DNA of 64,000 bases from Mesoplasma seiffertii ATCC 49495. Lineage in GTDB: Bacteria; Bacillota_I; Bacilli_A; Mycoplasmatales; Mycoplasmataceae. The DNA is taken from positions 3,866 through 67,865 of the forward strand of contig NZ_KI912485.1 in the NCBI RefSeq assembly GCF_000518725.1, given 5' to 3'. Positions 1 to 64,000 of the stretch are shown here, piece after piece. The notes under the pieces are model-generated. The model made no database searches, had not been told where the DNA came from, and saw only the letters and a program-made list of their open reading frames with translations. How positions within the stretch are numbered: position 1 is the first letter of the stretch; every line of letters starts with the position of its first letter. The translations under genes were made by a program, and so were the position numbers.

Positions 1-1
1 T

Positions 2-360
2 AGTTGTAAAAATTTTAATCAAGATCTTTCAAATTGAGACGTTTCGAATGTAACTAATATGCATGCTATGTTTCATTCTGCCGAAAATTTTAATCAAGAT
101 CTTTCGAAATGGGATGTTTCAAGTGTAACTGACATGGATTCTATGTTTGGGTATACTATAGTTTTTAATCAAGATCTTTCAACATGGGATGTGTCAAGTG
201 TAATTAATATGAAATATATGTTTTACAATGCTGAAAGTTTTAATTCAAATATTTCATCTTGGGATGTTTCGAGTGTAACTGACATGTATTATATGCTTGC
301 GTTTACTAAAGTTTTTAATCAAGATCTTTCAACTTGGGATGTTTCGAATGTAACTACTAA
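2..360 (+). repeat. 75-bp tandem coding repeat
   Basis: About five near-identical 75-bp units inside the surface-protein gene, each containing the 17-base core TTTTAATCAAGATCTTTC or a close variant, with one diverged unit near 230-300. The period equals 25 codons, so unit gain or loss keeps the frame. Confidence 0.85.
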
Positions 361-436
361 TAGCAGTAATTTTAACAATTATGCTAATTCTGAATGAGTT
401 GCAAACACTGCTTATCATCCAAAATTTAAACGATAA
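2..436 (+). CDS. BspA-like/DUF285 repeat surface protein, C-terminal part
   Basis: The 5' end lies outside the window; the frame is open from base 2 and stops at TAA 434-436. The 144 visible residues are tandem 25-residue repeats (75 nt period; Trp codons start at 35, 110, 185, 260 and 335) of the type FNQDLSxWDVSSVTDMxxMF, the pattern of the DUF285/BspA-like leucine-rich repeat family that Mollicutes display on lipoproteins and surface proteins. Known family members bind host molecules; the role here is inferred only. The short tail after the last repeat (ending PKFKR) suggests a natural C-terminus. Four of six Trp codons are TGG, unlike the TGA-dominated neighbours. The copies are so alike that slippage or recombination between them would be easy. 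An IS3 remnant lies just downstream. Confidence 0.85.
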
Positions 437-482
437 ATTAACTGAAAAAATGACGTCAAATTCAACTTGAACCTATTCTGTC

Positions 483-517
483 AAGTATAGAATAAATTAT
501 TATCATATAAAAACATT
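483..517. repeat. Left inverted repeat of the IS3-like element
   Basis: Two blocks (10 and 15 bp) match the right end in inverted orientation exactly, separated by 10 nt here against 3 nt there. The transposase pseudogene stop (516-518) lies in the inner edge. Confidence 0.75.
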
Positions 518-1402
518 AATTAGCACATCATGCTTCGTATGGTGTGCTTTTTGTTCGCAATTGTAATCTTTTGAAGTTGTAGAATTTTATATACTCATTT
601 GTTAACTTTTTTGCTTCGTTAAAAGATTTCAGTTTTTTGTCTTTTGTCTTTAGTTAGACATTCTGTTTTTAGTTATGAAAAGAAAGTCTCACAAGCTGGA
701 TTATCTAAATAATTACCTGCTTGAGAAAGTGAAATTTAATATTATTTTGCTCAGCATAATGCTGGGCAAAATATAGAAGTGTACTCAATTTCATTATCAG
801 AATGCAAAATTAGTTTTCAGATTTATCACGGAATTCATTTGCTTCTTTTAAAGTATCTCTAAAAAGTTTAACGCCTGGATGTTGTTGTATTGATGAACCA
901 ACTATCATTCCAGTTGCTACATCTTTAATTACGCTTAAATAAGCTCAACGATTTTTAATTCCATAAGGAATCAATGAAACATCGGTTACTCATAATTCAT
1001 TTTTATTAAATTCTCTTCATTTACGTTTTGGAATATTAGGAAATAGTATAGTTTTTGAAGTATCTTTATCTTCTTTAGGTTTTCTATGAATACGTTTCTT
1101 TCTAACAAAAGAACTTAAATGTAACAGTTTCATGAGACGTCAAATCTTATGTTCACTGCATTTAAGGTTATCTTCTATCTCTAAGACAATTTTAATTCTA
1201 GGAGCACCATAAATGCCATTATAAGCCATAAAAATGTCTTGAATAAATTTAGCTAATAGTTTATCAACACTAACTTTGTATTCTGGTTTCTCTTTTTTTA
1301 CTCATAAATAGTAAGTTCTTTGACTTAGATTGATTAATTTGCATATTTTATAAACTGGATATTCAACCCTGAATTCCTCAACTACTAAATTCTTAAAATA
1401 AA
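516..1402 (-). pseudogene. IS3-family transposase orfB, degenerate
   Basis: Reading downwards from 1402 with code 4, an open stretch of ~196 codons encodes the IS3 orfB N-terminus (HTH_21-type region with YNGIYGAPRI) and the start of the DDE integrase core (ELWVTDVSLIPYG, ending near NEFRDKSEN), then stops at 810-812. Beyond the stop, core pieces survive in other frames: HSDNE, a Cys-Glu-Thr-Phe-Phe-Ser segment with LKTEC, and a final STPYEAWCAN that ends at 516-518. All three catalytic positions (D, D, E) are therefore traceable but lie in different frames with stops between them. Normally orfB is joined to orfA by -1 frameshifting; here extra frameshifts make a functional product very unlikely. 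Confidence 0.85.
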
Positions 1403-1763
1403 TTATTTCTTTGGTTTGTTTCCCTTTAGTAGTGATTGAAACTTTTTTAGAATTTCTGTCTCAATTTTCTGGTTAGCTAACTCTTTACGCAATTTAGCTA
1501 TTTCACGATCTTTAGGATCTAAAGAAGTACTACGCTCGCTATGATGAATAGTATGATTACTTTTGTTACCAGATTTCCTTTTTAAGAAATCATCTCCTTC
1601 AGCATCAAATCCTAAACAAATAGAACGAGCTGCCGAATAAGATATTTTAAATTTTGTACTTAATTCATTAAAAGAATATTTATCAGTTTGATATTCCTTC
1701 ACAAGTTCTATTTTTTTGCTCGTAAGTAAGTATGTTATTTTTGTTTCCTTTAGTATTAGACAT
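1403..1763 (-). pseudogene. IS3-family transposase orfA, frameshifted
   Basis: A good start exists at 1763 (ATG preceded by GGGAG), giving MSNTKGNKNNILTYEQK, but this frame leaves the conserved HTH after a run of seven A (T run 1711-1717 on the plus strand). Removing one A joins it to IELVKEYQTDKYSFNELSTK, the helix-turn-helix of orfA, which continues through a Lys/Glu-rich leucine-zipper-like region to the stop at 1403-1405. So orfA is broken by +1 base in a homopolymer. Transcriptional slippage on the A run could in principle restore some product; the ruined orfB makes this moot. The longer upstream open frame is not a credible start. Confidence 0.8.
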
Positions 1764-1801
1764 AATAAAAATCTCCCTTTGTATAAATGATAAATCATAT
1801 A

Positions 1802-1829
1802 AATGTTTTTATATGACTTTTCTATACTT
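1802..1829. repeat. Right inverted repeat of the IS3-like element
   Basis: Inverted copies of the two left-end blocks, 15 bp at 1802-1816 and 10 bp at 1820-1829. It sits about 40 bp upstream of the orfA start, the usual place of the IS promoter. Confidence 0.75.
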
Positions 1830-1956
1830 AGGAGATTATATTCAATTCGTATTTCAAATTGGGTTTTAAATTGTATTGTTTTAAACTTTATCATGTATTT
1901 ATAAAGTACTGTAATATTCTTAATCAAAGAGCCAAAACAGAACTACTGCAATTTGC

Positions 1957-2451
1957 TTATAATAACGAGATTGTCAAACTAGTAACGACAATCATTAGTA
2001 AGATAGTTAGCATTAAAATTCTTTTTCATTTAATTACTGTTGCTTCTCAATCGGTTAACATTAGCTGATAACGACGACCCTTATGATTGAAAAACTCGGC
2101 AGCTTTTTTATTTCTTACTCAGCTTAATATCATATAACTTAAGATAAATAAAATTAAAAAAGCAAAACTGACTCATCCTACTCCAGCTCACCCACCAGAG
2201 CTACCATTTAAATTAAAATTTCAGTAAAGCGCTCACCCAATTAAAAATGATAATCCAGTTGCAATTGTCGAAAAAATAATTGGTAAAAGTCAGCCAATAA
2301 CATGAAGTTTTTTCTTATTTCGATAATAAAAAAGTTTAGCATTTTGATCACGTGAATTATAAGTATCTTGAACAATTTTGTTAACTTCTTCTTGATGAAC
2401 TTGTTTTTGTGAATGACGATAATTTTTGATAGAATCTTTTGTTTTTTTCAT
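1957..2451 (-). CDS. Unknown two-TM membrane protein
   Basis: 164 codons, visible only with TGA=Trp. Start ATG at 2451 has AAGGTG 6-8 nt upstream. The N-terminal ~60 residues are hydrophilic and basic (Lys/Gln-rich, MKKTKDSIKNYRHSQKQ...), followed by a hydrophobic segment (~66-87), a Gly/Trp-rich turn (NGSSGGWAGVGW), a second segment (~100-118), a charged stretch with HKGRRYQ, and a final hydrophobic stretch at the C-terminus ending near SLTISLL. No family recognised. It stands alone between the IS remnant and the opp operon, divergent from opp. The intact frame with several TGA codons supports a real gene. Confidence 0.7.
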
Positions 2452-2939
2452 ATAATCACCTTATAAAATCTTATATAAATCATAAACTATCTAGAACTTA
2501 ATATCTACATTTATATTTAAAGATAAAAATAAAAAAATACACTTTTTTTTCAAAAATAAGAATTTTTAATGTATAGTTATAACAATAAACAAAGAATTTA
2601 ATATAGAAGGGACAAGTGGTTATGCGTTCAAATTACCTAAATACTCGTAAAGCATTTTTTGAGATGCAGCATGTCATGCGCCCTGTTAAATATAAATAAA
2701 ATCGGTTAAAATAACACTAAAATAAAACTATTATAATTAAAAATAAAATAAGTAATAAAAATATCACAATATCAGATCCTTATATAATATAAAGTCATTT
2801 TTAAAAAATGCTATTTTAAAATATAAAAAAATAAAAATTTACATTTTTTAAAAAAAGTTACTAAAAAATAAGGTATTATAACTTTTACATATTTATTTTT
2901 AACCATAAATATCAAACTTTTGGAAAGGAACTCAATTTT
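2452..2939. other. AT-rich gap between the divergent membrane gene and opp
   Basis: About 490 bases, extremely AT-rich with many A and T runs. The only non-random part is 2601-2700, clearly richer in G+C than its surroundings, holding a 25-codon ORF and the small palindrome GCATGTCATGC (2669-2679). The rest probably carries the promoters of the two flanking transcripts. No RNA gene recognised. Confidence 0.6.
2622..2699 (+). CDS. Possible 25-residue peptide or gene remnant
   Basis: ATG 2622 to TAA 2697-2699 encodes a basic peptide starting MRSNYLNTRKAFFEMQ and ending RPVKYK. A purine-rich AGAAGGGAC lies ~10-17 nt upstream. Its base composition is coding-like while everything around it is near-random AT, so it may be a small gene, an opp leader peptide or the 5' stub of a decayed gene. 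No family recognised. Confidence 0.3.
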   Translation: MRSNYLNTRKAFFEMQHVMRPVKYK

Positions 2940-4292
2940 ATGACTACGAACAAAAAAACTACAAAATCGGCCAACGATTACACTATTAAAAAGAAGACAT
3001 CTGCAAATACTTTTGATATCAACTCAGTTGAATTAAATTTAGATGATGAGTTAATCTATGGGAGACCATCAAGACTTCGCTCATTAAAGTATCAATATGA
3101 AGATTTTAATGCGAACATGTATAAATTCTTTAGAGCTCATCCTTTAATCGGATACTCTTTTAAAAGAATTGTTTACGGATTTTTAACATTATTAGCCGCA
3201 ATTATTATTCTTTTCTTATTAGTTAATGCGGTTACTGATGTTGATCAATACATGCCAGAAAACTGGGATAAATTAGGATTTACTCATGGAAGTGATCGTT
3301 ATAATAAATTCTTAGAAGATCGTATGAAATTATTTGGAGTTTATGGAACGGTTACGGAAAGATTACTTTCATATCTTAAAAATATTACGCCATTTATTCC
3401 TAAGACAATTGTCACTGGCGAAACAATTTTCTTTGTTCCTAATGAAAGCGGTATAGGTACAGAGACAATATCAGTAACAACAACAGCGTTATTAAGCAAT
3501 GTACTTAAAGTTTCTGGAGAAGGTGCTTGAGAAAGCATTACTGAAACCAAAACAGTTTGAGTTTATTTAGGAGTAGTTTCTTCAAAATCAATTGGAACTC
3601 CGGGTTCAACAGAAATTTTAGAATTATTTAATAAAGCCATTCCTTATTCATTTGCATTTGGTTCAGTATCAGTAATTATTTCTTACTTAATTGGAGTTCC
3701 ACTAGGAATTCAAGCAGCAAAACGTAAAGGAAAACCATCAGATAATATTATTAATAGTGCCAATATCTTATTAGTAGCAGCACCAGCTGTTGTAATTATT
3801 ATTGGAGTTTACTTGCTAAGTATTTCAGTATTTGGACATTCTGCAATGTTTAATTCTGGATCATTTTGAACTAAGTTTTGACCAGTAGTTGCCTTGGTAT
3901 TATTAATGACACCGTCAACAGTAATTTTAACAAGACGTTATGTAATTGATGAAATGACAGCAGATTATACAAAATTTGCGTATGCAAAAGGAATGGGAGA
4001 AACTAAAGTTTACTACGTTCACATCTTTAGAAATGCAGGAATCAGAATTTTACGTCAATTCCCATTAGACTTGGCTGTTACTTTATTCGGTGCTTCAATC
4101 TTGACTGAACAACAATGAGGAATTCCAGGAATGAGCCCATTTATTGTTAAAGCTGTATCAGGAACTAAGGATTCATTTGTTATTTTAGGATTCATTTCAT
4201 TTGCAGCCTTTGTTCGTATTTTCGCATCATTAGTATCAGACTTAACTATGGTTTGAATGGACCCACGTGTAAGTTTAGGAAACAAAAAATAG
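2940..4292 (+). CDS. oppB: Oligopeptide ABC transporter permease OppB
   Basis: 450 residues, start ATG 2940 after GGAAAGGAACTC. One of two membrane subunits of a peptide importer. After an unusual ~75-residue hydrophilic N-terminus comes a first TM (~78-101), a long extracellular part, then the binding-protein-dependent permease core with five TMs. The cytoplasmic EAA loop that docks the ATPase is visible as FAYAKGMGETKVYYVHIFRN (~345-365), followed by LTEQQWGIPGMS and the typical C-terminal segment. The family is usually 310-340 residues; the excess is the N-terminal tail and extracellular loop, as seen in other Mollicutes. First gene of oppBCDFA, 18 nt before oppC. Known role: uptake of peptides as amino-acid source. 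Confidence 0.95.
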
Positions 4293-4310
4293 AAAGAGGA
4301 GAGTTTATTT

Positions 4311-5312
4311 ATGGAAATCAATAAAGAAAAATTTGCCAAAGAAAATCATATTAACTTTGACGAAATAGACTCATCGCTATTTACTGTTGTGGGTGCTCAA
4401 AGTTCAGAAAGTGAACATTTGGCTTCAAAACCATATAGTTACTGAAAGTCTGTTGGTAAGTTGTTATTTAAATCACCAACTTTCTTAATTGCAATCGCAA
4501 TTTTGATAACATTTATTATTTTGGCAGTTGTCGTACCTTGAGGTTTAGAAGCAACACCATTAGAAAAACCAAATTTAATTGATCCATCAAATCCAATTGT
4601 TGGATCAAGTCGTCCCCATGCACCAACTTGACAATACTGATTTGGATTGGGAGTTGAAGGTGAAGATCTTTGAGTTAAGATGTGAGCTGGAATGCGAACA
4701 ACCTTATTATTTGCCTTTATCTTAGCAACAATTCAATTAGCTATTGGAATCTTTATTGGATCAATTTGAGGATACTTCAAAAAAACTGATATCTTCTTCG
4801 TTCAATTAACTAATATTTTAACTTTAGTACCCCAATTAATTTTATTACTATTTGTAATTTTCGTAATTAAACCAGGATATTGACCAGTTATTTTAGGGGT
4901 ATCAATCCAAGCTTGAATTGCAATTGCAACCACAGTTAGGGTTCAAATTATGTTAGTAAAAAATACTGACTATAATACTGCTTCAATTTCTTTAGGAAGT
5001 AGTTCTGGAAGAATTATTCAAAAAAATATTATGCCAAAAATTCTTCCAGTAATTATTCAATCAGGAACATTTGCAATTCCTAATGCTATTTCAATTGATG
5101 CTTCATTAACATTTTTAGGATTTGGCTTCATTGAAGGTAGAAAAGAAACTTCACTAGGACAAATTTTAAACGAAGTTATGGCGGGAACTTTATGACAAAA
5201 CTTCCCTCATTTAATTATTATTCCATTAGTTTTAACAACAACAGTTTCAATTATTTTCTTTGTTGTTGCTAAAGTATTTGCCGACTCATTAGACCCTAAA
5301 AACCATAGATAA
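4311..5312 (+). CDS. oppC: Oligopeptide ABC transporter permease OppC
   Basis: 333 residues; start ATG 4311 after AAAGAGGAGAG. Second permease of the importer: a cytoplasmic N-terminal tail (~50 residues), TM1 (IAIAILITFIILAVVV), an external loop, then the permease core with the EAA-type loop (SISLGSSSGRIIQKNIMPK) and the C-terminal DASLTFLGFGF motif found in DppC/OppC proteins. Many Trp codons are TGA, which splits it in the standard code. Pairs with OppB and receives energy from OppD and OppF encoded next. Confidence 0.95.
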
Positions 5313-5335
5313 TCATTAAGAAAAGGAGAAATATT

Positions 5336-6895
5336 ATGGAAAATAACAGAAAGATACTTTCGTTAAAAGATATAGTTGTAAAATTTAGAGTTCGATCAAA
5401 AATGCTGACATCAATCCGTAATATTTCTTTTGATATTTACGATGGAGAAACTGTTGCGATTGTTGGAGAATCAGGATCAGGAAAATCAGTATTAACTAAA
5501 ACTTTGACAAATATGTTGGAGTCAAATGGTTATATTGCTAATGGATCAATTATGTACTATCCAAACGAAGATTCAAAAAATGATCCAAAAACAGCGTTTA
5601 AAGAAGAAATCAACTTAATCAAGTTTCATAAGGGAGCATTAACAACAGAAGCACGTAAAAGTATTAAAAGTTATAATAATGCTCGTATTAAAGAAGCTAA
5701 AACAAAAATTGGAATTTTAAATAAACAAATTGAAATGAATATTGACGTTGCTAATTCAGAAATTGAAATTGGTAATTTAACAAGAGAAATTGAAAGTGCT
5801 TATCAAGAAATGGCTTCATTTAACCGTCTTTCACGTCGTACACGTCAAAAAATGCGCCCAATTATGAAAGCAATCGCTACTCCAGATGGTGTTAACTTTT
5901 TAGAACAAGTAGCGATTGAAGATGCTTTAAATTATTTAAAAAATGAAGAGTACTTAACAGAATTTGAATCATTATTACAAGAGGTTTTGCATAAAGTTAA
6001 TGACAAAATTGCAGTTGATCCTCAAGAAGTTAATTTGTTATTAGAAATTTGAACATTTCAAAATCAGTCAGCTGTCAAAAATAAAATTCAAGCAAACAAA
6101 AACTTGAAAAAACTACGTGGAGGAACTATTGCTACAATCTTCCAAGACCCAATGACTTCACTAAATCCATTACTAAGTGTTGGATATCAAATTACAGAAG
6201 TTTTAAGAGCTCACCAAAAAATGAGTTTCATTGAAGCTAAGCAAGAAGCAATTGAGTTAATGAAAAAAGTAGGGATTCCTAATGCTGAAAAACGCTTTAA
6301 AGATATTCCGGGTAAATATTCTGGAGGGATGCGTCAACGTATTGTTATTGCTGTGGCGCTAGCATGTAAACCTAAAATTTTAATTTGTGATGAACCAACA
6401 ACAGCTTTAGATGTAACTATTCAGGCACAAATTTTGGATTTAATTAAACAGCTGAAAAAAGAATATAACTTGACAGTTATCTTTATTACTCACGATTTAG
6501 GAGTTGTTGCAAATATAGCAGATCGTGTAGCAGTTGTTTATGCAGGTCAAATTATTGAGTATGGAACAACTAATGACATTTTCTTTGATGCACGTCATCC
6601 ATATACATGAGCATTGCTATCTTCATTACCACAATTGGGAAATAAAGGAGAGGACTTGTATTCAATTTCAGGAACTCCACCATCATTATTTAATGAAATC
6701 AAAGGAGATCCATTTGCACCACGTAATGATTTTGCGTTAGCAATTGATTACGAACTTGAACCACCAATGTTCGAGGTTAGTCCAACTCATGGAGCTAAAA
6801 CATGATTATTAGATCCCCGTTCTCCAAAAATCGAAAAACCGAAACAGTTAAGTCGTTTACGTGAAGCTGTTAGTGAAGCAAAGGTAGGTGAATAA
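5336..6895 (+). CDS. oppD: Oligopeptide ABC transporter ATPase OppD, with large insert
   Basis: 519 residues, against ~330-360 for the family. Walker A GESGSGKS lies at 44-51, but the Q-loop (FQDPMTSLNP) appears only near 269, so ~170 extra residues sit between them. This insert is Lys/Glu-rich and predicted helical, probably a coiled coil. Signature YSGGMRQR is at ~328, Walker B ILICDEPTTALD and switch ITHDLG follow, then the Opp C-terminal region (RHPYTWALL), which in homologues binds a metal cofactor or the permeases; its usual Cys cluster was not seen. RBS AAAGGAG. 3 nt before oppF, so translationally coupled. Confidence 0.93.
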
Positions 6896-6898
6896 GTT

Positions 6899-8770
6899 AT
6901 GAAAAATAAAAAACAACAAGCAATCGTTGAAGTTCGTGACTTATTGATTGAATTTGGAACAGGACGTCGTAAGGTTAAAGCTGTAAAAGGAGTTAGCTTT
7001 GATGTTTATAAAGGTGAAACTTTCGGATTAGTTGGTGAGTCTGGTTCAGGAAAAACAACTGTTGGACGTGCAATTATGGGTATTCAACCAGTTTCAGATG
7101 GAACAATTTACTTTAATAATCGCGTGGCTTACGGAACTCCACCGGACTTAAATAAACTTAATTTGGCAATTGAACGTAATATTAAAATTATGAAAATTAA
7201 TCAAAATACTACAACAAATCGTTTAAATGACTATGTTGAAGAATTTAAACGTGTTTATTATAAATACGTTGAGTCAAAATATTATGATTTCAAAACTAAA
7301 GAAGTTAAAGAATATCCTGATGGAATTAATCGAATTATTCCCGAAGGAACAAATTTAAAATCAACTAAAATAGTGTCAGCAAAACGTGATGCAAACTTAA
7401 ACTATGTTTCAGAATCAGTTAAAGATAATTTGAAACGTTTGTTAAAAATTATTCGTATTCAAGAAAAAACTATGCAATTTGTCGATTCAATTTCTGAATA
7501 TACAAATGTAGATATTAAATTAGAAAAAGCAGTTGTTAAATATCAACGTGAAACTTATGATTTAATTTTAGGTGTCAAAGATCTTGAAAACAAGATTTAC
7601 CATACGCTAGAAAAAATGAAAGCTATTCGTCAAGCAGTTATTGAAGGGAAATATACTTCTGTTACTAAATTCTTTAGTGACTTAGGAAAAGAATTAGAAG
7701 TTATTGTTCAACATCATAAAGCAATTTCAGCTTTATTAGATGTTGCTAAAAAAACTCATTATTTCAATTTAGATTTATCTTCAACAGGTCGTTCAAGAAA
7801 AGAACATATCAAAACAATTGAACGTCGTATCGTTTCAAATACTGTTAAAAACAATACATTATTAGTTGAAGAATTGAAAGAAATGCGTGAGTTATTAGAG
7901 TTACCACATATTCAAAAAGAAATTAACAAAGCTGATAATTTCAAGTTGCCTAATGCTCGTGATAAACATGAACTTAAAAAAGCAATGCAAATGATTTTCC
8001 AAGATCCGGCGTCATCTTTAAATGACCGTATGGCTGTTGAAGAAATTATTGCAGAAGGGTTGGATAACTTCCCTGAATTATATAAAAATCAAGCTGCAGC
8101 TGAAGCATATGTTGAATGATTTAATCAAGATAAACCAGCTGAAGAACATATTACTATCCGTAATGTTAAATACTCATTAGTTAAAAAATTCTTAATTTTA
8201 CAATTATTGACAACTGTAGGAATGTTACCAGAACACTTATCACGTTATCCTCACGAATTTTCTGGAGGGCAACGTCAACGTATTGGGATTGCTCGTGCAT
8301 TAGTAATGAAACCAAGTTTTATTGTAGCTGATGAACCAATTTCAGCTTTAGACGTTTCAATTCGTGCTCAAGTTATGAACTTGTTGGCTAAATTCCAAAA
8401 AGAATTTGAGTTAACTTATGTCTTTATTGCTCATGACTTAAGTGTTGTTAGATTCGTAGCAAATCGAATTGCAGTTATTTATCGTGGAGATATTGTGGAA
8501 CTGGCTGATGCTGATGAGTTATTCTACAACCCCCTACACCCATATACTAAATCATTGTTAAGTGCAGTACCATTACCAGATCCTGAACAAGAAAAAAATA
8601 AGGTTCATTATAAGTATGAACCAGAACTTGAACATGCTGACTATATTACTGATTTCCCAAAATGAGTAGAAGTTGCTAATGGACATTTCGTTTATGCAAA
8701 TGAACGTGAATTAAAAAAATATCAAATTGAGTATGCTAAATTTCAAGAAAACGCAAAAGTAAAAAAATAG
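6899..8770 (+). CDS. oppF: Oligopeptide ABC transporter ATPase OppF, with very large insert
   Basis: 623 residues, nearly twice the family norm. Walker A GESGSGKT occurs near residue 50, the Q-loop [10 protein letters not shown] near 367, and the signature FSGGQRQR at ~454, so about 260-300 additional residues separate Walker A and Q-loop. The insert is charged and helical with long Lys/Glu-rich stretches, plausibly an antiparallel coiled coil on the cytoplasmic face. Walker [13 protein letters not shown] and the His switch (AHDLS) are intact, so it should be an active ATPase pairing with OppD. A second, shorter insertion (~420-436) precedes the signature. Start ATG 6899 overlaps the end of oppD closely; RBS AGGTGAATAAG lies within oppD. 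Confidence 0.93.
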
Positions 8771-8802
8771 ATAATAAAAAGTATTAAAGAAGGAGACTTA
8801 TT

Positions 8803-11526
8803 ATGAAAAAATTATTGGTTAGTTTAATGGCTATCACGATTGTTTCATCAGCTAGTACAGCTGTTGTTGCTTGTGGGCCGATTACAAATGCTAAATTGTT
8901 GGCCAGAAACGTTAACACAGAAGTTTTTAGAGGAACTTTTAAATTTCCCATGACTTCTTGATCAACTGGATCAACTATGCAAAACGAAGATGCCATCATT
9001 TTAGCTCAACTTCAAGATACTTTAATTACTCCAAATGCGTACGATCAATTTGAAGGAAGTTTAGCTCAATGATGAGGTCACGATGAAAAATCGGTTGAAT
9101 GATATTTCAATGTTCGTGATGAAGCAAAATGAGCAGGACTAAAAGATAAGTCTACAAATAGTTATGAAGAAAAGGGACAAATTGGAGGAAAAGGGTTTTA
9201 CGATGCTTTCCGATTTGTACTTAACCCGAACAACCAGTCAGAAACAACTGGTTCATGATCAACAATTATTGCCGAAGGTAACGAAATTGTAGAATTCATT
9301 GAAAAATTAATGAAGGAATATCCTGAATATTTTAGTAATAGTAAAGAACAAGGTACCGAAGGAAATTCTGTTACACATGTTCGTACTACTAAAGCAATTG
9401 ATTCAGCAATTATGTTTTACAATGCAGCTTATGGTCATTGATTAGATGAAGGAAATAACCGTGAAAACGAATGAGCTAGCGAAGAAAAAGCAGCTTTTGA
9501 TTGAAAAAAAGAGTTTGGTGATGCTTCAGGAAAAATCAGTCAAGCAACGGTTAATACAATTGTAAATAATTCTAAATTAGGAACTAAAGAATATGAAGCG
9601 TATGTTTTAGAAACAATGACTAAGGGTGGAATTATTAAAGCCACTCCGATTATCGATGGTAAAACAGAAAAAACTATGGTTAAAGTTGGTGATGCTGAAG
9701 AAGGATATAACCTTACTATGCGTTTACAAAAACCAGCGCCGTACTTTGAATCTTTAGCAGGGTTTTTATCATTAGCACCAATGCCACCAATTGCAGTTGA
9801 TTATGGAGTTGGAAGCTCAAATTCAAGTTATAAATACGGTGAATCATATGAAAATATTTGATCTTCTGGTGGATATGTTGTTGATGAATATGGACCAAGT
9901 ACAGTAATTAGTTTAAAAACTAACCCATACTACTTTAATAAGGATAAGACTTTTATTAAAAAACAAATTTACTCATTTGTTGGAAATGTCGATGTTTCTA
10001 AACCAAGATTATTCTTTGAAGCCGGAGATGTTAGTGAAGTAGCAATTTCGCCAACTGACTTTTCAGGATGAACTAAGTATGTTGGCGAAGATTTCAATAA
10101 TCCTGTTTTTGAGGGAGCTCATGACATCAAAAAACCGAATACTAACTCGTTCTTCTTACTATACAACTATAATTATGAAACTGGTGATAGTACAATTGCT
10201 GATTCATCACTAGCATTATCACAAAATACTGTTAGAGCTTATTTAGCATATTTAATGGAACGAACACAATTGGCTAAGTATTATTCTGATGCAATGGATA
10301 CAAAAGATAATAATGTTGATCAAAGTGGAAATCAAATTTCAAGATTATTAAAAAATATGTATACTGGAGCAGGGTTTGCTACTTACCAAAATGAAGAAAA
10401 TGAAACTGTTGATTATACTCAACATGTTGAAAATCTTTATATTGATAAAATGAAAGAAGCCGCTGAAAAAATTCAACCAGGGATTGGTGAAGATGAAGAT
10501 AAGTTTAACTTAACTTATAACTTTAGCAAAAATATTGCAGATGGTTATGACGCCTTTAGAAGAAACGATGTTTTAGCTCTAAATGCAATGGAGTTAGCTG
10601 GTGATAATAATATTGTTGGAGATGAATTTAAAGCGGTAGTAAAAAAACAAAATGATGAAATTCAAGCAGCAGGTTCGACTGAAGCTGCGATTGAGCAAGG
10701 TTTGTATACTAAATATGAAGCTGAAAAAATTGCAATTTTCCAAAAACAAGTTAGAAGTGATATTAAGCGAGTAACTGGAAAAGAAACTGTTACTTTAAAA
10801 ATGTTAACTAACGGAAATAACAGTTCAACTGTTAATAAAGCACTATTAAATATGACAGGATCATTTAATGTTGTGGCTAATAATCCAATTCAAATTGAAG
10901 AGGTTAAATCAACAGATTCAGCTAACTTTATTACTTTAAGAACTAAAGGAGCGTATGATTTAATGACTGGAGGATGAACTCCAGATTACAACGATCCATT
11001 CAACTTCTTGCATACATTGATTTTTGGTGGAGAATATGGAAACTATCAAAGATTTTCAAAATACTTTAAAATAGCGGAAACTAAAGAAAAATCACTTTCT
11101 TTAGTGCCTACTGAGTACTTAGAAAAATCAGGAAAAGCAGAGTTCTATCAAGATCTCCAAAATTCATTACAGGCATATACTAATGAAGTAATGTCAGCAG
11201 ACTTAATTGGTGAATACAAACGTCGTTATGATTCTTTTGCCCAAGCAGAATATAATGTAATCTTTAATTCAAATATGATATTACCATTGTATGTTCCAAC
11301 TGGAGCAACAACAATGTATCTATCATATACAAATCCGTTTACAAGAGCAGCGTTCCCTTCAGGAAGTAGTCAATACCGTTTATTCGGAGCGCAAATGACT
11401 TCTTCATTAATGGATAAAGAAACTTACAAACGTGAAAAAGAACTTTATGAAGCAAAAGATCCAAAATATGCCTCACCATTGTGAGAATATTCAAAAAATT
11501 CTGGTAAATTAGCTGAAAAAGCTTAA
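8803..11526 (+). CDS. oppA: Oligopeptide-binding lipoprotein OppA
   Basis: 907 residues; start ATG 8803 after AAGGAGAC. Signal peptide MKKLLVSLMAIT... with lipobox VVAC and lipidated Cys24. The remainder fits an SBP_bac_5-like extracellular peptide-binding protein: QDTLITPNAY, VEWYFNVRDEAKW with the position of the classic family signature, and a C-terminal part with GGWTPDYNDPFNF, typical of family 5. It is longer than Gram-positive OppA (~550), as usual in Mollicutes. Last gene of the operon, closed by a strong terminator at 11538. It captures peptides outside the membrane and delivers them to OppBC. Catalytic ecto-ATPase activity known from Mycoplasma hominis OppA cannot be judged here. 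Confidence 0.92.
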
Positions 11527-11537
11527 TGATATAAAAT

Positions 11538-11560
11538 TAAAAGGCTTTGCCTTTTTTTTA
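11538..11560 (+). terminator. Terminator of the opp operon
   Basis: Stem AAAAGGC / GCCTTTT with a TTT loop and a run of T, 12 nt after the oppA stop. Confidence 0.85.
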
Positions 11561-11575
11561 TTTTAAGAATTTTAG

Positions 11576-11581
11576 TATAAT
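11576..11581 (+). promoter_or_regulatory. Probable -10 box of ftsK
   Basis: TATAAT, 28 nt before the ftsK start and just after the opp terminator. No clear -35 element. Confidence 0.45.
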
Positions 11582-11608
11582 CAATAGTAGACATAAAAAG
11601 AGGTAAAA

Positions 11609-14600
11609 ATGGCAAATAGTAGTTTAAAACGTAATGAAAAAGTAATTGCCCATCACACATTTAATGATGATCGTACAGTGGCATTTAATACTATTAAAAA
11701 AAAGTATAAACAAGATTCAATTGCCTGAGTAGTATCAGGACTGATATTGTTTGTTTTTACATTATTTTCTTTGGGAAGAATTACGATTGTTGGTCAGTTT
11801 TTTGATGATGTCTTTTTTAACTTTTTATTTGGTTGATTCAAATATCCTGTTTATTTATTACTGATGTTAATTGATATTTGTATTTATGCAGGGATTCGCT
11901 TTAAGTTTAAAAAACGATTTTTGGCAATGATTTTAGCAACTGTCATGTTATTTTGTTGACTAATATCTTTAATTTTGACAACGAATTTAGCTTATAATCC
12001 AATTGAAAATTATCACTTTGATAAAATTTGACAAAAAAATGCGTTTAGTGCAGTTTTTGATACTTATCTTACTGAATGAAAAAGTCATTCAATTTTCGAT
12101 AGTGGTTATTATAGTGAAACAATTGACTGATTTATCAATCCTAAAGGATATTTTAATTTGTATTCAGGAGGGGGAATTGCCGGAACCTTGTTAACGGGAG
12201 TATTTATGTATATCTCAATTCCAGCATCATATATTTTAATTAGTATATTTTTATTTTTAGATATTTCGTGAATTTTAACTGGAGACCCAATTTACTTATT
12301 AAAAAAACCTCAATACCGTAAAGGTAAGGGATTACGTATTTTGTCATTAAAATCATTAAACGATCCAAATAAAAGTGGAGTTCGTTTACGAAATTTGGAA
12401 GTAGCAAATATTGAAGACTTTGATTTTCCTAAAGACCAACCAGCAATTATTCATAATGGTTGAAATTCTTTAAATGTTTTTGATAAAAATGCTGATGTTG
12501 AAGCATCAATTATTGAATCAGATTTAACAATTCAATTGCCTTCATATCATAAACAAGCCAAAGCTGACTTATTTTTAGAAGAACTTGAAATTGATGATAA
12601 CTTTGAAAAATATGATGAGGATCCAACAATCGCTAATTTAACTGAATTGGATAGCATTTTTGAAGATGATGATTTAGGTATTCAAGGTTCATATGCTAAG
12701 AATGTTATAGATAGTGTTGAAAACAAACCTAAACCAGAAACAAAATATCTAAGTGATGATGATGAAATTTTTGCTAAATTAAAAGAGCGTCGTTTGGCAC
12801 GTGAAGCAGCAGCACCAATCATTGTTGAATCGCCTTATGAAAATCCACAACCAATTATTGAACCCAAAGCTGAAGCAAAACAATTTGAAGACATCAAACA
12901 CTCTAATGAATTGGATACGATTATAAACTTAGAATCTACGAAAAAAGAAGTCCAAGAGCCTGTGAATGATTTTTTAAGTGATACAGAGTTTTTTGATACT
13001 TTATATACAGAATCAACTGCAGATAATCAAACAGTTTTATTTACAAAAGAACACGTAAGTGACTTACCGAAAGTTCAAATTGAAGATGACAATAATTTTC
13101 AACCAGAATTAGCTTCTACATCACTTGAAGAGGTTATTGAGCAAGTAGTCAAAGTTGAAGAACATAAGGTAGCACAAGTGATTGATCTTCCAGAAATTGC
13201 AGATGATGTTATTGAAACTGCACCAATTGCTGAACCAATGATTAATCGAAACTACAAGTTACCTTCAATTGATATTCTTCAGGAGATAGAACGTGATTAC
13301 GCCAAAGAGCGTGCCAATAAAGAAATTGCTGCCTTAAAGACTTTAGCAATTAATGAAACTTTTAACCAATTTGGAGTTAAAGCAAGAGTTATAAATACAA
13401 TTATTGGACCATCAGTTACTAAGTTTGAAGTTCAACCAGAACATGGAACTAAAGTTAATAGTATTACAGCATTGGAAAACGATTTAAAACTTGCTTTAGC
13501 AAGTCAAAATATTCGTCTAGAAGCTCCAATTCAAGGGAAAAATTTGGTTGGGATTGAAATTGCCAACCAAATATCAGAAATGGTTTCAATGCGCGAAATT
13601 ATTGAAGCAATTCCTAAAGAAAAAGCTGATTCAAAATTATTGTTTGTTTTGGGAAAAAATGTTTTAGGAGAGCCATTGACTGCTGAATTAAACAAAATGC
13701 CGCACTTACTTGTGGCTGGGTCAACAGGTTCAGGAAAATCAGTTATGATTAATACTTTGATTTGTTCTATTTTGTTAAGAGCAAAACCAAATGAAGTGAA
13801 GTTTTTGATGATTGATCCTAAAAAAGTTGAATTGTCAGTTTATACAAAAATTCCGCACATGTTAGCACCAGTTATTTCTGATATGAAACAGGCAGCAAAT
13901 GCTTTAAAGATGATCGTTTTAGAAATGGAACGTCGTTATGAGTTGTTCATGGAAGAAGGAGTAAGAAATATTGAAAGTTACAACAAGCGAATTACTGGGC
14001 GTAAAAAGCTACCGTTTTTAGTTGTAATAATTGATGAATTAGCAGATTTAATGATGACTGGAAGTCGTAAAGAAGTTGAAGAATCAATCATGCGAATTAC
14101 GCAAATGGCACGAGCAGCAGGAATTCATTTAATTGTTGCAACCCAACGTCCGTCAGTTGATGTTATTACTGGAACTATTAAAACAAACATTCCAACAAGA
14201 ATTGCGTTTGCAGTAACTACTGGAACAGATTCTCGCACAATTTTAGATTCAATTGGTGCAGAAAAATTGTTAGGACGAGGAGATATGTTGTTTATGCCCC
14301 CAGGTTCTTCAGAACTAATTCGTGCTCAAGGAGCATATATGTCAGATGAAGAAATTGATGATATTGTGGCACATGCAATTAGAGAACAAACAGTCAGCTA
14401 TGAAAATTTATTTGAAAAGCAAAATTTAGTAGCAAGTAATATTGCAGGAAGCAATGGCGAAACTGATGATATGTTTGAAGAAGTTAAAGCATTCGTAATT
14501 GAACAACGAAAAGCGTCGACATCTTTAATTCAAAGAAAATTTAATTTAGGATATAATCGTGCAGCAAATATTATTGATGATTTGGAAGCAAAAGGAATTA

Positions 14601-14650
14601 TTGGGCCACAAAATGGTTCAAAACCTCGCGAGGTATTAGTTAAAAAATAA
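11609..14650 (+). CDS. ftsK: DNA translocase FtsK/SpoIIIE
   Basis: 1013 residues; start ATG 11609 after AAAGAGGT. Pumps chromosomal DNA during segregation and division. An N-terminal membrane domain with about four TMs (~42-230) is followed by an acidic, low-complexity linker (~300-540), then the alpha/beta motor: Walker A GSTGSGKSV near 704, Walker B LVVIIDELADLMM, and ATQRPSVDVITG. The C-terminal ~60 residues (VKAFVIEQRKASTSL...) form the winged-helix gamma domain that reads polar DNA motifs (KOPS/SRS). Length is high because of the linker. Monocistronic by its flanks: terminators at 11538 and 14651. Confidence 0.95.
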
Positions 14651-14672
14651 AAAGATGTTTATCATCTTTTTT
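14651..14672 (+). terminator. Terminator after ftsK
   Basis: Stem AAAGATG / CATCTTT, loop TTTAT, followed by T run; directly after the ftsK stop. Confidence 0.75.
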
Positions 14673-14709
14673 GTTTTTTGAGAAGAATAAAATTTTTGAA
14701 AGGAGATAT

Positions 14710-16476
14710 ATGAATTTAGAAGCAAAAATTAAAAATCTCCCAGATAAGCCAGGTTGCTATATATATTACAATCAAGATAATCAAGTCATTTATGTGGGAA
14801 AGGCAAAACGTTTAAAGCGAAGAGTTGCCTCATACTTCAATCGCGCCCATAATATTAAGACAACACGTTTGGTTCGAGAAATCACCAATTTAGATTACTT
14901 TGTAGTTAATAATGAAAAAGAGGCATTAGTTTTAGAAGAAAACTTAATTAAAAAATATCGTCCAAGATTTAATGTTTTACTAAACGATGATAAAAGTTAT
15001 CCGTATATTATTATTACTAATGAAACTGATCCACAGTACAAATATATTCGAAAATATGATAAAAAAGCGCTAAGAAGTTATGGTCCCTTACCGCAAGGCT
15101 CAAATGCTCGAGAAATTTTAATGACTCTGGAACGTTTGTTTCCTTTGCGCCGTTGTAAAGGAAATTTGAATAAACCATGCTTGTATTATCATATTAATCA
15201 ATGTTCAGGAGCATGTTTTAAAGTTGTTGATCCAAGTTACTATCAAGAACAAATAAAAAAACTAGATAAGTTTTTTAAAGGTGATGTTAGAGAAGTTGAA
15301 AGCAATTTGAAACAAAAAATGTCGGCAGCTGCAGAAAATTTACAGTTTGAAGAAGCTCAAAGAATCAAAGATCAACTAAATAGTTTAAACTTTATTACAA
15401 CTAAACAAACAGTTGAATTAACTGATGATAAAAACCGGGATGTAATTACCTATTTAATTGATGAAGACAAAATTGTTTTTGTGACTTTATTCTATCGTCT
15501 TGGAAAATTACTTTTTAAAGACGAACATATTCAAGATTATTATGAACAAGATACTCAAGAGCTATTATCAAATTATGTTAACCAAATTTATGATCGAAAT
15601 ATGTTACCTAATCAAATTATTATTCCGCAAGAAATGGATTTTGATAATTTAAGAGAAAGTATTAAAAATATTAGTACACATCCATTAGGTACAATTGAAA
15701 AAACCTTATTAAGATTGGCTGAAGATAATGCAAAAGAGACAATGACAAAAACTAAACTTAACTCGCAATCATTTACAAATAATGAAGTAGTAATTCTTGA
15801 AGAATTGCAATCAATTTTAAATCTTGAAAAGTATCCTTATCATATTGAAATGTTTGATATTTCAAATATTGGCAATGAATTCGTGACTGGGAGTTGTGTC
15901 GTTTATAAAGATGGTAAACCATCGCGTAATGATTTTCGAAAATATAATATTCAAATTGAACAGGCATCAGATTACGAGCGTTTAAAAAATATGCTTTATC
16001 GTCGTTATCAAAAAGCTTTAGTTGAAAAACGAGAGTTTCCCGACTTAATTATTATGGATGGAGGAATAATTCAAGTTCACGCTGCCAAAGAACAACTTCA
16101 ATTACTAAATATAAATATTCCAGTAATTGGGTTAGTTAAAGATGACTATCATAAAACTGAGTATCTTCTAGATACCAAAGAAAACAAAGTAGTGATAAAA
16201 ACAAATCCAAAGTTGTACAACTTTTTATCTTCAATTCAGCTGCGTGTGGATGAATATGCTAAATCAGGATTTAGAAAGAAACAAAATACATCATTTTTAA
16301 AAAGTGAATTTGAAGCAATTCCTGGAATGGGAAAAAAACGTCTTCAAGAATTATTTAAGAACTTTAATACTGTTTCAGAAATGAAATTAGCATCACCAGA
16401 AGAATTGAATAAAGTTTTACGAAATAAGAAATTAACAGACCAACTGGTTGATTATCTACAAAATAGAGAATTATAG
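14710..16476 (+). CDS. uvrC: Excinuclease ABC subunit UvrC
   Basis: 588 residues from ATG 14710, chosen because AAAGGAGAT lies 4-8 nt upstream; an upstream in-frame TTG extends it needlessly. Dual-incision nuclease of nucleotide excision repair. GIY-YIG domain at the N-terminus (GCYIYYN ... VIYVGKAKRLKRR), the Cys cluster RRCKGNLNKPCLYYH with CSGAC, a UVR helix (~200-235, EEAQRIKDQL) that binds UvrB, the RNase H-like second nuclease domain (IEMFDISNIGNE ... LIIMDGG), and C-terminal HhH (AIPGMGKKRLQELF). The usual partners uvrA/uvrB are not in this window. Confidence 0.96.
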   Translation: MNLEAKIKNLPDKPGCYIYYNQDNQVIYVGKAKRLKRRVASYFNRAHNIKTTRLVREITNLDYFVVNNEKEALVLEENLIKKYRPRFNVLLNDDKSYPYIIITNETDPQYKYIRKYDKKALRSYGPLPQGSNAREILMTLERLFPLRRCKGNLNKPCLYYHINQCSGACFKVVDPSYYQEQIKKLDKFFKGDVREVESNLKQKMSAAAENLQFEEAQRIKDQLNSLNFITTKQTVELTDDKNRDVITYLIDEDKIVFVTLFYRLGKLLFKDEHIQDYYEQDTQELLSNYVNQIYDRNMLPNQIIIPQEMDFDNLRESIKNISTHPLGTIEKTLLRLAEDNAKETMTKTKLNSQSFTNNEVVILEELQSILNLEKYPYHIEMFDISNIGNEFVTGSCVVYKDGKPSRNDFRKYNIQIEQASDYERLKNMLYRRYQKALVEKREFPDLIIMDGGIIQVHAAKEQLQLLNINIPVIGLVKDDYHKTEYLLDTKENKVVIKTNPKLYNFLSSIQLRVDEYAKSGFRKKQNTSFLKSEFEAIPGMGKKRLQELFKNFNTVSEMKLASPEELNKVLRNKKLTDQLVDYLQNREL

Positions 16477-16542
16477 TATAGATTATAGAACCGAGTTATT
16501 ATATAATTGATATGTTAAAAATATCATGTGAGGGAGATTAAA

Positions 16543-17013
16543 ATGGCAAAAGAAATTATCTTAACTAAAGAAGGATTACAAGAAAAGCGCAATGAGTTAA
16601 AACACTTAATTGAAGTTGTAAGACCTGAGGTTATTGAAGAACTAGTAGAAGCACGTAATCAAGGTGACTTATCAGAAAATGCTGATTATGACGCAGCACG
16701 TAATAGACAAGCTGAAGTTGAAGCTAAAATTAAAGAAATTGAAGCAATGATCAGTCAAGCAAAAGTTATTGATGCAAATAATGGAGCTAAAGGTGAAGTT
16801 AAAATTGGTTCAACTGTAACTTATGTTTCAACAATTGCAAATGAAGAAAAAACAATTACAATCGTGGGTGCTATCGAAGCTGACCCTTTTGAAAATTTAA
16901 TTTCAAACGAATCTCCAATTGCTAAAGCAATGTTAGGTCAAAAAGAAGGAACAACTGTAGAAATTAGAGAAGTTTCTAAACCATACAAAATTACAATTAA
17001 AAAAGTAAAATAA
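16543..17013 (+). CDS. greA: Transcription elongation factor GreA
   Basis: 156 residues from ATG 16543 after GAGGGAG. Rescues backtracked RNA polymerase by stimulating transcript cleavage in the secondary channel. N-terminal coiled coil with the acidic tip (GDLSENADYDAARNRQ, the conserved D and E positions) and a C-terminal FKBP-like domain (GSTVTYVS... SPIAKAMLGQKEG). Normal length. TATAAT at 16502-16507 is a plausible -10 box; a terminator follows. Confidence 0.97.
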   Translation: MAKEIILTKEGLQEKRNELKHLIEVVRPEVIEELVEARNQGDLSENADYDAARNRQAEVEAKIKEIEAMISQAKVIDANNGAKGEVKIGSTVTYVSTIANEEKTITIVGAIEADPFENLISNESPIAKAMLGQKEGTTVEIREVSKPYKITIKKVK

Positions 17014-17018
17014 TTATT

Positions 17019-17043
17019 ACCCATCTTTGAATGGGTTTTTATT
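17019..17043 (+). terminator. Terminator after greA
   Basis: ACCCAT / ATGGGT hairpin (17019-17036), then TTTTTATTT. Confidence 0.8.
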
Positions 17044-17064
17044 TATCAAATCAAAAGGAGCATT

Positions 17065-17949
17065 ATGAAAATACAACAAACCTTTAAAAATAATTGACCA
17101 ACTATTTATCTTGTAGGGACTCCAATTGGAAATTTAGATGATATGAGTACTAGAGCAATTGAAGTTTTAACTCAGGTGGAAATAATTGCTTGTGAAGATA
17201 CTCGCAACACTCAAGTCTTATTAAATAAATTTAAAATTAAAAACAAGTTAATGTCATTGCATATGCATAATGAAATTGATCGAGTTAATGAGATAAGCCA
17301 AATTCTTAGTCTAGGTAAGTCAATCGCGATTGTTTCTGATGCGGGTGCACCAATAATCTCTGATCCCGGAGCAGCATTCATTAATAAAATGAATCAGACT
17401 GAAATTGAGTTTAATGTCACTGCTGTCAACGTTGGTCCAGCATATATTCATGCAATTGTTGCTGCTGGATTTACTAATAAACAAAATTACTTCCATGGCT
17501 TTATTGAACATAAAACTGAGCAAGCCAAAAAAGAAGAGTTGGTATCAATTATTAATAAGTATAATGATCAAGCTATTATTAGTTTTTATGAATCAGTACA
17601 TCGAATTAAAGCGACAATTAAAATGCTAGCAGATATTTTAAATCCTACTCAAAAAGTTTTAATTGCCCGAGAGTTAACTAAACTCAATGAGGAGTTTATT
17701 AGTGGAACACCTTTGGAACTTGCTGATTTTGTTTATTCGGAGAGTTTTATTGAAAAGGGAGAATTTGTTATTGTAATTGACCAATTTGCTAATCACAAAA
17801 GTGACTTAACTGACCAAGAATTAGCAGACGAAGTTGCTAAATATTTAGAAAAAGGATTTAAACTAAAACAAGCAAGTGAAGCAGTAGCAAACTTATATAA
17901 TAAGAAAAAAAATGAAGTTTATAAATTATATTTAGATTTTTACAAATAA
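17065..17949 (+). CDS. rsmI: 16S rRNA (cytidine-1402-2'-O)-methyltransferase RsmI
   Basis: 294 residues; ATG 17065 after AAAAGGAG. SAM-dependent tetrapyrrole-methylase-fold enzyme that 2'-O-methylates C1402 in the decoding centre of 16S rRNA. Motifs: YLVGTPIGNLDDMS at the N-terminus, IIACEDTRNT, VSDAGAPIISDPG, and FYESVHRIKATI with ARELTKLNEEF. The region after VNVGPAYIHAIVAAG is standard. The first TGA (Trp) at codon 11 hides the true start in the standard code. The GG-leader gene follows after 25 nt, probably on the same transcript. Confidence 0.95.
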
Positions 17950-17974
17950 TTCCTAATCCTTTAGGGGTGGAATA

Positions 17975-18307
17975 ATGAAAAAAATGTCTGAAATTGAAAT
18001 GAAAGAAGTTGAAGGTGGTGCAGTCAGCGGAGCTTTCCTGGCAGGATTAGGAAAACTTATTAGTGCATCAACTTTAGTTGTAAGTGAAATTGTAGGAACC
18101 TTACTGGGAATTAGTGTTATCAATAATCATCCAAATAAAGGTAGTTTCAAAGTCGGTTCAGTTAGTGGTTCTTGAGATGACACTGCAAGACTCAAAAATT
18201 TAGATACTGTTCATTTAACTGATAATTATCAAACTGAAAGTCATCAAGAAAGTTTAGAACAAAGCCCTACGGAGTTCGAGACTTCTGAACTTTGTGACTT
18301 TATTTAG
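17975..18307 (+). CDS. Double-glycine-leader protein, bacteriocin- or signal-peptide-like
   Basis: 110 residues; ATG 17975 after AGGGGTGG. Residues 4-15, MSEIEMKEVEGG, fit the double-glycine leader consensus LSxxELxxIxGG at each constrained position (hydrophobic -12, S -11, E -8, M -7, V -4, GG -2/-1). The following ~45 residues are Gly/Ala/Ser-rich and hydrophobic (AVSGAFLAGLGKLISAST ...), resembling two-peptide bacteriocin precursors with GxxxG-like spacing. The tail from ~70 is polar and acidic (Gln/Glu/Thr-rich, ending ELCDFI), which is unusual and makes the predicted mature part ~95 residues. No C39-peptidase ABC exporter, immunity or modification gene lies nearby. Family match is by motif only; function unproven. 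Confidence 0.6.
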
Positions 18308-18329
18308 CTTAAAATTGAAAACTCAAAAC

Positions 18330-18475
18330 TTTTGATGTTTTATATTGAAATAGACCAGTAAAATATAGTATTATATATATGTTGAAAAATAAAGTTTCAA
18401 CCGCTCTTAAAAGCATGTTTTCAAGAAGAGTTTACTCTCACATGCAAAGGCGAGTCTAGACTGGAGGAAATATAT
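18330..18475 (+). ncRNA. Ribosomal protein L21 leader
   Basis: The 5' UTR of rplU contains AACCGCTCTTAAAAGCATGT, then GAAGAGTTTACTCTCACATG and GGCGAGTCTAGACTGGAGG, closely resembling the L21 leader of Firmicutes, a cis-acting structure thought to let L21 control its own operon. AAGCATGT (18411-18418) can pair with ACATGC further down, and GAGTTTACTC is a small hairpin. Transcription probably starts after TATTATATATAT near 18370. Confidence 0.75.
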
Positions 18476-18802
18476 ATGTTCGCAATCATTAAAACTGGTG
18501 GTAAACAAATTAAAGTGGAATCAGGACAAGAAATCTACATCGAATTAATTGGTGGAGAAGCTAATGATAAAGTTGTCTTTGATGAAGTATTAATGGTAGA
18601 TGGTAAATTTGGAACTCCTTTTGTTAAAGGAGCTACAGTTACTGGTACAATTGTAAAACATGGTAAAGGTAAAAAAATCCGTGTAGTAAGATATCACCCA
18701 AAGAAAAATGTTAATAAAGTGTATGGTCATAGACAACCTTTTACAAAAGTTGTTATTGATAACATTTCTGTAGGAACTGCAAAATCAGAAGCAGCCAAAT
18801 AA
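18476..18802 (+). CDS. rplU: 50S ribosomal protein L21
   Basis: 108 residues, normal length; ATG 18476 after TGGAGGAAATAT. Starts [18 protein letters not shown], the L21 signature, and ends in a basic domain with [17 protein letters not shown]. Binds 23S rRNA in the large subunit. First gene of rplU-prp-rpmA, a conserved Firmicutes order. Confidence 0.98.
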
Positions 18803-18807
18803 CATTT

Positions 18808-19122
18808 ATGGTTAAAATTAATTTAAAAGTCATAAACAATAAAATTGAAAAAATTCAAATCTCAGGTCATGCAAATGCTGGTAATTATGGTAACGATTTA
18901 GTTTGTGCTGCCATTACAGGAATTGTTAGCGGGGCTATGAATGCTTTCGATATAAATCACAAAACAGATGTTGAAATGCAAGTTTTGGAGAACAAAATAA
19001 TTATTGAAGTTGTTAACTTGAATAATGATGAACTTCAAACAATGTTAAAAATGTTACAAATACAGTTAGATACAATTGCTGTTCAATATCCAAAAAATGT
19101 AGAATTGAAGGAGGTACGTTAA
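18808..19122 (+). CDS. prp: Ribosomal-processing cysteine protease Prp
   Basis: 104 residues; ATG 18808, 5 nt after rplU. Matches the YsxB/Prp family: [20 protein letters not shown] carries the catalytic His21 and Cys33. Prp cleaves the N-terminal extension of L27. That substrate is encoded directly downstream and has the required extension, so the activity is probably essential here. Low-stringency ribosome binding: only weak purines lie inside the rplU end. Confidence 0.94.
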
Positions 19123-19124
19123 TT

Positions 19125-19415
19125 ATGCGTTTCTTATTAGGATTACAGTTCTTCGCCTCTAAAAAGGGAGTAGGATCAACTAAAAACGGTAGAGATTCAG
19201 AATCAAAACGTTTAGGAGCTAAAAAAGCTGACGGTCAATTCGCTAATGCTGGATCAATTATCTTTAGACAAAGAGGTACAAAAATTCACCCAGGACAAAA
19301 TGTTGGACGTGGTGGAGATGATACACTATTTGCGTTAGTTTCAGGTATCGTTAAATACGAAAAATTTGGAAAAAACCGTACAAGAGCAATCGTTATTGCA
19401 CAAGAAGCTAAATAG
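19125..19415 (+). CDS. rpmA: 50S ribosomal protein L27 precursor
   Basis: 96 residues; ATG 19125 after GGAGGTACG. N-terminus [15 protein letters not shown] contains the LQFFA motif that Prp removes (expected cut after Ala11), exposing the SKKG tail that reaches the peptidyl-transferase centre. The rest ([34 protein letters not shown]) is typical. Last gene of the operon. Confidence 0.98.
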
Positions 19416-19420
19416 TTTTT

Positions 19421-19449
19421 AAAAAAACTGACAGTAGTCAGTTTTTTTT
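19421..19449. terminator. Bidirectional terminator, rpmA / HAD gene
   Basis: AAAAAACTGAC / GTCAGTTTTTT with loop AGTA; T runs on both strands serve the two convergent genes. The stop codon of the minus gene starts at 19450, inside its edge. Confidence 0.88.
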
Positions 19450-20317
19450 ATTTCAAAGTCTTTAAAAAGTTTATAACCCCATCAGCATCACAACTATCAG
19501 TTACTGCATAAGCAAGCCGTTGTAGTTCAGGGATCGCATTACCAACGGCAATTGCATATTTATGATTTTCAAACACAGGTAGATCATTTTTTTGATCTCC
19601 AAAAAATAAAACATTATCTAGGGTGATGTTGGTATTATTTTCTTGATTAATTAGATCTATCAATTTCAAAATTCCGGTAAATTTATTATGTCCTGGAACA
19701 ACTAAATCAGCACCTGTAGCAATTCACGACATTGCTTGAAAATTAGTTTTGCCAACTTCAGCATTTAGTTGCTCTATAATTTGATTAAATGCTTGAGTGT
19801 CTTGGTTATTTGCTCTAAAAACAATTTTAGGTGATGTTAAAGTTATTAAAACATCATCTGTTAACAAACAGTAATTATTAATATCACTTGAATCTTTGCG
19901 ATGTTGATTTGAAATATCGGCATCGCTTTGATGAGAATAATAGATTGTTGTCAAACTAGAATCTGTAACATTAAAATGAACCTTGGCACCTTTTAAGACA
20001 GCAATTATTTTCTTAACGATAGTGTTATTAAAAACCCCTTCAACAATTACTTGTTGTGACATAAAATTGTAAATAATTGTCCCGCTGTTTCCTAAAAAAT
20101 ATTTTGTATAGTGGTTAGCAACCGGACTAATTGAATCAACAACTCATTGCACCATAAACGGTAAGTTTCCCGTATTTAAAACAAAATAAATTTTTTGTTT
20201 TGCTAAATCAGCAAGATACTTTTGAGTTTCGTGACTAAGCGATTTAGCTCCAAAGGGTAAGATTGTTCCATCTAAATCACTGACAATTAACTTTACTTTA
20301 TTATTACTTATTTTCAT
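19448..20317 (-). CDS. Cof-type HAD-family phosphatase
   Basis: 289 residues; ATG at 20317 preceded by AGAAGG. HAD hydrolase of the Cof/YidA subgroup: motif I LIVSDLDGTILPFG at the N-terminus, motif II near FVLNTGN, and C-terminal FFGDQKNDLPVFENHKYAIAVGNA (motif IV with the GDxxND acids), with a cap domain between. Family members dephosphorylate sugar phosphates, phosphonucleotides or flavins; the substrate cannot be assigned. Motif IV GDQKND is intact. Alone on the minus strand. Confidence 0.9.
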
Positions 20318-20432
20318 ATAAACCTTCTTTTAGATTAATTATAAAATATAAAACCTTCTTATAGACCCATTTTAAGAAATATTTGAACTAAAATATATGT
20401 TATATTACAACTAAAAGGAAAAGGGTATAACT

Positions 20433-21356
20433 ATGGAAAACTTCATCATTATTATTGGAATTTTTTTAACAGCATTTATTGCCTTGGCGATTGGAACAAT
20501 TGTTTTAATCAAAAAAAATAAAATTCGGTTTGCTGAAAGACAGGAACCAACTATTGAAATTAATTACTTTGAAAATAATAAAAAAATTTGATTGTTTAAC
20601 ACAAAAACTACTGTGATGATTGATACTTACAAGTTTAGTGAAGTTTTTGACCAGTTTCCTTTTTTAAGTGACTTCCAAGAAAGTAAAGCAATGATGCTTA
20701 AAAAAAGAGGAGCATCATCAACTAAAATTGATAAAGTTGTTGAAGACTTGTTAACTCATCAATCCGTAATTTTGAGACACTTTCAAAAAAGTTCGACTAA
20801 ACTTTTAAAAGGATTTGATAAAACTAAATTAAAATATAATTATCAAAATGCTAACTATTTATTAAAATTTTATAATGTATTTTTGAATACTTATAAAGAA
20901 CAAATTATTAAGAATTTTGTTAATAAGATTATGGTAGTTGAACTAAATGAAATATTCCAAAACATTACTATTAACTACAACAAACAGGAAATTATTAAAA
21001 AGAATTTAGATCGTATTGAATTGGCTTTAGAAGAAGCAGTGGGAGTTATTCTTAAAAAACTTTATGAAGATCTTTCAATTAACGAAGAAGAGTTTATCTA
21101 TTTAAAAGAATCAGATCAATCTACAAATGATAATCCAAATATGAATACTTATGGGAAAAACTTTGATCAGTTTGAATTAGCTTATCAAGTATTAGGAGTT
21201 GATAGTAGTATTGATGATGCTAGTCTTAAAAAAGCTTATCGTAAATTGGCAATGGAATATCATCCTGACAAAAACCCTGACTTAAAAGCAAACGAATATA
21301 TGAGTAAAATTAATCAGGCTTATGACTTAATTTTAAAAGTTAGAAACTTAAAATAA
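20433..21356 (+). CDS. Membrane-anchored J-domain protein
   Basis: 307 residues; ATG 20433 after AAAAGG. One TM at 3-25, a helical cytoplasmic middle region of ~170 residues, and a C-terminal J domain (~240-307) with the catalytic HPD at 277-279 (MEYHPDKNP). J domains stimulate DnaK ATPase, so it probably recruits DnaK to the membrane. There is no Gly/Phe or Zn region, so it is not DnaJ itself. Partner and client unknown. Followed by pepV with its own promoter. Confidence 0.85.
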
Positions 21357-21394
21357 TTTTTTTAAGTTAGTTTAATAATAAATTAATCAAGGTA

Positions 21395-21400
21395 TATAAT
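21395..21400 (+). promoter_or_regulatory. Probable -10 box of pepV
   Basis: TATAAT 30 nt before the pepV ATG; no convincing -35. Confidence 0.4.
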
Positions 21401-21429
21401 ATATTTAACAAAATCAAAAGGAGAAAATT

Positions 21430-22785
21430 ATGATAATTGATAATAAAAAGTTACTAGAAAATTACTTTCCAGAAGCATACGAACAAACAAAAAAGTTACT
21501 ACAAATTCCTTCATTTAAAACTGAGGCTTTACCAAATGCACCATTTGGTAAAGGTACAAAAGATGTTTTAGATTACACAATTAAGTTGGCTAGAGAGTTA
21601 GGTTTTGAAGCTCATCAAGATGAGCAAAATCGTTACGGGTTTTTAGATTATGGAGATGGAGAACAACTATTTGTAATTTTGTGCCATTTAGATGTTGTTC
21701 CTCCGGGAAATATGAGTGAATGAGTAACAGACCCTTTTACACCAATTGAACAAGATGGTAAATTGATAGGGCGTGGATCATTTGATGATAAAGGTCCAAC
21801 AATGATGAACCTTTATGCTTTAAAATACTTAAAAGATCATGGATTTAAGTCTGAGAAGTACAAAATTAGAATGATTTTTGGATTAACTGAAGAAACAACA
21901 TGAGAAAGTATTCGTGCCTATATCGAAGATTATGGAATTGCTGATGCAGGTTATGTTCCTGATGGAGAATTTCCAGTAGTTTATGCCGAAAAGTGAATTG
22001 TTGATGCCGATATTGTTTCATCATTACCAGCTGATTTTGAAATTAAAGGGGGTTCTGCTTATAATGTTATTTGTGATTTAGTAACTTATAAAGGACCAAA
22101 GATTTCTGAAATTCAAAAATATTTAAATGCCCAAGATATTCGTACGTCATTAAATGAAAATCAAGAGTTAGTTGTTCAAGGAGCTGCTGGTCATGGAAGT
22201 CTGCCATGAGTTGGAGTTAACGCAGCTACTTGACTGGCAAAAGCAATGTTTGAAGTTGGCATTGATCATCCAACTATTAAGTTCCTAGCAAAAGAAGTTC
22301 ATATGAATTATCATGCATCAGGCATTTTTAAAGGAATTGCAGATGAAACAGGAGACTTGACTCAAAATCTAGGAATTATTGAAATTAAAGATGGAATTCA
22401 ACGTTTAGCATTTAATTATCGTGTTCCAGTATTTACTGAACCAAAAGAAAAATTTATTCCTCAGTTAACTAAGTTTTTAACTGACAATTATAATTTAAAT
22501 CTTGATGTTATTGGAATTGAAGACAGTGTTTATGTTCCAAAAGATTCTGATTTAATTAAAAAGTTAATGAAAGTTTATCAAGAAGTAACTGGAGACATGG
22601 TGTCACAACCTCTAGCAATTGGTGGAGGAACATACGCTAAATCAATGCCAAATATTGTTGCTTTCGGGGCCGAATTTGATATTGAAAAATCAACAATGCA
22701 TGCCTATAACGAATATGTAAAAATTGATGATTTGAAAAAAATGTTAGAAATTTATACTAAAGCAATTACTTTATTAACTGAATAA
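21430..22785 (+). CDS. pepV: M20 family dipeptidase PepV
   Basis: 451 residues; ATG 21430 after AAAAGGAG. Zn-dependent cytosolic dipeptidase. Metal-site motifs in order: LCHLDVVPPG, GRGSFDDKGP (bridging Asp), EETTWESI (catalytic Glu pair), VPDGEFP and a C-terminal His in STMHAYNEYV. A lid/dimerisation domain lies between. Normal PepV length. It could finish the breakdown of peptides imported by Opp. Ends with a clear terminator. Confidence 0.94.
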
Positions 22786-22792
22786 TTTTGAG

Positions 22793-22816
22793 AAAAGCGA
22801 ATTATCGCTTTTTTAT
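22793..22816 (+). terminator. Terminator after pepV
   Basis: AAAAGCGA / TCGCTTTT, loop ATTA, T run. Confidence 0.88.
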
Positions 22817-22939
22817 TTGAATAAACAAGATTTTAATTAGCTTTATATTTTGTTGACTATCTTAGTTTGAGTTTTGTATTTTAAGACTTTTTTTGTTAAA
22901 CTTATAAAGTTGATATATGTTTATAAAATGTAGTCAATC

Positions 22940-23040
22940 ACAAATAAGAATTCATTAGCCTAGTGCCTTAAATTATTAATCAAAAAGGTGGCTAATGTTC
23001 GAATTATTTGGAAGTATAACAAATAAAAGAAAAGGAGACC
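22940..23040 (+). ncRNA. Structured 5' leader of rpsB
   Basis: CATTAGCC (22953-22960) pairs perfectly with GGCTAATG (22990-22997), and CCTT (22966-22969) with AAGG (22985-22988) inside it, forming a two-tier hairpin ~50 nt before rpsB. The leader from the likely promoter (TTGTTAAAC...TATATG near 22893-22918) to the ATG is ~120 nt. Such a leader is where an S2-responsive element would sit; no Rfam family is recalled with certainty. Confidence 0.5.
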
Positions 23041-23046
23041 ATCAAT

Positions 23047-23859
23047 ATGGCAAAAGAACTAACAAGAGAAGAGTTATGAGAAGCGGGAGTTCAATACGGA
23101 CACCAAACTAAACGTTGAAACCCAAAAATGGCACCATACATTTATGGAACAAAAAATAAAAATCACATTATTGATTTACAAAAAACAATGCTTCAATTAG
23201 AAGAAGCAAGAAATCTAATTACTGCAATTGGACAAAAAGGGGACAAAATTTTATTTGTTGGAACTAAACGTTCAGCAAAAAATGCTGTTAAAGAAGCAGC
23301 TTTAAGATCAGGGAACTTTTTTGTTAACCAAAGATGATTAGGGGGAACTCTAACAAACTTGAAAACAATTTTAGTAAGAATTAAAGCTTTATGAAAAATT
23401 GAAGAAGAAGAAAAAAATGGTAAATTAGCTTTAAGAACTAAAAAAGAACAAATTTTAATTTTAAAAGAAAAAGTTAAATTAGAAAAAACTTTAGGTGGAA
23501 TTAAACAAATGAATAAGTTACCTGCAGCATTAGTTGTAGTTGACCCAAAAACTGATGAAATTGCTGTTAAAGAAGCAAGAAAATTAGGAATTCCAGTTAT
23601 CGCTTTATGTGATACAAACGTTGATCCTGATATGGTTGACTTAGTAATTCCAGCAAACGATGATTTACAAGAATCTGTAAACATTTTAATTAATCATTTA
23701 GTTGATGTTTATGCAGATGCAGCAGGAATTAAAATGGCACCTTCAGTATTAAAAACTGTTGCACCAAAAAAAGAATATAATACTGAAAACAGAAATACAT
23801 CATGAGCTTCAAAAAATACAGCTCCAAAACCAAACCCAGCAACAACAGAAGCAAAATAA
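23047..23859 (+). CDS. rpsB: 30S ribosomal protein S2
   Basis: 270 residues; ATG 23047 after AAAAGGAGACC. Motifs: LWEAGVQYGHQTKRWNPKM, FVGTKRSAKNAVKEAA, QRWLGGTLTN and PAALVVVDPKTDEIAVKEA, ending in a short Pro/Ala/Lys tail beyond the globular domain (about 240 residues is usual). Needed for S1-independent 30S assembly. Operon with tsf, the common bacterial pair. Confidence 0.97.
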
Positions 23860-23891
23860 TTATTAAGAAATAATAAGAGGAGGAAAGATAT

Positions 23892-24788
23892 ATGGCAGTA
23901 GATGCAAAATTAATTAAAGAATTACGTGAAATCACTCAAGCAGGAATGATGGATTGTAAAAAAGCTTTAGAAGCTTCAAATAATAGCGTTGAAGATGCAA
24001 TTGTTTGATTAAGAGAAAATGGTTTAGCTAAAGCAGCTAAAAAATCAGATCGTATTGCAGCTGAAGGAGTAACTTTAGCAAAACAAAATGATACAGCGGC
24101 AGTTATTATTGAAGTTAACTCAGAAACTGATTTTGTTGCCCAAAACGCAGCATTCTTAGCAATCATTGACGAAGTAGCAACTTCATTATTATCATCAAAA
24201 GCAACAACTTTAGAAGAAGCGTTGGAAGTTAAAACTTCAACTGGAGAATCAATCAAAGAAGTTTTAGTAAACGCAACAGCAACAATTGGGGAAAAAATTG
24301 AATTAAGAAGATTTGTGTTAATTCAAAAAACTCCTGATACAACAATTTCTTTATATAACCATGCAAATAAACGAGTATCTGTATTATTAGAATTTGCTGG
24401 GAATATTGATGCAACTGATGCATACAACGTTTCAATGCACGTTGCAGCGATGGCACCAAAATACAAAACTATGAGCGAAATTCCCGCAGATTTCAAAGAA
24501 TCTGAAATGCATATCATTCAAGAAAATGCAAAAGAAGATCCTAAATTACAAGGTAAACCAGCAAATATTATTGAAAATATCTTAAATGGAAAATTATCAA
24601 AACGTTTGGCTGAAATTTCATTAGAAGATCAGGCTTTCGTGGTTGATGAAAGTTATAAAGTTGGACAATTTATTAACTCTAAAAAAGTTTCATTAAAAGA
24701 AATGGTTAGATTTGAAGTTGGAGAAGGAATCGAAAAAGTTGTTACTGATTTCGCAAGTGAAGTAGCAGCTCAAGTAGCAGGTAACTAA
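23892..24788 (+). CDS. tsf: Translation elongation factor Ts
   Basis: 298 residues; ATG 23892 after GAGGAGGAAAG. Nucleotide-exchange factor for EF-Tu. UBA-like N-terminus ([19 protein letters not shown]), [12 protein letters not shown] core motif, and coiled coil region are intact. Normal length. 33 nt after rpsB; the next gene starts one base after its stop. Confidence 0.97.
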
Positions 24789-24789
24789 T

Positions 24790-25500
24790 ATGATTCAATT
24801 CTTATCTAATACATGAGTTAATGGAAGTAACCAACTAGGAAAAGATGGAGAGGCAAATATCCAAATTTTAATTTTAGGAGTAATTATTATAGTTGTCTCA
24901 TTAATTTTGAGTTTGACATTTGCAAAATATTTGTATGATTTCAAAAAGAATGAATCAAAACATAAAATTTATGGAGTTAATTTTATTATTATGTTTGCGA
25001 TATCAAATGTTATAGCAATTTTTTCAGGAATTTTAGCGATAATCTTATTTTCAAGTGCTAAAACAATTTTTGGCAGTGGATCAAATATTGATAATGGAGC
25101 TAATGTAGCTTTTGCAGTGATTGTAGCAATTATAGCAATTGGTTTTGCAGTGATTGTGGGATCATCAGTATTATTATGATTTGGAATTTATAAATTTGGT
25201 ATCGCTTTAGACGATGAAAAAATCTTGTTTATTGGAGAAAAAATAGCATATTCAAAAATTACAAAAATTATTGATGATAAAGGTAAAATTTATATCAATT
25301 ATTTACAAGGAATAAGAACAAATAAACGTTTCAAACTTTCAAAAAGTTCAGTTATGGGGCAATGATTCATTCAAAATGTTTCAGCTACAGGTCATTCAAT
25401 AGAAATTATGAATGCTGACGAATACTTTAAAAATATGAATGTATTGGCAAAAAAAGAATTAGAAGACAAACAAAATCAAAAATCAAAAGATAAAAAATAG
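24790..25500 (+). CDS. Unknown membrane protein downstream of tsf
   Basis: 236 residues; ATG 24790 directly after the tsf stop, so translation is probably coupled. Three hydrophobic segments (~26-48, 64-88, ~98-127) are followed by a soluble C-terminal half with a beta-rich pattern (GIALDDEKILFIGEKIAY, GKIYINYLQG), reminiscent of a PH-like/YcxB fold, then a charged Lys/Gln tail. Family not recognised. A terminator follows at once. Confidence 0.8.
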
Positions 25501-25527
25501 TACTTCCTTGAAGTATTATTTTTTTAT
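25499..25527 (+). terminator. Terminator of the rpsB-tsf operon
   Basis: TACTTC / GAAGTA with CTT loop right after the stop, then seven or more T. Confidence 0.8.
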
Positions 25528-25541
25528 TTTTGTGGTATATG

Positions 25542-25571
25542 TTGGAGTTTTACTTATTAAATTAGTATAAT
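25542..25571 (+). promoter_or_regulatory. Probable promoter of pyrH-frr
   Basis: TTGGAG (25542-25547), 18-nt spacer, TATAAT (25566-25571), 34 nt before the pyrH ATG. Confidence 0.55.
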
Positions 25572-25605
25572 AAATTAGATAGTGTTTAGAAATTAGAGGT
25601 ATGTA

Positions 25606-26319
25606 ATGAATTTAAAATATAAAACGGCGCTTTTAAAACTTAGTGGTGAAGCTTTAAAAGGGGACAACGAAATTTATGATAAAGATTCTTTAGAAACAGT
25701 TGCTAAACAAATTGTAAAATTAGCACAAGAAGGTGTTAGATTAGGAATTGTTATTGGTGGAGGAAACATTTGACGAGGGAACTTAGGTTCAAATATCAAT
25801 ATGCCTCAAATTAATGCTGATTATATGGGAATGTTAGCGACAGTTATGAATGGTTTAGCTTTAGAGTCAACGATTAAACAATTAGGATATGATAAGGTAT
25901 CAGTTTACTCATCATTACCAATTAAGACAGTTACAGAAGATTATAATTTCAAAACTGCTCGAACAAAAATGAGTGAAGGATATATTGCAATTTTTGTTGG
26001 TGGAACAGGATTTGCTTATTTCACAACTGATACAAACGCAACAATTAGAGCAATTGAAATTGACGCTGATGTAGTGTTAATGGCTAAGAATGGTGTAGCT
26101 GGAGTTTATGATAAAGATCCTAAAACAAATCCTGATGCAAAATTATATACTCATTTAACTCACGAGGAGTTAGCACAAAAACAATTACGAGTAATGGATT
26201 TGACAGCAGCGACATTAGCTCGTGACGCAAATCTGAAAATTGAAGTATTTGATATGCAAGGCGAAGATAATATTATCAAAGTTATGCATGGAGAATTAGT
26301 TTCAACAATTATTGAATAA
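25606..26319 (+). CDS. pyrH: UMP kinase
   Basis: 237 residues; ATG 25606 after TTAGAGGT. Phosphorylates UMP to UDP. Amino-acid-kinase fold motifs: LLKLSGEALKG, IGGGNIWRG, EIDADVVLMAKNGVAGVYDKDP and VMDLTAATLARD. Hexameric bacterial type, unrelated to eukaryotic UMP/CMP kinases. Paired with frr, a widespread arrangement with rpsB-tsf upstream. Confidence 0.97.
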
Positions 26320-26350
26320 GATATTAATAAGAAAAAAGGGGTAACAACAA

Positions 26351-26896
26351 ATGGACGAAATACTATTAATTGCTGAAGACAGTATGCAAAATACAGTTTT
26401 GGCTTGAAAAGATTATATGACTAAAATTAGAACTGGAAGAGCTAGCGTTGCAATGTTAGATAAAGTAATGGTTAACTTTTATGGAACACCAACACCGATT
26501 ATTCAAACATCACAAATTTCAGTTCCCGAACCACAACAATTATTAATTAAACCATATGATAGATCACAAATTTCAGAAGTTTTAAATGGAATTAATAAAG
26601 CAGATTTAGGAGTTAATCCAATTGCTGATGCTGAAGTAATTCGTATTAATATTCCAGCATTAACAGAAGATATTCGTAAAGACTTAGTTAAAAAAATGAC
26701 AAAGGAATTGGAAACTTTTAAAGTAAGAATTCGAAATGCTCGTCGCGATGGTATTGATGCTGCTAAAAAAAATAAAGATATCTCTGAAGACCTTGTTAAA
26801 GGATTAGAAAAAGATATTCAAGTATTAACAGATAAATATATCAAACAACTTGATGACCTTGCAAAGGCAAAAGAAAAAGAATTAATGACAATATAG
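26351..26896 (+). CDS. frr: Ribosome recycling factor
   Basis: 181 residues; ATG 26351 after AAAAAAGGGG. With EF-G it splits post-termination ribosomes. Three-helix bundle with the signature [13 protein letters not shown], and [29 protein letters not shown]. Normal length. A TGA Trp codon at position 20 conceals the start in the standard code. Confidence 0.97.
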
Positions 26897-26922
26897 AAAA
26901 TGAATGGAGTTTAAAAAAACTT

Positions 26923-28137
26923 ATGAAGTATCAGATTGACGATAAAATTATTTACAATGGTGAAGAACTAACAATTATTAAGTTGGGAGAAATTTACCAT
27001 GAAGATAATACAAATGAAACAGATCCATTTTTATTAGCAATAAATTCTGAAGGTACAGAGTTTATCGTTTATATTAAAGATCTAGAAAAACAAGACGAAG
27101 AATATTTCACTGAAATTACTGATATTTTAAAAGAGTCAGAAAAAGTTTCTGTTAAAGTTGAAAAAGAAATTAAAAAGGCTGAAATAAGATTTGATCCACA
27201 ACCAAATGCATATATTAATGCAGATGAATATGAAGGACATTTACCTGTTTCACTTGTTCAAAAAAATAAAGCTTATCGAGTAAACCGAACAAGAAGAATT
27301 AAACAAACTTTAGCTGTTAGAAATAGTTCAAAAGTTTTGTCAATGCCAGTAAAAGAAACAAAAGAATTTGTCTCTGAAACAGCTCTTCCAAAAATTGGGC
27401 AAATTGTTGATGCTAAAGACAATAACTTTGTTTCAGAATTCGATGAAACAACTAGTCTTTGAGTTAGCAAAAAAGTTGATTTACAAGCAGTTGAAGAATC
27501 TGAAACAATTGATGTTTTATTAGAAGAACAAAACGCAAAAAATATTGTTGTAAATAGCAAATGTGGAAATACACAAATTTGTTATAAAGCAAAATGACGT
27601 AAAGTTCCGTTATGTAAGTATCACTCAGAAAATTTTGAACCAAAAACTGGAGTTGCAACTATTAGAATGAAAAGAGCCAAATCAACTCTATCAATTCAAC
27701 AAAGTGAGCGAAACTTTTATGATGAAAAAACTAAGACTGTTGTTTTAGAGCCAAGAAACAGTAAAGAAGATGCTCAATTCAAGCTATTGGCTAAATTCAT
27801 TAAGACTAAGCAAGAATTTGCTCGTATGTGAGTGATGTTAGCATTTTCATTAGTAATGATGCTTGCAGGATTTATTGCCTTAAAAGTTGGAAATTACATG
27901 CTAGTAAATGGTGAATTCAATTGAGATTTTATTTTAGGGGTCAATGGAAAGTTATTAATAAACTTGCCACATGGTAGCACTTTAAATGAATGATTTGATT
28001 TCATTTTAAATATTTTATTAGTAACAGTTTTTGCAACAATGACTCTTTATATTTTTATTGAAGCAACAACAATTTCATGAGAAACACAAAGACAAGCAGA
28101 ATTAATTAACAAATTAAATAAAATAGTAAATTATTAG
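26923..28137 (+). CDS. Unknown two-TM protein with a Cys/His cluster
   Basis: 404 residues; ATG 26923, weak RBS TGGAG. An acidic, mostly soluble N-terminal part (~300 residues) carries C214-x5-C220-x10-C231-x2-H234, which could bind zinc, and a stretch of charged residues before two TMs (~303-330 and ~362-385) at the C-terminus. The N-terminal part has a beta-rich start (YQIDDKIIYNGEELTIIKLGE), like small KOW/Tudor-like barrels, but this is only resemblance. No family recognised. Last gene of the pyrH-frr unit, closed by a perfect hairpin. Confidence 0.8.
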
Positions 28138-28144
28138 ACAATAT

Positions 28145-28180
28145 AATATAAAAACATTGGGAAACCAATGTTTTTATATT
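28145..28180. terminator. Perfect 16-bp hairpin, terminator
   Basis: 16 bp (28145-28160) pair exactly with 28165-28180 around loop GAAA; A run before, T run after. A strong terminator on either strand. Confidence 0.85.
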
Positions 28181-28220
28181 AAAATAAAGATAAACATATT
28201 TAATATGTCGGGGGTAAAAA

Positions 28221-29882
28221 ATGAAAAATATTATAAATATCTTTAAAGAAGATTTAGAATCAATTGCAAAGGAACTAGGAATTGAAGCTGAACCAATTGT
28301 GGAAATCAACAAAACAGGAATTCAAAGCGATTTTGCAACAACTTTAGCATTAATGGCTGCTAAAAAATTGGGCAAAAATCCAAAGGAACTAGCAGAAGTT
28401 ATTAAGACAAAATTACTGAATATAAATAATTATGAAGAGGTCGAAATTGCTGGACCTGGTTTTATTAATGTCAAAATGAAAAAAGATTTGTTAAGTTCAG
28501 TAGTTAAAAAAATTGCTGAAGAAAAAAATAATTATGGTCAACAACCTCGACGCAACAAAATTATGAACATCGAATATGTATCTGCAAACCCAACAGGATT
28601 TTTACATGTAGGACATGCACGTAATGCTGTTAATGGTTCAACATTAGAAGAAATTTTTAAAGCAGATGGATATGAAGTACAAACAGAATATTATATTAAT
28701 GATGCTGGTAATCAAATTAATGTTTTAGCAGTTACAGTTTTTGTACATTATTTAAATTTATTAGGAATTGATGCCGTTAAACCAGAAAACTCTTATGGTG
28801 GAGATATGTATGATGAAGTAGCAGGATACTTAATAGATGAATTTGGAGACAAGTTTAGAGACGTTACTTTTTCAGATACTATGATCAATGATGATGAAGT
28901 TCATCAAATCTTTAGAAAAAAATCAGTTGAGCATTTCTTAACTCTTATTAAACAACAGTTACAAGATTTTGGTGTGGTTATTGAACACTGATCAAGTGAA
29001 CAAGCAATGTATGATGAAAAAGAAATTGATAGAATGTTAGCGCTGTATGAAAAATTAGGAGCAACATATGAAAAAGATAATGCTGTATGATTACGTACAA
29101 CTGATTTTGGGGATGACAAAGACCGTGTATTAGTTAAATCAGATGGAACATATACATATATCGTTCCTGACTTAGCAACACACCATATTCGTATTCAAAG
29201 AACAAAAGCTGACAAGTTAATTAACGTTTGAGGAGGAGACCACCATGGATATATTCCACGTATGCGTGCTGGTTTAGCTTTGTTAGGACATGATCCAGAA
29301 ATCTTAGAAATCGAAATGGTTCAAATGGTGCGTTTAATTAAAGACGGAGTCGAATATAAAATGTCGAAACGTAAGGGAACTGCTGTATGATTAGTTGACA
29401 TTCAAGAAATGGTTGGAAAAGATGCTTTACGTTACATGTTAGCCTCAAAGGCATCTAGTTCACATATGGATTTAGATTTGGATTTAGTACAACAAAAAAA
29501 TGCTTCAAATCCAATCTATTACGCACAATATGCAACAGCACGATGCAATTCAATTTTAAGACAAGCAAAAGAAAAACAAATTAGTCCAAGTTTTGAAATT
29601 TCTGAATTGTTAGTAACAGCAAAAGAAGCAGAATTAATAGTAACTTTAGATAATTTTGGAGAAGTTATTAGATCAGCTTCTAAAAATCGTGCTCCACAAA
29701 TGATTTGTGAATACATTCAATCAGTGGCAAAACAATTCCACTCTTATTATTCTGATACAAAAATTATTGATGAAAGTAATCTTCCTTTATCAAAAGCTCG
29801 TTTAGGCTTAGTGATTGCTGTTTTACAAGTTTTAACTAACGCCTTTAACTTAATTGGGATTGAAGTATTAGAAAAAATGTAA
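28221..29882 (+). CDS. argS: Arginyl-tRNA synthetase
   Basis: 553 residues; ATG 28221 after TCGGGGG. Class I synthetase. Arg_tRNA_synt_N domain at the N-terminus, HIGH motif as HVGH 129-132 ([14 protein letters not shown]), tRNA/arginine pocket [15 protein letters not shown]-like KMSKR 380-384, and C-terminal DALR anticodon-binding domain ([20 protein letters not shown]). Normal length. The final DALR end is intact. Confidence 0.97.
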
Positions 29883-29899
29883 TTATTGAAAGGAAACTT

Positions 29900-31399
29900 A
29901 TGCTTAAAAATTGAGACTTATTCATTTTGAATCCAATTCTTATAATTTTAAGTTTTGCGGCAGTTTGGTTTATTTGAAAAAGAGAAAATGAATCAAAAAA
30001 ATGATTATATTTTTTTATCGAAACAATTTTAGTATGAACTGTAAATAGCTTTTTGGTAAAGTTAGGAATTTTAAGATTCGGCATTACCAATGCTTATTCT
30101 AATCCAGTAGCAATAGCATTATCTCTTTTTGGAGTTTCTGCTATTTTTACTATGTTATTCAAACCTTTAGCAACATGACTTACTGGTATAGTAAAACATC
30201 GACGTTATTGAATATGAGCTTCAATGCTAAGTAGTTTTATTGCGATAATTTTGTTCTTGATTGCAAATAGCAGCTTAAATGATGTTTCGGGATTATTAAT
30301 TGTTGGATCAATAATGATTGGAATATCATTGGCATCTCAGTCATTATACTTTTTATATATCAATGAACAAAAGTACTATCGAATTTTTCCAATAAAGGCA
30401 ACGTTTAGAACAGCTTTTCTAATAATAATTGGAACTTTTTTTGGATCATACATTTTTAATTTGACAAACGTTTCTCAACATTCGGTATTGGGAAACAATG
30501 AAACTGTTAATTATTTAGGAGCAGGAATTGTTTGTATAATATTTTTAATTGTAGCGTTTGGCTTAAGTTTTATGAATAAGGAAAAGTCAAGCTTTGTCAA
30601 AAGTTTTGATTTTGATGTTAAAGATAAGCTGGAACCATACAATAGTAAAATACTAGTTCTTTTAATGTTAAGTACGCTATTTCTAGGGTTAATTTATGGG
30701 TTAATCCAATCACCAATATATGAGTTTTATATAGTTGCTAAAGTTAAGAATAGTGGTGCAAGTGCTGAGGTAGCTTTAAGCTTTGTAAGAAAGTATCAAG
30801 ACTTTTTTATTGGAGGTCAATTAATTTTAGGATATTTAGGATATTTTAAAATAGTAAAGAAAATTGGTTATCGCCAAAGTGTAATTGGACTAATAGTTAT
30901 TTTGGCGTTTTTAGCGTTTTTGATGACTTTAATTCATAGTTATTATTTTTTACTGTTTGTCTCATTTGTAGCAGGGTTAATCTTTTTTGAACTGTTTTAT
31001 ATGTGATTTGGTTTAGCAATAATGTGAAACTATCGAACTGAAAGGATTCCAGTAACAGGACTTGTCGGAGCATCAACAATTTTGGGAAGTTTTATTCCTA
31101 ATATTATTTTAAGTATTTGTAGAATTTCAGGAGTTGGAGTGTTCCAAAACTACAATAGTTTAGAAGCATTAGCAAATATAGAAAATGTTTCTGAAATCTT
31201 AGTCACACTAACAAGAGCAGTTATTTTGATGTCGTCAATTATATTTGCCTTAGCTTTGGCGTATTTAGCATTTTTAACCTTCACTATAAACCAAATGTTA
31301 GTAGAGTATGTAAATGTTGAAGAAATTCACTCAAAGCTTGTTAGCATTGAAAAAAGAAGTATTGCTAATAAAATCAAAACAAGAATGACAATTAACTAA
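29900..31399 (+). CDS. Polytopic transporter, MFS-like
   Basis: 499 residues; ATG 29900 after GAAAGG. About 12 hydrophobic segments; two halves separated by a cytoplasmic loop near residues 232-250 (EKSSFVKSFDFDVKDKLEP), the plan of the major facilitator superfamily. The TM segments carry few charges, while RRYW and KKIGYRQ lie in loops at positions comparable to MFS A-motif loops. Substrate unknown. Several TGA Trp codons near the start (codons 6, 24 and 35). 18 nt after argS, presumably co-transcribed. Confidence 0.65.
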
Positions 31400-31410
31400 A
31401 AAGGAGCAAT

Positions 31411-32007
31411 ATGTTTAAAAAAGAGTTTCAAGCAATGGTTGATAAATTTGGGAATTTATCAACAACTAATATTAATGATAAAGTAGGTAGAGATTTTTTA
31501 AAGTTTTTAGTCACTTCTGAAAATATTGAAATTTCCGCAGAATTATTTGAAAAGTTTATTCAAAGTGTGAAAATTGTTGCAGCATGTAACAAACATGAGT
31601 TTGTCAGACAATCAGATTTATTTGCAATCTTAGAAGTAGAACAAACTGAAATTAAAAATTTAGATGAAGTTTTTGAAAAATCTTTAAGAGCAACGATGTT
31701 TAGAGAACTAAACATTTATTTAGAGGCTAATATTATGTTTAAAGATCAAGCAACAATTGATTTTGAAAATAATGCTATTAGTGAAGAACAAATAGAGCAT
31801 GCAGAACTTTTGATAAACTGAACTACTGCTAAAATTAAAGAGCTAGAAGACTCAATTGAATTAGTAATTCATGGAGAACAATTGACAAATATTTTGACGG
31901 GTATAAAAGCAGCACAGTTTTATGAGCAAGCTGTTCGAGAAATTATAACAATGTTGAAATGACATTTAGTTGGATTTCAAATAATTAAAAATTTTAAGAA
32001 AAAATAA
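31411..32007 (+). CDS. Unknown soluble protein
   Basis: 198 residues; ATG 31411 after AAAAGGAG, 12 nt after the transporter. No signal or TM. Predicted mostly helical (SAELFEKFIQSVKIVAAC, EEQIEHAELLINWTTAKIKEL). No motif recognised. Operon context with argS and the transporter gives no functional clue. Intact frame with TGA at codons 137 and near 184. Confidence 0.75.
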
Positions 32008-32059
32008 CTTTTTAAATTTTTTTTTAAGTATATTTATATATTGTAAGGAGAATGAATAT

Positions 32060-32341
32060 ATGAATATACTTAAAAGAGCGTTATCTACATTATTAAATGG
32101 GTTTTTAGCAGGAATTACTTTTGGAATTTTACCATTAGTTTTATGATTGTTAGAAAAACCATTAGTTGGTCAAATGTTATTAGGAACACCTGATACAAGA
32201 GGACAATTAAACAGACTTGTTTATGGATTAATTTGATTTTTACTATGTTTAACATTAGTAGGATTTATCGTTGCTGCTGTTTGATGTGTTTTGGGTAAAG
32301 AACCTTTAGCATTACAAATTACTAACATTATTGTTAAATAA
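32060..32341 (+). CDS. Small two-TM membrane protein
   Basis: 93 residues from ATG 32060, chosen over ATG 32052 because the latter leads out of the hydrophobic frame; AAGGAG lies 11-15 nt upstream. TMs at ~12-31 and ~55-78, with a polar loop (GTPDTRGQLNRL) between and a short C-terminal tail ending NIIVK. Family not recognised. Bounded by its own terminator. Confidence 0.7.
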
Positions 32342-32356
32342 TTTTTAAAATACTTT

Positions 32357-32379
32357 AGTACCCTTTAAGGGTACTTTTT
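32357..32379 (+). terminator. Terminator
   Basis: AGTACCCTT / AAGGGTACT hairpin followed by TTTTT. Confidence 0.85.
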
Positions 32380-32383
32380 ATTT

Positions 32384-32389
32384 TATAAT
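32384..32389 (+). promoter_or_regulatory. Probable -10 box of the HEPN-like gene
   Basis: TATAAT 28 nt before the start at 32417, just after the upstream terminator. Confidence 0.4.
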
Positions 32390-32416
32390 TATATAAAGTT
32401 GGTGAAAGGAGAAAAC

Positions 32417-33256
32417 ATGGATAAAGAACAATTGAAAATAAATATTGAAAAGTTAAAAAAAGTAGCAACCTATTTAAAACAAACTGATAAAATTGACGAC
32501 AAAATTACTGAAATTGTTCAAGTGATGATTAAAATCATTGATCAATCGCTTATTTATGATAATTCCTTAGTATTTACTATGAATTCTGAATTGAAAAAAA
32601 CTAGTCGAGTTTTGGATCTTGATATTAGTCGAGTGAGAGACGAAACTTTAAGTATTAATCAAGTTCATGAAACCCTATTTCTAATTAAAACAATCATTGC
32701 CTTATTACTTACCAAATTCAACATTTTCAACTTCTATATTTACTCTGAAGTTAAAGCATCATTGTTCTTTTATATTAATTTAAGCTTAAAAGAGAAACTT
32801 TATGACTCTCGGAATACTTTTTTTGGAATTAATGAACCAGAATACCATCTACAAAATCAAATTTTTAAAACAATTTATTCTACTTTTGATAAACTAACAT
32901 ATATAAATCATTATTTAGTTCAGCGTTATGATTTAGAAAAAGTTAATGATGATGTTAATTATCGTTTTATTAACGACTTTGTAAAACTATCAATTCCATT
33001 GTTTAAAAATAAAGCAGCGGAGTTACGTTTTATAGATTATATTCGAAAACTCTATAAATCATCAGCTTTTCACTATATTCGAAAGCTTAGAAATAATTTA
33101 GAGCATTCATTTACAAATCCTGGTTCTCAATACAATATTGCAATCGAAATTGAGTTAGTTTTTATTTTAGTGGCTAGAACACTTTTTGAAATTATTTCTG
33201 ATTTTAAAACTGATGATAAAATATATAGCCTAATAAATAAAAAAGTTGCCAAGTAA
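32417..33256 (+). CDS. Helical protein with a HEPN-like R-x4-H motif
   Basis: 279 residues from ATG 32417 (AAAGGAGAAAAC upstream; an in-frame GTG at 32399 precedes this RBS and is unlikely). Almost all helix, no TM certain (a hydrophobic run at ~100-118 may be buried). Near the C-terminus RNNLEH (225-230) follows a basic helix and precedes a long hydrophobic helix, the layout of the HEPN motif R(N/H/D)x3-5H used by many RNases and toxins. No nucleotidyltransferase (MNT) partner is adjacent. The HEPN assignment rests on this motif and helical content only. Confidence 0.7.
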   Translation: MDKEQLKINIEKLKKVATYLKQTDKIDDKITEIVQVMIKIIDQSLIYDNSLVFTMNSELKKTSRVLDLDISRVRDETLSINQVHETLFLIKTIIALLLTKFNIFNFYIYSEVKASLFFYINLSLKEKLYDSRNTFFGINEPEYHLQNQIFKTIYSTFDKLTYINHYLVQRYDLEKVNDDVNYRFINDFVKLSIPLFKNKAAELRFIDYIRKLYKSSAFHYIRKLRNNLEHSFTNPGSQYNIAIEIELVFILVARTLFEIISDFKTDDKIYSLINKKVAK

Positions 33257-33314
33257 AGGTTCTTAGGACGATTTTTAAGTTAAAATTATATTATGAAAAA
33301 AAGAGGTGAATGTC

Positions 33315-34136
33315 GTGAGACGTTGAGAAGAAGTTAATATCGGAGAGTTTAGTGGACCTTTAGATATTTTATTAGCAATGGTTAAAGACAAGAAGATTAA
33401 TATTGTCGATGTCAACTTAATTGAATTATCAAATCAGTATATTGAGTACATTAATTTGCAACAACAATTAGATATTGAAATTGCAAGTGAGTATTTAGTA
33501 ATGGCTGCACAATTGATTGAATTAAAATCAAAAATGTTGTTACCAAAAGAAGTTGAATTTGATGATCAAGAAGAATACTCTTATGAGGAATTTTTAGAAC
33601 AATTGACTCAGTATGAACAAATTCGAAGTGTTACTGATTTTTTTGCTAATAAGCAAGAAGAATATTTACGTACATTTTCAAAACCAAAATCAAAAATTAA
33701 CTTTGTTTCTAAAATCAAACAAGATGATGCTGATTTAATGGTTGATCCATTAGATATGGACATGGAAGCATTTTCAAGAATTTTTCAAAAAGTTATGACT
33801 GAATCAGAAATGAGAAATTATGATGACTTTGAACTTTTAGAAGAAGAGTATTCAACAATTACAACTGAAGTTATTTCACCTCAAGAAATTGCTGATATGA
33901 TTTTAGAAAAAATGAAAACTAATAAACATAAACAATGAGCATTAGAAGAATTGCTAGATGTTAATACGCTAAATATTAAAAATTTAATATCAACTTTTTT
34001 AGCTGTCTTAGACTTAGTAAGACATCAAATTATTAAAGTTAATCAAAAAGATGACAAATTGGAAATTGCATTTACTATGGCAGTTTTAGAAGATGAATCA
34101 TTAATCAAAAGAATTGAGGTAGAGGGATATGAATAA
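33315..34136 (+). CDS. scpA: Segregation and condensation protein ScpA
   Basis: 273 residues from GTG 33315, the only start that gives the conserved N-terminus (RRWEEVNIGEFSGPLDILLAMVKDKKINI); AGAGGTG lies upstream. Kleisin subunit of SMC-ScpAB: the N-terminal helix-turn-helix domain contacts the SMC neck, LVMAAQLIELKSKMLLP is typical, the acidic middle binds ScpB, and a C-terminal winged helix contacts the SMC head. A TGA (Trp) at 33937-33939 splits it in the standard code. Overlaps scpB by 8 nt. Confidence 0.94.
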
Positions 34137-34779
34137 CAATTTAAAAGCTATTATTGAAGGTCTTTTATTTATTTATGGAGATGATGGAATTGCTTTGCTT
34201 GATTTACAAACAGTTTTAGAAAATCACAAACCTTCTGAAATTAAGGCAGCAATTAATGAACTTGAAGAAAAATATAAAAATGATGAATCATCAGCTTTTT
34301 CTATACAAAGATTTGGAACTAATAAACTTAGATTACAAACTAAGGAAACATTGTATGAATGATTTGCAAAATTAGAAGTAGTTAAAGATCAGTCTAAATT
34401 GTCTAAATCAAGTATTGAAGTTTTATCAATCGTTGCCTATAAAGGACCAATTTCAAAAGCTGGAATTGACCATATTCGTGGAGCCGATTCTTCTTATCAA
34501 GTATATAAATTAAGACAAAGAAATTTGATTAGAGTTACTGGAAAATCAGAAGACTTAGGGAGATCAAATTTATATTCAATTACAGAAAATTTCTTTAAAT
34601 TATTTAACTTATCTGGTGGTAAAGAAACTTTACCATTAATTGGAGATGAAGAACTGCAAGAAATTATTGCCGAAAATGTGCAAGTTTTAAAAACAACTGA
34701 GGCTGAAAATAATTCTAAGACATTTTTTAATGAAATTTCAGAAGACGATGACTTTGATGAATTTCAAGGAGCCGAATAA
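34129..34779 (+). CDS. scpB: Segregation and condensation protein ScpB
   Basis: 216 residues; ATG 34129 inside the scpA end, RBS AGAGG. Two winged-helix domains: ALLDLQTVLENHKPSEIKAAI and SIEVLSIVAYKGPISKAGID...HIRGADSS, followed by LRQRNLIRVTG and an acidic tail. Forms the dimer that clamps ScpA on SMC. The tail is unusually acidic (EDDDFDEF). Confidence 0.95.
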
Positions 34780-35534
34780 TGCCGAAATTAGAACGATTAC
34801 AAAAAATTATTGCTAATCGCGGAGCAGTTTCACGTAGAGCAGCAGAAAGATTAATTGAACAAGGGCGTGTTAAGGTTAATGGACAAGTAATTACAGAAAT
34901 GGGTTACAAAGCACCAATTGATGCAGTTATTGAAATTAATGGCCAAGAAATCGTTACTGATAATCAAAAATATTACTTTTTATTCAATAAGCCAAGGTTA
35001 GTATTAACAACAATGGACGATCCAAAAGGGCGTCGTACAGTTGCAGAATATTTTGAAGATATTCCAGCGAGAGTTTATCCTGTTGGGCGTTTGGACTATG
35101 ACGTTTCAGGATTGCTAATTATGACAAATGATGGAGAATTTGCCAATTTTGTTATGCACCCTCGTTATGAGTTTTTTAAGACATATCAAGCGATGTGTCA
35201 TGGAAGCGTTAGCAAGCATCAAATTAATAAATTGTTAAAAGGAGTCACAATTGATGATGACTATTTTACCAAAGCAATTGAAGCTAAAATGGCGAACTAT
35301 AATAAAGAAAAAAATATTTCAATTGTTGAATTAACAATTGCTGAAGGACGTAAACACCACGTTAAAAAAATGTTAGCAGCAGCAGAAATTGATTTAGCTA
35401 AATTAATGAGAACTAAAATTGAATTTTTGGAAATTGATGATTTACAAGTTGGTGAGTTTCGTGAGTTAAAAGCGCATGAAGTTAAACAATTTTATGGAAT
35501 TTACAATGCTACAAAACGTAAAGAAGATTTATAA
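34779..35534 (+). CDS. rluB: 23S rRNA pseudouridine synthase RluB-type
   Basis: 251 residues; the A of ATG 34779 is the last base of the scpB stop. S4 RNA-binding domain (LQKIIANRGAVSRRAAERLI), then the RsuA/RluB/E/F catalytic fold with PVGRLDYDVSGLLIMTNDG, which contains the catalytic Asp. scpA-scpB-rluB is a conserved Firmicutes order, favouring RluB (position 2605) over RsuA; the exact target base is inferred. Confidence 0.9.
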   Translation: MPKLERLQKIIANRGAVSRRAAERLIEQGRVKVNGQVITEMGYKAPIDAVIEINGQEIVTDNQKYYFLFNKPRLVLTTMDDPKGRRTVAEYFEDIPARVYPVGRLDYDVSGLLIMTNDGEFANFVMHPRYEFFKTYQAMCHGSVSKHQINKLLKGVTIDDDYFTKAIEAKMANYNKEKNISIVELTIAEGRKHHVKKMLAAAEIDLAKLMRTKIEFLEIDDLQVGEFRELKAHEVKQFYGIYNATKRKEDL

Positions 35535-35564
35535 ATATATATAACTAAATAAGGAGAGAACATA

Positions 35565-36191
35565 ATGAGAATAGCAATTTTTGGAACAGTTGGGGCTGGT
35601 AAATCATCAGTATCAGAGGAAATTAGTAAACGTTTGAATCACGAAATATTTCCTGAACCAATTGAAGAAAATCCATATTTTGATGATTACTATAAAGATT
35701 TAAAAGCGACAGTATTTAAAATGCAAATTTATATGCTAGCTGCTAGATCTAAACAGTTAAAACAAGCACATCAACTAAAAGATATTATTTTTGATAGAAC
35801 AATTTTAGAAGATCCAATTTTTATGAAAGTGAATTATGATTTAGGAAATGTCAATGATATTGACTATAAAACATATCAAGATTTTTATGAAAATGTTGTT
35901 TTAGAAAACTTAAAAATTCCTGATGAAAGAGTTAAATTTGACATCGTAATTTATCTTAAAGTTTCAACAGATAAAGCAATTGAAAGAATTGCAAAACGTG
36001 GTCGTTCATCTGAACTAGACGTTGATAAAAAATACTGAGAATTGTTAAATAAAAATTATAATGAATTTTATGATCAAAATGTATATGATTTCCCATTCTT
36101 TGTTGTAGATGCCGAAACAGACGATATGGATGAGAAAATGGAAAAAATCATGAATAAAATTTATGAAATTGACCCATCATTAAAAAAATAA
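35565..36191 (+). CDS. Deoxynucleoside kinase, dAK/dGK family
   Basis: 208 residues; ATG 35565 after AAGGAGAG. P-loop GTVGAGKSS near the N-terminus, substrate-site EEN(PYF), the DRT/ERS-type motif FDRTILEDPIF, and lid KRGRSSEL. Matches deoxyadenosine/deoxyguanosine kinases that salvage deoxynucleosides in Mollicutes, which cannot make nucleotides de novo. Which base is preferred is not decided by sequence. Ends with terminator at 36199. Confidence 0.92.
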
Positions 36192-36198
36192 TTACTTT

Positions 36199-36224
36199 AA
36201 GACCTATAATAAAGGTCTTTTTTA
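36199..36224 (+). terminator. Terminator after the kinase
   Basis: AAGACCT / AGGTCTT hairpin, then TTTTTT. Confidence 0.85.
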
Positions 36225-36227
36225 TTT

Positions 36228-36233
36228 TATAAT
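36228..36233 (+). promoter_or_regulatory. Probable -10 box of yebC
   Basis: TATAAT 39 nt before ATG 36272, downstream of the terminator. Confidence 0.4.
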
Positions 36234-36271
36234 TATCAAGAAATATTTTAACTTTGAAAGGATGATATATT

Positions 36272-36985
36272 ATGGGAAGAGCCCACGAAGTTAGAGCTGC
36301 GTCTATGGCTAAGACAGCAGCAAAAAAATCAGCAGTCAATGGTAGAGCAGCAAAAGAAATTTATATGGCTGCTAAAGCAGGAGGAACTGATCCTAATTCT
36401 AATTTAGCATTAAGAGCAGTGATTGATAAAGCAAAATCAAATCAAGTTCCAAGTGACGTTATTCAGCGTGCTTTAAAACGTGCTGAAGGAGGCGATGCTG
36501 AATCATATACTTCAAATCGTTATGAAGGAATGGGTCCAGGTAATGTAGCTATTATTGTTGATGCGCTAACAAGTAACGTTAATCGTGCAGCAGCAAATAT
36601 TCGTGAAGTGTTTAACAAAAACCACGGAAATCCTGAAGGGAAGGTAGCATTTCTATTTCAAGATGCAGCCGTTTTTGCTTTTGAAGGATTTAACTTAGAA
36701 GAAACTTTAGAAAATTTGATGATGAATGATATTGATGTAAATGATGTTGTAGAACAAGACAATGCAATCGTAGTTTACGCACCGTTCAAAGCCTTTAACG
36801 CTGTTAAAAAAGCTTTAGATGAAATGGGAGTAAAAGACTACCTAGTTGCTGAAACTAAAATGATTCCAGTAGATGAATATGTTGAAATTGATAATGAAGA
36901 AACTCAGAAACAATTACAGATTTTATTAGATCGTTTAGATGAACTTGAAGATGTTCAAAATGTTTATCACAATGCTGCAATATAA
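36272..36985 (+). CDS. YebC/PmpR family protein
   Basis: 237 residues; ATG 36272 after GAAAGGATG. Family hallmark N-terminus of basic helices, then ALRAVIDKAKSNQVPSDVIQRALKRA, YEGMGPGNVAIIVDALT(SN)VNRAAANIR and FLFQDAAVFAF. Members act as DNA-binding transcription regulators or, for some, in relieving ribosome stalling at proline runs. Which applies here is unknown. Monocistronic. Confidence 0.94.
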   Translation: MGRAHEVRAASMAKTAAKKSAVNGRAAKEIYMAAKAGGTDPNSNLALRAVIDKAKSNQVPSDVIQRALKRAEGGDAESYTSNRYEGMGPGNVAIIVDALTSNVNRAAANIREVFNKNHGNPEGKVAFLFQDAAVFAFEGFNLEETLENLMMNDIDVNDVVEQDNAIVVYAPFKAFNAVKKALDEMGVKDYLVAETKMIPVDEYVEIDNEETQKQLQILLDRLDELEDVQNVYHNAAI

Positions 36986-37000
36986 AATAAATAATATTAA

Positions 37001-37024
37001 TGCCCATTATGGGTGTTTTTTATT
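37001..37024 (+). terminator. Terminator after yebC
   Basis: GCCC / GGGT around ATTAT, followed by GTTTTTTATTT; short but with a T tract. Confidence 0.6.
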
Positions 37025-37030
37025 TATAAT
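37025..37030 (+). promoter_or_regulatory. Probable -10 box of the 37052 gene
   Basis: TATAAT 22 nt before the start; it overlaps the upstream terminator tail. Confidence 0.35.
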
Positions 37031-37051
37031 CTAAGAAAGGGAAGTGAATTT

Positions 37052-37870
37052 ATGGGAACTGTATTTTACGCAAACATTGTACTTTGAGTGGTTGATTCAT
37101 TTGCGTTATTTTCGTTGCTATTAGTTTACTTGATTACAACAAGAAATTATAATCATTATCAAGTTCCAAGAATTAATACTTATAATGATGTCATAAAGTC
37201 TTCAGATATCGAAAGATTATTAGTAGAGTTTAAAACGATGTTTAATCTTCGTGAGTATGAGATTATCTATACTGAAACTGATAAGTATATTAAAATTTTT
37301 AAAAACTTAAATAAAAAGAAAAAGCAAATTGTTATTTCTAAGAAAATTTTTGAATCTGTTGGATATGAATTAGATTATTTAATTGCCCGTATTTGGTTAT
37401 CAGCTAAAGCAGCTCAAAAAGATAATAAAGTTTTAATTTACAAATTAACTGTAATTATTTTTCCATTGATTTTAATATGATCAATTTTGGTGCTATATGT
37501 TTTTCAGACAACTACTTTTTTTATTGGAGTTAGCCAACATGCAACTTATACAAGTGAAATTGAAAGAGGCTGATTTTTTAAAGCTATAGTATGGTTATGA
37601 AATACTAAATTTGTTGGGTTTTTAATCATTAGCTTGTTAATTATTTTGATTGTTAATTTTTTAGTTGCTTATCGATATAAAGAAATAATTGAACATGAGT
37701 ATAACAATGAAATTATTGGATTAGTAAGAACTGTTATGAATGACTTTTATAAAGATTTTATTGCTGCAAGAACTTATGCCCAAGATATTAAATATCCATT
37801 TATACCATTAATAAAAACAGCAAATTTTTGAGAGCAAAGTAAGTGATTAGGTCCGTTTGTTCACATGTAA
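37052..37870 (+). CDS. Unknown membrane protein
   Basis: 272 residues; ATG 37052, RBS AAAGGGAAG. TM near the start (~8-28), a soluble segment of ~100 residues, then two TMs (~130-150 and ~190-212), and a soluble C-terminus. The plan (TM, domain with FNLREYEIIYTETD and KKKQIVISKKIFESVG, then TMs) recalls YugP-like membrane zinc peptidases, but the HExxH site is absent at the matching place (YELDYLIAR). If related, it is an inactive homologue. Two TGG codons among TGA codons. Function unknown. Confidence 0.7.
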
Positions 37871-37901
37871 AAAAAACGAACTTTTTTAGTTCGTTTTTTT
37901 A
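37869..37901. terminator. Bidirectional terminator shared with ppa
   Basis: AAAAAAACGAAC / GTTCGTTTTTTT flanks a short loop. The ppa stop codon (37899-37901) is part of the hairpin tail, so both convergent genes use it. Confidence 0.88.
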
Positions 37902-38465
37902 AGCTTGTCCTAATCCTTGAGCTTTTCATTCAGCCAAGATAGCTTCACGTCCACCATCAATTGCCAAACGGTCTTTATATGTTTCAAATCTTTCAGTACA
38001 TTCATGCAATTCTTCGATTGCTTCTTCTAAACTTCCTCAACCATTAATTACAACTGATTTTTTTTGTAATGCTTTATATTGTAAGAAGAAATTTTCGATT
38101 TCGTCTTTTAAATGTTGGGGCACAGATTCAAGTGTAGTATATTCAGCAAATCTTGGATCATCATTAAATACTCCAAAAAGCTTTGTATCAATTTCACCAG
38201 CATCAATCATTTTAATTGATCCCAAAATTCTTACACTTACTTGTACTCCTGGTAAGGTAGGATAAGTACATAATGAAATTACATCCAATGGATCTCCATC
38301 TCAATCTAGAGTATTTTCGACCATTCCGTATTCTCCAGGATAGAAATTAGCACCATATAATACACGGTCTAATTTAATTCTTCCTGTAATTCCATCAACT
38401 TCATATTTGTTTGAAGATCCTTTAGGAATTTCAACAATCATATCAATAACATTATTTTTTGACAT
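37899..38465 (-). CDS. ppa: Inorganic pyrophosphatase
   Basis: 188 residues; ATG at 38465, RBS AAAGAGGT. Hydrolyses PPi made by biosynthesis. Family I motifs: VEIPKGSSNKYEVD, VLYGANFYPGEYGMVENT, LDWDGDPLDVI (the Asp triad for Mg binding), and FGVFNDDPRF. Normal length. The Trp codons are TGA, so only a fragment appears with the standard code. Faces the 37052 gene; divergent from the ECF-like pair. Confidence 0.96.
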
Positions 38466-38517
38466 ATTTTACCTCTTTCATTCATTTAATATTTTACAAT
38501 AAAAAATAAGTATTTGA

Positions 38518-38523
38518 TATAAT
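38518..38523 (+). promoter_or_regulatory. Probable -10 box of the 38557 gene
   Basis: TATAAT 33 nt before ATG 38557, between the divergent ppa and ECF-S-like genes. Confidence 0.4.
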
Positions 38524-38556
38524 CACTTTATTACTATTATAAAGAAGGGCGAGATA

Positions 38557-39264
38557 ATGAATAAAATTCAAGATAATGATGTAGTAACCAAAACTTCACA
38601 ATATAAATTTTGAAAACATAAAGCGGATTTTGCCGAAATAAATCGTCGCAATTTCCAAATTAGGATTAAAGAGTACTTTAGTTTATCAACAAAAAAAGTT
38701 ACATATCTATCGTTGTTGTTAGCACTAGAAATACTGATGACAATCTTTTCAAAATTTGTTATGGGATTAATTCCTGTTTCAGGTTTTTTTGTAATTGAAC
38801 TTTCATTTTTTGTAATTCTGATTATTTTGCTAATGTCAAACTTATTTTATGCAATGTTAATTTTACAAGCAGCTATTTGAATTCGTTTAGCCCTTGGCTC
38901 AGAGCCAGTGGGATTAATTGCGATGACATTAGTGGATGGAAGTTATTTACTAATTTTTGCGTGTTTATTATTTATTTGTAAATTTTTGATTGCTCGATTT
39001 TCAAATGATCTTAAAGGAAATCAAAAAAAGGTCTTAGTCTTGACAATAATAATAGGAATTGTCTCTGCATTGTTTGCAGCAGCAATAGGATTATTAATCA
39101 ATTATGCTTTTATCCTAGAATTGTATGGAATTGATAAAAGTGCTAAGGCAGGATTTTATCCAATCATTGTTTCATTGACGTTTGTAAAATTTATTATTAA
39201 CTTAGTTTTGTATTTATTAACTTATAAAGTTGTGGTGACTTTAATAACTATTTATAAAATTTAA
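38557..39264 (+). CDS. ECF transporter S-component-like membrane protein
   Basis: 235 residues; ATG 38557, RBS AAGAAGGGCGAG. After a ~45-residue basic cytoplasmic N-terminus come about five to six TMs (from ~48), starting VTYLSLLLALEILMTIF, the usual beginning of ECF S-components, with LIPVSGFFVIELS behind it. S-components capture vitamins or metals and dock to the EcfT/A1/A2 module, which is not in this window. Substrate unknown. Neighbour of a second, His-rich protein with similar architecture. Confidence 0.65.
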
Positions 39265-39322
39265 TTATAAAAATTATAAATAAGTCTTTACTTTTTGTTT
39301 TTCTTATTTATAATTTTTATAA
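39265..39322. repeat. Perfect 20-bp inverted repeat between two ECF-S-like genes
   Basis: 39265-39284 and 39303-39322 are exact inverted copies of 20 bp, wholly A/T except one pair, separated by 18 nt rich in T. It may be a terminator or attenuator between the two genes; its T-rich loop, not a T-run 3' tail, is unusual. Confidence 0.75.
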
Positions 39323-39342
39323 ATAGCAAAGGAAAAATTAAT

Positions 39343-40230
39343 ATGAAAAAAAATAAAAACCCCAAAGAAGTTTTGGAACATTTGAAAAGTGATTTGGATA
39401 AACGACTTTTAAGTGGAGATGAGTTAGAAAAACTTAAACACCGCGAAAAAGATCATTATCATGGAATTCATCACTTCGATGAATTTGGGAATCATGATGA
39501 TTATGTCGAAGATGAATTTAAGCCTTCGCACCATTTCAAGTTTTCTAAAAAAAATCTAACTTTCAAAATTTCGTTAACAGCCGTATTTTTAGCATTATCA
39601 GTTGTTGTCAGTTTACTTGACATTTTATTAGAAACATTATCTTTGCCTGTAGGAGACCAAGTATTTATTCAAACACGCTTTTTAGATATTGTATTAGTTG
39701 TGGCTTCGATTGCGACATTAGGACCATTATTTAGTTCGGTATTAGGAGCAGTTCAACCCGTAATGCACAATCTAATTCACGGAATGCATCATGGTTGAAT
39801 TCAACCAATGCTTGACATGTTTCAAAATGTTTTAATTGTTTGAGTTGTTTGATTAATTTTTTACATTATTTTTCAAAATTCACCAATTCATCGTGATGAG
39901 AACAAAAAAGTTTATGAAACTAAAAGATGAATGCCAATGCCATTTATTATTGTGCTTGTAGCAGTTATCGCAACAATCAGTTTTATTCTAGCATTGTATA
40001 TTCAAAGTAAAGTTTCACCTAATTCACCATTATTGCCAAGTACTCGTGGTCATGACCACGATCACGATCATGACCATGACCATCAAGGAATGTTAGAATC
40101 AATTACAGGAGTTAATTGAGGAATAGTTTTTGCAATTTTTGGATGAAATATTTTACGTTATGGAATTGCTTTTGTACTGTTTGTGTTGATAGAAGGTAGA
40201 ATGCGAATTATTAATCACCGTTATAAATAA
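39343..40230 (+). CDS. His-rich ECF S-component-like protein, possible metal transporter
   Basis: 295 residues from ATG 39343; GGAAAAATTAAT upstream is a weak RBS. A ~70-residue hydrophilic N-terminus is rich in His and Asp/Glu (HREKDHYHGIHHFDEFGNHD). TM region starts FKISLTAVFLALSVVVSLL, as in ECF S-components. Two further His clusters occur: HNLIHGMHHG (~146-155) and an unbroken HDHDHDHDHDH (237-247) in a loop between TMs, suggesting binding of Ni, Co or Zn. Length exceeds a typical S-component (~180-200). Metal role is inference; no CbiN/NikN-like gene is adjacent. Confidence 0.65.
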
Positions 40231-40237
40231 AGTTTTC

Positions 40238-40277
40238 AAACTAAAACCTTTTAAATATATAGGTTTTAGTTTTTTTC
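40238..40277 (+). terminator. Terminator after the His-rich gene
   Basis: AAACTAAAACCT / AGGTTTTAGTTT with an AT-rich loop, ending TTTTTTT. Confidence 0.85.
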
Positions 40278-40323
40278 TTGCTGTAAATGTTATAAAATAA
40301 AATGTATATTGTGGGGTGTTACA

Positions 40324-41010
40324 ATGGGTGAATTTATTTCAAGAAAAGAACGTAATGCTACTTTAATCGCTAATACAAATCGCGAAATTGAAAATTTAAA
40401 AAACTACAATGATATGGATAGCTATGTTTCATCAGTTTTAACTACTTTGAATATGGTTGATGCTAAATACTTTTCAAAGATATACGATGAATTAAAGGTT
40501 GAATTTGATATTGGAAAATTTTATTTGGGAAAAGATAAATCAAAGTATATTATCAATCCAGAAATTATTTCTAATATTAAAAATCAGTATAGCAAAATTA
40601 TTTTAAATTCAGTTAATAAAACAAATTTAGATAATAGTAAAATTAGCAAATCACAATTAATTGCCGAAGATGATTTTTATATTGATGAAAATCGAATTAT
40701 TTATGAAAACATTCGTAATATTCAACTTGAACAAAATCAAAAAAATAAAAAGCAAGAAGAATTTAATCGCGGTAAAAAAATTGCGCTTATAAATGTTAGA
40801 GAAAAAGAGTTTAAAGGAATTACAGAAAAAATTGGAGCTAATCCAGCCTCACAAGTTTTTTTAAAGGGGCGAGATACAGTTTATAAAAGTATTCGAGATA
40901 TTTTAAAAAAGAGTGAAAATTATAAAATCAAAACTAAATGATATATAGTCACCGCATCAATATTGGTGATTACAATGGCATTGGCAATTATTATTCCAAT
41001 ATTTGTTTAA
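40324..41010 (+). CDS. Unknown tail-anchored protein
   Basis: 228 residues from ATG 40324 (RBS GGGGTG; an upstream in-frame GTG 40309 is less likely). Charged, largely helical cytosolic part (Asn/Lys/Glu-rich) with a single C-terminal TM at ~208-227 (WYIVTASILVITMALAIIIP) and only one or two residues beyond it, so tail-anchored by topology. No domain recognised. 27 nt before cmk, so probably the first gene of the cmk-der-gpsA unit. Confidence 0.75.
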
Positions 41011-41037
41011 AAGTAAAAATGAAAAGAAAGGTTTATT

Positions 41038-41706
41038 ATGAGTAAAAAAATTATTGTTGCAGTTGATGGAACTTCAGGATCTGGAAAAACTGAAACCTTC
41101 AAACGAGTAGCGGAGATTGTTAACTATGAATTGATTGATACTGGTTTAATGTATCGAGCTTTTACTTTGCTAGCAATTAATGAAAAAATTAATTTTCACT
41201 CAACATCAGAAATTATAGAATTAATAAATAAATTTGATTATCAAGTTAAAAATGGTAAACCTTATTTAAATGGTGAAGAAATTGGTGATCGTTTGAGAGA
41301 TAATGATATTGTAAAATATATCAATTTTATTACCGTTGTTCCTGAAGTTAGAAAAAAAATGGTTGAAGCTCAGCGCGAAATGGTTTTAGGTGGAGGGTTT
41401 ATTGAGGTCGGAAGAGACATTACGTCAGTTGTGTTAACTAATGCTGATTTAAAAATCTATTTGGATTCTTCGATTGAAGTTCGAGCTAAACGTCGTTATG
41501 AACAAAATCTTTTATTAGGAATTACTGATGAAAGTTTGGAAGGTATCAAACAAGCAATTATTAAAAGAGATACAACTGATAAAAATCGTGAAGTTGGTCC
41601 CTTAGTTATTACAGAAGATGCTTGATATATTGATAACTCAAATTTGACCATTAATGAAGTTGTTGATATGGTTGTTAAAAAAATAAGAGAAATGGAATTA
41701 AGTTAA
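41038..41706 (+). CDS. cmk: Cytidylate kinase
   Basis: 222 residues; ATG 41038 after AAAGAAAGG. Phosphorylates CMP/dCMP. P-loop [11 protein letters not shown], substrate motif [14 protein letters not shown]-type segment [10 protein letters not shown] with the conserved Arg and Asp, and KRRYEQNLL. Normal length. Immediately upstream of der, as in many Firmicutes. Confidence 0.95.
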
Positions 41707-41707
41707 T

Positions 41708-43018
41708 ATGAGAAAAAAAGGAATTGTCGCTATTGTTGGAAGACCAAATGTTGGAAAATCTTCATTATTTAATAGAATTATTCGTGAAAAAAAATCAATA
41801 GTTGAAGATATTCCTGGAGTTACTCGTGATCGTATTTATGGAAATGCTGAGTGATTAACTCGTCAATTTATTGTAATTGATACTGGAGGAATTACTCTTG
41901 AAGATCAACCATTTGCAAAAGAAATTAAAGTTCAAGCAGAAATTGCTATGACAGAAGCAGATGTTATTGTATTTTTGTTGAACCACCAAGATGGTTTAAC
42001 TGATGAAGATAAAGTCATTGCAAGAATTTTGTACAAAACTAAAAAACCTGTTATTGTGGCAGTTAATAAATATGATAAAAAAGGTTTGTCAACAGATGCA
42101 TATGAATACATGTCTATTGGATTGGGAGAACCAATTATGATTTCATCAACGCATGGAATTGGAGTTGGAGATTTATTAGATAAAATGATTTCTGAAATGC
42201 CAAAAATTGAAGACGCTGCAAAAGATGATCGTACAAGAATGGCAATTATTGGGAAACCAAATGTTGGAAAGTCTTCGTTAGTTAATTCTTTAGTTGGTGA
42301 AGACCGAATGATTGTTTCAGAAATTGCTGGAACGACTTTAGATGCAGTTGATTCAAATTTACAAGTTAATGGGAAAAAATATACTTTAATTGATACTGCT
42401 GGAATTCGTCGTAAAAGTAAGGTTTTTGAAACAATCGAAAAATACAGTTATTTACGTTCACTAACAACAATCAATAGTGCTGATATTGTTTTGCTAATGA
42501 TTGATTCATCAGTCAAAATCACTGATCAGGATACCAATATTGGTGGACTAGCGTATGAAGAGCGGAAACCAATTATTATCATTGCTAATAAGTGAGATTT
42601 AGTTAAAGATAAAGAAAAGCAAATATTGAAAAAAGAAGACGAAATTAGAGCTTATTTTAAATATTTACAATATGCTAAAATTATTTTTGTATCTGCTCAT
42701 GATAAAACTCGTATTGGAAAAATCTTTGAAGCTGTAGAAGAAGTTAAAGAGGCTTTAAACAGAAAAATTAAAACATCAGTATTTAACGAGGTATTAAACC
42801 GGGCACAATTAATTAATCCCGCACCTAATCATAATGGTGGAAGATTAAAAATTTATTATGGTTCGCAAGTAGAAGCTTATTTACCAACATTTGTAATGTT
42901 CGTAAATAATCCTAGCTACGTTCACTTTTCGTATAAGCGTTTTTTGGAAAATCAAATTAGATTACAATTTGGATTTGATGGTGTACCAATTACACTACTA
43001 TTTAGAGAAAGGAAATAA
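41708..43018 (+). CDS. der: Ribosome-assembly GTPase Der
   Basis: 436 residues; ATG 41708 one base after cmk. Two tandem G domains: [13 protein letters not shown] with DIPGVTRDR, and [13 protein letters not shown] with [10 protein letters not shown], followed by the C-terminal KH-like domain ([18 protein letters not shown]). NKYDK and NK motifs give guanine specificity. Needed for late 50S maturation. TGA occurs in place of Trp within both halves. Confidence 0.97.
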
Positions 43019-43021
43019 TTT

Positions 43022-44023
43022 ATGAACAAAAATATTACAATTATTGGAACTGGGGCATATGGAACAGCATTGGCAAATGTTTTGGCTGATAATGGTCATA
43101 ATGTTTTAATGTATGGTATTGAAGAAAATCAAGTCAATGATATTAATATTAATCATGAAAATTCGTTCTTTTTTAAAGATGTAAAAATTAATTCAAAAGT
43201 TAAGGCAACAACTGATTTAGTAGCAGCATTAGAAAATACTGAAATTTTGATTTTGGGAGTACCTTCTTTTGCAATTAGAAGTGTAATTCAAGATATTAAA
43301 AAATATGGTAAAAATGAAATGATTATTGTTAACACTGCAAAAGGTCTTGATGATAAAGAGTTAGGGTTGTTATCTGATGTTGTTAAGCAAGAATTTGCTG
43401 GTACAGGCTTAATGAAGCACTATACAGCACTATATGGACCAAGTGTAGCGATTGAAGTCGTTGAAAGGAAACCAACAGCATTAATGTTGGTAGCTGATCA
43501 ATTTGAAGTTGCTGAAGAAATGACTAAAATCTTTACAAATGAGTACTTTTTTGTATATCCTTGAGATGATATTGCTGGATGTGAAATTGGTGCAGCTTTA
43601 AAGAATACTGTGGCAATTGCTGCGGGAATTTTTAGTGGTTTTAAAGCTGGTGATAATGCTCAAGCATCATTGATTACTTTGGGATTAAATGAGATTTATA
43701 CTATTGCAAAAGAATTTGGAGCAAAGGTTGAAACTTTCCTAAATTATGCTGGATTGGGAGACTTAATTTTAACAGCTTCATCAGTTAAATCTCGTAATTT
43801 TAGACTAGGAGTAGCAATTGTTGAAGAAGGTGATGCTAAATCTGCTTTGGCAAAGACTAAATATACTGTTGAAGGAGTAGCATCGGCAGAAATTGCTTAT
43901 AAAATCTGTAGAAAAATGAAAATAAACAGTTCGCTTTTCGAAATTATATATGAAATTATATATAATAATAGTAGGCCAATATCACTGATAAATAATGTTT
44001 TTAAAAATGTGAATATGGTTTAA
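43022..44023 (+). CDS. gpsA: Glycerol-3-phosphate dehydrogenase [NAD(P)+]
   Basis: 333 residues; ATG 43022 after GAAAGGAAATAATTT. Makes sn-glycerol-3-phosphate for phospholipid synthesis. Rossmann motif GTGAYGTALANVLADNGH, substrate loop AKGL, catalytic Lys region AALKNTVAIAAGI, and the signature GLGDLILTASSVKSRNF. Complete. der-gpsA-hup is a conserved order in Firmicutes. Confidence 0.95.
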
Positions 44024-44068
44024 ATAAAAACACATTTATTTAAAGTTAAATTAGATAAGAGGGAAAAT

Positions 44069-44344
44069 ATGACAAAAAAAGAATTAATTGAAGAAATTTT
44101 AACTAACGAAGATATTTCAAAAACTCAATGTGAAGATATCGTTAACGCAATTTTTGAAAAAATTGGTAATGAATTAGCTTTAGGGAAAGAAGTATCAATT
44201 GCTGGATTTGGTAAATTTGGTATTAGTGAAAGATCATCACGTGAAGGTATCAATCCAAGTACAGGTGAAAAAATTACTATTAAAGCTTCAAAAAGTGCGA
44301 AATTTAAACCAGCTAAACAATTAAAAGAAACACTAAACAAATAA
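44069..44344 (+). CDS. hup: DNA-binding protein HU
   Basis: 91 residues; ATG 44069 after AAGAGGG. Nucleoid protein that bends DNA. Helical N-terminus and the beta-arm region with the HU signature GFGKFGISERSSREGINPST and KPAKQLKETLN. Normal length. Followed by a large palindrome terminator. Confidence 0.97.
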   Translation: MTKKELIEEILTNEDISKTQCEDIVNAIFEKIGNELALGKEVSIAGFGKFGISERSSREGINPSTGEKITIKASKSAKFKPAKQLKETLNK

Positions 44345-44364
44345 GAAAAAAACATATAAAATAA

Positions 44365-44400
44365 AAAAGTAAGGGTTTTAAAACCTTTACTTTTAATTTT
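44365..44400 (+). terminator. Terminator after hup
   Basis: AAAAGTAAGG...CCTTTACTTTT long imperfect palindrome with TTTTAAAA at its centre, then TTTT. Confidence 0.85.
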
Positions 44401-44416
44401 ATCCAAGGAGACAAAA

Positions 44417-44962
44417 ATGTTAATAGATCTGCTGAAAAAAGGCGTTATATCAAAAGATAATTTATTGTTTGATAACTACAAAAAGATTGGTTTAAATGAA
44501 AACCAAGTAATGATTGTAAAAATGATTATGCATATAAGCAAAAGTGAAAGTAAGTTTGTTACACCTAGAGTTGTAGCAACTAAAATGACACTAAGTGAAA
44601 CTGAAATTGAAAATGAAATTGAAACTATGATTGAAAAAGGTTTGGTTAAAATTGTTGCCAAAAATATTGATTTTTCCCCATTGTTTATAAAATTAGCAAT
44701 ATCTTCAGAACAAGAATATTTAGCTCTTGAGGATAAAACTTTTATTGCAACAATTCAAGAACAATTATCATTTGAGCTTGAAGAAGAACAAATCAAAGAG
44801 TTAGCAAATATCATTAATGTTAATGTTTCAAAAAAACAGTTATTAGAAATTTTGAGTTCTGAAGACACAATTAATACTTATGGAGAATTTGTTAAGCGTA
44901 TTGGTAAATTGATTAATAACAAACCAAAGGGAATTACGAAATTTAATTGATTAGATAATTAA
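44417..44962 (+). CDS. DnaD-like primosomal protein
   Basis: 181 residues; ATG 44417 after AAGGAGAC. N-terminal winged helix (LNENQVMIVKMIMHI ... FVTPRVVATKMTLSETEIENEIETMIEKGLV) as in DnaD family N-domains, then a helical second part (LEEEQIKELANIINVNVSKKQLLEIL). DnaD helps replication restart and loading of DnaB. The DnaB_2 YxxxIxxxW motif was not clearly seen, but the final residues (KFNWLDN) fit it loosely. Its stop lies inside the opposing recU gene by 20 nt. Confidence 0.75.
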
Positions 44963-45443
44963 GATATTTCAGATAGTCAAGTTTTAACTCGTAAGTCAAA
45001 TAAAGCTTATAGGCATTTTCCTCAAATCATTGGTAGGGAACACGTTTTTTAATTGTTAAAACATAATCTTTAAGTTTCAAAAAGTCAATTAAAAAAAACT
45101 CTTCATATTTACCAAAATAAATAATAATAAATCCAATGCCTTTAAAATTACAGACATAAGAAAGTTTTGATTGTTGATTTTTTCGTAATGCTTTGAAATC
45201 AAAATAATCTTGATAAGTTTCTTTTGCTTCAAATTCAAAATATTGTCCTTGATAAACACCAATATAGTCGCAGTTAAAACTTTTTTTAAAATTAGCATTT
45301 AAAATTTTTTTATTGTTAGTTTCGACTAAATTAATGTTAGTCGGAATTTTTGTGACTAGACAAAGATTTTCTTCCAAGTATTTTTGATTTGTGATGTTGA
45401 TAATTGTTTCTAAATATTGTCCTAAATTGTTGATCGGATACAT
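44943..45443 (-). CDS. recU: Holliday junction resolvase RecU
   Basis: 166 residues; start ATG at 45443 (RBS GAGGTG), stop 44943-44945. Nuclease that cuts Holliday junctions. RecU pattern: N-terminal NQ(K)YLE, DYIGVYQGQYFEFEAKE(T) with the metal-binding D and ExK, then FDFKALRKNQQSKLSYVC and IIIYFGKYEEFFLID. Normal for Mollicutes. Its 3' end overlaps the convergent dnaD gene by 20 bp, and a TGA Trp lies near the end. Confidence 0.93.
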
Positions 45444-45502
45444 TGATTCACCTCAATAAGGATTAGAAAAATGCTAAAATTATTTATGAAAGTAGGTATT
45501 GT

Positions 45503-45865
45503 ATGAAAGTTAATCCAAAGTTAACCGCAGAAGAAATTTTAGAAACTGAGTTTTTAGTTGAACTTAAAGGTTACAGAATTGAAGAGGTTGATGATTTTTT
45601 AGATACTATCCGTCAAGATTACATTTTGTTTACAGAGACTTTAAAAATTTTGGAAGCTGAAAATCAAGCACTTAAAAATGAAAATCAAAATCTGCTTCAA
45701 GAGAAAAATGATTTAGTTGTTTTAAATAAAACATTAAAGTCTGAAAGTCACGCCAAAGAAATTGAAGAAGTATCAAATGGAACCTTCATCAAAAGAATTG
45801 CTAATATTGAAAAATTATTACATGACGTTGATAAAAATATTAAAAAAATTAAAAGTGATAAATAA
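45503..45865 (+). CDS. DivIVA/GpsB-family protein
   Basis: 120 residues; ATG 45503, weak RBS GTAGG. DivIVA N-domain: KLTAEEILETEFLVELKGYRIEEVDDFLDTI, followed by a coiled coil (ENQALKNENQNLLQEKND). Family members sit at curved membrane or division sites. Length fits GpsB more than full DivIVA. Divergent from recU. Role in a wall-less cell is inferred only. Confidence 0.88.
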   Translation: MKVNPKLTAEEILETEFLVELKGYRIEEVDDFLDTIRQDYILFTETLKILEAENQALKNENQNLLQEKNDLVVLNKTLKSESHAKEIEEVSNGTFIKRIANIEKLLHDVDKNIKKIKSDK

Positions 45866-45930
45866 GAGTATTTTTTAAACAAATATAACTTGTTGTTTAA
45901 AAAAGTTAAAGCACCAATTTTATAGTAAGA

Positions 45931-45963
45931 ACCGAACAGCAACCGAACAGCAACTGAACAGCA
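45931..45963. repeat. 11-bp tandem repeat, three copies
   Basis: ACCGAACAGCA twice and ACTGAACAGCA once, head to tail; one C to T difference. G+C well above the surrounding sequence. Could be a protein-binding array or slippage site. Confidence 0.85.
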
Positions 45964-46069
45964 GTTTTAAAACATTTTAAAATCAAATTATTAATAAATT
46001 TTTGCTCATAAAACGACCCTATAAACAACAAGTAAAAAATTAGAAACACCAAAATAGTCTAATATGAAT

Positions 46070-46202
46070 AAAACATTGGTCTGTAACTTTATTTAGAATA
46101 AAGTTGCAGAGGCCAACTTATTTTCGAAAAACAGGTGTAAATTGCATGAAATCACAAGAGAATTTTCCTTTTTGGAACATACTCTTGTTTTTTTTTTTTT
46201 TG
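46070..46202 (+). ncRNA. Candidate small RNA or attenuator
   Basis: After TAATAT (46060-46065), a possible -10 box, comes a hairpin at 46076-46116 (TTGG..TCTG.AACTTTATT pairing with its complement, two-base bulge, loop TAG), a single-stranded part and an independent terminator (ACAAGAG / CTCTTGT, inner TTCC / GGAA) followed by ~14 T. This looks like a ~130-nt transcript ending by intrinsic termination. It matches no common RNA I recall, and is neither RNase P nor a tmRNA. It may equally attenuate the lipoprotein gene. Confidence 0.5.
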
Positions 46203-46343
46203 TTAAAGTCTATTTTGTAATTGCCTTATCAGTCAAACAAGAAATGCCAAAAATTTAAATTTCGTCTTGTTAAATTGAGCACTAACAAGATATTTGAGCG
46301 ATTAAATATTTCAAGAAATTTGAATAGTTAAAAAGGGGACAAT

Positions 46344-48542
46344 ATGAAAAAAATTTTAACGATATTAGGAGCTATTACATTAACGGCTTCAACAGGTTTA
46401 ACAGTAGTTGCATGTGGAACTACTAAAACTCCTTCAATTCCGCCAACTGATGAATCAATCAGAGAGTATAAAACAGAATTGAACAACATTTGAAATACAG
46501 TTTATAATCAAAACGCCGATAAATTTGTACGTGAAATTAAAACTAGTGGTGATTACGAAAATTACAGCCTATTTAATTTCAACTATTTAAATGAAAAATA
46601 TGCTGGAGAAAATAACAAAATTTTTGATTTGTTTGATAATATAGACAACAAGGATAATAAATCTATGATGATTAGTGACCTTGATCTTATATTTCCAAAA
46701 CAGGAATTTGCTAGTTTAATTCAATCTAATTTAGCAACTGGAGCAAACGCAGTTAAATATCGAAATATTTACATGGGATCTCCAGAAGCTACTTTAGGGA
46801 ATTTCAAAGTTTCTGAAAATGAAGACTTTACTTTAACAAGAGTTCACGCTAAAAATACAGTTACAGGAACAAAAGAATTAATTTACTCAATTAATGTAAC
46901 AGTTAGCAAAGATATGTACTATAAAAATATTCAAGGAATTACTGAGTTTTATGGTACTGTACAAATACCATTAAAATTGTTAATTGGTAGAGAAGGTAAA
47001 ACTATTAACTTTATTGATAAAGTAAGTACTAGTTTACCAAAAACAATGATTAATAATGGAAGCAGCAGTTTTACTAGTACAGATATCAAGAAATTGATTC
47101 CAAATTTTAAAACATATACTGGTTCATTAGATGTATCTTTAAATACTTTACTTAACACTGAAGATTTCCAAAATAATATTTCTAGAAATATTGAAGAAAT
47201 TAACAAAGATGAATTTGATTACAAATTATCTTATGGAAGTAAAATTGCTGATCCTGCCGGAATTAAGGTTATTTCAGAAATGCTTCAAAACAATACTGAA
47301 ACTAAGCAACAATTAGAAACTAAAACTATGTATGATCTTCAACGAAATCCGTTAGCAAATAGCTTAATTTTGAAAAAAACTGAAACTGATGTTTTAGAAG
47401 AAAAACCTGCTATTTCAATGATTGAAGAAGTAGTTGTAGACGCTAATGAAAAAATAACTGATTATGAAGATAAATTAAGAGTACTATTAGATTTATACAT
47501 TTCTAACAAAGACCTAAAAGAAGCACTAATTTTATCTAGTTATAGTTTTGGATACTTTAGACTTCAAAATATATTTGTTGATTTAGATGATGATACAAAA
47601 ATTGAATTTCCAACAATTGTTGTTCCATGAACATACCAAAATGATGTTCTTAGAAATGGTCGACGTTCTAACAAAAAAGAAGGTTGATTATATTCAATTT
47701 ATGAAGCCTTTAAAATTGTTAACAATGATGTTATGAGAACAAACTCAAAATTGGTAACATCAAATGATAACAATCCATTAGGAGAAGTTGGAAGCATTTT
47801 CTCACTGTCAACTGATGCTGTTAAAAACTTGAAAGAATCATTCTTAAGACCTTGAACTTCAATTCTTTCTGATGTATCTAATTCGTCTTTCAAAGATTGA
47901 AATTCAAAAGACAATGGTGGAGCAACAAATTTCAGAATTTGAAACCACGATTTAGCAACAGGTGCTATTTCACTAGACTTAATTGGAAATGATAAGTCTA
48001 CTAATAGAGATAACATTATAGCAAAAAATAGTTTATATGACTTTGATTCTTTCTCAGCTAAAATTGAAAGTATTCAAGGTGAAGATAAACGTCAAAATAC
48101 TTTAACACCAACTGATACATCAAGAACTAGCGATGGTTTAGATGCTTATAGAATGATGGTTACAAAAACTCGTTACAACAGTTCTCATGCTAATTTTGCA
48201 ATGAATAATACTTCATCAATTTATATTCCATACAAAACAAATGATATTATTCCAAGTATTAATAATTACCAAATTAACTTAGGATGAATGAACTTTAACT
48301 TGTTCTTACCATTTGATGATGGTGAATGATTTGATAACTTTGTAGAAAATAGCGATAAAACTTGAAGAGGTGAACAATACATCAACTTAAGTAAAGAGAA
48401 AAATTTATTTGCTGATTCAACTAATAATAATCACTTCAATTGAACTGCCGAAAATCCTTATAAGTTTGACAGAACAAGTAGTGCTAATGCCGGAATTTAT
48501 CAATTAGCAAATAGACCACTATTCTGATTCCCAAATAACTAA
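46344..48542 (+). CDS. Large unknown lipoprotein
   Basis: 732 residues; ATG 46344 after AAAAAGGGGAC. Signal peptide MKKILTILGAITLTASTG... with lipobox VVAC, lipidated Cys24. The mature protein is soluble, Asn/Asp/Ser-rich, without repeats or recognised domain; a YxxY-rich and Trp-rich C-terminus (ANRPLFWFPNN end) suggests a beta-rich fold. It is exposed on the cell surface by inference from lipidation. Own terminator-like structure at 48607-48669. Mollicutes keep many such unique lipoproteins. Confidence 0.88.
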
Positions 48543-48606
48543 TAAGAATTGAGTAACAAATAGTTTAAAATAATTGCTTACTAACAAAGTAACAAAAAAC
48601 TTTAAC

Positions 48607-48670
48607 AAAACCTTTATCAATCTAATATGACTTTAAAAAGGTCACAATTAGAAAGAAAAAGGTTTTTTTG
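48607..48670 (+). terminator. Long imperfect hairpin after the lipoprotein gene
   Basis: AAAACCTTT (outer) and CTAATATGAC (inner) pair with GGTCACAATTAG and AAAAAGGTTTT; ends with seven T. Confidence 0.7.
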
Positions 48671-48779
48671 TCATTTCATTTACATTTATCAGCTTGATCA
48701 AAACTTTAGTTGAAAATTAAATAATTTATTTACCATTCTTTTAAAGTATTAAAATAACCAATAATAAGATAAAATAAAT

Positions 48780-49135
48780 AGGAGATTTTGAGGGTCAATC
48801 GCTATACTTGAAAAATAGTATAGAGGAAAGTCCACGCTTGCACAATCTGCGATGATTGTAGTGATTATGCTAGTTGAAACAATAAAACTAGGCAATATTT
48901 TATATTGACGGCTTAACTAACCTAAGGGCAACTATGGTGATGTTATTAAAGTGCCACAGAGACGAGTAAAGGGAAACCTGGAAATGGAACGCGGTAAACC
49001 CCATAAGCAAGAAACTCAAATTTTGGTAGAGGAGTTTAACTAATAGAAATGAATATTAGTTAGAAGCGAAAGCTAGATAGATGGTTGACACTGGAAACAG
49101 GACAAAACGTGGCTTATTATCAAAATCTCAACATA
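48780..49135 (+). ncRNA. rnpB: RNase P RNA, type B-like
   Basis: Processes tRNA 5' ends. GAGATTTTG (48782-48790) pairs with CAAAATCTC (49121-49129) as P1. Universal conserved regions are visible: GAGGAAAGTCC near the 5' end (CR-I), ACAGAGACGAG and GGGAAACCTGGAAATGG in the middle, GCGGTAAACCCC and the 3' CTGGAAACAGGACAAAACG. About 355 nt, in the normal range for Gram-positives. 25 nt before the cinA start, so no protein-coding overlap. Confidence 0.93.
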
Positions 49136-49160
49136 TTTTTTAATAGTTCGTGGTGATAAA

Positions 49161-49631
49161 ATGAATACTAAAGTAAAAGAAATAATTAAAATTCTTAAAA
49201 CAAAGAATTTAAAGATATCTGCTTGTGAATCATTTACAGGGGGATTATTTAGTTCTATTTTTACTGACGCTCCAGGCTCAAGCGCAGTATTTGTTGGATC
49301 ATTTGTATGCTACAGCAATGAGTTTAAACTTAAACAAGTTAAAATAGCAAAACAAATTATTAAAAAATATGGTGTCGTCTCGCAAGAATGTGCAGAAGCA
49401 ATGGTTATCAAAACTAATCAAAAACTTAAAACAGATATATGTATAAGTTTTACGGGTAATGCCGGACCATCAGCATTGGAAAATCAACCGGTTGGCTTAA
49501 GTTATATTGCAATTTGTTATTTAGGAAAACAATGAACCTTTAAGTTTTTTGAATCTAATTTAAAACGTGAAGAATATAAACATCGGGCAGTTATGTTTGC
49601 ACTAACAAAAATTATTGAAATTCTCCAATAG
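49161..49631 (+). CDS. CinA C-terminal-domain protein (PncC-type amidase)
   Basis: 156 residues; ATG 49161 after GTGGTGAT. Matches the stand-alone C-terminal domain of CinA, which in other bacteria deamidates nicotinamide mononucleotide: SACESFTGGLFSSIFTDAPGSS, GVVSQECAEAMV, and ISFTGNAGP(SALENQPVG). The N-terminal pyrophosphatase domain of full CinA is absent. It sits before recA, a classic cinA-recA pair. One TGA near the end is Trp. Confidence 0.92.
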
Positions 49632-49672
49632 TTTTTGTTTTTTTTCTAATTCTTATTGGAATGGAGAAAAAT

Positions 49673-50716
49673 ATGAGTAATATAAATTTAACAAATAGAA
49701 AAGGGGCTTCTCAAAAAATGAGCAAAGATAATCAAAATATTTGAGAAAATGAAACTCTTAAAACAGTTTTGAAAGATATTGAAAAAAGTTTTGGTAAGGG
49801 TGCAATCATGAAACTAGGAGATAGTGATGACCTAAATATTGAAACAATTTCTTCAGGAAGTTTTTTGATAGATCAAGCAATTGGAGTTGGAGGATATCCT
49901 AAAGGTCGAATTACCGAAATTTTTGGACCAGAGTCATCAGGGAAGACTACTTTAGGATTGCATGCGATTGCACAAGCCCAAAAAGCTGGTGGGACTGCCG
50001 CATTTATTGATGCTGAGCATTCGTTAGATCCGAATTACGCAAAACGATTAGGCGTTGATATTGATAATTTATTAGTAAGTCAACCCGATCATGGAGAGCA
50101 AGCTTTAGATATCTTAGAATTGCTTGTGAGATCAGAAGCATTATCAATTATTGTAATTGACTCAGTAGCTGCTCTTGTTCCAAAGGCTGAATTGGAAGGC
50201 GAAATGAGTGATCAATCAATTGGGTTACAGGCTCGCTTGATGTCGAAAGCATTACGTAAGCTAAACGGAGTTATCTCAAAAACAAATACTGTAGTAATTT
50301 TTATTAATCAGTTACGAGAAAAAGTTGGAATCATTTTTGGAAATCCTGAAATTACCCCAGGAGGTCGTGCATTACGCTTTTATTCTTCAGTAAGATTAGA
50401 AGTTCGTAAGGGTGAACAAATTTCTGTTAATGGTGAGGCAACAGCAAATAAGATTAAAGCTAAAGTAGTAAAAAATAAAGTTTCAGCACCATTTAAAACT
50501 GCTTTAATTACAATTAATTATAATCAGGGAATTGATCGTAATAGTGAAATTTTAGAGTTGGCAACTTTATATAAAATAATTGATAAAGCAGGAGTTTGAT
50601 ATTCTTATGAAGGTGAAAAAATTGGCCAAGGAAAACAAGCAGTAGATGTTTGAATGAAAAATAATCCGGAAAAATTAGCTTTGATTGAAACAAAGGTTAG
50701 AGAATTAAGCAAATAA
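49673..50716 (+). CDS. recA: Recombinase RecA
   Basis: 347 residues from ATG 49673 (AATGGAGAAAAAT upstream); an alternative ATG lies at 49718. Walker [10 protein letters not shown], Walker [13 protein letters not shown]1/L2 DNA-binding loops ([20 protein letters not shown] and [20 protein letters not shown]), then the C-terminal domain. Full length, so the homologous recombination system here is intact, unlike some Spiroplasma with truncated recA. Ends with terminator 50717. Confidence 0.97.
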
Positions 50717-50739
50717 GCCAAACGTTGTTTGGTTTTTAT
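50717..50739 (+). terminator. Terminator after recA
   Basis: CCAAAC / GTTTGG hairpin after the stop, then TTTTT. Confidence 0.82.
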
Positions 50740-50810
50740 TTTGATAAAGACTATAATTATATGTGCATGGTAAAACATGTGTCCACGCTTTTTAACAAAG
50801 GAGTTAAAAA

Positions 50811-52322
50811 ATGATACAAACAATCATTATTGTGATTTTAACAATTACAATAATTGGTGCAGTGAGTTTTATTGTTTGAATGTTGGTTTCAAAAAGCCGA
50901 AAACATCAAATTAGTAAAGCCATCAAAGCTGCAAAAAATGAACGCAAACAAATTCTTGGTAATGCTTACCGAGAAATAAATGATTTAAAACAAGCATTTG
51001 AAAAAGAAAAACAATTTGAATTGCTAGAAGTTACTAATGAAAAGCAACGTATTAAAAATCATCGATTAGAAATTGAAAAAGATCGTGATCGACTAGATTT
51101 AAAAGAAAAACGTTTAGAGTCAAAAGAAAATGATTTAGAAAAACGTGCCAAAGAATATGATAAACGAATTTCGGAAATAATTAGTTTATTAGAAGAAATT
51201 TCAGAAATGAGTAAAGACGAAGCTAAGGAATTATTACTTAAAAAAGTTGAAGAAAAAACAGCTAAGGAATTAAGTACCTATGTAAAAAACGCTGAGTTAG
51301 TTGCTCACTCAAAAGCTAAAACCATTTCAGATCAAATCATTATTGGAGCAATGGAAAAATACACAACAAATGTTGTTAACGAAAAAACATCCAATATTGT
51401 AAAACTTCCCTCTGATGAAATGAAGGGACGTGTGATTGGTAAAGATGGTCGAAACATTAAGGCATTTGAGCAATATGGAGGAGTTGATATTTTAGTTGAT
51501 GAAACTCCTGGTGTTGTAACAGTTTCTTCATTTAATCCAATTCGCAGAGAAATTGCTACTCGAGCGCTGGAAAAGTTGATTGGAGATGGAAGAATTCAAC
51601 CAGTTAAAATTGAAAGTGAAATTGAAAAGCAACGTCTTGAATTAGAAGATATTATTATTGAAACAGGATATCAAACAATTCGTGAATTGAATATCTCTGA
51701 TATGGATATTGAGTTAGTTAAATTAATAGGACGTTTGAAATATCGAACAAGTTATGGACAAAGCGTTTTGATGCATTCAATTGAAGTAGCAAAAATTGCA
51801 GGAGCAATTGCTGCAGAGTTAAAATTAAATATTAAAGAAGCAATAAGAGCAGGACTTCTTCATGATATTGGAAAAGCAGTGGATTTTGAAGAAGAAGGAA
51901 GTCATGTAATACTTGGAGTTACAATTGCAAAAAAATATGGGGAAAGTGAAATTGTAGTAAATGCAATTGAATCTCATCATGAGGATGTACCCAAAAATAG
52001 TGAAATTGCAGCAATTGTATCAATCGCCGATTCGATATCTGCTTCTCGCCCAGGAGCACGTAATAATACAATTTCAGAGTTTATTTCAAGAATGACTGAA
52101 ATTGAAAAAGTCGGAAATGATATTCCAGGTGTTAACCAAACTTATGCTTTACAGTCGGGTCGACAAATTCGGGTAATTGTTGATCCAATGCAAGTTAACG
52201 ATACTGAACTTTATCAAATTATTGAAAAAGTCAAAGAAGGAATTTTAAAAACTGTTGTAGTTCCCGGAGAAATTACTATTACTGTAATTCGGGAAAAACG
52301 AGAAATTTACATTATCAAATAA
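50811..52322 (+). CDS. rny: Ribonuclease Y
   Basis: 503 residues; ATG 50811 after AAAGGAG. Membrane-anchored endoribonuclease that starts mRNA decay. N-terminal TM (2-25), long charged coiled coil (~30-160), KH domain (MKGRVIGKDGRNIKAFEQYGG), HD domain with LLHDIGKAVD and ESHHEDVP, and a C-terminal region. Complete. TGA at the Trp of the TM (codon 23) hides its true start under the standard code. Confidence 0.97.
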
Positions 52323-52324
52323 AA

Positions 52325-52360
52325 AAAACTGTTACTTTGCAATAAAAGTAACAGTTTTTA
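52325..52360. terminator. Bidirectional terminator rny / methyltransferase
   Basis: AAAACTGTTACTTT / AAAAGTAACAGTTTT. The stop codon (52332-52334) and last codons of the minus gene lie inside the hairpin. Confidence 0.88.
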
Positions 52361-53081
52361 AATTCAAAACTCTTTTGTTATTATAGTTAACAATAACTTC
52401 AATAGATTTATATCCCACAGCTTCCAGAATTAATTTAAATTCTTCAACTCCATATCAATTAAGATTAAATTGTTGAGATTCTTGAGAGACAACTTGATTG
52501 TCTTTCAATAATGTATAGTCAATTTGAGAGTATGTAGTTTGTTTAAGTCAATCAATTTCTTTTGTATGACTTTTTAGCAAAATAGTTTCAGTTGAATTAA
52601 GCGGATAACTATATTCATGAACCTGCCCACTTTGATATGAAGTTGGATAAATTAAATCAATATAAATTTTTCCTGAAGCTGTTAAGTGATTTTTAAAATT
52701 TCCTAAAATTGCTAGCATTTCTTCACGGTCTTCAATTAAGCATAAACTACCATTAGGCATAATAATTGCTTCACATTTTTTTGCAAGTTTAAAATCTTTT
52801 AAGTTTGCTAATATCAAATCAGTTTTGCAATTATAGTTTTCACAATTTTGTTGACAAATTGTTAGCATTTCTTGAGAAAAATCTAAACCAATAATTTCAA
52901 TGCCCTTGCGCAACAAAGGAACTAACATTCTTCCGTTGCCAACGCCTGCTTCTAATATTAATCCATCGAGAGGCATTAGTTGATTTGTATAAAATTCAAT
53001 ATCTCCATCAATACTAGTTCCCGGAGGTTTTGTTAAATTGTAAATTTGTGAACTCAAACTTCCATAATAATTTTTTTTCAT
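52332..53081 (-). CDS. Class I SAM-dependent methyltransferase
   Basis: 249 residues; ATG at 53081 after GAGATG-type purines. Rossmann SAM site: LEAGVGNGRMLVPLLRKG (motif I), LDFSQEMLTI (motif II), NGSLCLI (motif IV region). Substrate not determined; small-molecule type by its size. Two TGA codons supply Trp in the C-terminal third. It stands alone in reverse orientation, sharing its terminator with rny. Confidence 0.85.
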
Positions 53082-53151
53082 CTCAAACTCCGTCTATAAA
53101 AAGATTATATCTAAAAGAAAATCAAGTAAAATATTATTGGAAGTGATTTAG

Positions 53152-53574
53152 ATGAAAAGTGTTGAAGAAGTTGTAAGAGAATTGATTGCCAGTAAATGTT
53201 CAAATTCCACGTTAACTGAAAAAAAAGAATTTGAAACAATTCGTCATTTGATACATGATTCAGAAAAAGCATTATGCTTAATTGTCGGATTAATTGATAA
53301 CGATCCGTGATTAATATTGTTAAGCGACCAAAGAATTATCATGGTTCAAAAACAGACAGAAACAGGAAGCATATTTAAACAATACGGTTTAGAGCAAGTT
53401 AAAGATTTACGACTTGACAGTTTTGGTGAAATGGCTGCATTAACTTTTATTTTTGAAGATGATAAGTTATTTAAAGCTGATTATTTAAGTTTAAAAGATG
53501 CTAATGAATTTGGGCGCTTGCTGGTTAAAGCGATTGAAATTTGAACTAATAAATTAAACCAGTTTTTGATATAA
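53152..53574 (+). CDS. PH-like domain protein
   Basis: 140 residues; ATG 53152 after GGAAGTGA. Helical N-terminus, then a beta-rich part (ALCLIVGLID, LLSDQRIIMVQKQ, GSIFKQYGLEQVKDLRLDSF, AALTFIFEDDKLFKADYL) with the strand order of bacterial PH/YokE-like folds and a final helix. Distant similarity only. Precedes ffh by 41 nt. Confidence 0.7.
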
Positions 53575-53615
53575 TTAAAAAACAAGAAGTAGAAATAAAA
53601 AAAGGAGAACAACAT

Positions 53616-54965
53616 ATGGCATTTGGAGATTTTTTATCTAGAAGAATGAAAAAGTCGATTGAAAAAAATATGAAGCAATCGACTTTACATGCAGATAATA
53701 TTAAAGAAACATTGCGAGAAATCAGATTAGCATTACTAGAAGCCGATGTTAATGTTGACGTTGTTAAAGCATTAGTTGCTAATATCAAAGAAAAAGCTGA
53801 AGGTGGTTATATTGAAGAAGGAGTTAAAGCTCATCAACAAATGGTTAAATTAGTTCATGAAGAATTAATTGCTGTTTTGGGAAAAGAGAATGCTCCGTTA
53901 AACTTATCAAAAAAACCAACAGTAATTATGATGGTTGGATTGCAAGGATCTGGGAAAACAACAACTACTAATAAACTGGCATATTTACTAGCTAAAAAGA
54001 ATGCTAAAAAACCTTTAATGGTTGGATTAGATATTTATCGTCCAGGAGCTATTGATCAGTTGGTAGAATTAGGTCAAAAAAGTAATATTCCGGTATTTGA
54101 AAAAGGTAAACAGTCACCATTAAAAACTGCTAAACAAGCAATTGAATTTGCAGAAGAAAATGGACATGATGTTGTTTTATTAGATACAGCTGGTCGTTTG
54201 CAAATTGATAAAGAGTTAATGAATGAACTAAATGAGCTAAGAAAAACAACGTCACCAAGTGAAATTCTATTAGTTGTTGATGGAATGATTGGACAAGAAA
54301 TTATCAATGTAACAAATGAGTTTAATAAGTTATTAAAACTAACTGGTGTAGTTGTTACAAAATTAGATGGTGATGCTCGTGGGGGAGCAACTTTATCAAT
54401 TTCTTACATGACAAAATTGCCAATTAAATTTATTGGTGAGGGTGAAGGTATCAGTGCGTTAGCACCATTTTACCCAAAACGTATGGCTGACAGAATTTTG
54501 GGAATGGGTGATATTGAAACGCTTTTTGAAAAAGCTGTGGAAAATATTGATGAACGTTCAATGCAAAAAACTATGAAACGTATGTTTATGGGTCAATATG
54601 ATTTAGAAGATTTACGTAACCAACTTGGACAAATGGCAAAAATGGGGTCTTTAAGTGGTCTTATGAAAATGATCCCTGGTGCTGGTAAATTATCTGAAAC
54701 GCAAATTGAGGATGCTCAACGTAAATTAGTAGTTTTTTCAATCATCATGGACTCAATGACTTTAAAAGAACGTCGTGAACCGAAATTATTAAAATCACTA
54801 ACTCGTAAAAACCGTATTATTAAAGGGTCTGGACGCACAGAAAAAGAGTTTAATGAACTAGTTAATAATTTTGAAAAAGGTAAAAAGCAAGTTATGGAAA
54901 TGACAAAGATGATGAAACAAGGAAGAATGCCTAACTTTGGGGGCAGAGGCTTTGGAGGCTTTTAA
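53616..54965 (+). CDS. ffh: Signal recognition particle protein Ffh
   Basis: 449 residues; ATG 53616 after AAAAAGGAG. GTPase that targets nascent membrane proteins. N domain helix bundle (MAFGDFLSRRMKKSIEKN), G domain with GLQGSGKTTTTNKLA, DTAGRL, TKLDGDARGG, and Met-rich M domain that binds SRP RNA and signals (MVEK-type MMKQGRMPNFGG end). Normal length. Its RNA partner was not seen in the window. Overlaps rlmH by 1 nt. Confidence 0.97.
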   Translation: MAFGDFLSRRMKKSIEKNMKQSTLHADNIKETLREIRLALLEADVNVDVVKALVANIKEKAEGGYIEEGVKAHQQMVKLVHEELIAVLGKENAPLNLSKKPTVIMMVGLQGSGKTTTTNKLAYLLAKKNAKKPLMVGLDIYRPGAIDQLVELGQKSNIPVFEKGKQSPLKTAKQAIEFAEENGHDVVLLDTAGRLQIDKELMNELNELRKTTSPSEILLVVDGMIGQEIINVTNEFNKLLKLTGVVVTKLDGDARGGATLSISYMTKLPIKFIGEGEGISALAPFYPKRMADRILGMGDIETLFEKAVENIDERSMQKTMKRMFMGQYDLEDLRNQLGQMAKMGSLSGLMKMIPGAGKLSETQIEDAQRKLVVFSIIMDSMTLKERREPKLLKSLTRKNRIIKGSGRTEKEFNELVNNFEKGKKQVMEMTKMMKQGRMPNFGGRGFGGF

Positions 54966-55432
54966 TGAAAATTAAAATCCTTTGCTTTGGCAAACTTGAT
55001 AAAAATTTTTTTGCTGAAGCATTTAATGATTATTCAAAAAGAATATCAAAATTTGTTGATCTAGAAGTTATTGAACTTAAAGAAGAGTTTGTCGGTGAAG
55101 AAACTAAAAATGCTGAAGTCAATTCAAAATACTTAATTGAAAAATTAGAAAAACTTCGTGATTATCAAGTTGTAGTTTTGGATGTAAAGTCTAAACAAGT
55201 TTCATCCGAACAAGTTGCTCAAATAATTGCTGATAATAAAAACTATAAATCAGGAAAGTTGGTATTTACCGTAGGACCTAGTGATGGATATTCTCAAACG
55301 TTTTTAAATAAGTATTCACAAAAAATTTCATTGGGTTCAATAACTTTACCCCATCAGCTTTTCAGGGTTATATTAGCTGAACAGATTTACCGGGGATTAA
55401 AAATAATTAATAATGAAAAGTATCATAAATAA
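54965..55432 (+). CDS. rlmH: 23S rRNA (pseudouridine-1915-N3)-methyltransferase RlmH
   Basis: 155 residues; ATG 54965 shares the last base of the ffh stop. SPOUT methyltransferase for position 1915: FTVGPSDGYSQTFLNKYS and the LGSITLPHQLFRVILAEQIYRGLKI knot motif near the C-terminus. Normal length. Ends with a T-rich terminator before rpsP. Confidence 0.96.
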   Translation: MKIKILCFGKLDKNFFAEAFNDYSKRISKFVDLEVIELKEEFVGEETKNAEVNSKYLIEKLEKLRDYQVVVLDVKSKQVSSEQVAQIIADNKNYKSGKLVFTVGPSDGYSQTFLNKYSQKISLGSITLPHQLFRVILAEQIYRGLKIINNEKYHK

Positions 55433-55438
55433 TTTATT

Positions 55439-55479
55439 AAGGTGTTAAGTTAAATTACTTGACACCTTTGTTTTTTTTA
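55439..55479 (+). terminator. Terminator between rlmH and rpsP
   Basis: AAGGTGTTAAGT / ACTTGACACCTT, loop TAAATT, then TGTTTTTTTT. Confidence 0.88.
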
Positions 55480-55529
55480 TGTATGATAATAAAGGTTTAA
55501 AAAAACAAGAAAAATATAGGAGGTATACT

Positions 55530-56375
55530 ATGGTTAAATTAAGATTAAAAAGAATTGGTAAAAAACAAGCTCCATTCTACAGAATTGTAGCTGCTGATTC
55601 TCGTGTTAACCGTAATGGACAATATATCGAATTAGTAGGTACATTTGATCCATTAAAAAACGAAGTAAAAATTGATAAAGAATTAGCTTTAAAATGATTA
55701 CAAAATGGTGCTCAACCAACTGATACAGTTAGAGATTTATTTTCAAAAGAAGGTGTAATGAAAGAATTACATGAAGCAAAATTAGCTTCTAAATCTGGAC
55801 AAGAGCCTAAAGCTAAAAAAGAAAAACAAGTTAAAACTGCTAAACCAGCTGCAAAAAAAGTAGCACCTAAAGCAGATAAACAAGCTGAAGCTGAAAAAGC
55901 TGTTAAAGAAGCTGCTGCTAAAGTTGCTAAAGAAACAGCTGAAGCTGAACAAGCAGCAATGGAAGCAAATAAAGCTATCGAAGCTGCAAAAGCCGCAGAA
56001 GCAATTGCAGTAGCAAAAGCAAAAGAAGCAGAAGAAGCAAAAGCACTTGCTGAAAAAGAAGCTAAAGAACAAGCTGAAGCTGAAAAAGCAGCTAAAGAAT
56101 TAGCGGCTAAATATGCTAAAGAAATTGCTGCATCAGAAGCAAAAACTGAAGCTGAAAATGCATTAGCTAAAAAAATGTCTACAAAAGAAAGAGCTGAATT
56201 AGATGGTTCAGCATCAATCGATGAACCAAGAAGTGAATTACAAAAACATGCTAATAAAATGCGTGCAATTGCAATCGCAAAAGACATTAAAATTAAAGAT
56301 TCAAACTTAAGAGATATGACAAAACAAGAATTAGTAAAATTCATGAAACAAGTATCTGTTAAATTAAACAAATAA
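55530..56375 (+). CDS. rpsP: 30S ribosomal protein S16 with a very long Ala/Lys/Glu-rich tail
   Basis: 281 residues from ATG 55530 (RBS AGGAGGTA). Residues 1-85 are a normal S16 ([31 protein letters not shown]), which is the entire protein in most bacteria (~80-100 residues). The rest is extra: a Lys/Ala linker (93-117), ~100 residues of Ala/Glu/Lys-rich sequence likely to form one long helix or coiled coil (117-215), then a distinct C-terminal segment (~230-281) with [18 protein letters not shown] that resembles a SAP- or LEM-like helix pair. No break in frame; TGA is Trp at codon 56. Function of the tail unknown. First gene of rpsP-rimM-trmD-rplS. Confidence 0.92.
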
Positions 56376-56399
56376 GAATTTCAAAATAACAAATAGTTA

Positions 56400-56436
56400 A
56401 AATTGACTTTGAAACTTTAAACCCAAAGCTCAATTT
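56400..56436 (+). promoter_or_regulatory. Hairpin between rpsP and rimM
   Basis: AAATTGA-CTTTG and CAAAG-C-TCAATTT can pair with a one-base bulge. No T tract follows, so it is not a plain terminator; it may protect the upstream mRNA or lower rimM expression. Confidence 0.45.
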
Positions 56437-56454
56437 GAATAGTGAGGTATAAGA

Positions 56455-56958
56455 ATGAATTTGGAAAAAGATTTATTACATATCGGTACTATTGTTAATA
56501 CCTTTGGAACAAAAGGGTTTGTTAAAGTAGTTTTGAACAAAGATATTGAAGTAGTTAACGATTTAGCAACAATTAAGTTATTATTTGTTAAAAATACTTC
56601 AGGTGCTCTTCAACCTTTAAGAGTTGAAAAAGCAGAACTTAAAAGGGAAACTTTATTGTTTAAATTTCAGGATTTGAATGAAATTAATCAAGTTTTAAAA
56701 CTTAAAGGATTATTAATTTATGGTTTAATATCAGATGAAATATTTGAAATAAAGCCACTTTTGGAATCTTACCAAGTAATTTACAATCAAGAAGCCGGAG
56801 AAATTATTGAGACATTTAATAATGGATCTCATGAGGTAATCAAAGTGAGTTTAAATAACACAAAGCCATTTTGAGTTCCCCTAGTTGAGGTTTACCTTGA
56901 AACAATAGATTATCAAAATGAAGTAATTGTTTTAAAAAATTTGGAGGAATTGAAATAA
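56455..56958 (+). CDS. rimM: Ribosome maturation factor RimM
   Basis: 167 residues; ATG 56455, RBS GTGAGG. Two-domain 30S assembly factor that binds S19: beta-barrel N-domain ([18 protein letters not shown]) and PRC-barrel ([16 protein letters not shown]). C-terminus [13 protein letters not shown] is the family ending, with TGA as Trp. Overlaps trmD by one base. Confidence 0.94.
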
Positions 56959-57686
56959 TGAAATATTCAATTATCACGTTATTTCCTCAAATTATTCAAA
57001 GCTATATTAGTGAGTCAATCATTAAAAAAGCAATTGAGCGTGAGCTAATTGATTTAGAAATCATTGATTTACGAAATTTTACAACTTTGGCACACAATCA
57101 AATTGATGAGTATCAATATGGTGGTGGACGAGGAATGGTTATCATGCCTGAACCAGTTGTTAAAGCAATTGAATCTGTTAAAACACCATCTTCTTTAGTA
57201 GTTTTGACAACTCCACAGGGAAAACCTTGAGAGCAGCAAGATGCTAAAACTTATGCAAAAAATTATGATCATATAATTATTCTTTGTGGTCATTACGAAG
57301 GGTTTGATGAACGTGTATTAAAATATGTTGATCAAGAAATTTCAATTGGTGATTATGTATTAACAGGTGGTGAGTTACCAGCTTTGGTAATCTTAGATTC
57401 AATCACTAGATTAATCCCTAATGTCATTAATCAACAATCACATGAGCAAGAAAGTTTTGAGAATAATTTATTGGATTATCCAGTTTACACGAAACCATAT
57501 GATTTTCGTGGAGACACTGTTCCAGATGTGTTATTGAGCGGTCATCATGCAAATATTCAAAAGTATCGCGATGAACAGCAATTATTAGTAACATTGAAAA
57601 AACGACCAGACTTAATTGATGAGTCTAAATTAAACAAAGTTCAATTAGAACTATTAAAAAAATTAAAACCGAAAGGAGAAAATTAA
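56958..57686 (+). CDS. trmD: tRNA (guanine-37-N1)-methyltransferase
   Basis: 242 residues; ATG 56958 overlaps the rimM stop; RBS GGAGG in rimM. Methylates G37 to prevent +1 frameshifts. SPOUT motifs [44 protein letters not shown] and [17 protein letters not shown]. The second half carries [17 protein letters not shown], the family ending. Normal length. Confidence 0.97.
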
Positions 57687-57687
57687 C

Positions 57688-58116
57688 ATGGCTACAAAAG
57701 CAACAAAAACAATGAAATCAAAATATGATATTGTAAATGATCAATTACGTAATGATTTACCAGATTTTACTTCTGGAGATACAATCAAAGTTGATGTAAA
57801 AATTAAAGAGGGAGAAAAATTCCGTATTCAATCATTTGAAGGTTTAGTTATTAAAACTCAAGGATCTGGAATTTCATACTCAGTTGTTGTAAGAAAAATG
57901 TCTAACGGAGTATTTGTGGAAAGAACTTTCCCATTACACTCACCAATTATTGATACTGTAACATTAATCAAACGTGGTAGAGTACGTCGTGCTAGAATTT
58001 ACTACATCAGAAAACTTACAGGTAAAGCTGCAAGAATTAAAGAAATTATGCCAACTAAAGCTGAAACAGAAGCAAAAAAAGAAGCAAAAAAAGCAGCTAA
58101 AAAAGCAGCCAAATAA
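57688..58116 (+). CDS. rplS: 50S ribosomal protein L19, slightly extended
   Basis: 142 residues; ATG 57688 after GAAAGGAG, one base after trmD. L19 core ([69 protein letters not shown]) is typical. About 15 residues at the N-terminus and a Lys/Ala-rich tail ([15 protein letters not shown]) exceed the usual ~115, a milder version of the S16 tail in the same operon. Confidence 0.97.
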
Positions 58117-58130
58117 TTTTACAAAAATGA

Positions 58131-58153
58131 GCATTCTTGTTCATTTTTTTGTT
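58131..58153 (+). terminator. Terminator of the rpsP operon
   Basis: AAAATGA / TCATTTT with loop GCATTCTTGT, then T run. Confidence 0.75.
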
Positions 58154-58171
58154 TTTTAAGCACGAAAAAGT

Positions 58172-58177
58172 TATAAT
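58172..58177 (+). promoter_or_regulatory. Probable -10 box of rbgA
   Basis: TATAAT 27 nt before ATG 58204, just after the rplS terminator. Confidence 0.42.
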
Positions 58178-58203
58178 TAAAAAAGTTAAGAAGAGGTGTA
58201 ACC

Positions 58204-59148
58204 ATGGGTGCAGAATTTAATTGATTTCCTGGCCATATGAATAAGGCATTAAAAGAAATTGAAAAACGAATTCCAATTGTAGATCTTGTGATTGAAATTG
58301 TCGATGCTCGAGCACCGTACTCATCACAAAACTTTACATTTCGTAAGCTATTAAAAAATAAACCTGTTTTGTATGTAATGTCAAAAGGAGATTTAGCAGA
58401 TCCTGAAATTACTAAACAGTGAATAGAGTACTTTAAACAAAAAGGCCATGAAGTATTATTATTAAATGATAAAAATCGTAATATTGTTAAAGAATTAATT
58501 CAGGCGATTGACCGTACAACAAAAGCAAAGCAAGAACGCGACCGAGCAAGAGGATTGGTTAATCCATTAATCAATGCATTAGTAATTGGGGTTCCTAATG
58601 TTGGGAAATCAACGTTTATTAACCGAGTTATTAAAGATAAAAATGTTAAGGTTGGAAACAAGCCAGGTGTTACTCGTGGAATTCAAACAATTAATTTAAA
58701 TCAACGAATAACCTTAATGGATACTCCAGGGGTATTACCAGCAAAATTAGAATCAGAAGCAACAGCTACTAACTTGTGCGCAATTAATTCTATTCGAGAA
58801 GATGTTTATCCAAAAGAACGAGTGGCTGGTCGCATATTGACATATATTTTTAACAATTATGAAAATGTTATCGAACAAGAATATAAAATTAGTCCACATC
58901 TCCAACGTCCAATAGAAGTTTTAGATACTTATTTATTATTTGAAATGATTGCTAAATCACGCAAATGATTTTTAGCTGAAGACATGCCAGATGTTGAACG
59001 AGTAATGACAACTTTGCTAAGAAAATTTGCTGATGGGGAAATTGCAAGAATGTCATTTGAAAAACCTAATGAAATAGTTCCTGAAGAGATTGAGAAGACT
59101 GTTAAGGTTAAACCAAATGATACTGGAGATATTACTAGTCAATGATAG
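58204..59148 (+). CDS. rbgA: Ribosome biogenesis GTPase RbgA
   Basis: 314 residues; ATG 58204 after AGAGGTGTAACC. Circularly permuted GTPase for late 50S assembly (L16/L27/L36 entry). N-terminus WFPGHMNKALKEIE, IVDARAP, G4-like MSKGDLAD before G1 GVPNVGKSTFIN, and G3 LMDTPGVL. The Trp TGA codons at 7 and ~74 and the final one fragment it in the standard code. Ends with TGA(Trp)-TAG, overlapping rnhB. Confidence 0.95.
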
Positions 59149-59786
59149 ATAATAAGCGAATTTTATTTGATGACGAAATTCGTCAAAACTACAAACTTCA
59201 AATAATTGCCGGAAGTGATGAAGCTGGTCGAGGAGCAATGGCAGGACCTATTGTAGTTGCAACAGTAATTTTACCAGCTACCTATCAAAACCCTTTAATT
59301 AAAGATTCTAAGAAACTTCCCGAAAGTATGCGAGAAAGTTTATATGAAGAAATTACTCAAATAGCACTTGATTGAAAAGTTGCTGTCTATGATTCATTAG
59401 CAGTAGATGAGCTAAATCCTAAACATGCTAGTATTCTGGGAATGATTAAGTCAATCGAAGAATTGTCAGTTAAGCCAGAGATTTGCTTAATTGATGGAGA
59501 AAAATTACCAATTTCAGATTATCAAACTTTACAAATAATTAAGGGCGATGATTTAAGTCAAACGATTGCTGCGGCATCAATCATTGCAAAAGTGACTCGT
59601 GATCGAATTATGAAAAATTATGCAAAAGTTTATCCGCAATATAATTTTGATAAGCATAAGGGTTATTGTACAAAAGATCATTACCAGCAATTAGAGATAC
59701 ATGGGATTACAGAAATTCATCGTCAATCTTATAAACCAGTTAAAGAGGCAGTCTTACGAGATTTACTAAAACAAAAAGGACACTAG
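59142..59786 (+). CDS. rnhB: Ribonuclease HII
   Basis: 214 residues; ATG 59142 inside the rbgA end (7 nt overlap). Removes ribonucleotides from DNA. Motifs: IIAGSDEAGRGAMAGPIVVA (catalytic D, E), KDSKKLPESMRE, LIDGEKLP (third Asp), and AAASIIAKVTRDRIM with Y...HKGYCTKDHYQQL. Normal length. Close coupling to rbgA is common in Firmicutes. Confidence 0.96.
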
Positions 59787-59799
59787 TTTGTCTTTTTTT
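59774..59799 (+). terminator. Terminator after rnhB
   Basis: AAAAGGACA / TTGTCTTTTTTT hairpin overlapping the last codons of rnhB. Confidence 0.78.
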
Positions 59800-59854
59800 G
59801 TTCTTGAATATATGAACGATAATTTGTTTTTTATTTTGTTATTCAAAAAGGACT

Positions 59855-59900
59855 TTTTTGGCAATGGTAAGTCTAATACTTGATGCCAAAGGGCAAAAAG
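59855..59900 (+). promoter_or_regulatory. Hairpin in the ssb 5' region
   Basis: TTTGGCA and TGCCAAA pair, with AAGT / ACTT inside (loop CTAAT). It stands just before the ssb RBS (AAAAAGGAG). May control ssb translation; no motif family recognised. Confidence 0.45.
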
Positions 59901-59907
59901 GAGAATT

Positions 59908-60213
59908 ATGAATTTAGTAAATATAATAGGTCAAATTGAAGGCGACGCAGAAGTTGCTTATACATCTAAAGACGGATCAAAAAAACTTTATAAGTTTATT
60001 GTAAAAGTTCCCAAACCATTTAAAAGCAAAGCAGGTCGTGAACATGAAGACTTTATAAATATTAAAGCGTGATCTACAGCTGTCAAAGACGAATATGCCT
60101 TACACGACCAAGCGATTGTAGGGATTGAAGCTAGAGTTCAATCATTTGGTAATGCTGAGAGTACACATTATGGTAACGAAATCGTCGCAAATCGAATTAT
60201 TTATTTAAATTAA
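59908..60213 (+). CDS. ssb: Single-stranded DNA-binding protein
   Basis: 101 residues; ATG 59908. OB fold: MNLVNIIGQIEGDAEVAYT, YKFIVKVPKPF, INIKAWSTAVKD, IVGIEARVQSFGN. The C-terminal acidic tip of standard Ssb (~150-170 residues) is absent, so this is a short form that may be a secondary SSB. Overlaps dprA by one base, suggesting a link to DNA uptake or recombination. TGA at the INIKAW Trp splits it in the standard code. Confidence 0.78.
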
Positions 60214-60986
60214 TGGACAATGTTTTATTATATTTTTCTTTAAAGTACAATGGAGATTGAAATCAAATATATGATGCTTTAGAGAGAAAAGAAAAAATTG
60301 ATAGTGATGTTTTGCTAGAATTGACGAGTTCTTTTAAAACTCCATTTATAACTATCTTAAGTCCGTTATATCCAAGTCATTTAAAGCAATCGCATAAACC
60401 ACCATTTGTATTATTTTTTAAAGGAAGTATTTCTTTAATTAATAATTATCATCAAATTTTAGGTTGTCCTGATTCTCAAGCTCAAAATGAGTATGGCAAA
60501 CAAACCACTGAACATATTGTTTCCAAACTTATAGCCGAACAACGAATCATTCTAACTGAAAGTTCCAAACAAGCTTCAAACTTTATTCTTAATTTGGGCA
60601 TTAAAAATAAGGGAAGGTTAATTATTGTAACTAAAGAGAACCTATCTACCTTTGTCGAGAGTAATTTAGAATTGATTGCTCAACTTAATAATCTTGATTA
60701 CTTAATTTTATCAGAATATGAGTCTAGCGAAATTGAACAATATGTCACTGATTCAAAAGAGGATTATTTATATCGACTATTGATTGGAGTTTCCAAAGCA
60801 ATTGTAATTTTTCAATCAAATGAAAATGTCAAAGTTAACAAAATTGTTAATCTCGGTTTAGCCGATGGCAAAGATATTTTTGTAGTTCCAGAACCAATTT
60901 TTTCAAAATACAAGATTAATAATAGTTTGATTAAGCAAGGGGCAAAATTGATTGAATCGGGCAGTGATATTTTAAATGATTTATAA
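60213..60986 (+). CDS. dprA: DprA/Smf-like protein
   Basis: 257 residues; ATG 60213 shares the last base of the ssb stop. Rossmann-like DprA core is recognisable: SPLYPSHLKQSHKPPFVLFFKG is the typical YPxxL...PPxVLxxKG element, followed by the nucleotide-fold part with ILTESSKQASNFIL, a match to the conserved SGxAxGID region only loosely. Shorter than usual (~300+) and with weak GSR/GID motifs, so ssDNA-RecA loading activity is uncertain. Closed by terminator 60987. Confidence 0.75.
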
Positions 60987-61013
60987 ACAAATCCCATTAC
61001 GGGATTTGTTTTA
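60987..61013 (+). terminator. Terminator after dprA
   Basis: ACAAATCCC / GGGATTTGT, loop ATTAC, then TTTT. Confidence 0.85.
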
Positions 61014-61077
61014 CTTTATAGCATAAAATCGTTTAAAATGATAAGATTAATACAATAGAAAAAAGGTGAAGAAAATT

Positions 61078-63024
61078 ATGTCAGAAATAGATCACATTGA
61101 AGATGCCCAAGATCATGAGAAGTATACAAGATCTTCTTCTCCAAAAGACCATATGGAAAAAATTTTAAATCCTCAAGAAGAGGCAGCAAGAGAATTTGTT
61201 GAATCTTCAAAAAGATTTAAAAAGGCTGGGAAAGGGTCATTTTATAAACTTGTTTTTAGATATATGATTAGAAACAAGTGATGAACAATTGGAATTTTAA
61301 TATCAGTAGTTATTGTTGCGGTTTCAACAGCAATTACGCCAAAAATTATTGAGCAGTTAATGCTTTCTGTAGAATATAAAATTAAAAATAAACTTGATTT
61401 AGACTCAGCAAATAAATGATGAGGATTACAATGACAATCGGTTGTTTATATTCAATTAGGATTTTTAATATTATTAGCGGCTTCAACATATTGCTCACAA
61501 TGAATTGCAGGAATGTTGGGAAAACAAATTGAAGTTGATTTGCGAAATGATATTACTAAAAAATTAATTGAGTTAGATATGTCATATTACTCTGATAAAA
61601 AAATTGGAGAAATCCTAACAAAAGTTGTTTCTGATACTCAAATTTTGGGAGAACAAACAGGAATTATTCCGGTTACTACTTTGACCGCGTTATTAACTTT
61701 AGTTTTTTCAATTATTTCATTGGCAACAATTGATGTAACATTGACTTTTGTTGCGATTGGATTATTTGTACTTATTTTTTCATCTTTTGGTTTAGCATAT
61801 ATACCTTTGAAAAAGTTATTGTATAACTTAAGAAAATCAATCACTAAAACAAATGGTAGCGTTATTGACCGTATTAATACTGTTAAATTGATCAAAGCTT
61901 CTGGAACTGAAAAATATGAATCAGAGCGTTTTGTTGAAATGCATAAAGAGTACCATGATAATTATAAAAAATTAAATTATTCTCAATCAGTAATGTTGAC
62001 AATTTTATTTTTGGGTATTAACTCAATTCAAATTATTTTAATTGTAATTGCTGCTTCTTTATACAAAGATACACCAGATTATTTAAAATTAATTTTGCCT
62101 TCATTAATCATTGCAATTGGAATGATGATTGGACCAATTATGGCACTTTTAAGAGTTGTTGTTGGGTTAATGCAAGCTGCAACTGCTGCAACTCGTATTG
62201 AGGAAATTTTAGAAGAAAAAACTCGCTTCAATAATCATTTTGAAGATAAACAAGGAATTCACATTGATAAAATTAGTGGAGATATTCATTTTAAAGATAT
62301 TACATTTTGTTATCCTGAAAAACCTGATAAGGTAATCTTACCTAACTTTGATTTCACTTTAAAAGAAGGGAAATCATATGCTTTTGTTGGAGAAACCGGA
62401 GCAGGAAAATCAACAATTTCAAAATTACTTTTAAGATTTTATGATCCAACTAAAGGACAAGTTTTAATTAACAATAATATTGATTTAAAAGATGTTTACT
62501 TATCATCATATTTAAATCATGTAGGATATGTTGAGCAAGAACCATCAATATTATTAGGTAATGTTTATGACAATGTTCGTTATTCTAGATTTGAGGCATC
62601 TGATGAGGAAGTTATTAATGCATGTAAAAAAGCTGAGCTTCATGAATTAATTATGAGTTGACCAGAAGGTTACAATACAATTTTAGGTGAACGTGGATTT
62701 ATGTTATCTGGAGGTCAAAAACAACGTTTGGTAATTGCCAGAATGTTTTTAAAAGACCCTAAGATTTTGATTTTGGATGAAGCAACTTCAGCCTTAGATA
62801 ATATTGTTGAAAAAGAAATTCAAGGAAAATTGGATGAACTAATGAAAGGGCGCACAACAATTTCAATTGCGCACCGTTTATCAACTATTAAAAATGTTGA
62901 TCAAATTATTGTATTAGGACCACAAAAAGGAATTGTTCAAATTGGAACATTTGAACAATTAAAAACAACACCAGGTCATTTTAAAAAGTTATATGATGCT
63001 GGTCAGTCTAAAAATGATTTATAG
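61078..63024 (+). CDS. ABC exporter half-transporter (first of a pair)
   Basis: 648 residues from ATG 61078 (AAAGGTGAAG upstream; an in-frame GTG 61066 is less likely). A ~60-residue charged N-terminus, six-TM ABC_membrane domain (~68-340), and NBD: Walker [11 protein letters not shown]-loop [11 protein letters not shown], signature [14 protein letters not shown], Walker [13 protein letters not shown], switch SIAHRLS. All ATPase motifs are intact. No C39 peptidase domain. Likely heterodimer with the next gene, as LmrCD/MdlAB pairs. Substrate (drug, lipid or peptide) unknown. Confidence 0.9.
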
Positions 63025-63050
63025 AATCGAATCTAGAAAGGGAGATTATT

Positions 63051-64000
63051 ATGACGAAACAAAAAAATAAGTTAAATTCACTTTTTAAATTCGATAGTGA
63101 TAAAAAATTCACATGAAAAAAAATGGGTAGTTTCATTAAAATTATGAATGAAGCAGCCAAAGATAATATGTTTTTATTTCTATCAATGGTATTTATTACC
63201 ATTTTTGATGCTTTATTAGCGGCTTTGTTACCAATAGCATCATCAGAAATGGTTAAAATTTTACTAAACAATGGAACTCCTGGATCTTTTTTAGGAATGA
63301 CAATGTACTGATATAGTTGAATTTATGTAGTACTAGTAATCATGTCAGTGATGTTAGTAGCAGAATATTTTACTAACGCAACAATTGGACTTTTTTCAGT
63401 AAAAATTGAGGTTATGCAACGTAATAAAATTTTGATTTCGTTAGTTAACCAAGATGTCGAATTTTTCTTTGACCATGTTTCAGGAAATATTATGACTCGT
63501 TTAGTAGCAGATACTCAAGGATTATCATTGGGAATTCAGCAATTTGTAACAAATATTATTTATTGTGTTACGGGATTAGTAGCATCACTAACAATTTTAT
63601 TCTTATATGGACAATTTTTAGTAGGTGGAATTGCACTAGGTTACATTTTTGCAGTAATTATTATTGCAACAATCATCTTTATCTTTTTTAGAAGAAAATT
63701 GATTATTGCATTTGATATAAAACGTGATGTGGATACTGACATGACAGATAGAATCGCAAATATTTCTTTAATTAAAGCTAATGGTTTAGAAGAATACGAG
63801 ATTCAGCGTTTAGAAAAAATGAATAACAGATATAACCGTTCAAGTGATGTTGTTGTAAGTTTATCAGCACTATTAAACTTATGAATTACAATAACAACTT
63901 CATTTTTATCAACTTTTATTATTATCATTGCTGCATTAAAAGCTATTAGTGGAGATCAATCAATTATGAGTGATTTAGTATTAGCGTTACCATTGCTTTC
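63051..64000 (+). CDS. ABC exporter half-transporter (second of a pair), cut by window end
   Basis: ATG 63051 after AAAGGGAG; open to the window edge (316 residues visible). Shows the N-terminal charged part and ABC_membrane TMs, with MQRNKILISLVNQDVEFFFDHVSGNIMTRL, the conserved coupling-helix pattern, and DRIANISLIKANGLEEYE. NBD lies beyond 64000. 26 nt after its partner, so co-transcribed and probably the other half of the heterodimer. Confidence 0.88.

Follow-up and report, generated by a model that had tools for sequence, protein, structure and literature searches.

A double-glycine-leader protein encoded beside rplU in Mesoplasma seiffertii, a probable housekeeping substrate of a C39 peptidase protein lacking ATPase motifs

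We analysed a window of 64,000 nucleotides of Mesoplasma seiffertii ATCC 49495 DNA, to which all coordinates below refer unless a contig or locus is named. The gene at 17975..18307 on the plus strand (stop codon included) encodes a protein of 110 amino acids that begins with a double-glycine (GG) leader. Comparisons of sequence and gene content make us fairly confident that this precursor has a housekeeping role at the membrane or surface and is the substrate to which the only C39 peptidase protein of its genome is dedicated, and that the removal of its leader and its release probably occur independently of ATP in the clade concerned.

The open reading frame is real under translation table 4, as the frame itself, a family of relatives and a Ka/Ks of 0.12 against the nearest relative all indicate. 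The single TGA among its 110 codons (18173..18175, plus strand) is read as Trp67, in a column that holds Trp or Phe/Tyr in most relatives. A Shine-Dalgarno-like AGGGGTGG is found at 17963..17970, and the frame opens 25 nt past the end of the upstream gene (17065..17949), which we take to be rsmI. Downstream follow a ribosomal protein L21 leader RNA (RF00559, 18389..18467; 43.2 bits, E 1.3e-6) and the conserved L21 gene rplU (18476..18802), all on the plus strand. The precursor itself, read along the same strand, consists of the leader (residues 1–15, 17975..18019), with a predicted cut after Gly15; a hydrophobic Gly/Ala-rich core (residues 16–51, 18020..18127) with the sequence SGAxLxG, in which Gly19 and Gly24 are invariant in 18 members; the conserved KGSFKVGSVSGSWDDT motif (residues 55–70, 18137..18184), which is common to a second mycoplasma family; and an acidic variable tail (residues 71–110, 18185..18304) that differs in length between genera. 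The initial annotation had described a leader fitting the consensus without exception, a Gly/Ala-rich hydrophobic block, an acidic tail and a place directly behind rsmI, and in each of these points it proved accurate.

In the N-terminus, MKKMSEIEMKEVEGG, position -12 is Met, -11 Ser, -8 Glu, -7 Met and -4 Val, and both -2 and -1 are Gly, so that the GG-leader consensus stands directly before the mature part. The hydrophobic residues at -12 and -4, the Glu at -8 and the glycine pair are those of the known GG-leader substrates of C39 exporters, the class II bacteriocins and Com/Blp-type peptides. A strict GG-leader pattern, run on the 204 open reading frames of the window while profile searches covered the rest of the genome, matched the precursor alone, against 0.06 matches expected from shuffled N-termini. 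Among 49 family members a hydrophobic residue is found at -12 and at -4 in 96% each and Glu at -8 in 33. The two glycine counts, 43 for -2 and 46 for -1, are partly fixed because the leaders were anchored on a GG, AG, GA or PG dyad, so that only the other positions are independent. The retention of these consensus positions argues that the leader of the precursor is not a product of chance. Conservation extends through the leader, the hydrophobic core and a KGxxKxG..(W/F)DD motif, the acidic tail being the only variable part: between the precursor and its counterpart in genome G003 identity is 86% in residues 1–72 and 45% in the tail. Members of the entomoplasma clade discussed below (loci L002, L005, L011 and L016) tend to have longer tails, with total lengths of 102–137 amino acids; most Spiroplasma peptides have 85–108. 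A structure model of the peptide is of low confidence (pLDDT 60.5, pTM 0.28), and contains one long low-confidence helix over residues 6–51 and a hairpin (55–60/63–68) on the conserved motif with pLDDT of about 72.

Exactly one match to peptidase C39 (PF03412) was found in the genome, at 110935 on contig C1 and outside the window, so that the GG-leader peptide and a C39 protein occur together, as they do in the known GG-leader systems. The gene spans 110924–112786 of that contig (locus L051), between a DJ-1/PfpI-like gene and ybeY-era-recO. ATG, GTG and TTG are all absent before its catalytic Cys, with a similar situation in the nearest relative (L083), and ATT is the likely start codon. The Cys-His-Asp catalytic triad of peptidase-containing ABC transporters is intact, and the C39 domain resembles the double-glycine protease domain structures 6mpz (E 4e-7) and 7n87. 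The sole match to TIGR01847 in the genome falls on an ABC ATPase frame with no relation to this protein and is not significant. The initial annotation had stated that the ABC pair of the window lacks a C39 domain and that an exporter, if there is one, must lie elsewhere; no C39 domain was found in that pair (61066–64000), and the exporter candidate does lie elsewhere, though with a degenerate ATPase that had not been foreseen. Absence of any C39 peptidase, or conservation of the C-terminal part alone, had been named there as grounds for rejecting its interpretation. The genome holds a C39 gene and the alignment has the reverse pattern of conservation. A GG-leader substrate of a C39 protein encoded elsewhere is thus supported, with cleavage as a prediction.

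An initial search recovered homologues in 44 of 99 relatives. By profile search the peptide is present, in single copy, in 51 of the 60 genomes of the window's own family, with two profiles (A1 and A4) returning the same set, and in 114 of the 119 genomes of a second mycoplasma family (f7). The peptide profiles of the two families align with an hhalign E of 2.7e-13 over the leader, the core and a KGxxKxG..W(D/E)(D/N) motif. Within the window's family the gene lies no more than 1 kb from rplU in 35 of the 51 genomes and no more than 5 kb in 42, and it is also found directly before rplU in some f7 members, in Mycoplasma marinum and in Ca. Mycoplasma mahonii; this shared slot supports common descent. 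The C39 gene likewise has a conserved place: of the 55 loci that were readable in mycoplasmas and RF39-like Bacilli, 51 have ybeY as its immediate downstream neighbour, and three of the other four hold a broken C39 gene. No Pfam or NCBIfam model was reached by the precursor above its cut-off, and profile matches to unrelated families at E 0.006–0.2 were taken as noise. In one genome (G018) a second and different GG-leader frame, MKLLSLEQQKNLIGGGAWIVGS..., is located directly behind the family member (L021:1762-1983), and in a genome of family f3 (G121) there is a tandem pair of GG-leader frames with divergent mature parts (L302, reverse complement 1002-1687).

The peptide and the C39 protein are present and absent together. 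In the window's family 50 genomes have both, one has the peptide only, none has C39 only and eight have neither (Fisher p=4e-9, with relatedness ignored); the value is 4e-7 if broken C39 genes are scored as absent and the 85%-complete genome G009 is dropped. Genome G023, an apparent C39-only exception, was set aside and left out of this table, since its sequence of 793,224 bp lacks a match to rplU as well, despite 99% completeness. In f7, C39 is found in 117 of the 119 genomes. The joint absences are spread over several branches, at least four by our reading of a tree of L21, Prp and L27 in which the citri-like group is poorly resolved. Breakage can also be paired: in G036 the peptide gene is frameshifted and the transporter is split by an in-frame stop. 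Split C39 frames occur in G011 and G018, and in a Spiroplasma poulsonii-like genome (G052, L299) transposase frames and stops break the C39 gene while the peptide frame is intact. G052, G011 and G024 retain the peptide frame with C39 broken or absent, which we read as recent decay. Profile searches found neither gene in family f11, where the peptide profile may be blind. The pair is apparently old and vertically inherited.

The M. seiffertii genome groups with Mesoplasma photuris and 'Acholeplasma' multilocale, that is, with the entomoplasma group. Among the C39 frames of relatives, collected by HMM, almost every one read from Spiroplasma and f7 has Walker A, the ABC signature and Walker B. 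All three motifs are absent from the C39 protein of the present genome, from that of every entomoplasma-clade genome read and from that of G012; in a relative (G001) the protein has only 381 amino acids and the ATPase domain is wholly missing. In the tree of L21, Prp and L27 these genomes form one clade. The protein therefore resembles peptidase-containing ABC transporters such as LahT, ComA and PCAT1 in its C39 domain with intact triad, its transmembrane region and its ATPase-sized C-terminus, and differs from them in the loss of the ATPase motifs. Between the present genome and G003, Ka/Ks is 0.14 for the C39 domain, 0.13 for the transmembrane region and 0.18 for the ATPase remnant, and these low values indicate that the protein is maintained.

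The mechanism we propose is that the C39 domain cuts the precursor after Gly15 on the cytoplasmic side, and that the released product of 95 amino acids, with its hydrophobic segment, KGxxKxGxxSxxWDDT motif and variable polar tail, would be placed in the membrane, its topology and final location being predicted likewise. Where relatives have kept the ATPase intact, the C39 protein probably works as an ordinary peptidase-containing ABC transporter and exports the product. In the entomoplasma clade, with the ATPase motifs gone and the triad and purifying selection kept, what is conserved is probably that the leader is removed and the product released or inserted into the membrane, with no export driven by ATP. 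ATP-independence is probable here from the loss of the motifs, and an ATPase acting in trans could serve instead: export by the same pair would then still depend on ATP, with a further ABC protein, for instance the pair at 61066–64000, providing the ATPase. The purifying selection on the transmembrane region and the ATPase remnant agrees with such an arrangement, as does the presence of ABC pairs. However, none of the loci read has an ATPase gene next to C39, and the G001 protein and the RF39-like proteins described next wholly lack the domain, so we consider it unlikely.

Three further families of Bacilli (f16, f27 and f32), which we take to be RF39-like, contain a comparable pair. Their peptide has 58–60 amino acids, a GG-like leader in which Gly at -2 is often replaced (PG, VG, CG, TG), one transmembrane segment and a PGGxxFxW motif, and its gene stands in the order valS-peptide-radC-rplU. 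The C39 protein has 370–420 amino acids with transmembrane segments, is mostly encoded directly before ybeY and is without an ATPase in all 20 cases read. A C39 match is found in 49 of 50 RF39-like genomes with the peptide, versus 87 of 274 other genomes of the class. The C39 domains of mycoplasmas and RF39-like Bacilli align with E 3e-31, the transmembrane regions over only 78 columns and the peptides with an hhalign E of 5.7e-8; on these values the C39 proteins are likely to share an ancestor, and for the peptides common descent is plausible. The wider proposal would be that an ancient vertical pair, with the peptide by rplU and C39 by ybeY, spans both groups, and that through repeated loss of the ATPase an ABC exporter became a leader peptidase that acts without ATP on a housekeeping membrane peptide. 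We put this forward tentatively, holding it at slightly less than even confidence.

Other functions for the peptide must be weighed. Streptococci use GG-leader peptides in signalling, and the precursor could be envisaged as that of a secreted quorum peptide, with the C39 protein removing its leader. Precedents for GG systems outside the bacteriocins include GG proteins in Synechococcus biofilm formation (PMC4997328) and a C39 exporter in Nostoc differentiation (PMC10986499). However, no linked receptor or response regulator was found, and a 95-residue product with a membrane-like segment is bigger than the known GG pheromones, making a signalling role quite unlikely. The initial annotation had favoured a bacteriocin or a signal peptide, and the first of these fares worse. 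If the product were a class II bacteriocin of the classical kind, leaving the cell through the C39 transporter and killing competing mollicutes, this would account for the GG leader, which marks a substrate class typical of bacteriocins, and for the Gly/Ala-rich core with its GxxxG-like spacing. In contrast to class II bacteriocins and Com/Blp-type peptides, the present gene is single-copy, near-universal, apparently vertical and in a housekeeping position, and its product is longer. Between rsmI and rplU no immunity gene was seen beside it and no transport gene is linked, the transporter being about 89 kb away; the acidic tail is also atypical, and bacteriocin models in Pfam and NCBIfam gave only sub-threshold matches to the leader. 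The joint presence and absence of the two genes and their paired breakage agree better with a housekeeping protein and a C39 partner dedicated to it, and we regard a bacteriocin as very improbable. Finally, the loss of the ATPase motifs and the co-decay in Spiroplasma lineages might suggest a relic from which the ATPase was lost first, with peptide and C39 on their way out, but we give this almost no credence for the entomoplasma clade, where all genomes read retain both genes, Ka/Ks is mostly 0.1–0.3 and the triad is intact.

The nearest named model to our housekeeping-substrate family is the MPN313 family protein NF045747 (function unknown), which has the same GG-leader-like N-terminus and hydrophobic core and a different C-terminal part. 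A Spiroplasma TIUS-1 member matches it at E 4e-4, and the best score among the members scanned was 20.7 bits, against a curated cut-off of 100 bits. NF045747 members (L300, L301, L321-L325) begin with a GG-leader-like sequence, and the best matches to the model in family f3 begin with a GG leader, so MPN313 may be the member of the family in the M. pneumoniae group and possibly a C39 substrate there; we found no description of the MPN313 family as such in the literature. The logic of the ATPase-less pair recalls AgrB and AgrD, in which an ATPase-free membrane cysteine peptidase processes a leader-bearing membrane peptide. This is an analogy only; the families are unrelated and no homology is claimed. 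In the open-access literature we found no description of the peptide–C39 pair or of ATPase-less C39 proteins.

Breuer et al. 2019 (PMC6609329) described protein 0401 of the minimal cell JCVI-syn3A as a C39-peptidase transporter for which, as in other mycoplasmas, no GG-leader substrate was known, and gave it a tentative role in lipoylpeptide uptake. Protein 0401 is a mollicute C39-peptidase ABC protein of the same kind as the partner described here, the import proposed by those authors being the difference, and the present peptide family is a natural substrate candidate for it. The family thus offers a candidate for the missing substrate of mollicute C39 transporters in almost all genomes of two mycoplasma families, and it opens the question to direct tests. 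Should the form without ATPase prove functional, a peptidase-containing ABC exporter would have evolved to become a processing enzyme independent of ATP, and a role would be found for a protein family of near-minimal cells that is unnamed in the profile libraries searched.

Follow-up and report, generated by a model that had tools for sequence, protein, structure and literature searches.

A C-terminal domain on ribosomal protein S16 of Mesoplasma seiffertii recurs on other ribosomal, membrane and HU proteins of the family

YidC/Oxa1 carry C-terminal ribosome-binding tails, and dockerins and type IX secretion CTDs are C-terminal sorting domains shared by secreted or surface proteins. The domain described here, hereafter the tag, ends an elongated ribosomal protein S16 and resembles both. 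Like its membrane hosts, YidC/Oxa1 present the cytosolic tail of a membrane protein, there meant to meet the ribosome, and as in dockerins and type IX CTDs, one C-terminal domain is found on many unrelated proteins with a common destination, which for the tag is putative. However, the tag differs from YidC/Oxa1 in sitting on the ribosome itself as well as on transporters, FtsH and HU, and from dockerins and type IX CTDs in that its carriers include ribosomes and most of its membrane hosts are predicted to expose it to the cytosol. We are aware of no earlier case in which ribosomal, transport and HU proteins have a domain in common.

Extensions of ribosomal proteins are common in bacteria, with largely elusive functions, and in Mycoplasma pneumoniae 11 of the 52 ribosomal proteins are extended (S6, L22 and L29 among them), disruption of the extensions affecting fitness or survival, according to the available text of the study (PMC9534751). 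The tagged ribosomal proteins likewise come from Mollicutes and are lengthened at a terminus, yet most of the M. pneumoniae extensions are predicted to be disordered and the available text mentions no domain common to several of them (PMC9534751), whereas the tag is one conserved domain across several ribosomal, membrane and HU proteins. No description of it was found by word match in the main bodies of open-access full texts, and it is not mentioned in the available text of two M. florum papers (PMC7745072, PMC10884336), of a genus study (PMC11567158) or, as regards the main text, of a Mollicutes translation survey that marks fusions in a supplement (PMC4014445). The novelty rests on the pattern of hosts, not on mechanism.

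Ordinary S16 is about 80–120 residues long. In the window, i.e. the whole 64,000-nucleotide stretch that was analysed, the S16 gene is a single open frame under table 4 (55530–56375, + strand) of 281 residues, with one TGA read as Trp within the S16 core; leaving G055 aside, S16 is encoded by open frames of 92–166 codons in the remaining 58 genomes of the family. The core (residues 1–82; 55530–55775, +) exceeded the curated cut-offs over residues 2–77, with 102.4 bits for TIGR00002 (cut-off 45.3) and 78.9 bits for PF00886 (cut-off 27), and by this core the protein is still assigned to S16 in spite of its length. The usual gene order is rpsP-rimM-trmD-rplS; among the window neighbours L19 was identified by profile, and the RimM- and TrmD-like genes were named by eye only.

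The core is followed by a spacer (residues 83–213; 55776–56168, +), in which 47 Ala, 28 Lys and 24 Glu among 131 residues bear out the Ala/Lys/Glu-rich stretch recognised in the initial annotation. A TolA-like match in the spacer (E 1.1e-4, 21.6 bits) stayed under its cut-off of 59.45. The spacer contains a seven-A run (55853–55859, +), the like-placed run of G053 having six A, and LAAKYAKEI (56100–56126, +), by eye the window version of a MEAKY-like motif upstream of the tag, which was present in 30 of 50 tagged frames of related loci; the near-identical S16 of G055 failed the pattern. Short helices are predicted for residues 190–213, with a block pLDDT of 71–77. The tag itself (residues 214–281; 56169–56372, +) was recognised by its profile with an E-value of 1.4e-32. 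A distinct C-terminal segment had been placed at residues 230–281; the segment is real, and the conserved unit begins earlier, at residue 214.

The window genome (G000) belongs to a genus of four genomes, with G053 ('Acholeplasma' multilocale ATCC 49900), G054 (Mesoplasma photuris) and G055; further labels are G011 (Mesoplasma grammopterae), G051 (Spiroplasma sp. TIUS-1) and G057 (Williamsoniiplasma lucivorax). The comparison of S16 length and tail in relatives, proposed at the outset, recovered in G055 a 281-residue S16 of identical architecture and 92% identity, in agreement with the unbroken frame first described. Between these two genomes the core had no amino-acid changes (dN/dS 0, dS 0.15), dN/dS was 0.18 (dS 0.51) in the spacer, and in the tag it was 0.058 (dS 0.21). 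The tag of this pair is under purifying selection, and this low ratio indicates that the end domain of S16 is kept by selection. The G055 architecture together with dN/dS rules out chance read-through or an assembly slip as the source of the window tail. Against G053 the tag gave a dN/dS of 0.455 (dN 0.31, dS 0.67) and the core 0.061, which indicates either weaker constraint there or different origins of the two S16 tags; in a tree of 51 tags the closest relatives of the G053 S16 tag were the S6 tags of genus g7.

The whole S16 protein was searched against 60 family genomes, which returned S16 in all 60 and, in addition, many proteins matching the tail only. A profile built from 17 of the tail domains found the tag in 17 of the 60 genomes and five of 12 genera, and with a 36-tag profile 54 loci were counted as tags, all within the same 17 genomes, the other rows being short or partial. 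The tag lies at the C-terminus of its hosts, or internally in some HU-like proteins. Ribosomal proteins account for 22 loci (S6 11, L20 7, S16 3, S5 1) and membrane proteins for 30, which comprise 11 small proteins with two or three predicted transmembrane (TM) segments, nine proteins with TM segments and HU, seven PTS permeases, two amino-acid permeases with weak tags, and one FtsH (L079) with a divergent tag. One HU without TM segments and one decayed fragment (G008) complete the set, and no soluble metabolic enzyme was among the 53 identified hosts. Hosts confirmed over Pfam cut-offs were one each of S6, L20, S5, FtsH, PTS and amino-acid permease, four with HU, and S16, the remaining rows being assigned by likeness; 10 of the 11 small TM proteins were scanned and gave no family over cut-off. 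On S6 and L20 hosts the spacer measured about 94–201 residues. The tail had been read as a feature of S16, which does not hold given its presence on S6, L20, S5, PTS permeases, FtsH and membrane HU proteins. Nor did the resemblance suggested for the tail of L19 (57688–58116, +; PF01245 and TIGR01024 over cut-off): its short Lys/Ala-rich end gave no family over cut-off and no tag-profile hit, L19 lengths vary across the four genomes of the genus (142, 142, 131 and 128 aa), and by sequence the end is unrelated to the S16 tag.

In a search of 320 genomes of the order, 33 had a match at E≤0.01, and full-length tags were confined to the same 17; the partial matches of the other 16 (15–23 bits, some in many near-identical copies) were judged unrelated. 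Six further family genomes had partial matches at E≤0.05, and in a class sample of 395 genomes the 10 that matched were all known tag bearers. Matches of 20–36 residues to the second half of the tag occurred in many near-identical copies per genome in G014, G027 and G653, perhaps representing an insertion-sequence protein.

At least one ribosomal protein was tagged in each of the 17 tag-bearing genomes, in G053 with the S16 tag out of frame, and the ribosomal hosts are drawn from both subunits. Which protein carries the tag varies by lineage. Within the genus of the window, S16 is tagged in G000, G055 and, out of frame, G053, and L20 in G054, where S16 ends at 91 aa; L20 is untagged in G000, G053 and G055 (open frames of 124–125 codons), and S6 gave no tag hit in the four genomes. 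S6 is tagged in all seven g7 genomes, S6 and L20 together in G003 and three of the four g12 genomes, L20 alone in the fourth (G056), and S5 with L20 in G051. Ribosomal and other hosts occur together in 12 of the 17 genomes, and five have ribosomal hosts only (G000, G055, G010 and G012 with one copy each, G051 with two). No second tag was found in the window genome at E≤0.001 by profile search, so there the tag would act from ribosomes alone, and a link to a second tagged protein is inapplicable. Weak rows at E 0.045 to 0.12, i.e. a PheS-like protein (by eye), a 60-codon open stretch and an HU start at 44069, were rejected. The start of this otherwise ordinary HU gene (by eye; window 44069–44344), MTKKELIEEI, resembles the last tag helix, MTKKELIKYM, probably by chance.

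Tail DNA was copied from gene to gene within genomes. In G051 the genes for S5 and L20 agree at about 95% over their last ca. 720 bases, the identity ending at the stop codon and the DNA beyond it being unrelated; in G058 two PTS genes have ca. 300 bases in common at 97%; and the S6 and L20 tags of G059 are mutual nearest relatives in the tree. This tree comprised 51 rows and 70 columns, with 25 of 45 inner branches open, and omitted the weak L082 tag, the L096 permease tag and the decayed G008 copy. The minimum number of changes on it was 20 by host and 10 by genus, and 50 shuffles went no lower than 30 and 21, so the tags cluster by host and by genus, more by lineage. With the window tag, tblastn at E≤0.1 found no match among 50,697 phage records or 72,556 plasmid records, and of 193 pattern matches in viral contigs not one could be confirmed as a tag; a phage, plasmid or viral origin was accordingly rejected for these collections.

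The structure prediction suggested at the outset gave a confident three-helix model for the end of the tail. AlphaFold2 with 12 rows returned a pLDDT of 93.3 and a pTM of 0.78 for residues 215–281, with helices predicted at positions 4–11, 20–36 and 51–66 of the 67-residue model. Seven residues were invariant in 36 tags (D12, G13, S14, L24, T51, K52 and E54, numbered by the aligned first row), and the net charge (K/R minus D/E) was +3 to +9 in 41 of 50 tags, the seven g7 copies between TM segments and HU being divergent, with −1 to +5. The ending had been likened to a nucleic-acid-binding SAP or LEM helix pair. It is small and predicted to be helical, as stated, but neither SAP nor LEM/HeH gave a row at E≤1 with the full window protein or with its C-terminal 55 residues, and membership was rejected; SAP, LEM and HeH were likewise absent among the matches listed for 17 tags at E≤1 (25 of 31 families) and for 36 tags at E≤0.1 (25 of 32 families).

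The nearest described relative is Rho_N (PF07498), the N-terminal domain of the Rho termination factor, a helix-extended-helix family that binds (single-stranded) nucleic acid. It matched six of 36 tags at E≤0.1, at best with 5.3e-05, corresponding to 23.5 bits against a gathering cut-off of 24.9, and the window tag with 16.2 bits. When the Rho_N model was run over the 60 whole genomes, tags were the three best of five hits, and no genome exceeded the cut-off (best 23.0 bits). Since the scores stay under the cut-off, the tag is termed Rho_N-like and not a member. The similarity covers residues about 25–64 of the best tag, and may extend to the fold, as the model has a helix-loop-helix with a 14-residue stretch between helices 20–36 and 51–66; unlike Rho_N, the tag has an extra N-terminal helix with an invariant DGS motif and is a C-terminal or internal piece on other proteins. 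In fold searches a 92-residue model gave one Foldseek hit (E 8.0) and a VIA Z of 2.7, and the 67-residue model a best E of 0.84 and a best Z of 5.5 (8qe9_1F, rmsd 2.7, 53 residues), within noise; no Rho_N structure was among the hits listed for the 67-residue model. Sequence profiles against the PDB reached E 0.03 and 0.02 at best, with histone doublets, and no solved fold matches the tag convincingly.

Among the membrane hosts, simple hydropathy showed K/R to be richer before TM1 than after in 19 of 20 proteins with two predicted TM segments, and the C-terminus with the tag is thus predicted to be cytosolic; this orientation analysis covered the two-TM hosts, the PTS and amino-acid permeases lying outside the resolved set. 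The bias was absent in L036_2405, and L061, with three predicted TM segments, would place its tag outside. Tagged two-TM genes lie directly downstream of tagged L20, on the same strand, in two of seven loci, with gaps of 80 bp in G057 and about 300 bp in G058. Nine proteins (L070–L072, L074–L076 and L078 of g7, L042 and L081) combine two predicted TM segments with HU and have the tag between these or at the end, and by their predicted topology they appear to be membrane-anchored nucleoid proteins. The seven from g7 have an internal tag, between TM segments and HU, and seven of the nine have the L074-type HU region in common. A gene predicted by our own pattern to encode a lipoprotein adjoins six of nine TM+HU, two of 11 small-TM and one of seven PTS genes, and none of 20 ribosomal tag genes or three others, a pattern that is suggestive at most.

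Two of the three tags in G053 do not share the reading frame of their hosts; they make up one of the three S16 loci and one of the seven PTS loci overall. In the G053 S16 (L031:1990–2010; G053:C1 about 147490–147510) the frame stops right after A AAA AAG and the tag lies in the −1 frame, the window counterpart of this site being 55853–55859. A AAA AAG is a −1 slippery heptamer, and the arrangement may reflect frameshifting, slippage of the polymerase, a true loss or a sequencing error. The PTS permease L047 (G053:C3 8795–8989 and upstream) is out of frame with its tag near an eight-A run in a Lys-rich spacer.

It had been proposed that the S16 tail tethers the ribosome to nucleoid, membrane or another partner. 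Tethering stays the most sensible idea, and we infer that it gains from the same domain being present on membrane proteins and HU. We give about even chances to the S16 tail being a transferable address tag, which holds ribosomes, membrane proteins and HU to a common partner. The spacer would carry the three-helix Rho_N-like domain of about 65–68 residues away from the ribosome, and the domain would bind a single partner common to its hosts, most likely either nucleic acid, as mRNA or as nucleoid DNA, or a scaffold that the hosts share. Ribosomes would thereby be kept close to tagged transporters, to FtsH and to membrane-anchored HU. The likeness to Rho_N and the HU hosts put nucleic acid first among the candidates. 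The position of the tag on S16, S6, L20 or S5 according to lineage may be explained if an exposed C-terminus, which these proteins presumably offer, suffices. Speaking for the address model are the 54 loci on ribosomal, membrane and HU hosts, the ribosomal host in each of the 17 genomes, drawn from either subunit and exchanged within one genus, the copying of tail DNA, the purifying selection, the confident model, the rank of tags among the Rho_N hits, the predicted cytosolic side of the tag and the neighbouring tagged genes of G057 and G058. Counting against it are the Rho_N likeness under cut-off, the want of a convincing match to a solved fold, the lack of the tag in 43 of the 60 family genomes, the single tagged protein of the window genome, the frames and divergence in G053, the g7 charges, and the hosts L061 and L036_2405. 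A broader version, held more tentatively and short of even chances, is a zoning of the cell, in which one interchangeable domain, carried by ribosomes in every case and by transporters, FtsH or membrane-anchored HU in some, would tie translation, membrane transport and the chromosome either together or to a common scaffold, and in which any exposed ribosomal C-terminus would fit.

The main rival to a common partner would be contact between the tags themselves, by which ribosomes would be clustered or paired, for polysome order or storage, or linked to tagged membrane and HU proteins. The joint presence of ribosomal and other hosts in 12 of the 17 genomes and the neighbouring tagged L20 and two-TM genes of G057 and G058 are consistent with such self-binding, but the five genomes tagging ribosomal proteins only would leave ribosome–ribosome contacts alone, and we consider it unlikely. 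A neutral or selfish 3′ segment, spread by recombination between A-rich spacers and tolerated at C-termini, would account for the direct copying of tail DNA between genes, the low complexity of the spacer, the out-of-frame tags of G053, the decayed copy in G008 and the dN/dS of 0.455 between the window and G053 tags. This is quite improbable in view of the dN/dS of 0.058 between the window and G055 tags, the seven invariant residues, a ribosomal host in all 17 genomes (one out of frame), the lack of soluble metabolic enzymes among the hosts and the lack of phage, plasmid or viral matches. That the tag stays fused to many unrelated hosts, and is internal in the seven g7 proteins, makes it very unlikely that the tail is removed after synthesis, with the core on the ribosome and the tag at most a free peptide, although exposure of the low-complexity join is conceivable. 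A handle for quality control or turnover, recognised by a membrane protease or chaperone, would find a counterpart in the FtsH with a divergent tag; FtsH is, however, just one among 54 loci and abundant ribosomal proteins would be odd targets, so this reading is hardly credible.

Under the address-tag reading, the S16 extension is readable as a module, with the same domain on four ribosomal proteins from both subunits as well as on membrane and HU proteins, and its job is therefore unlikely to be tied to a particular ribosomal site. The finding makes the organisation of ribosome, membrane and chromosome in wall-less, near-minimal cells directly testable in these bacteria, and the hosts suggest a common address tag that may place ribosomes and other cell parts in a small wall-less group.
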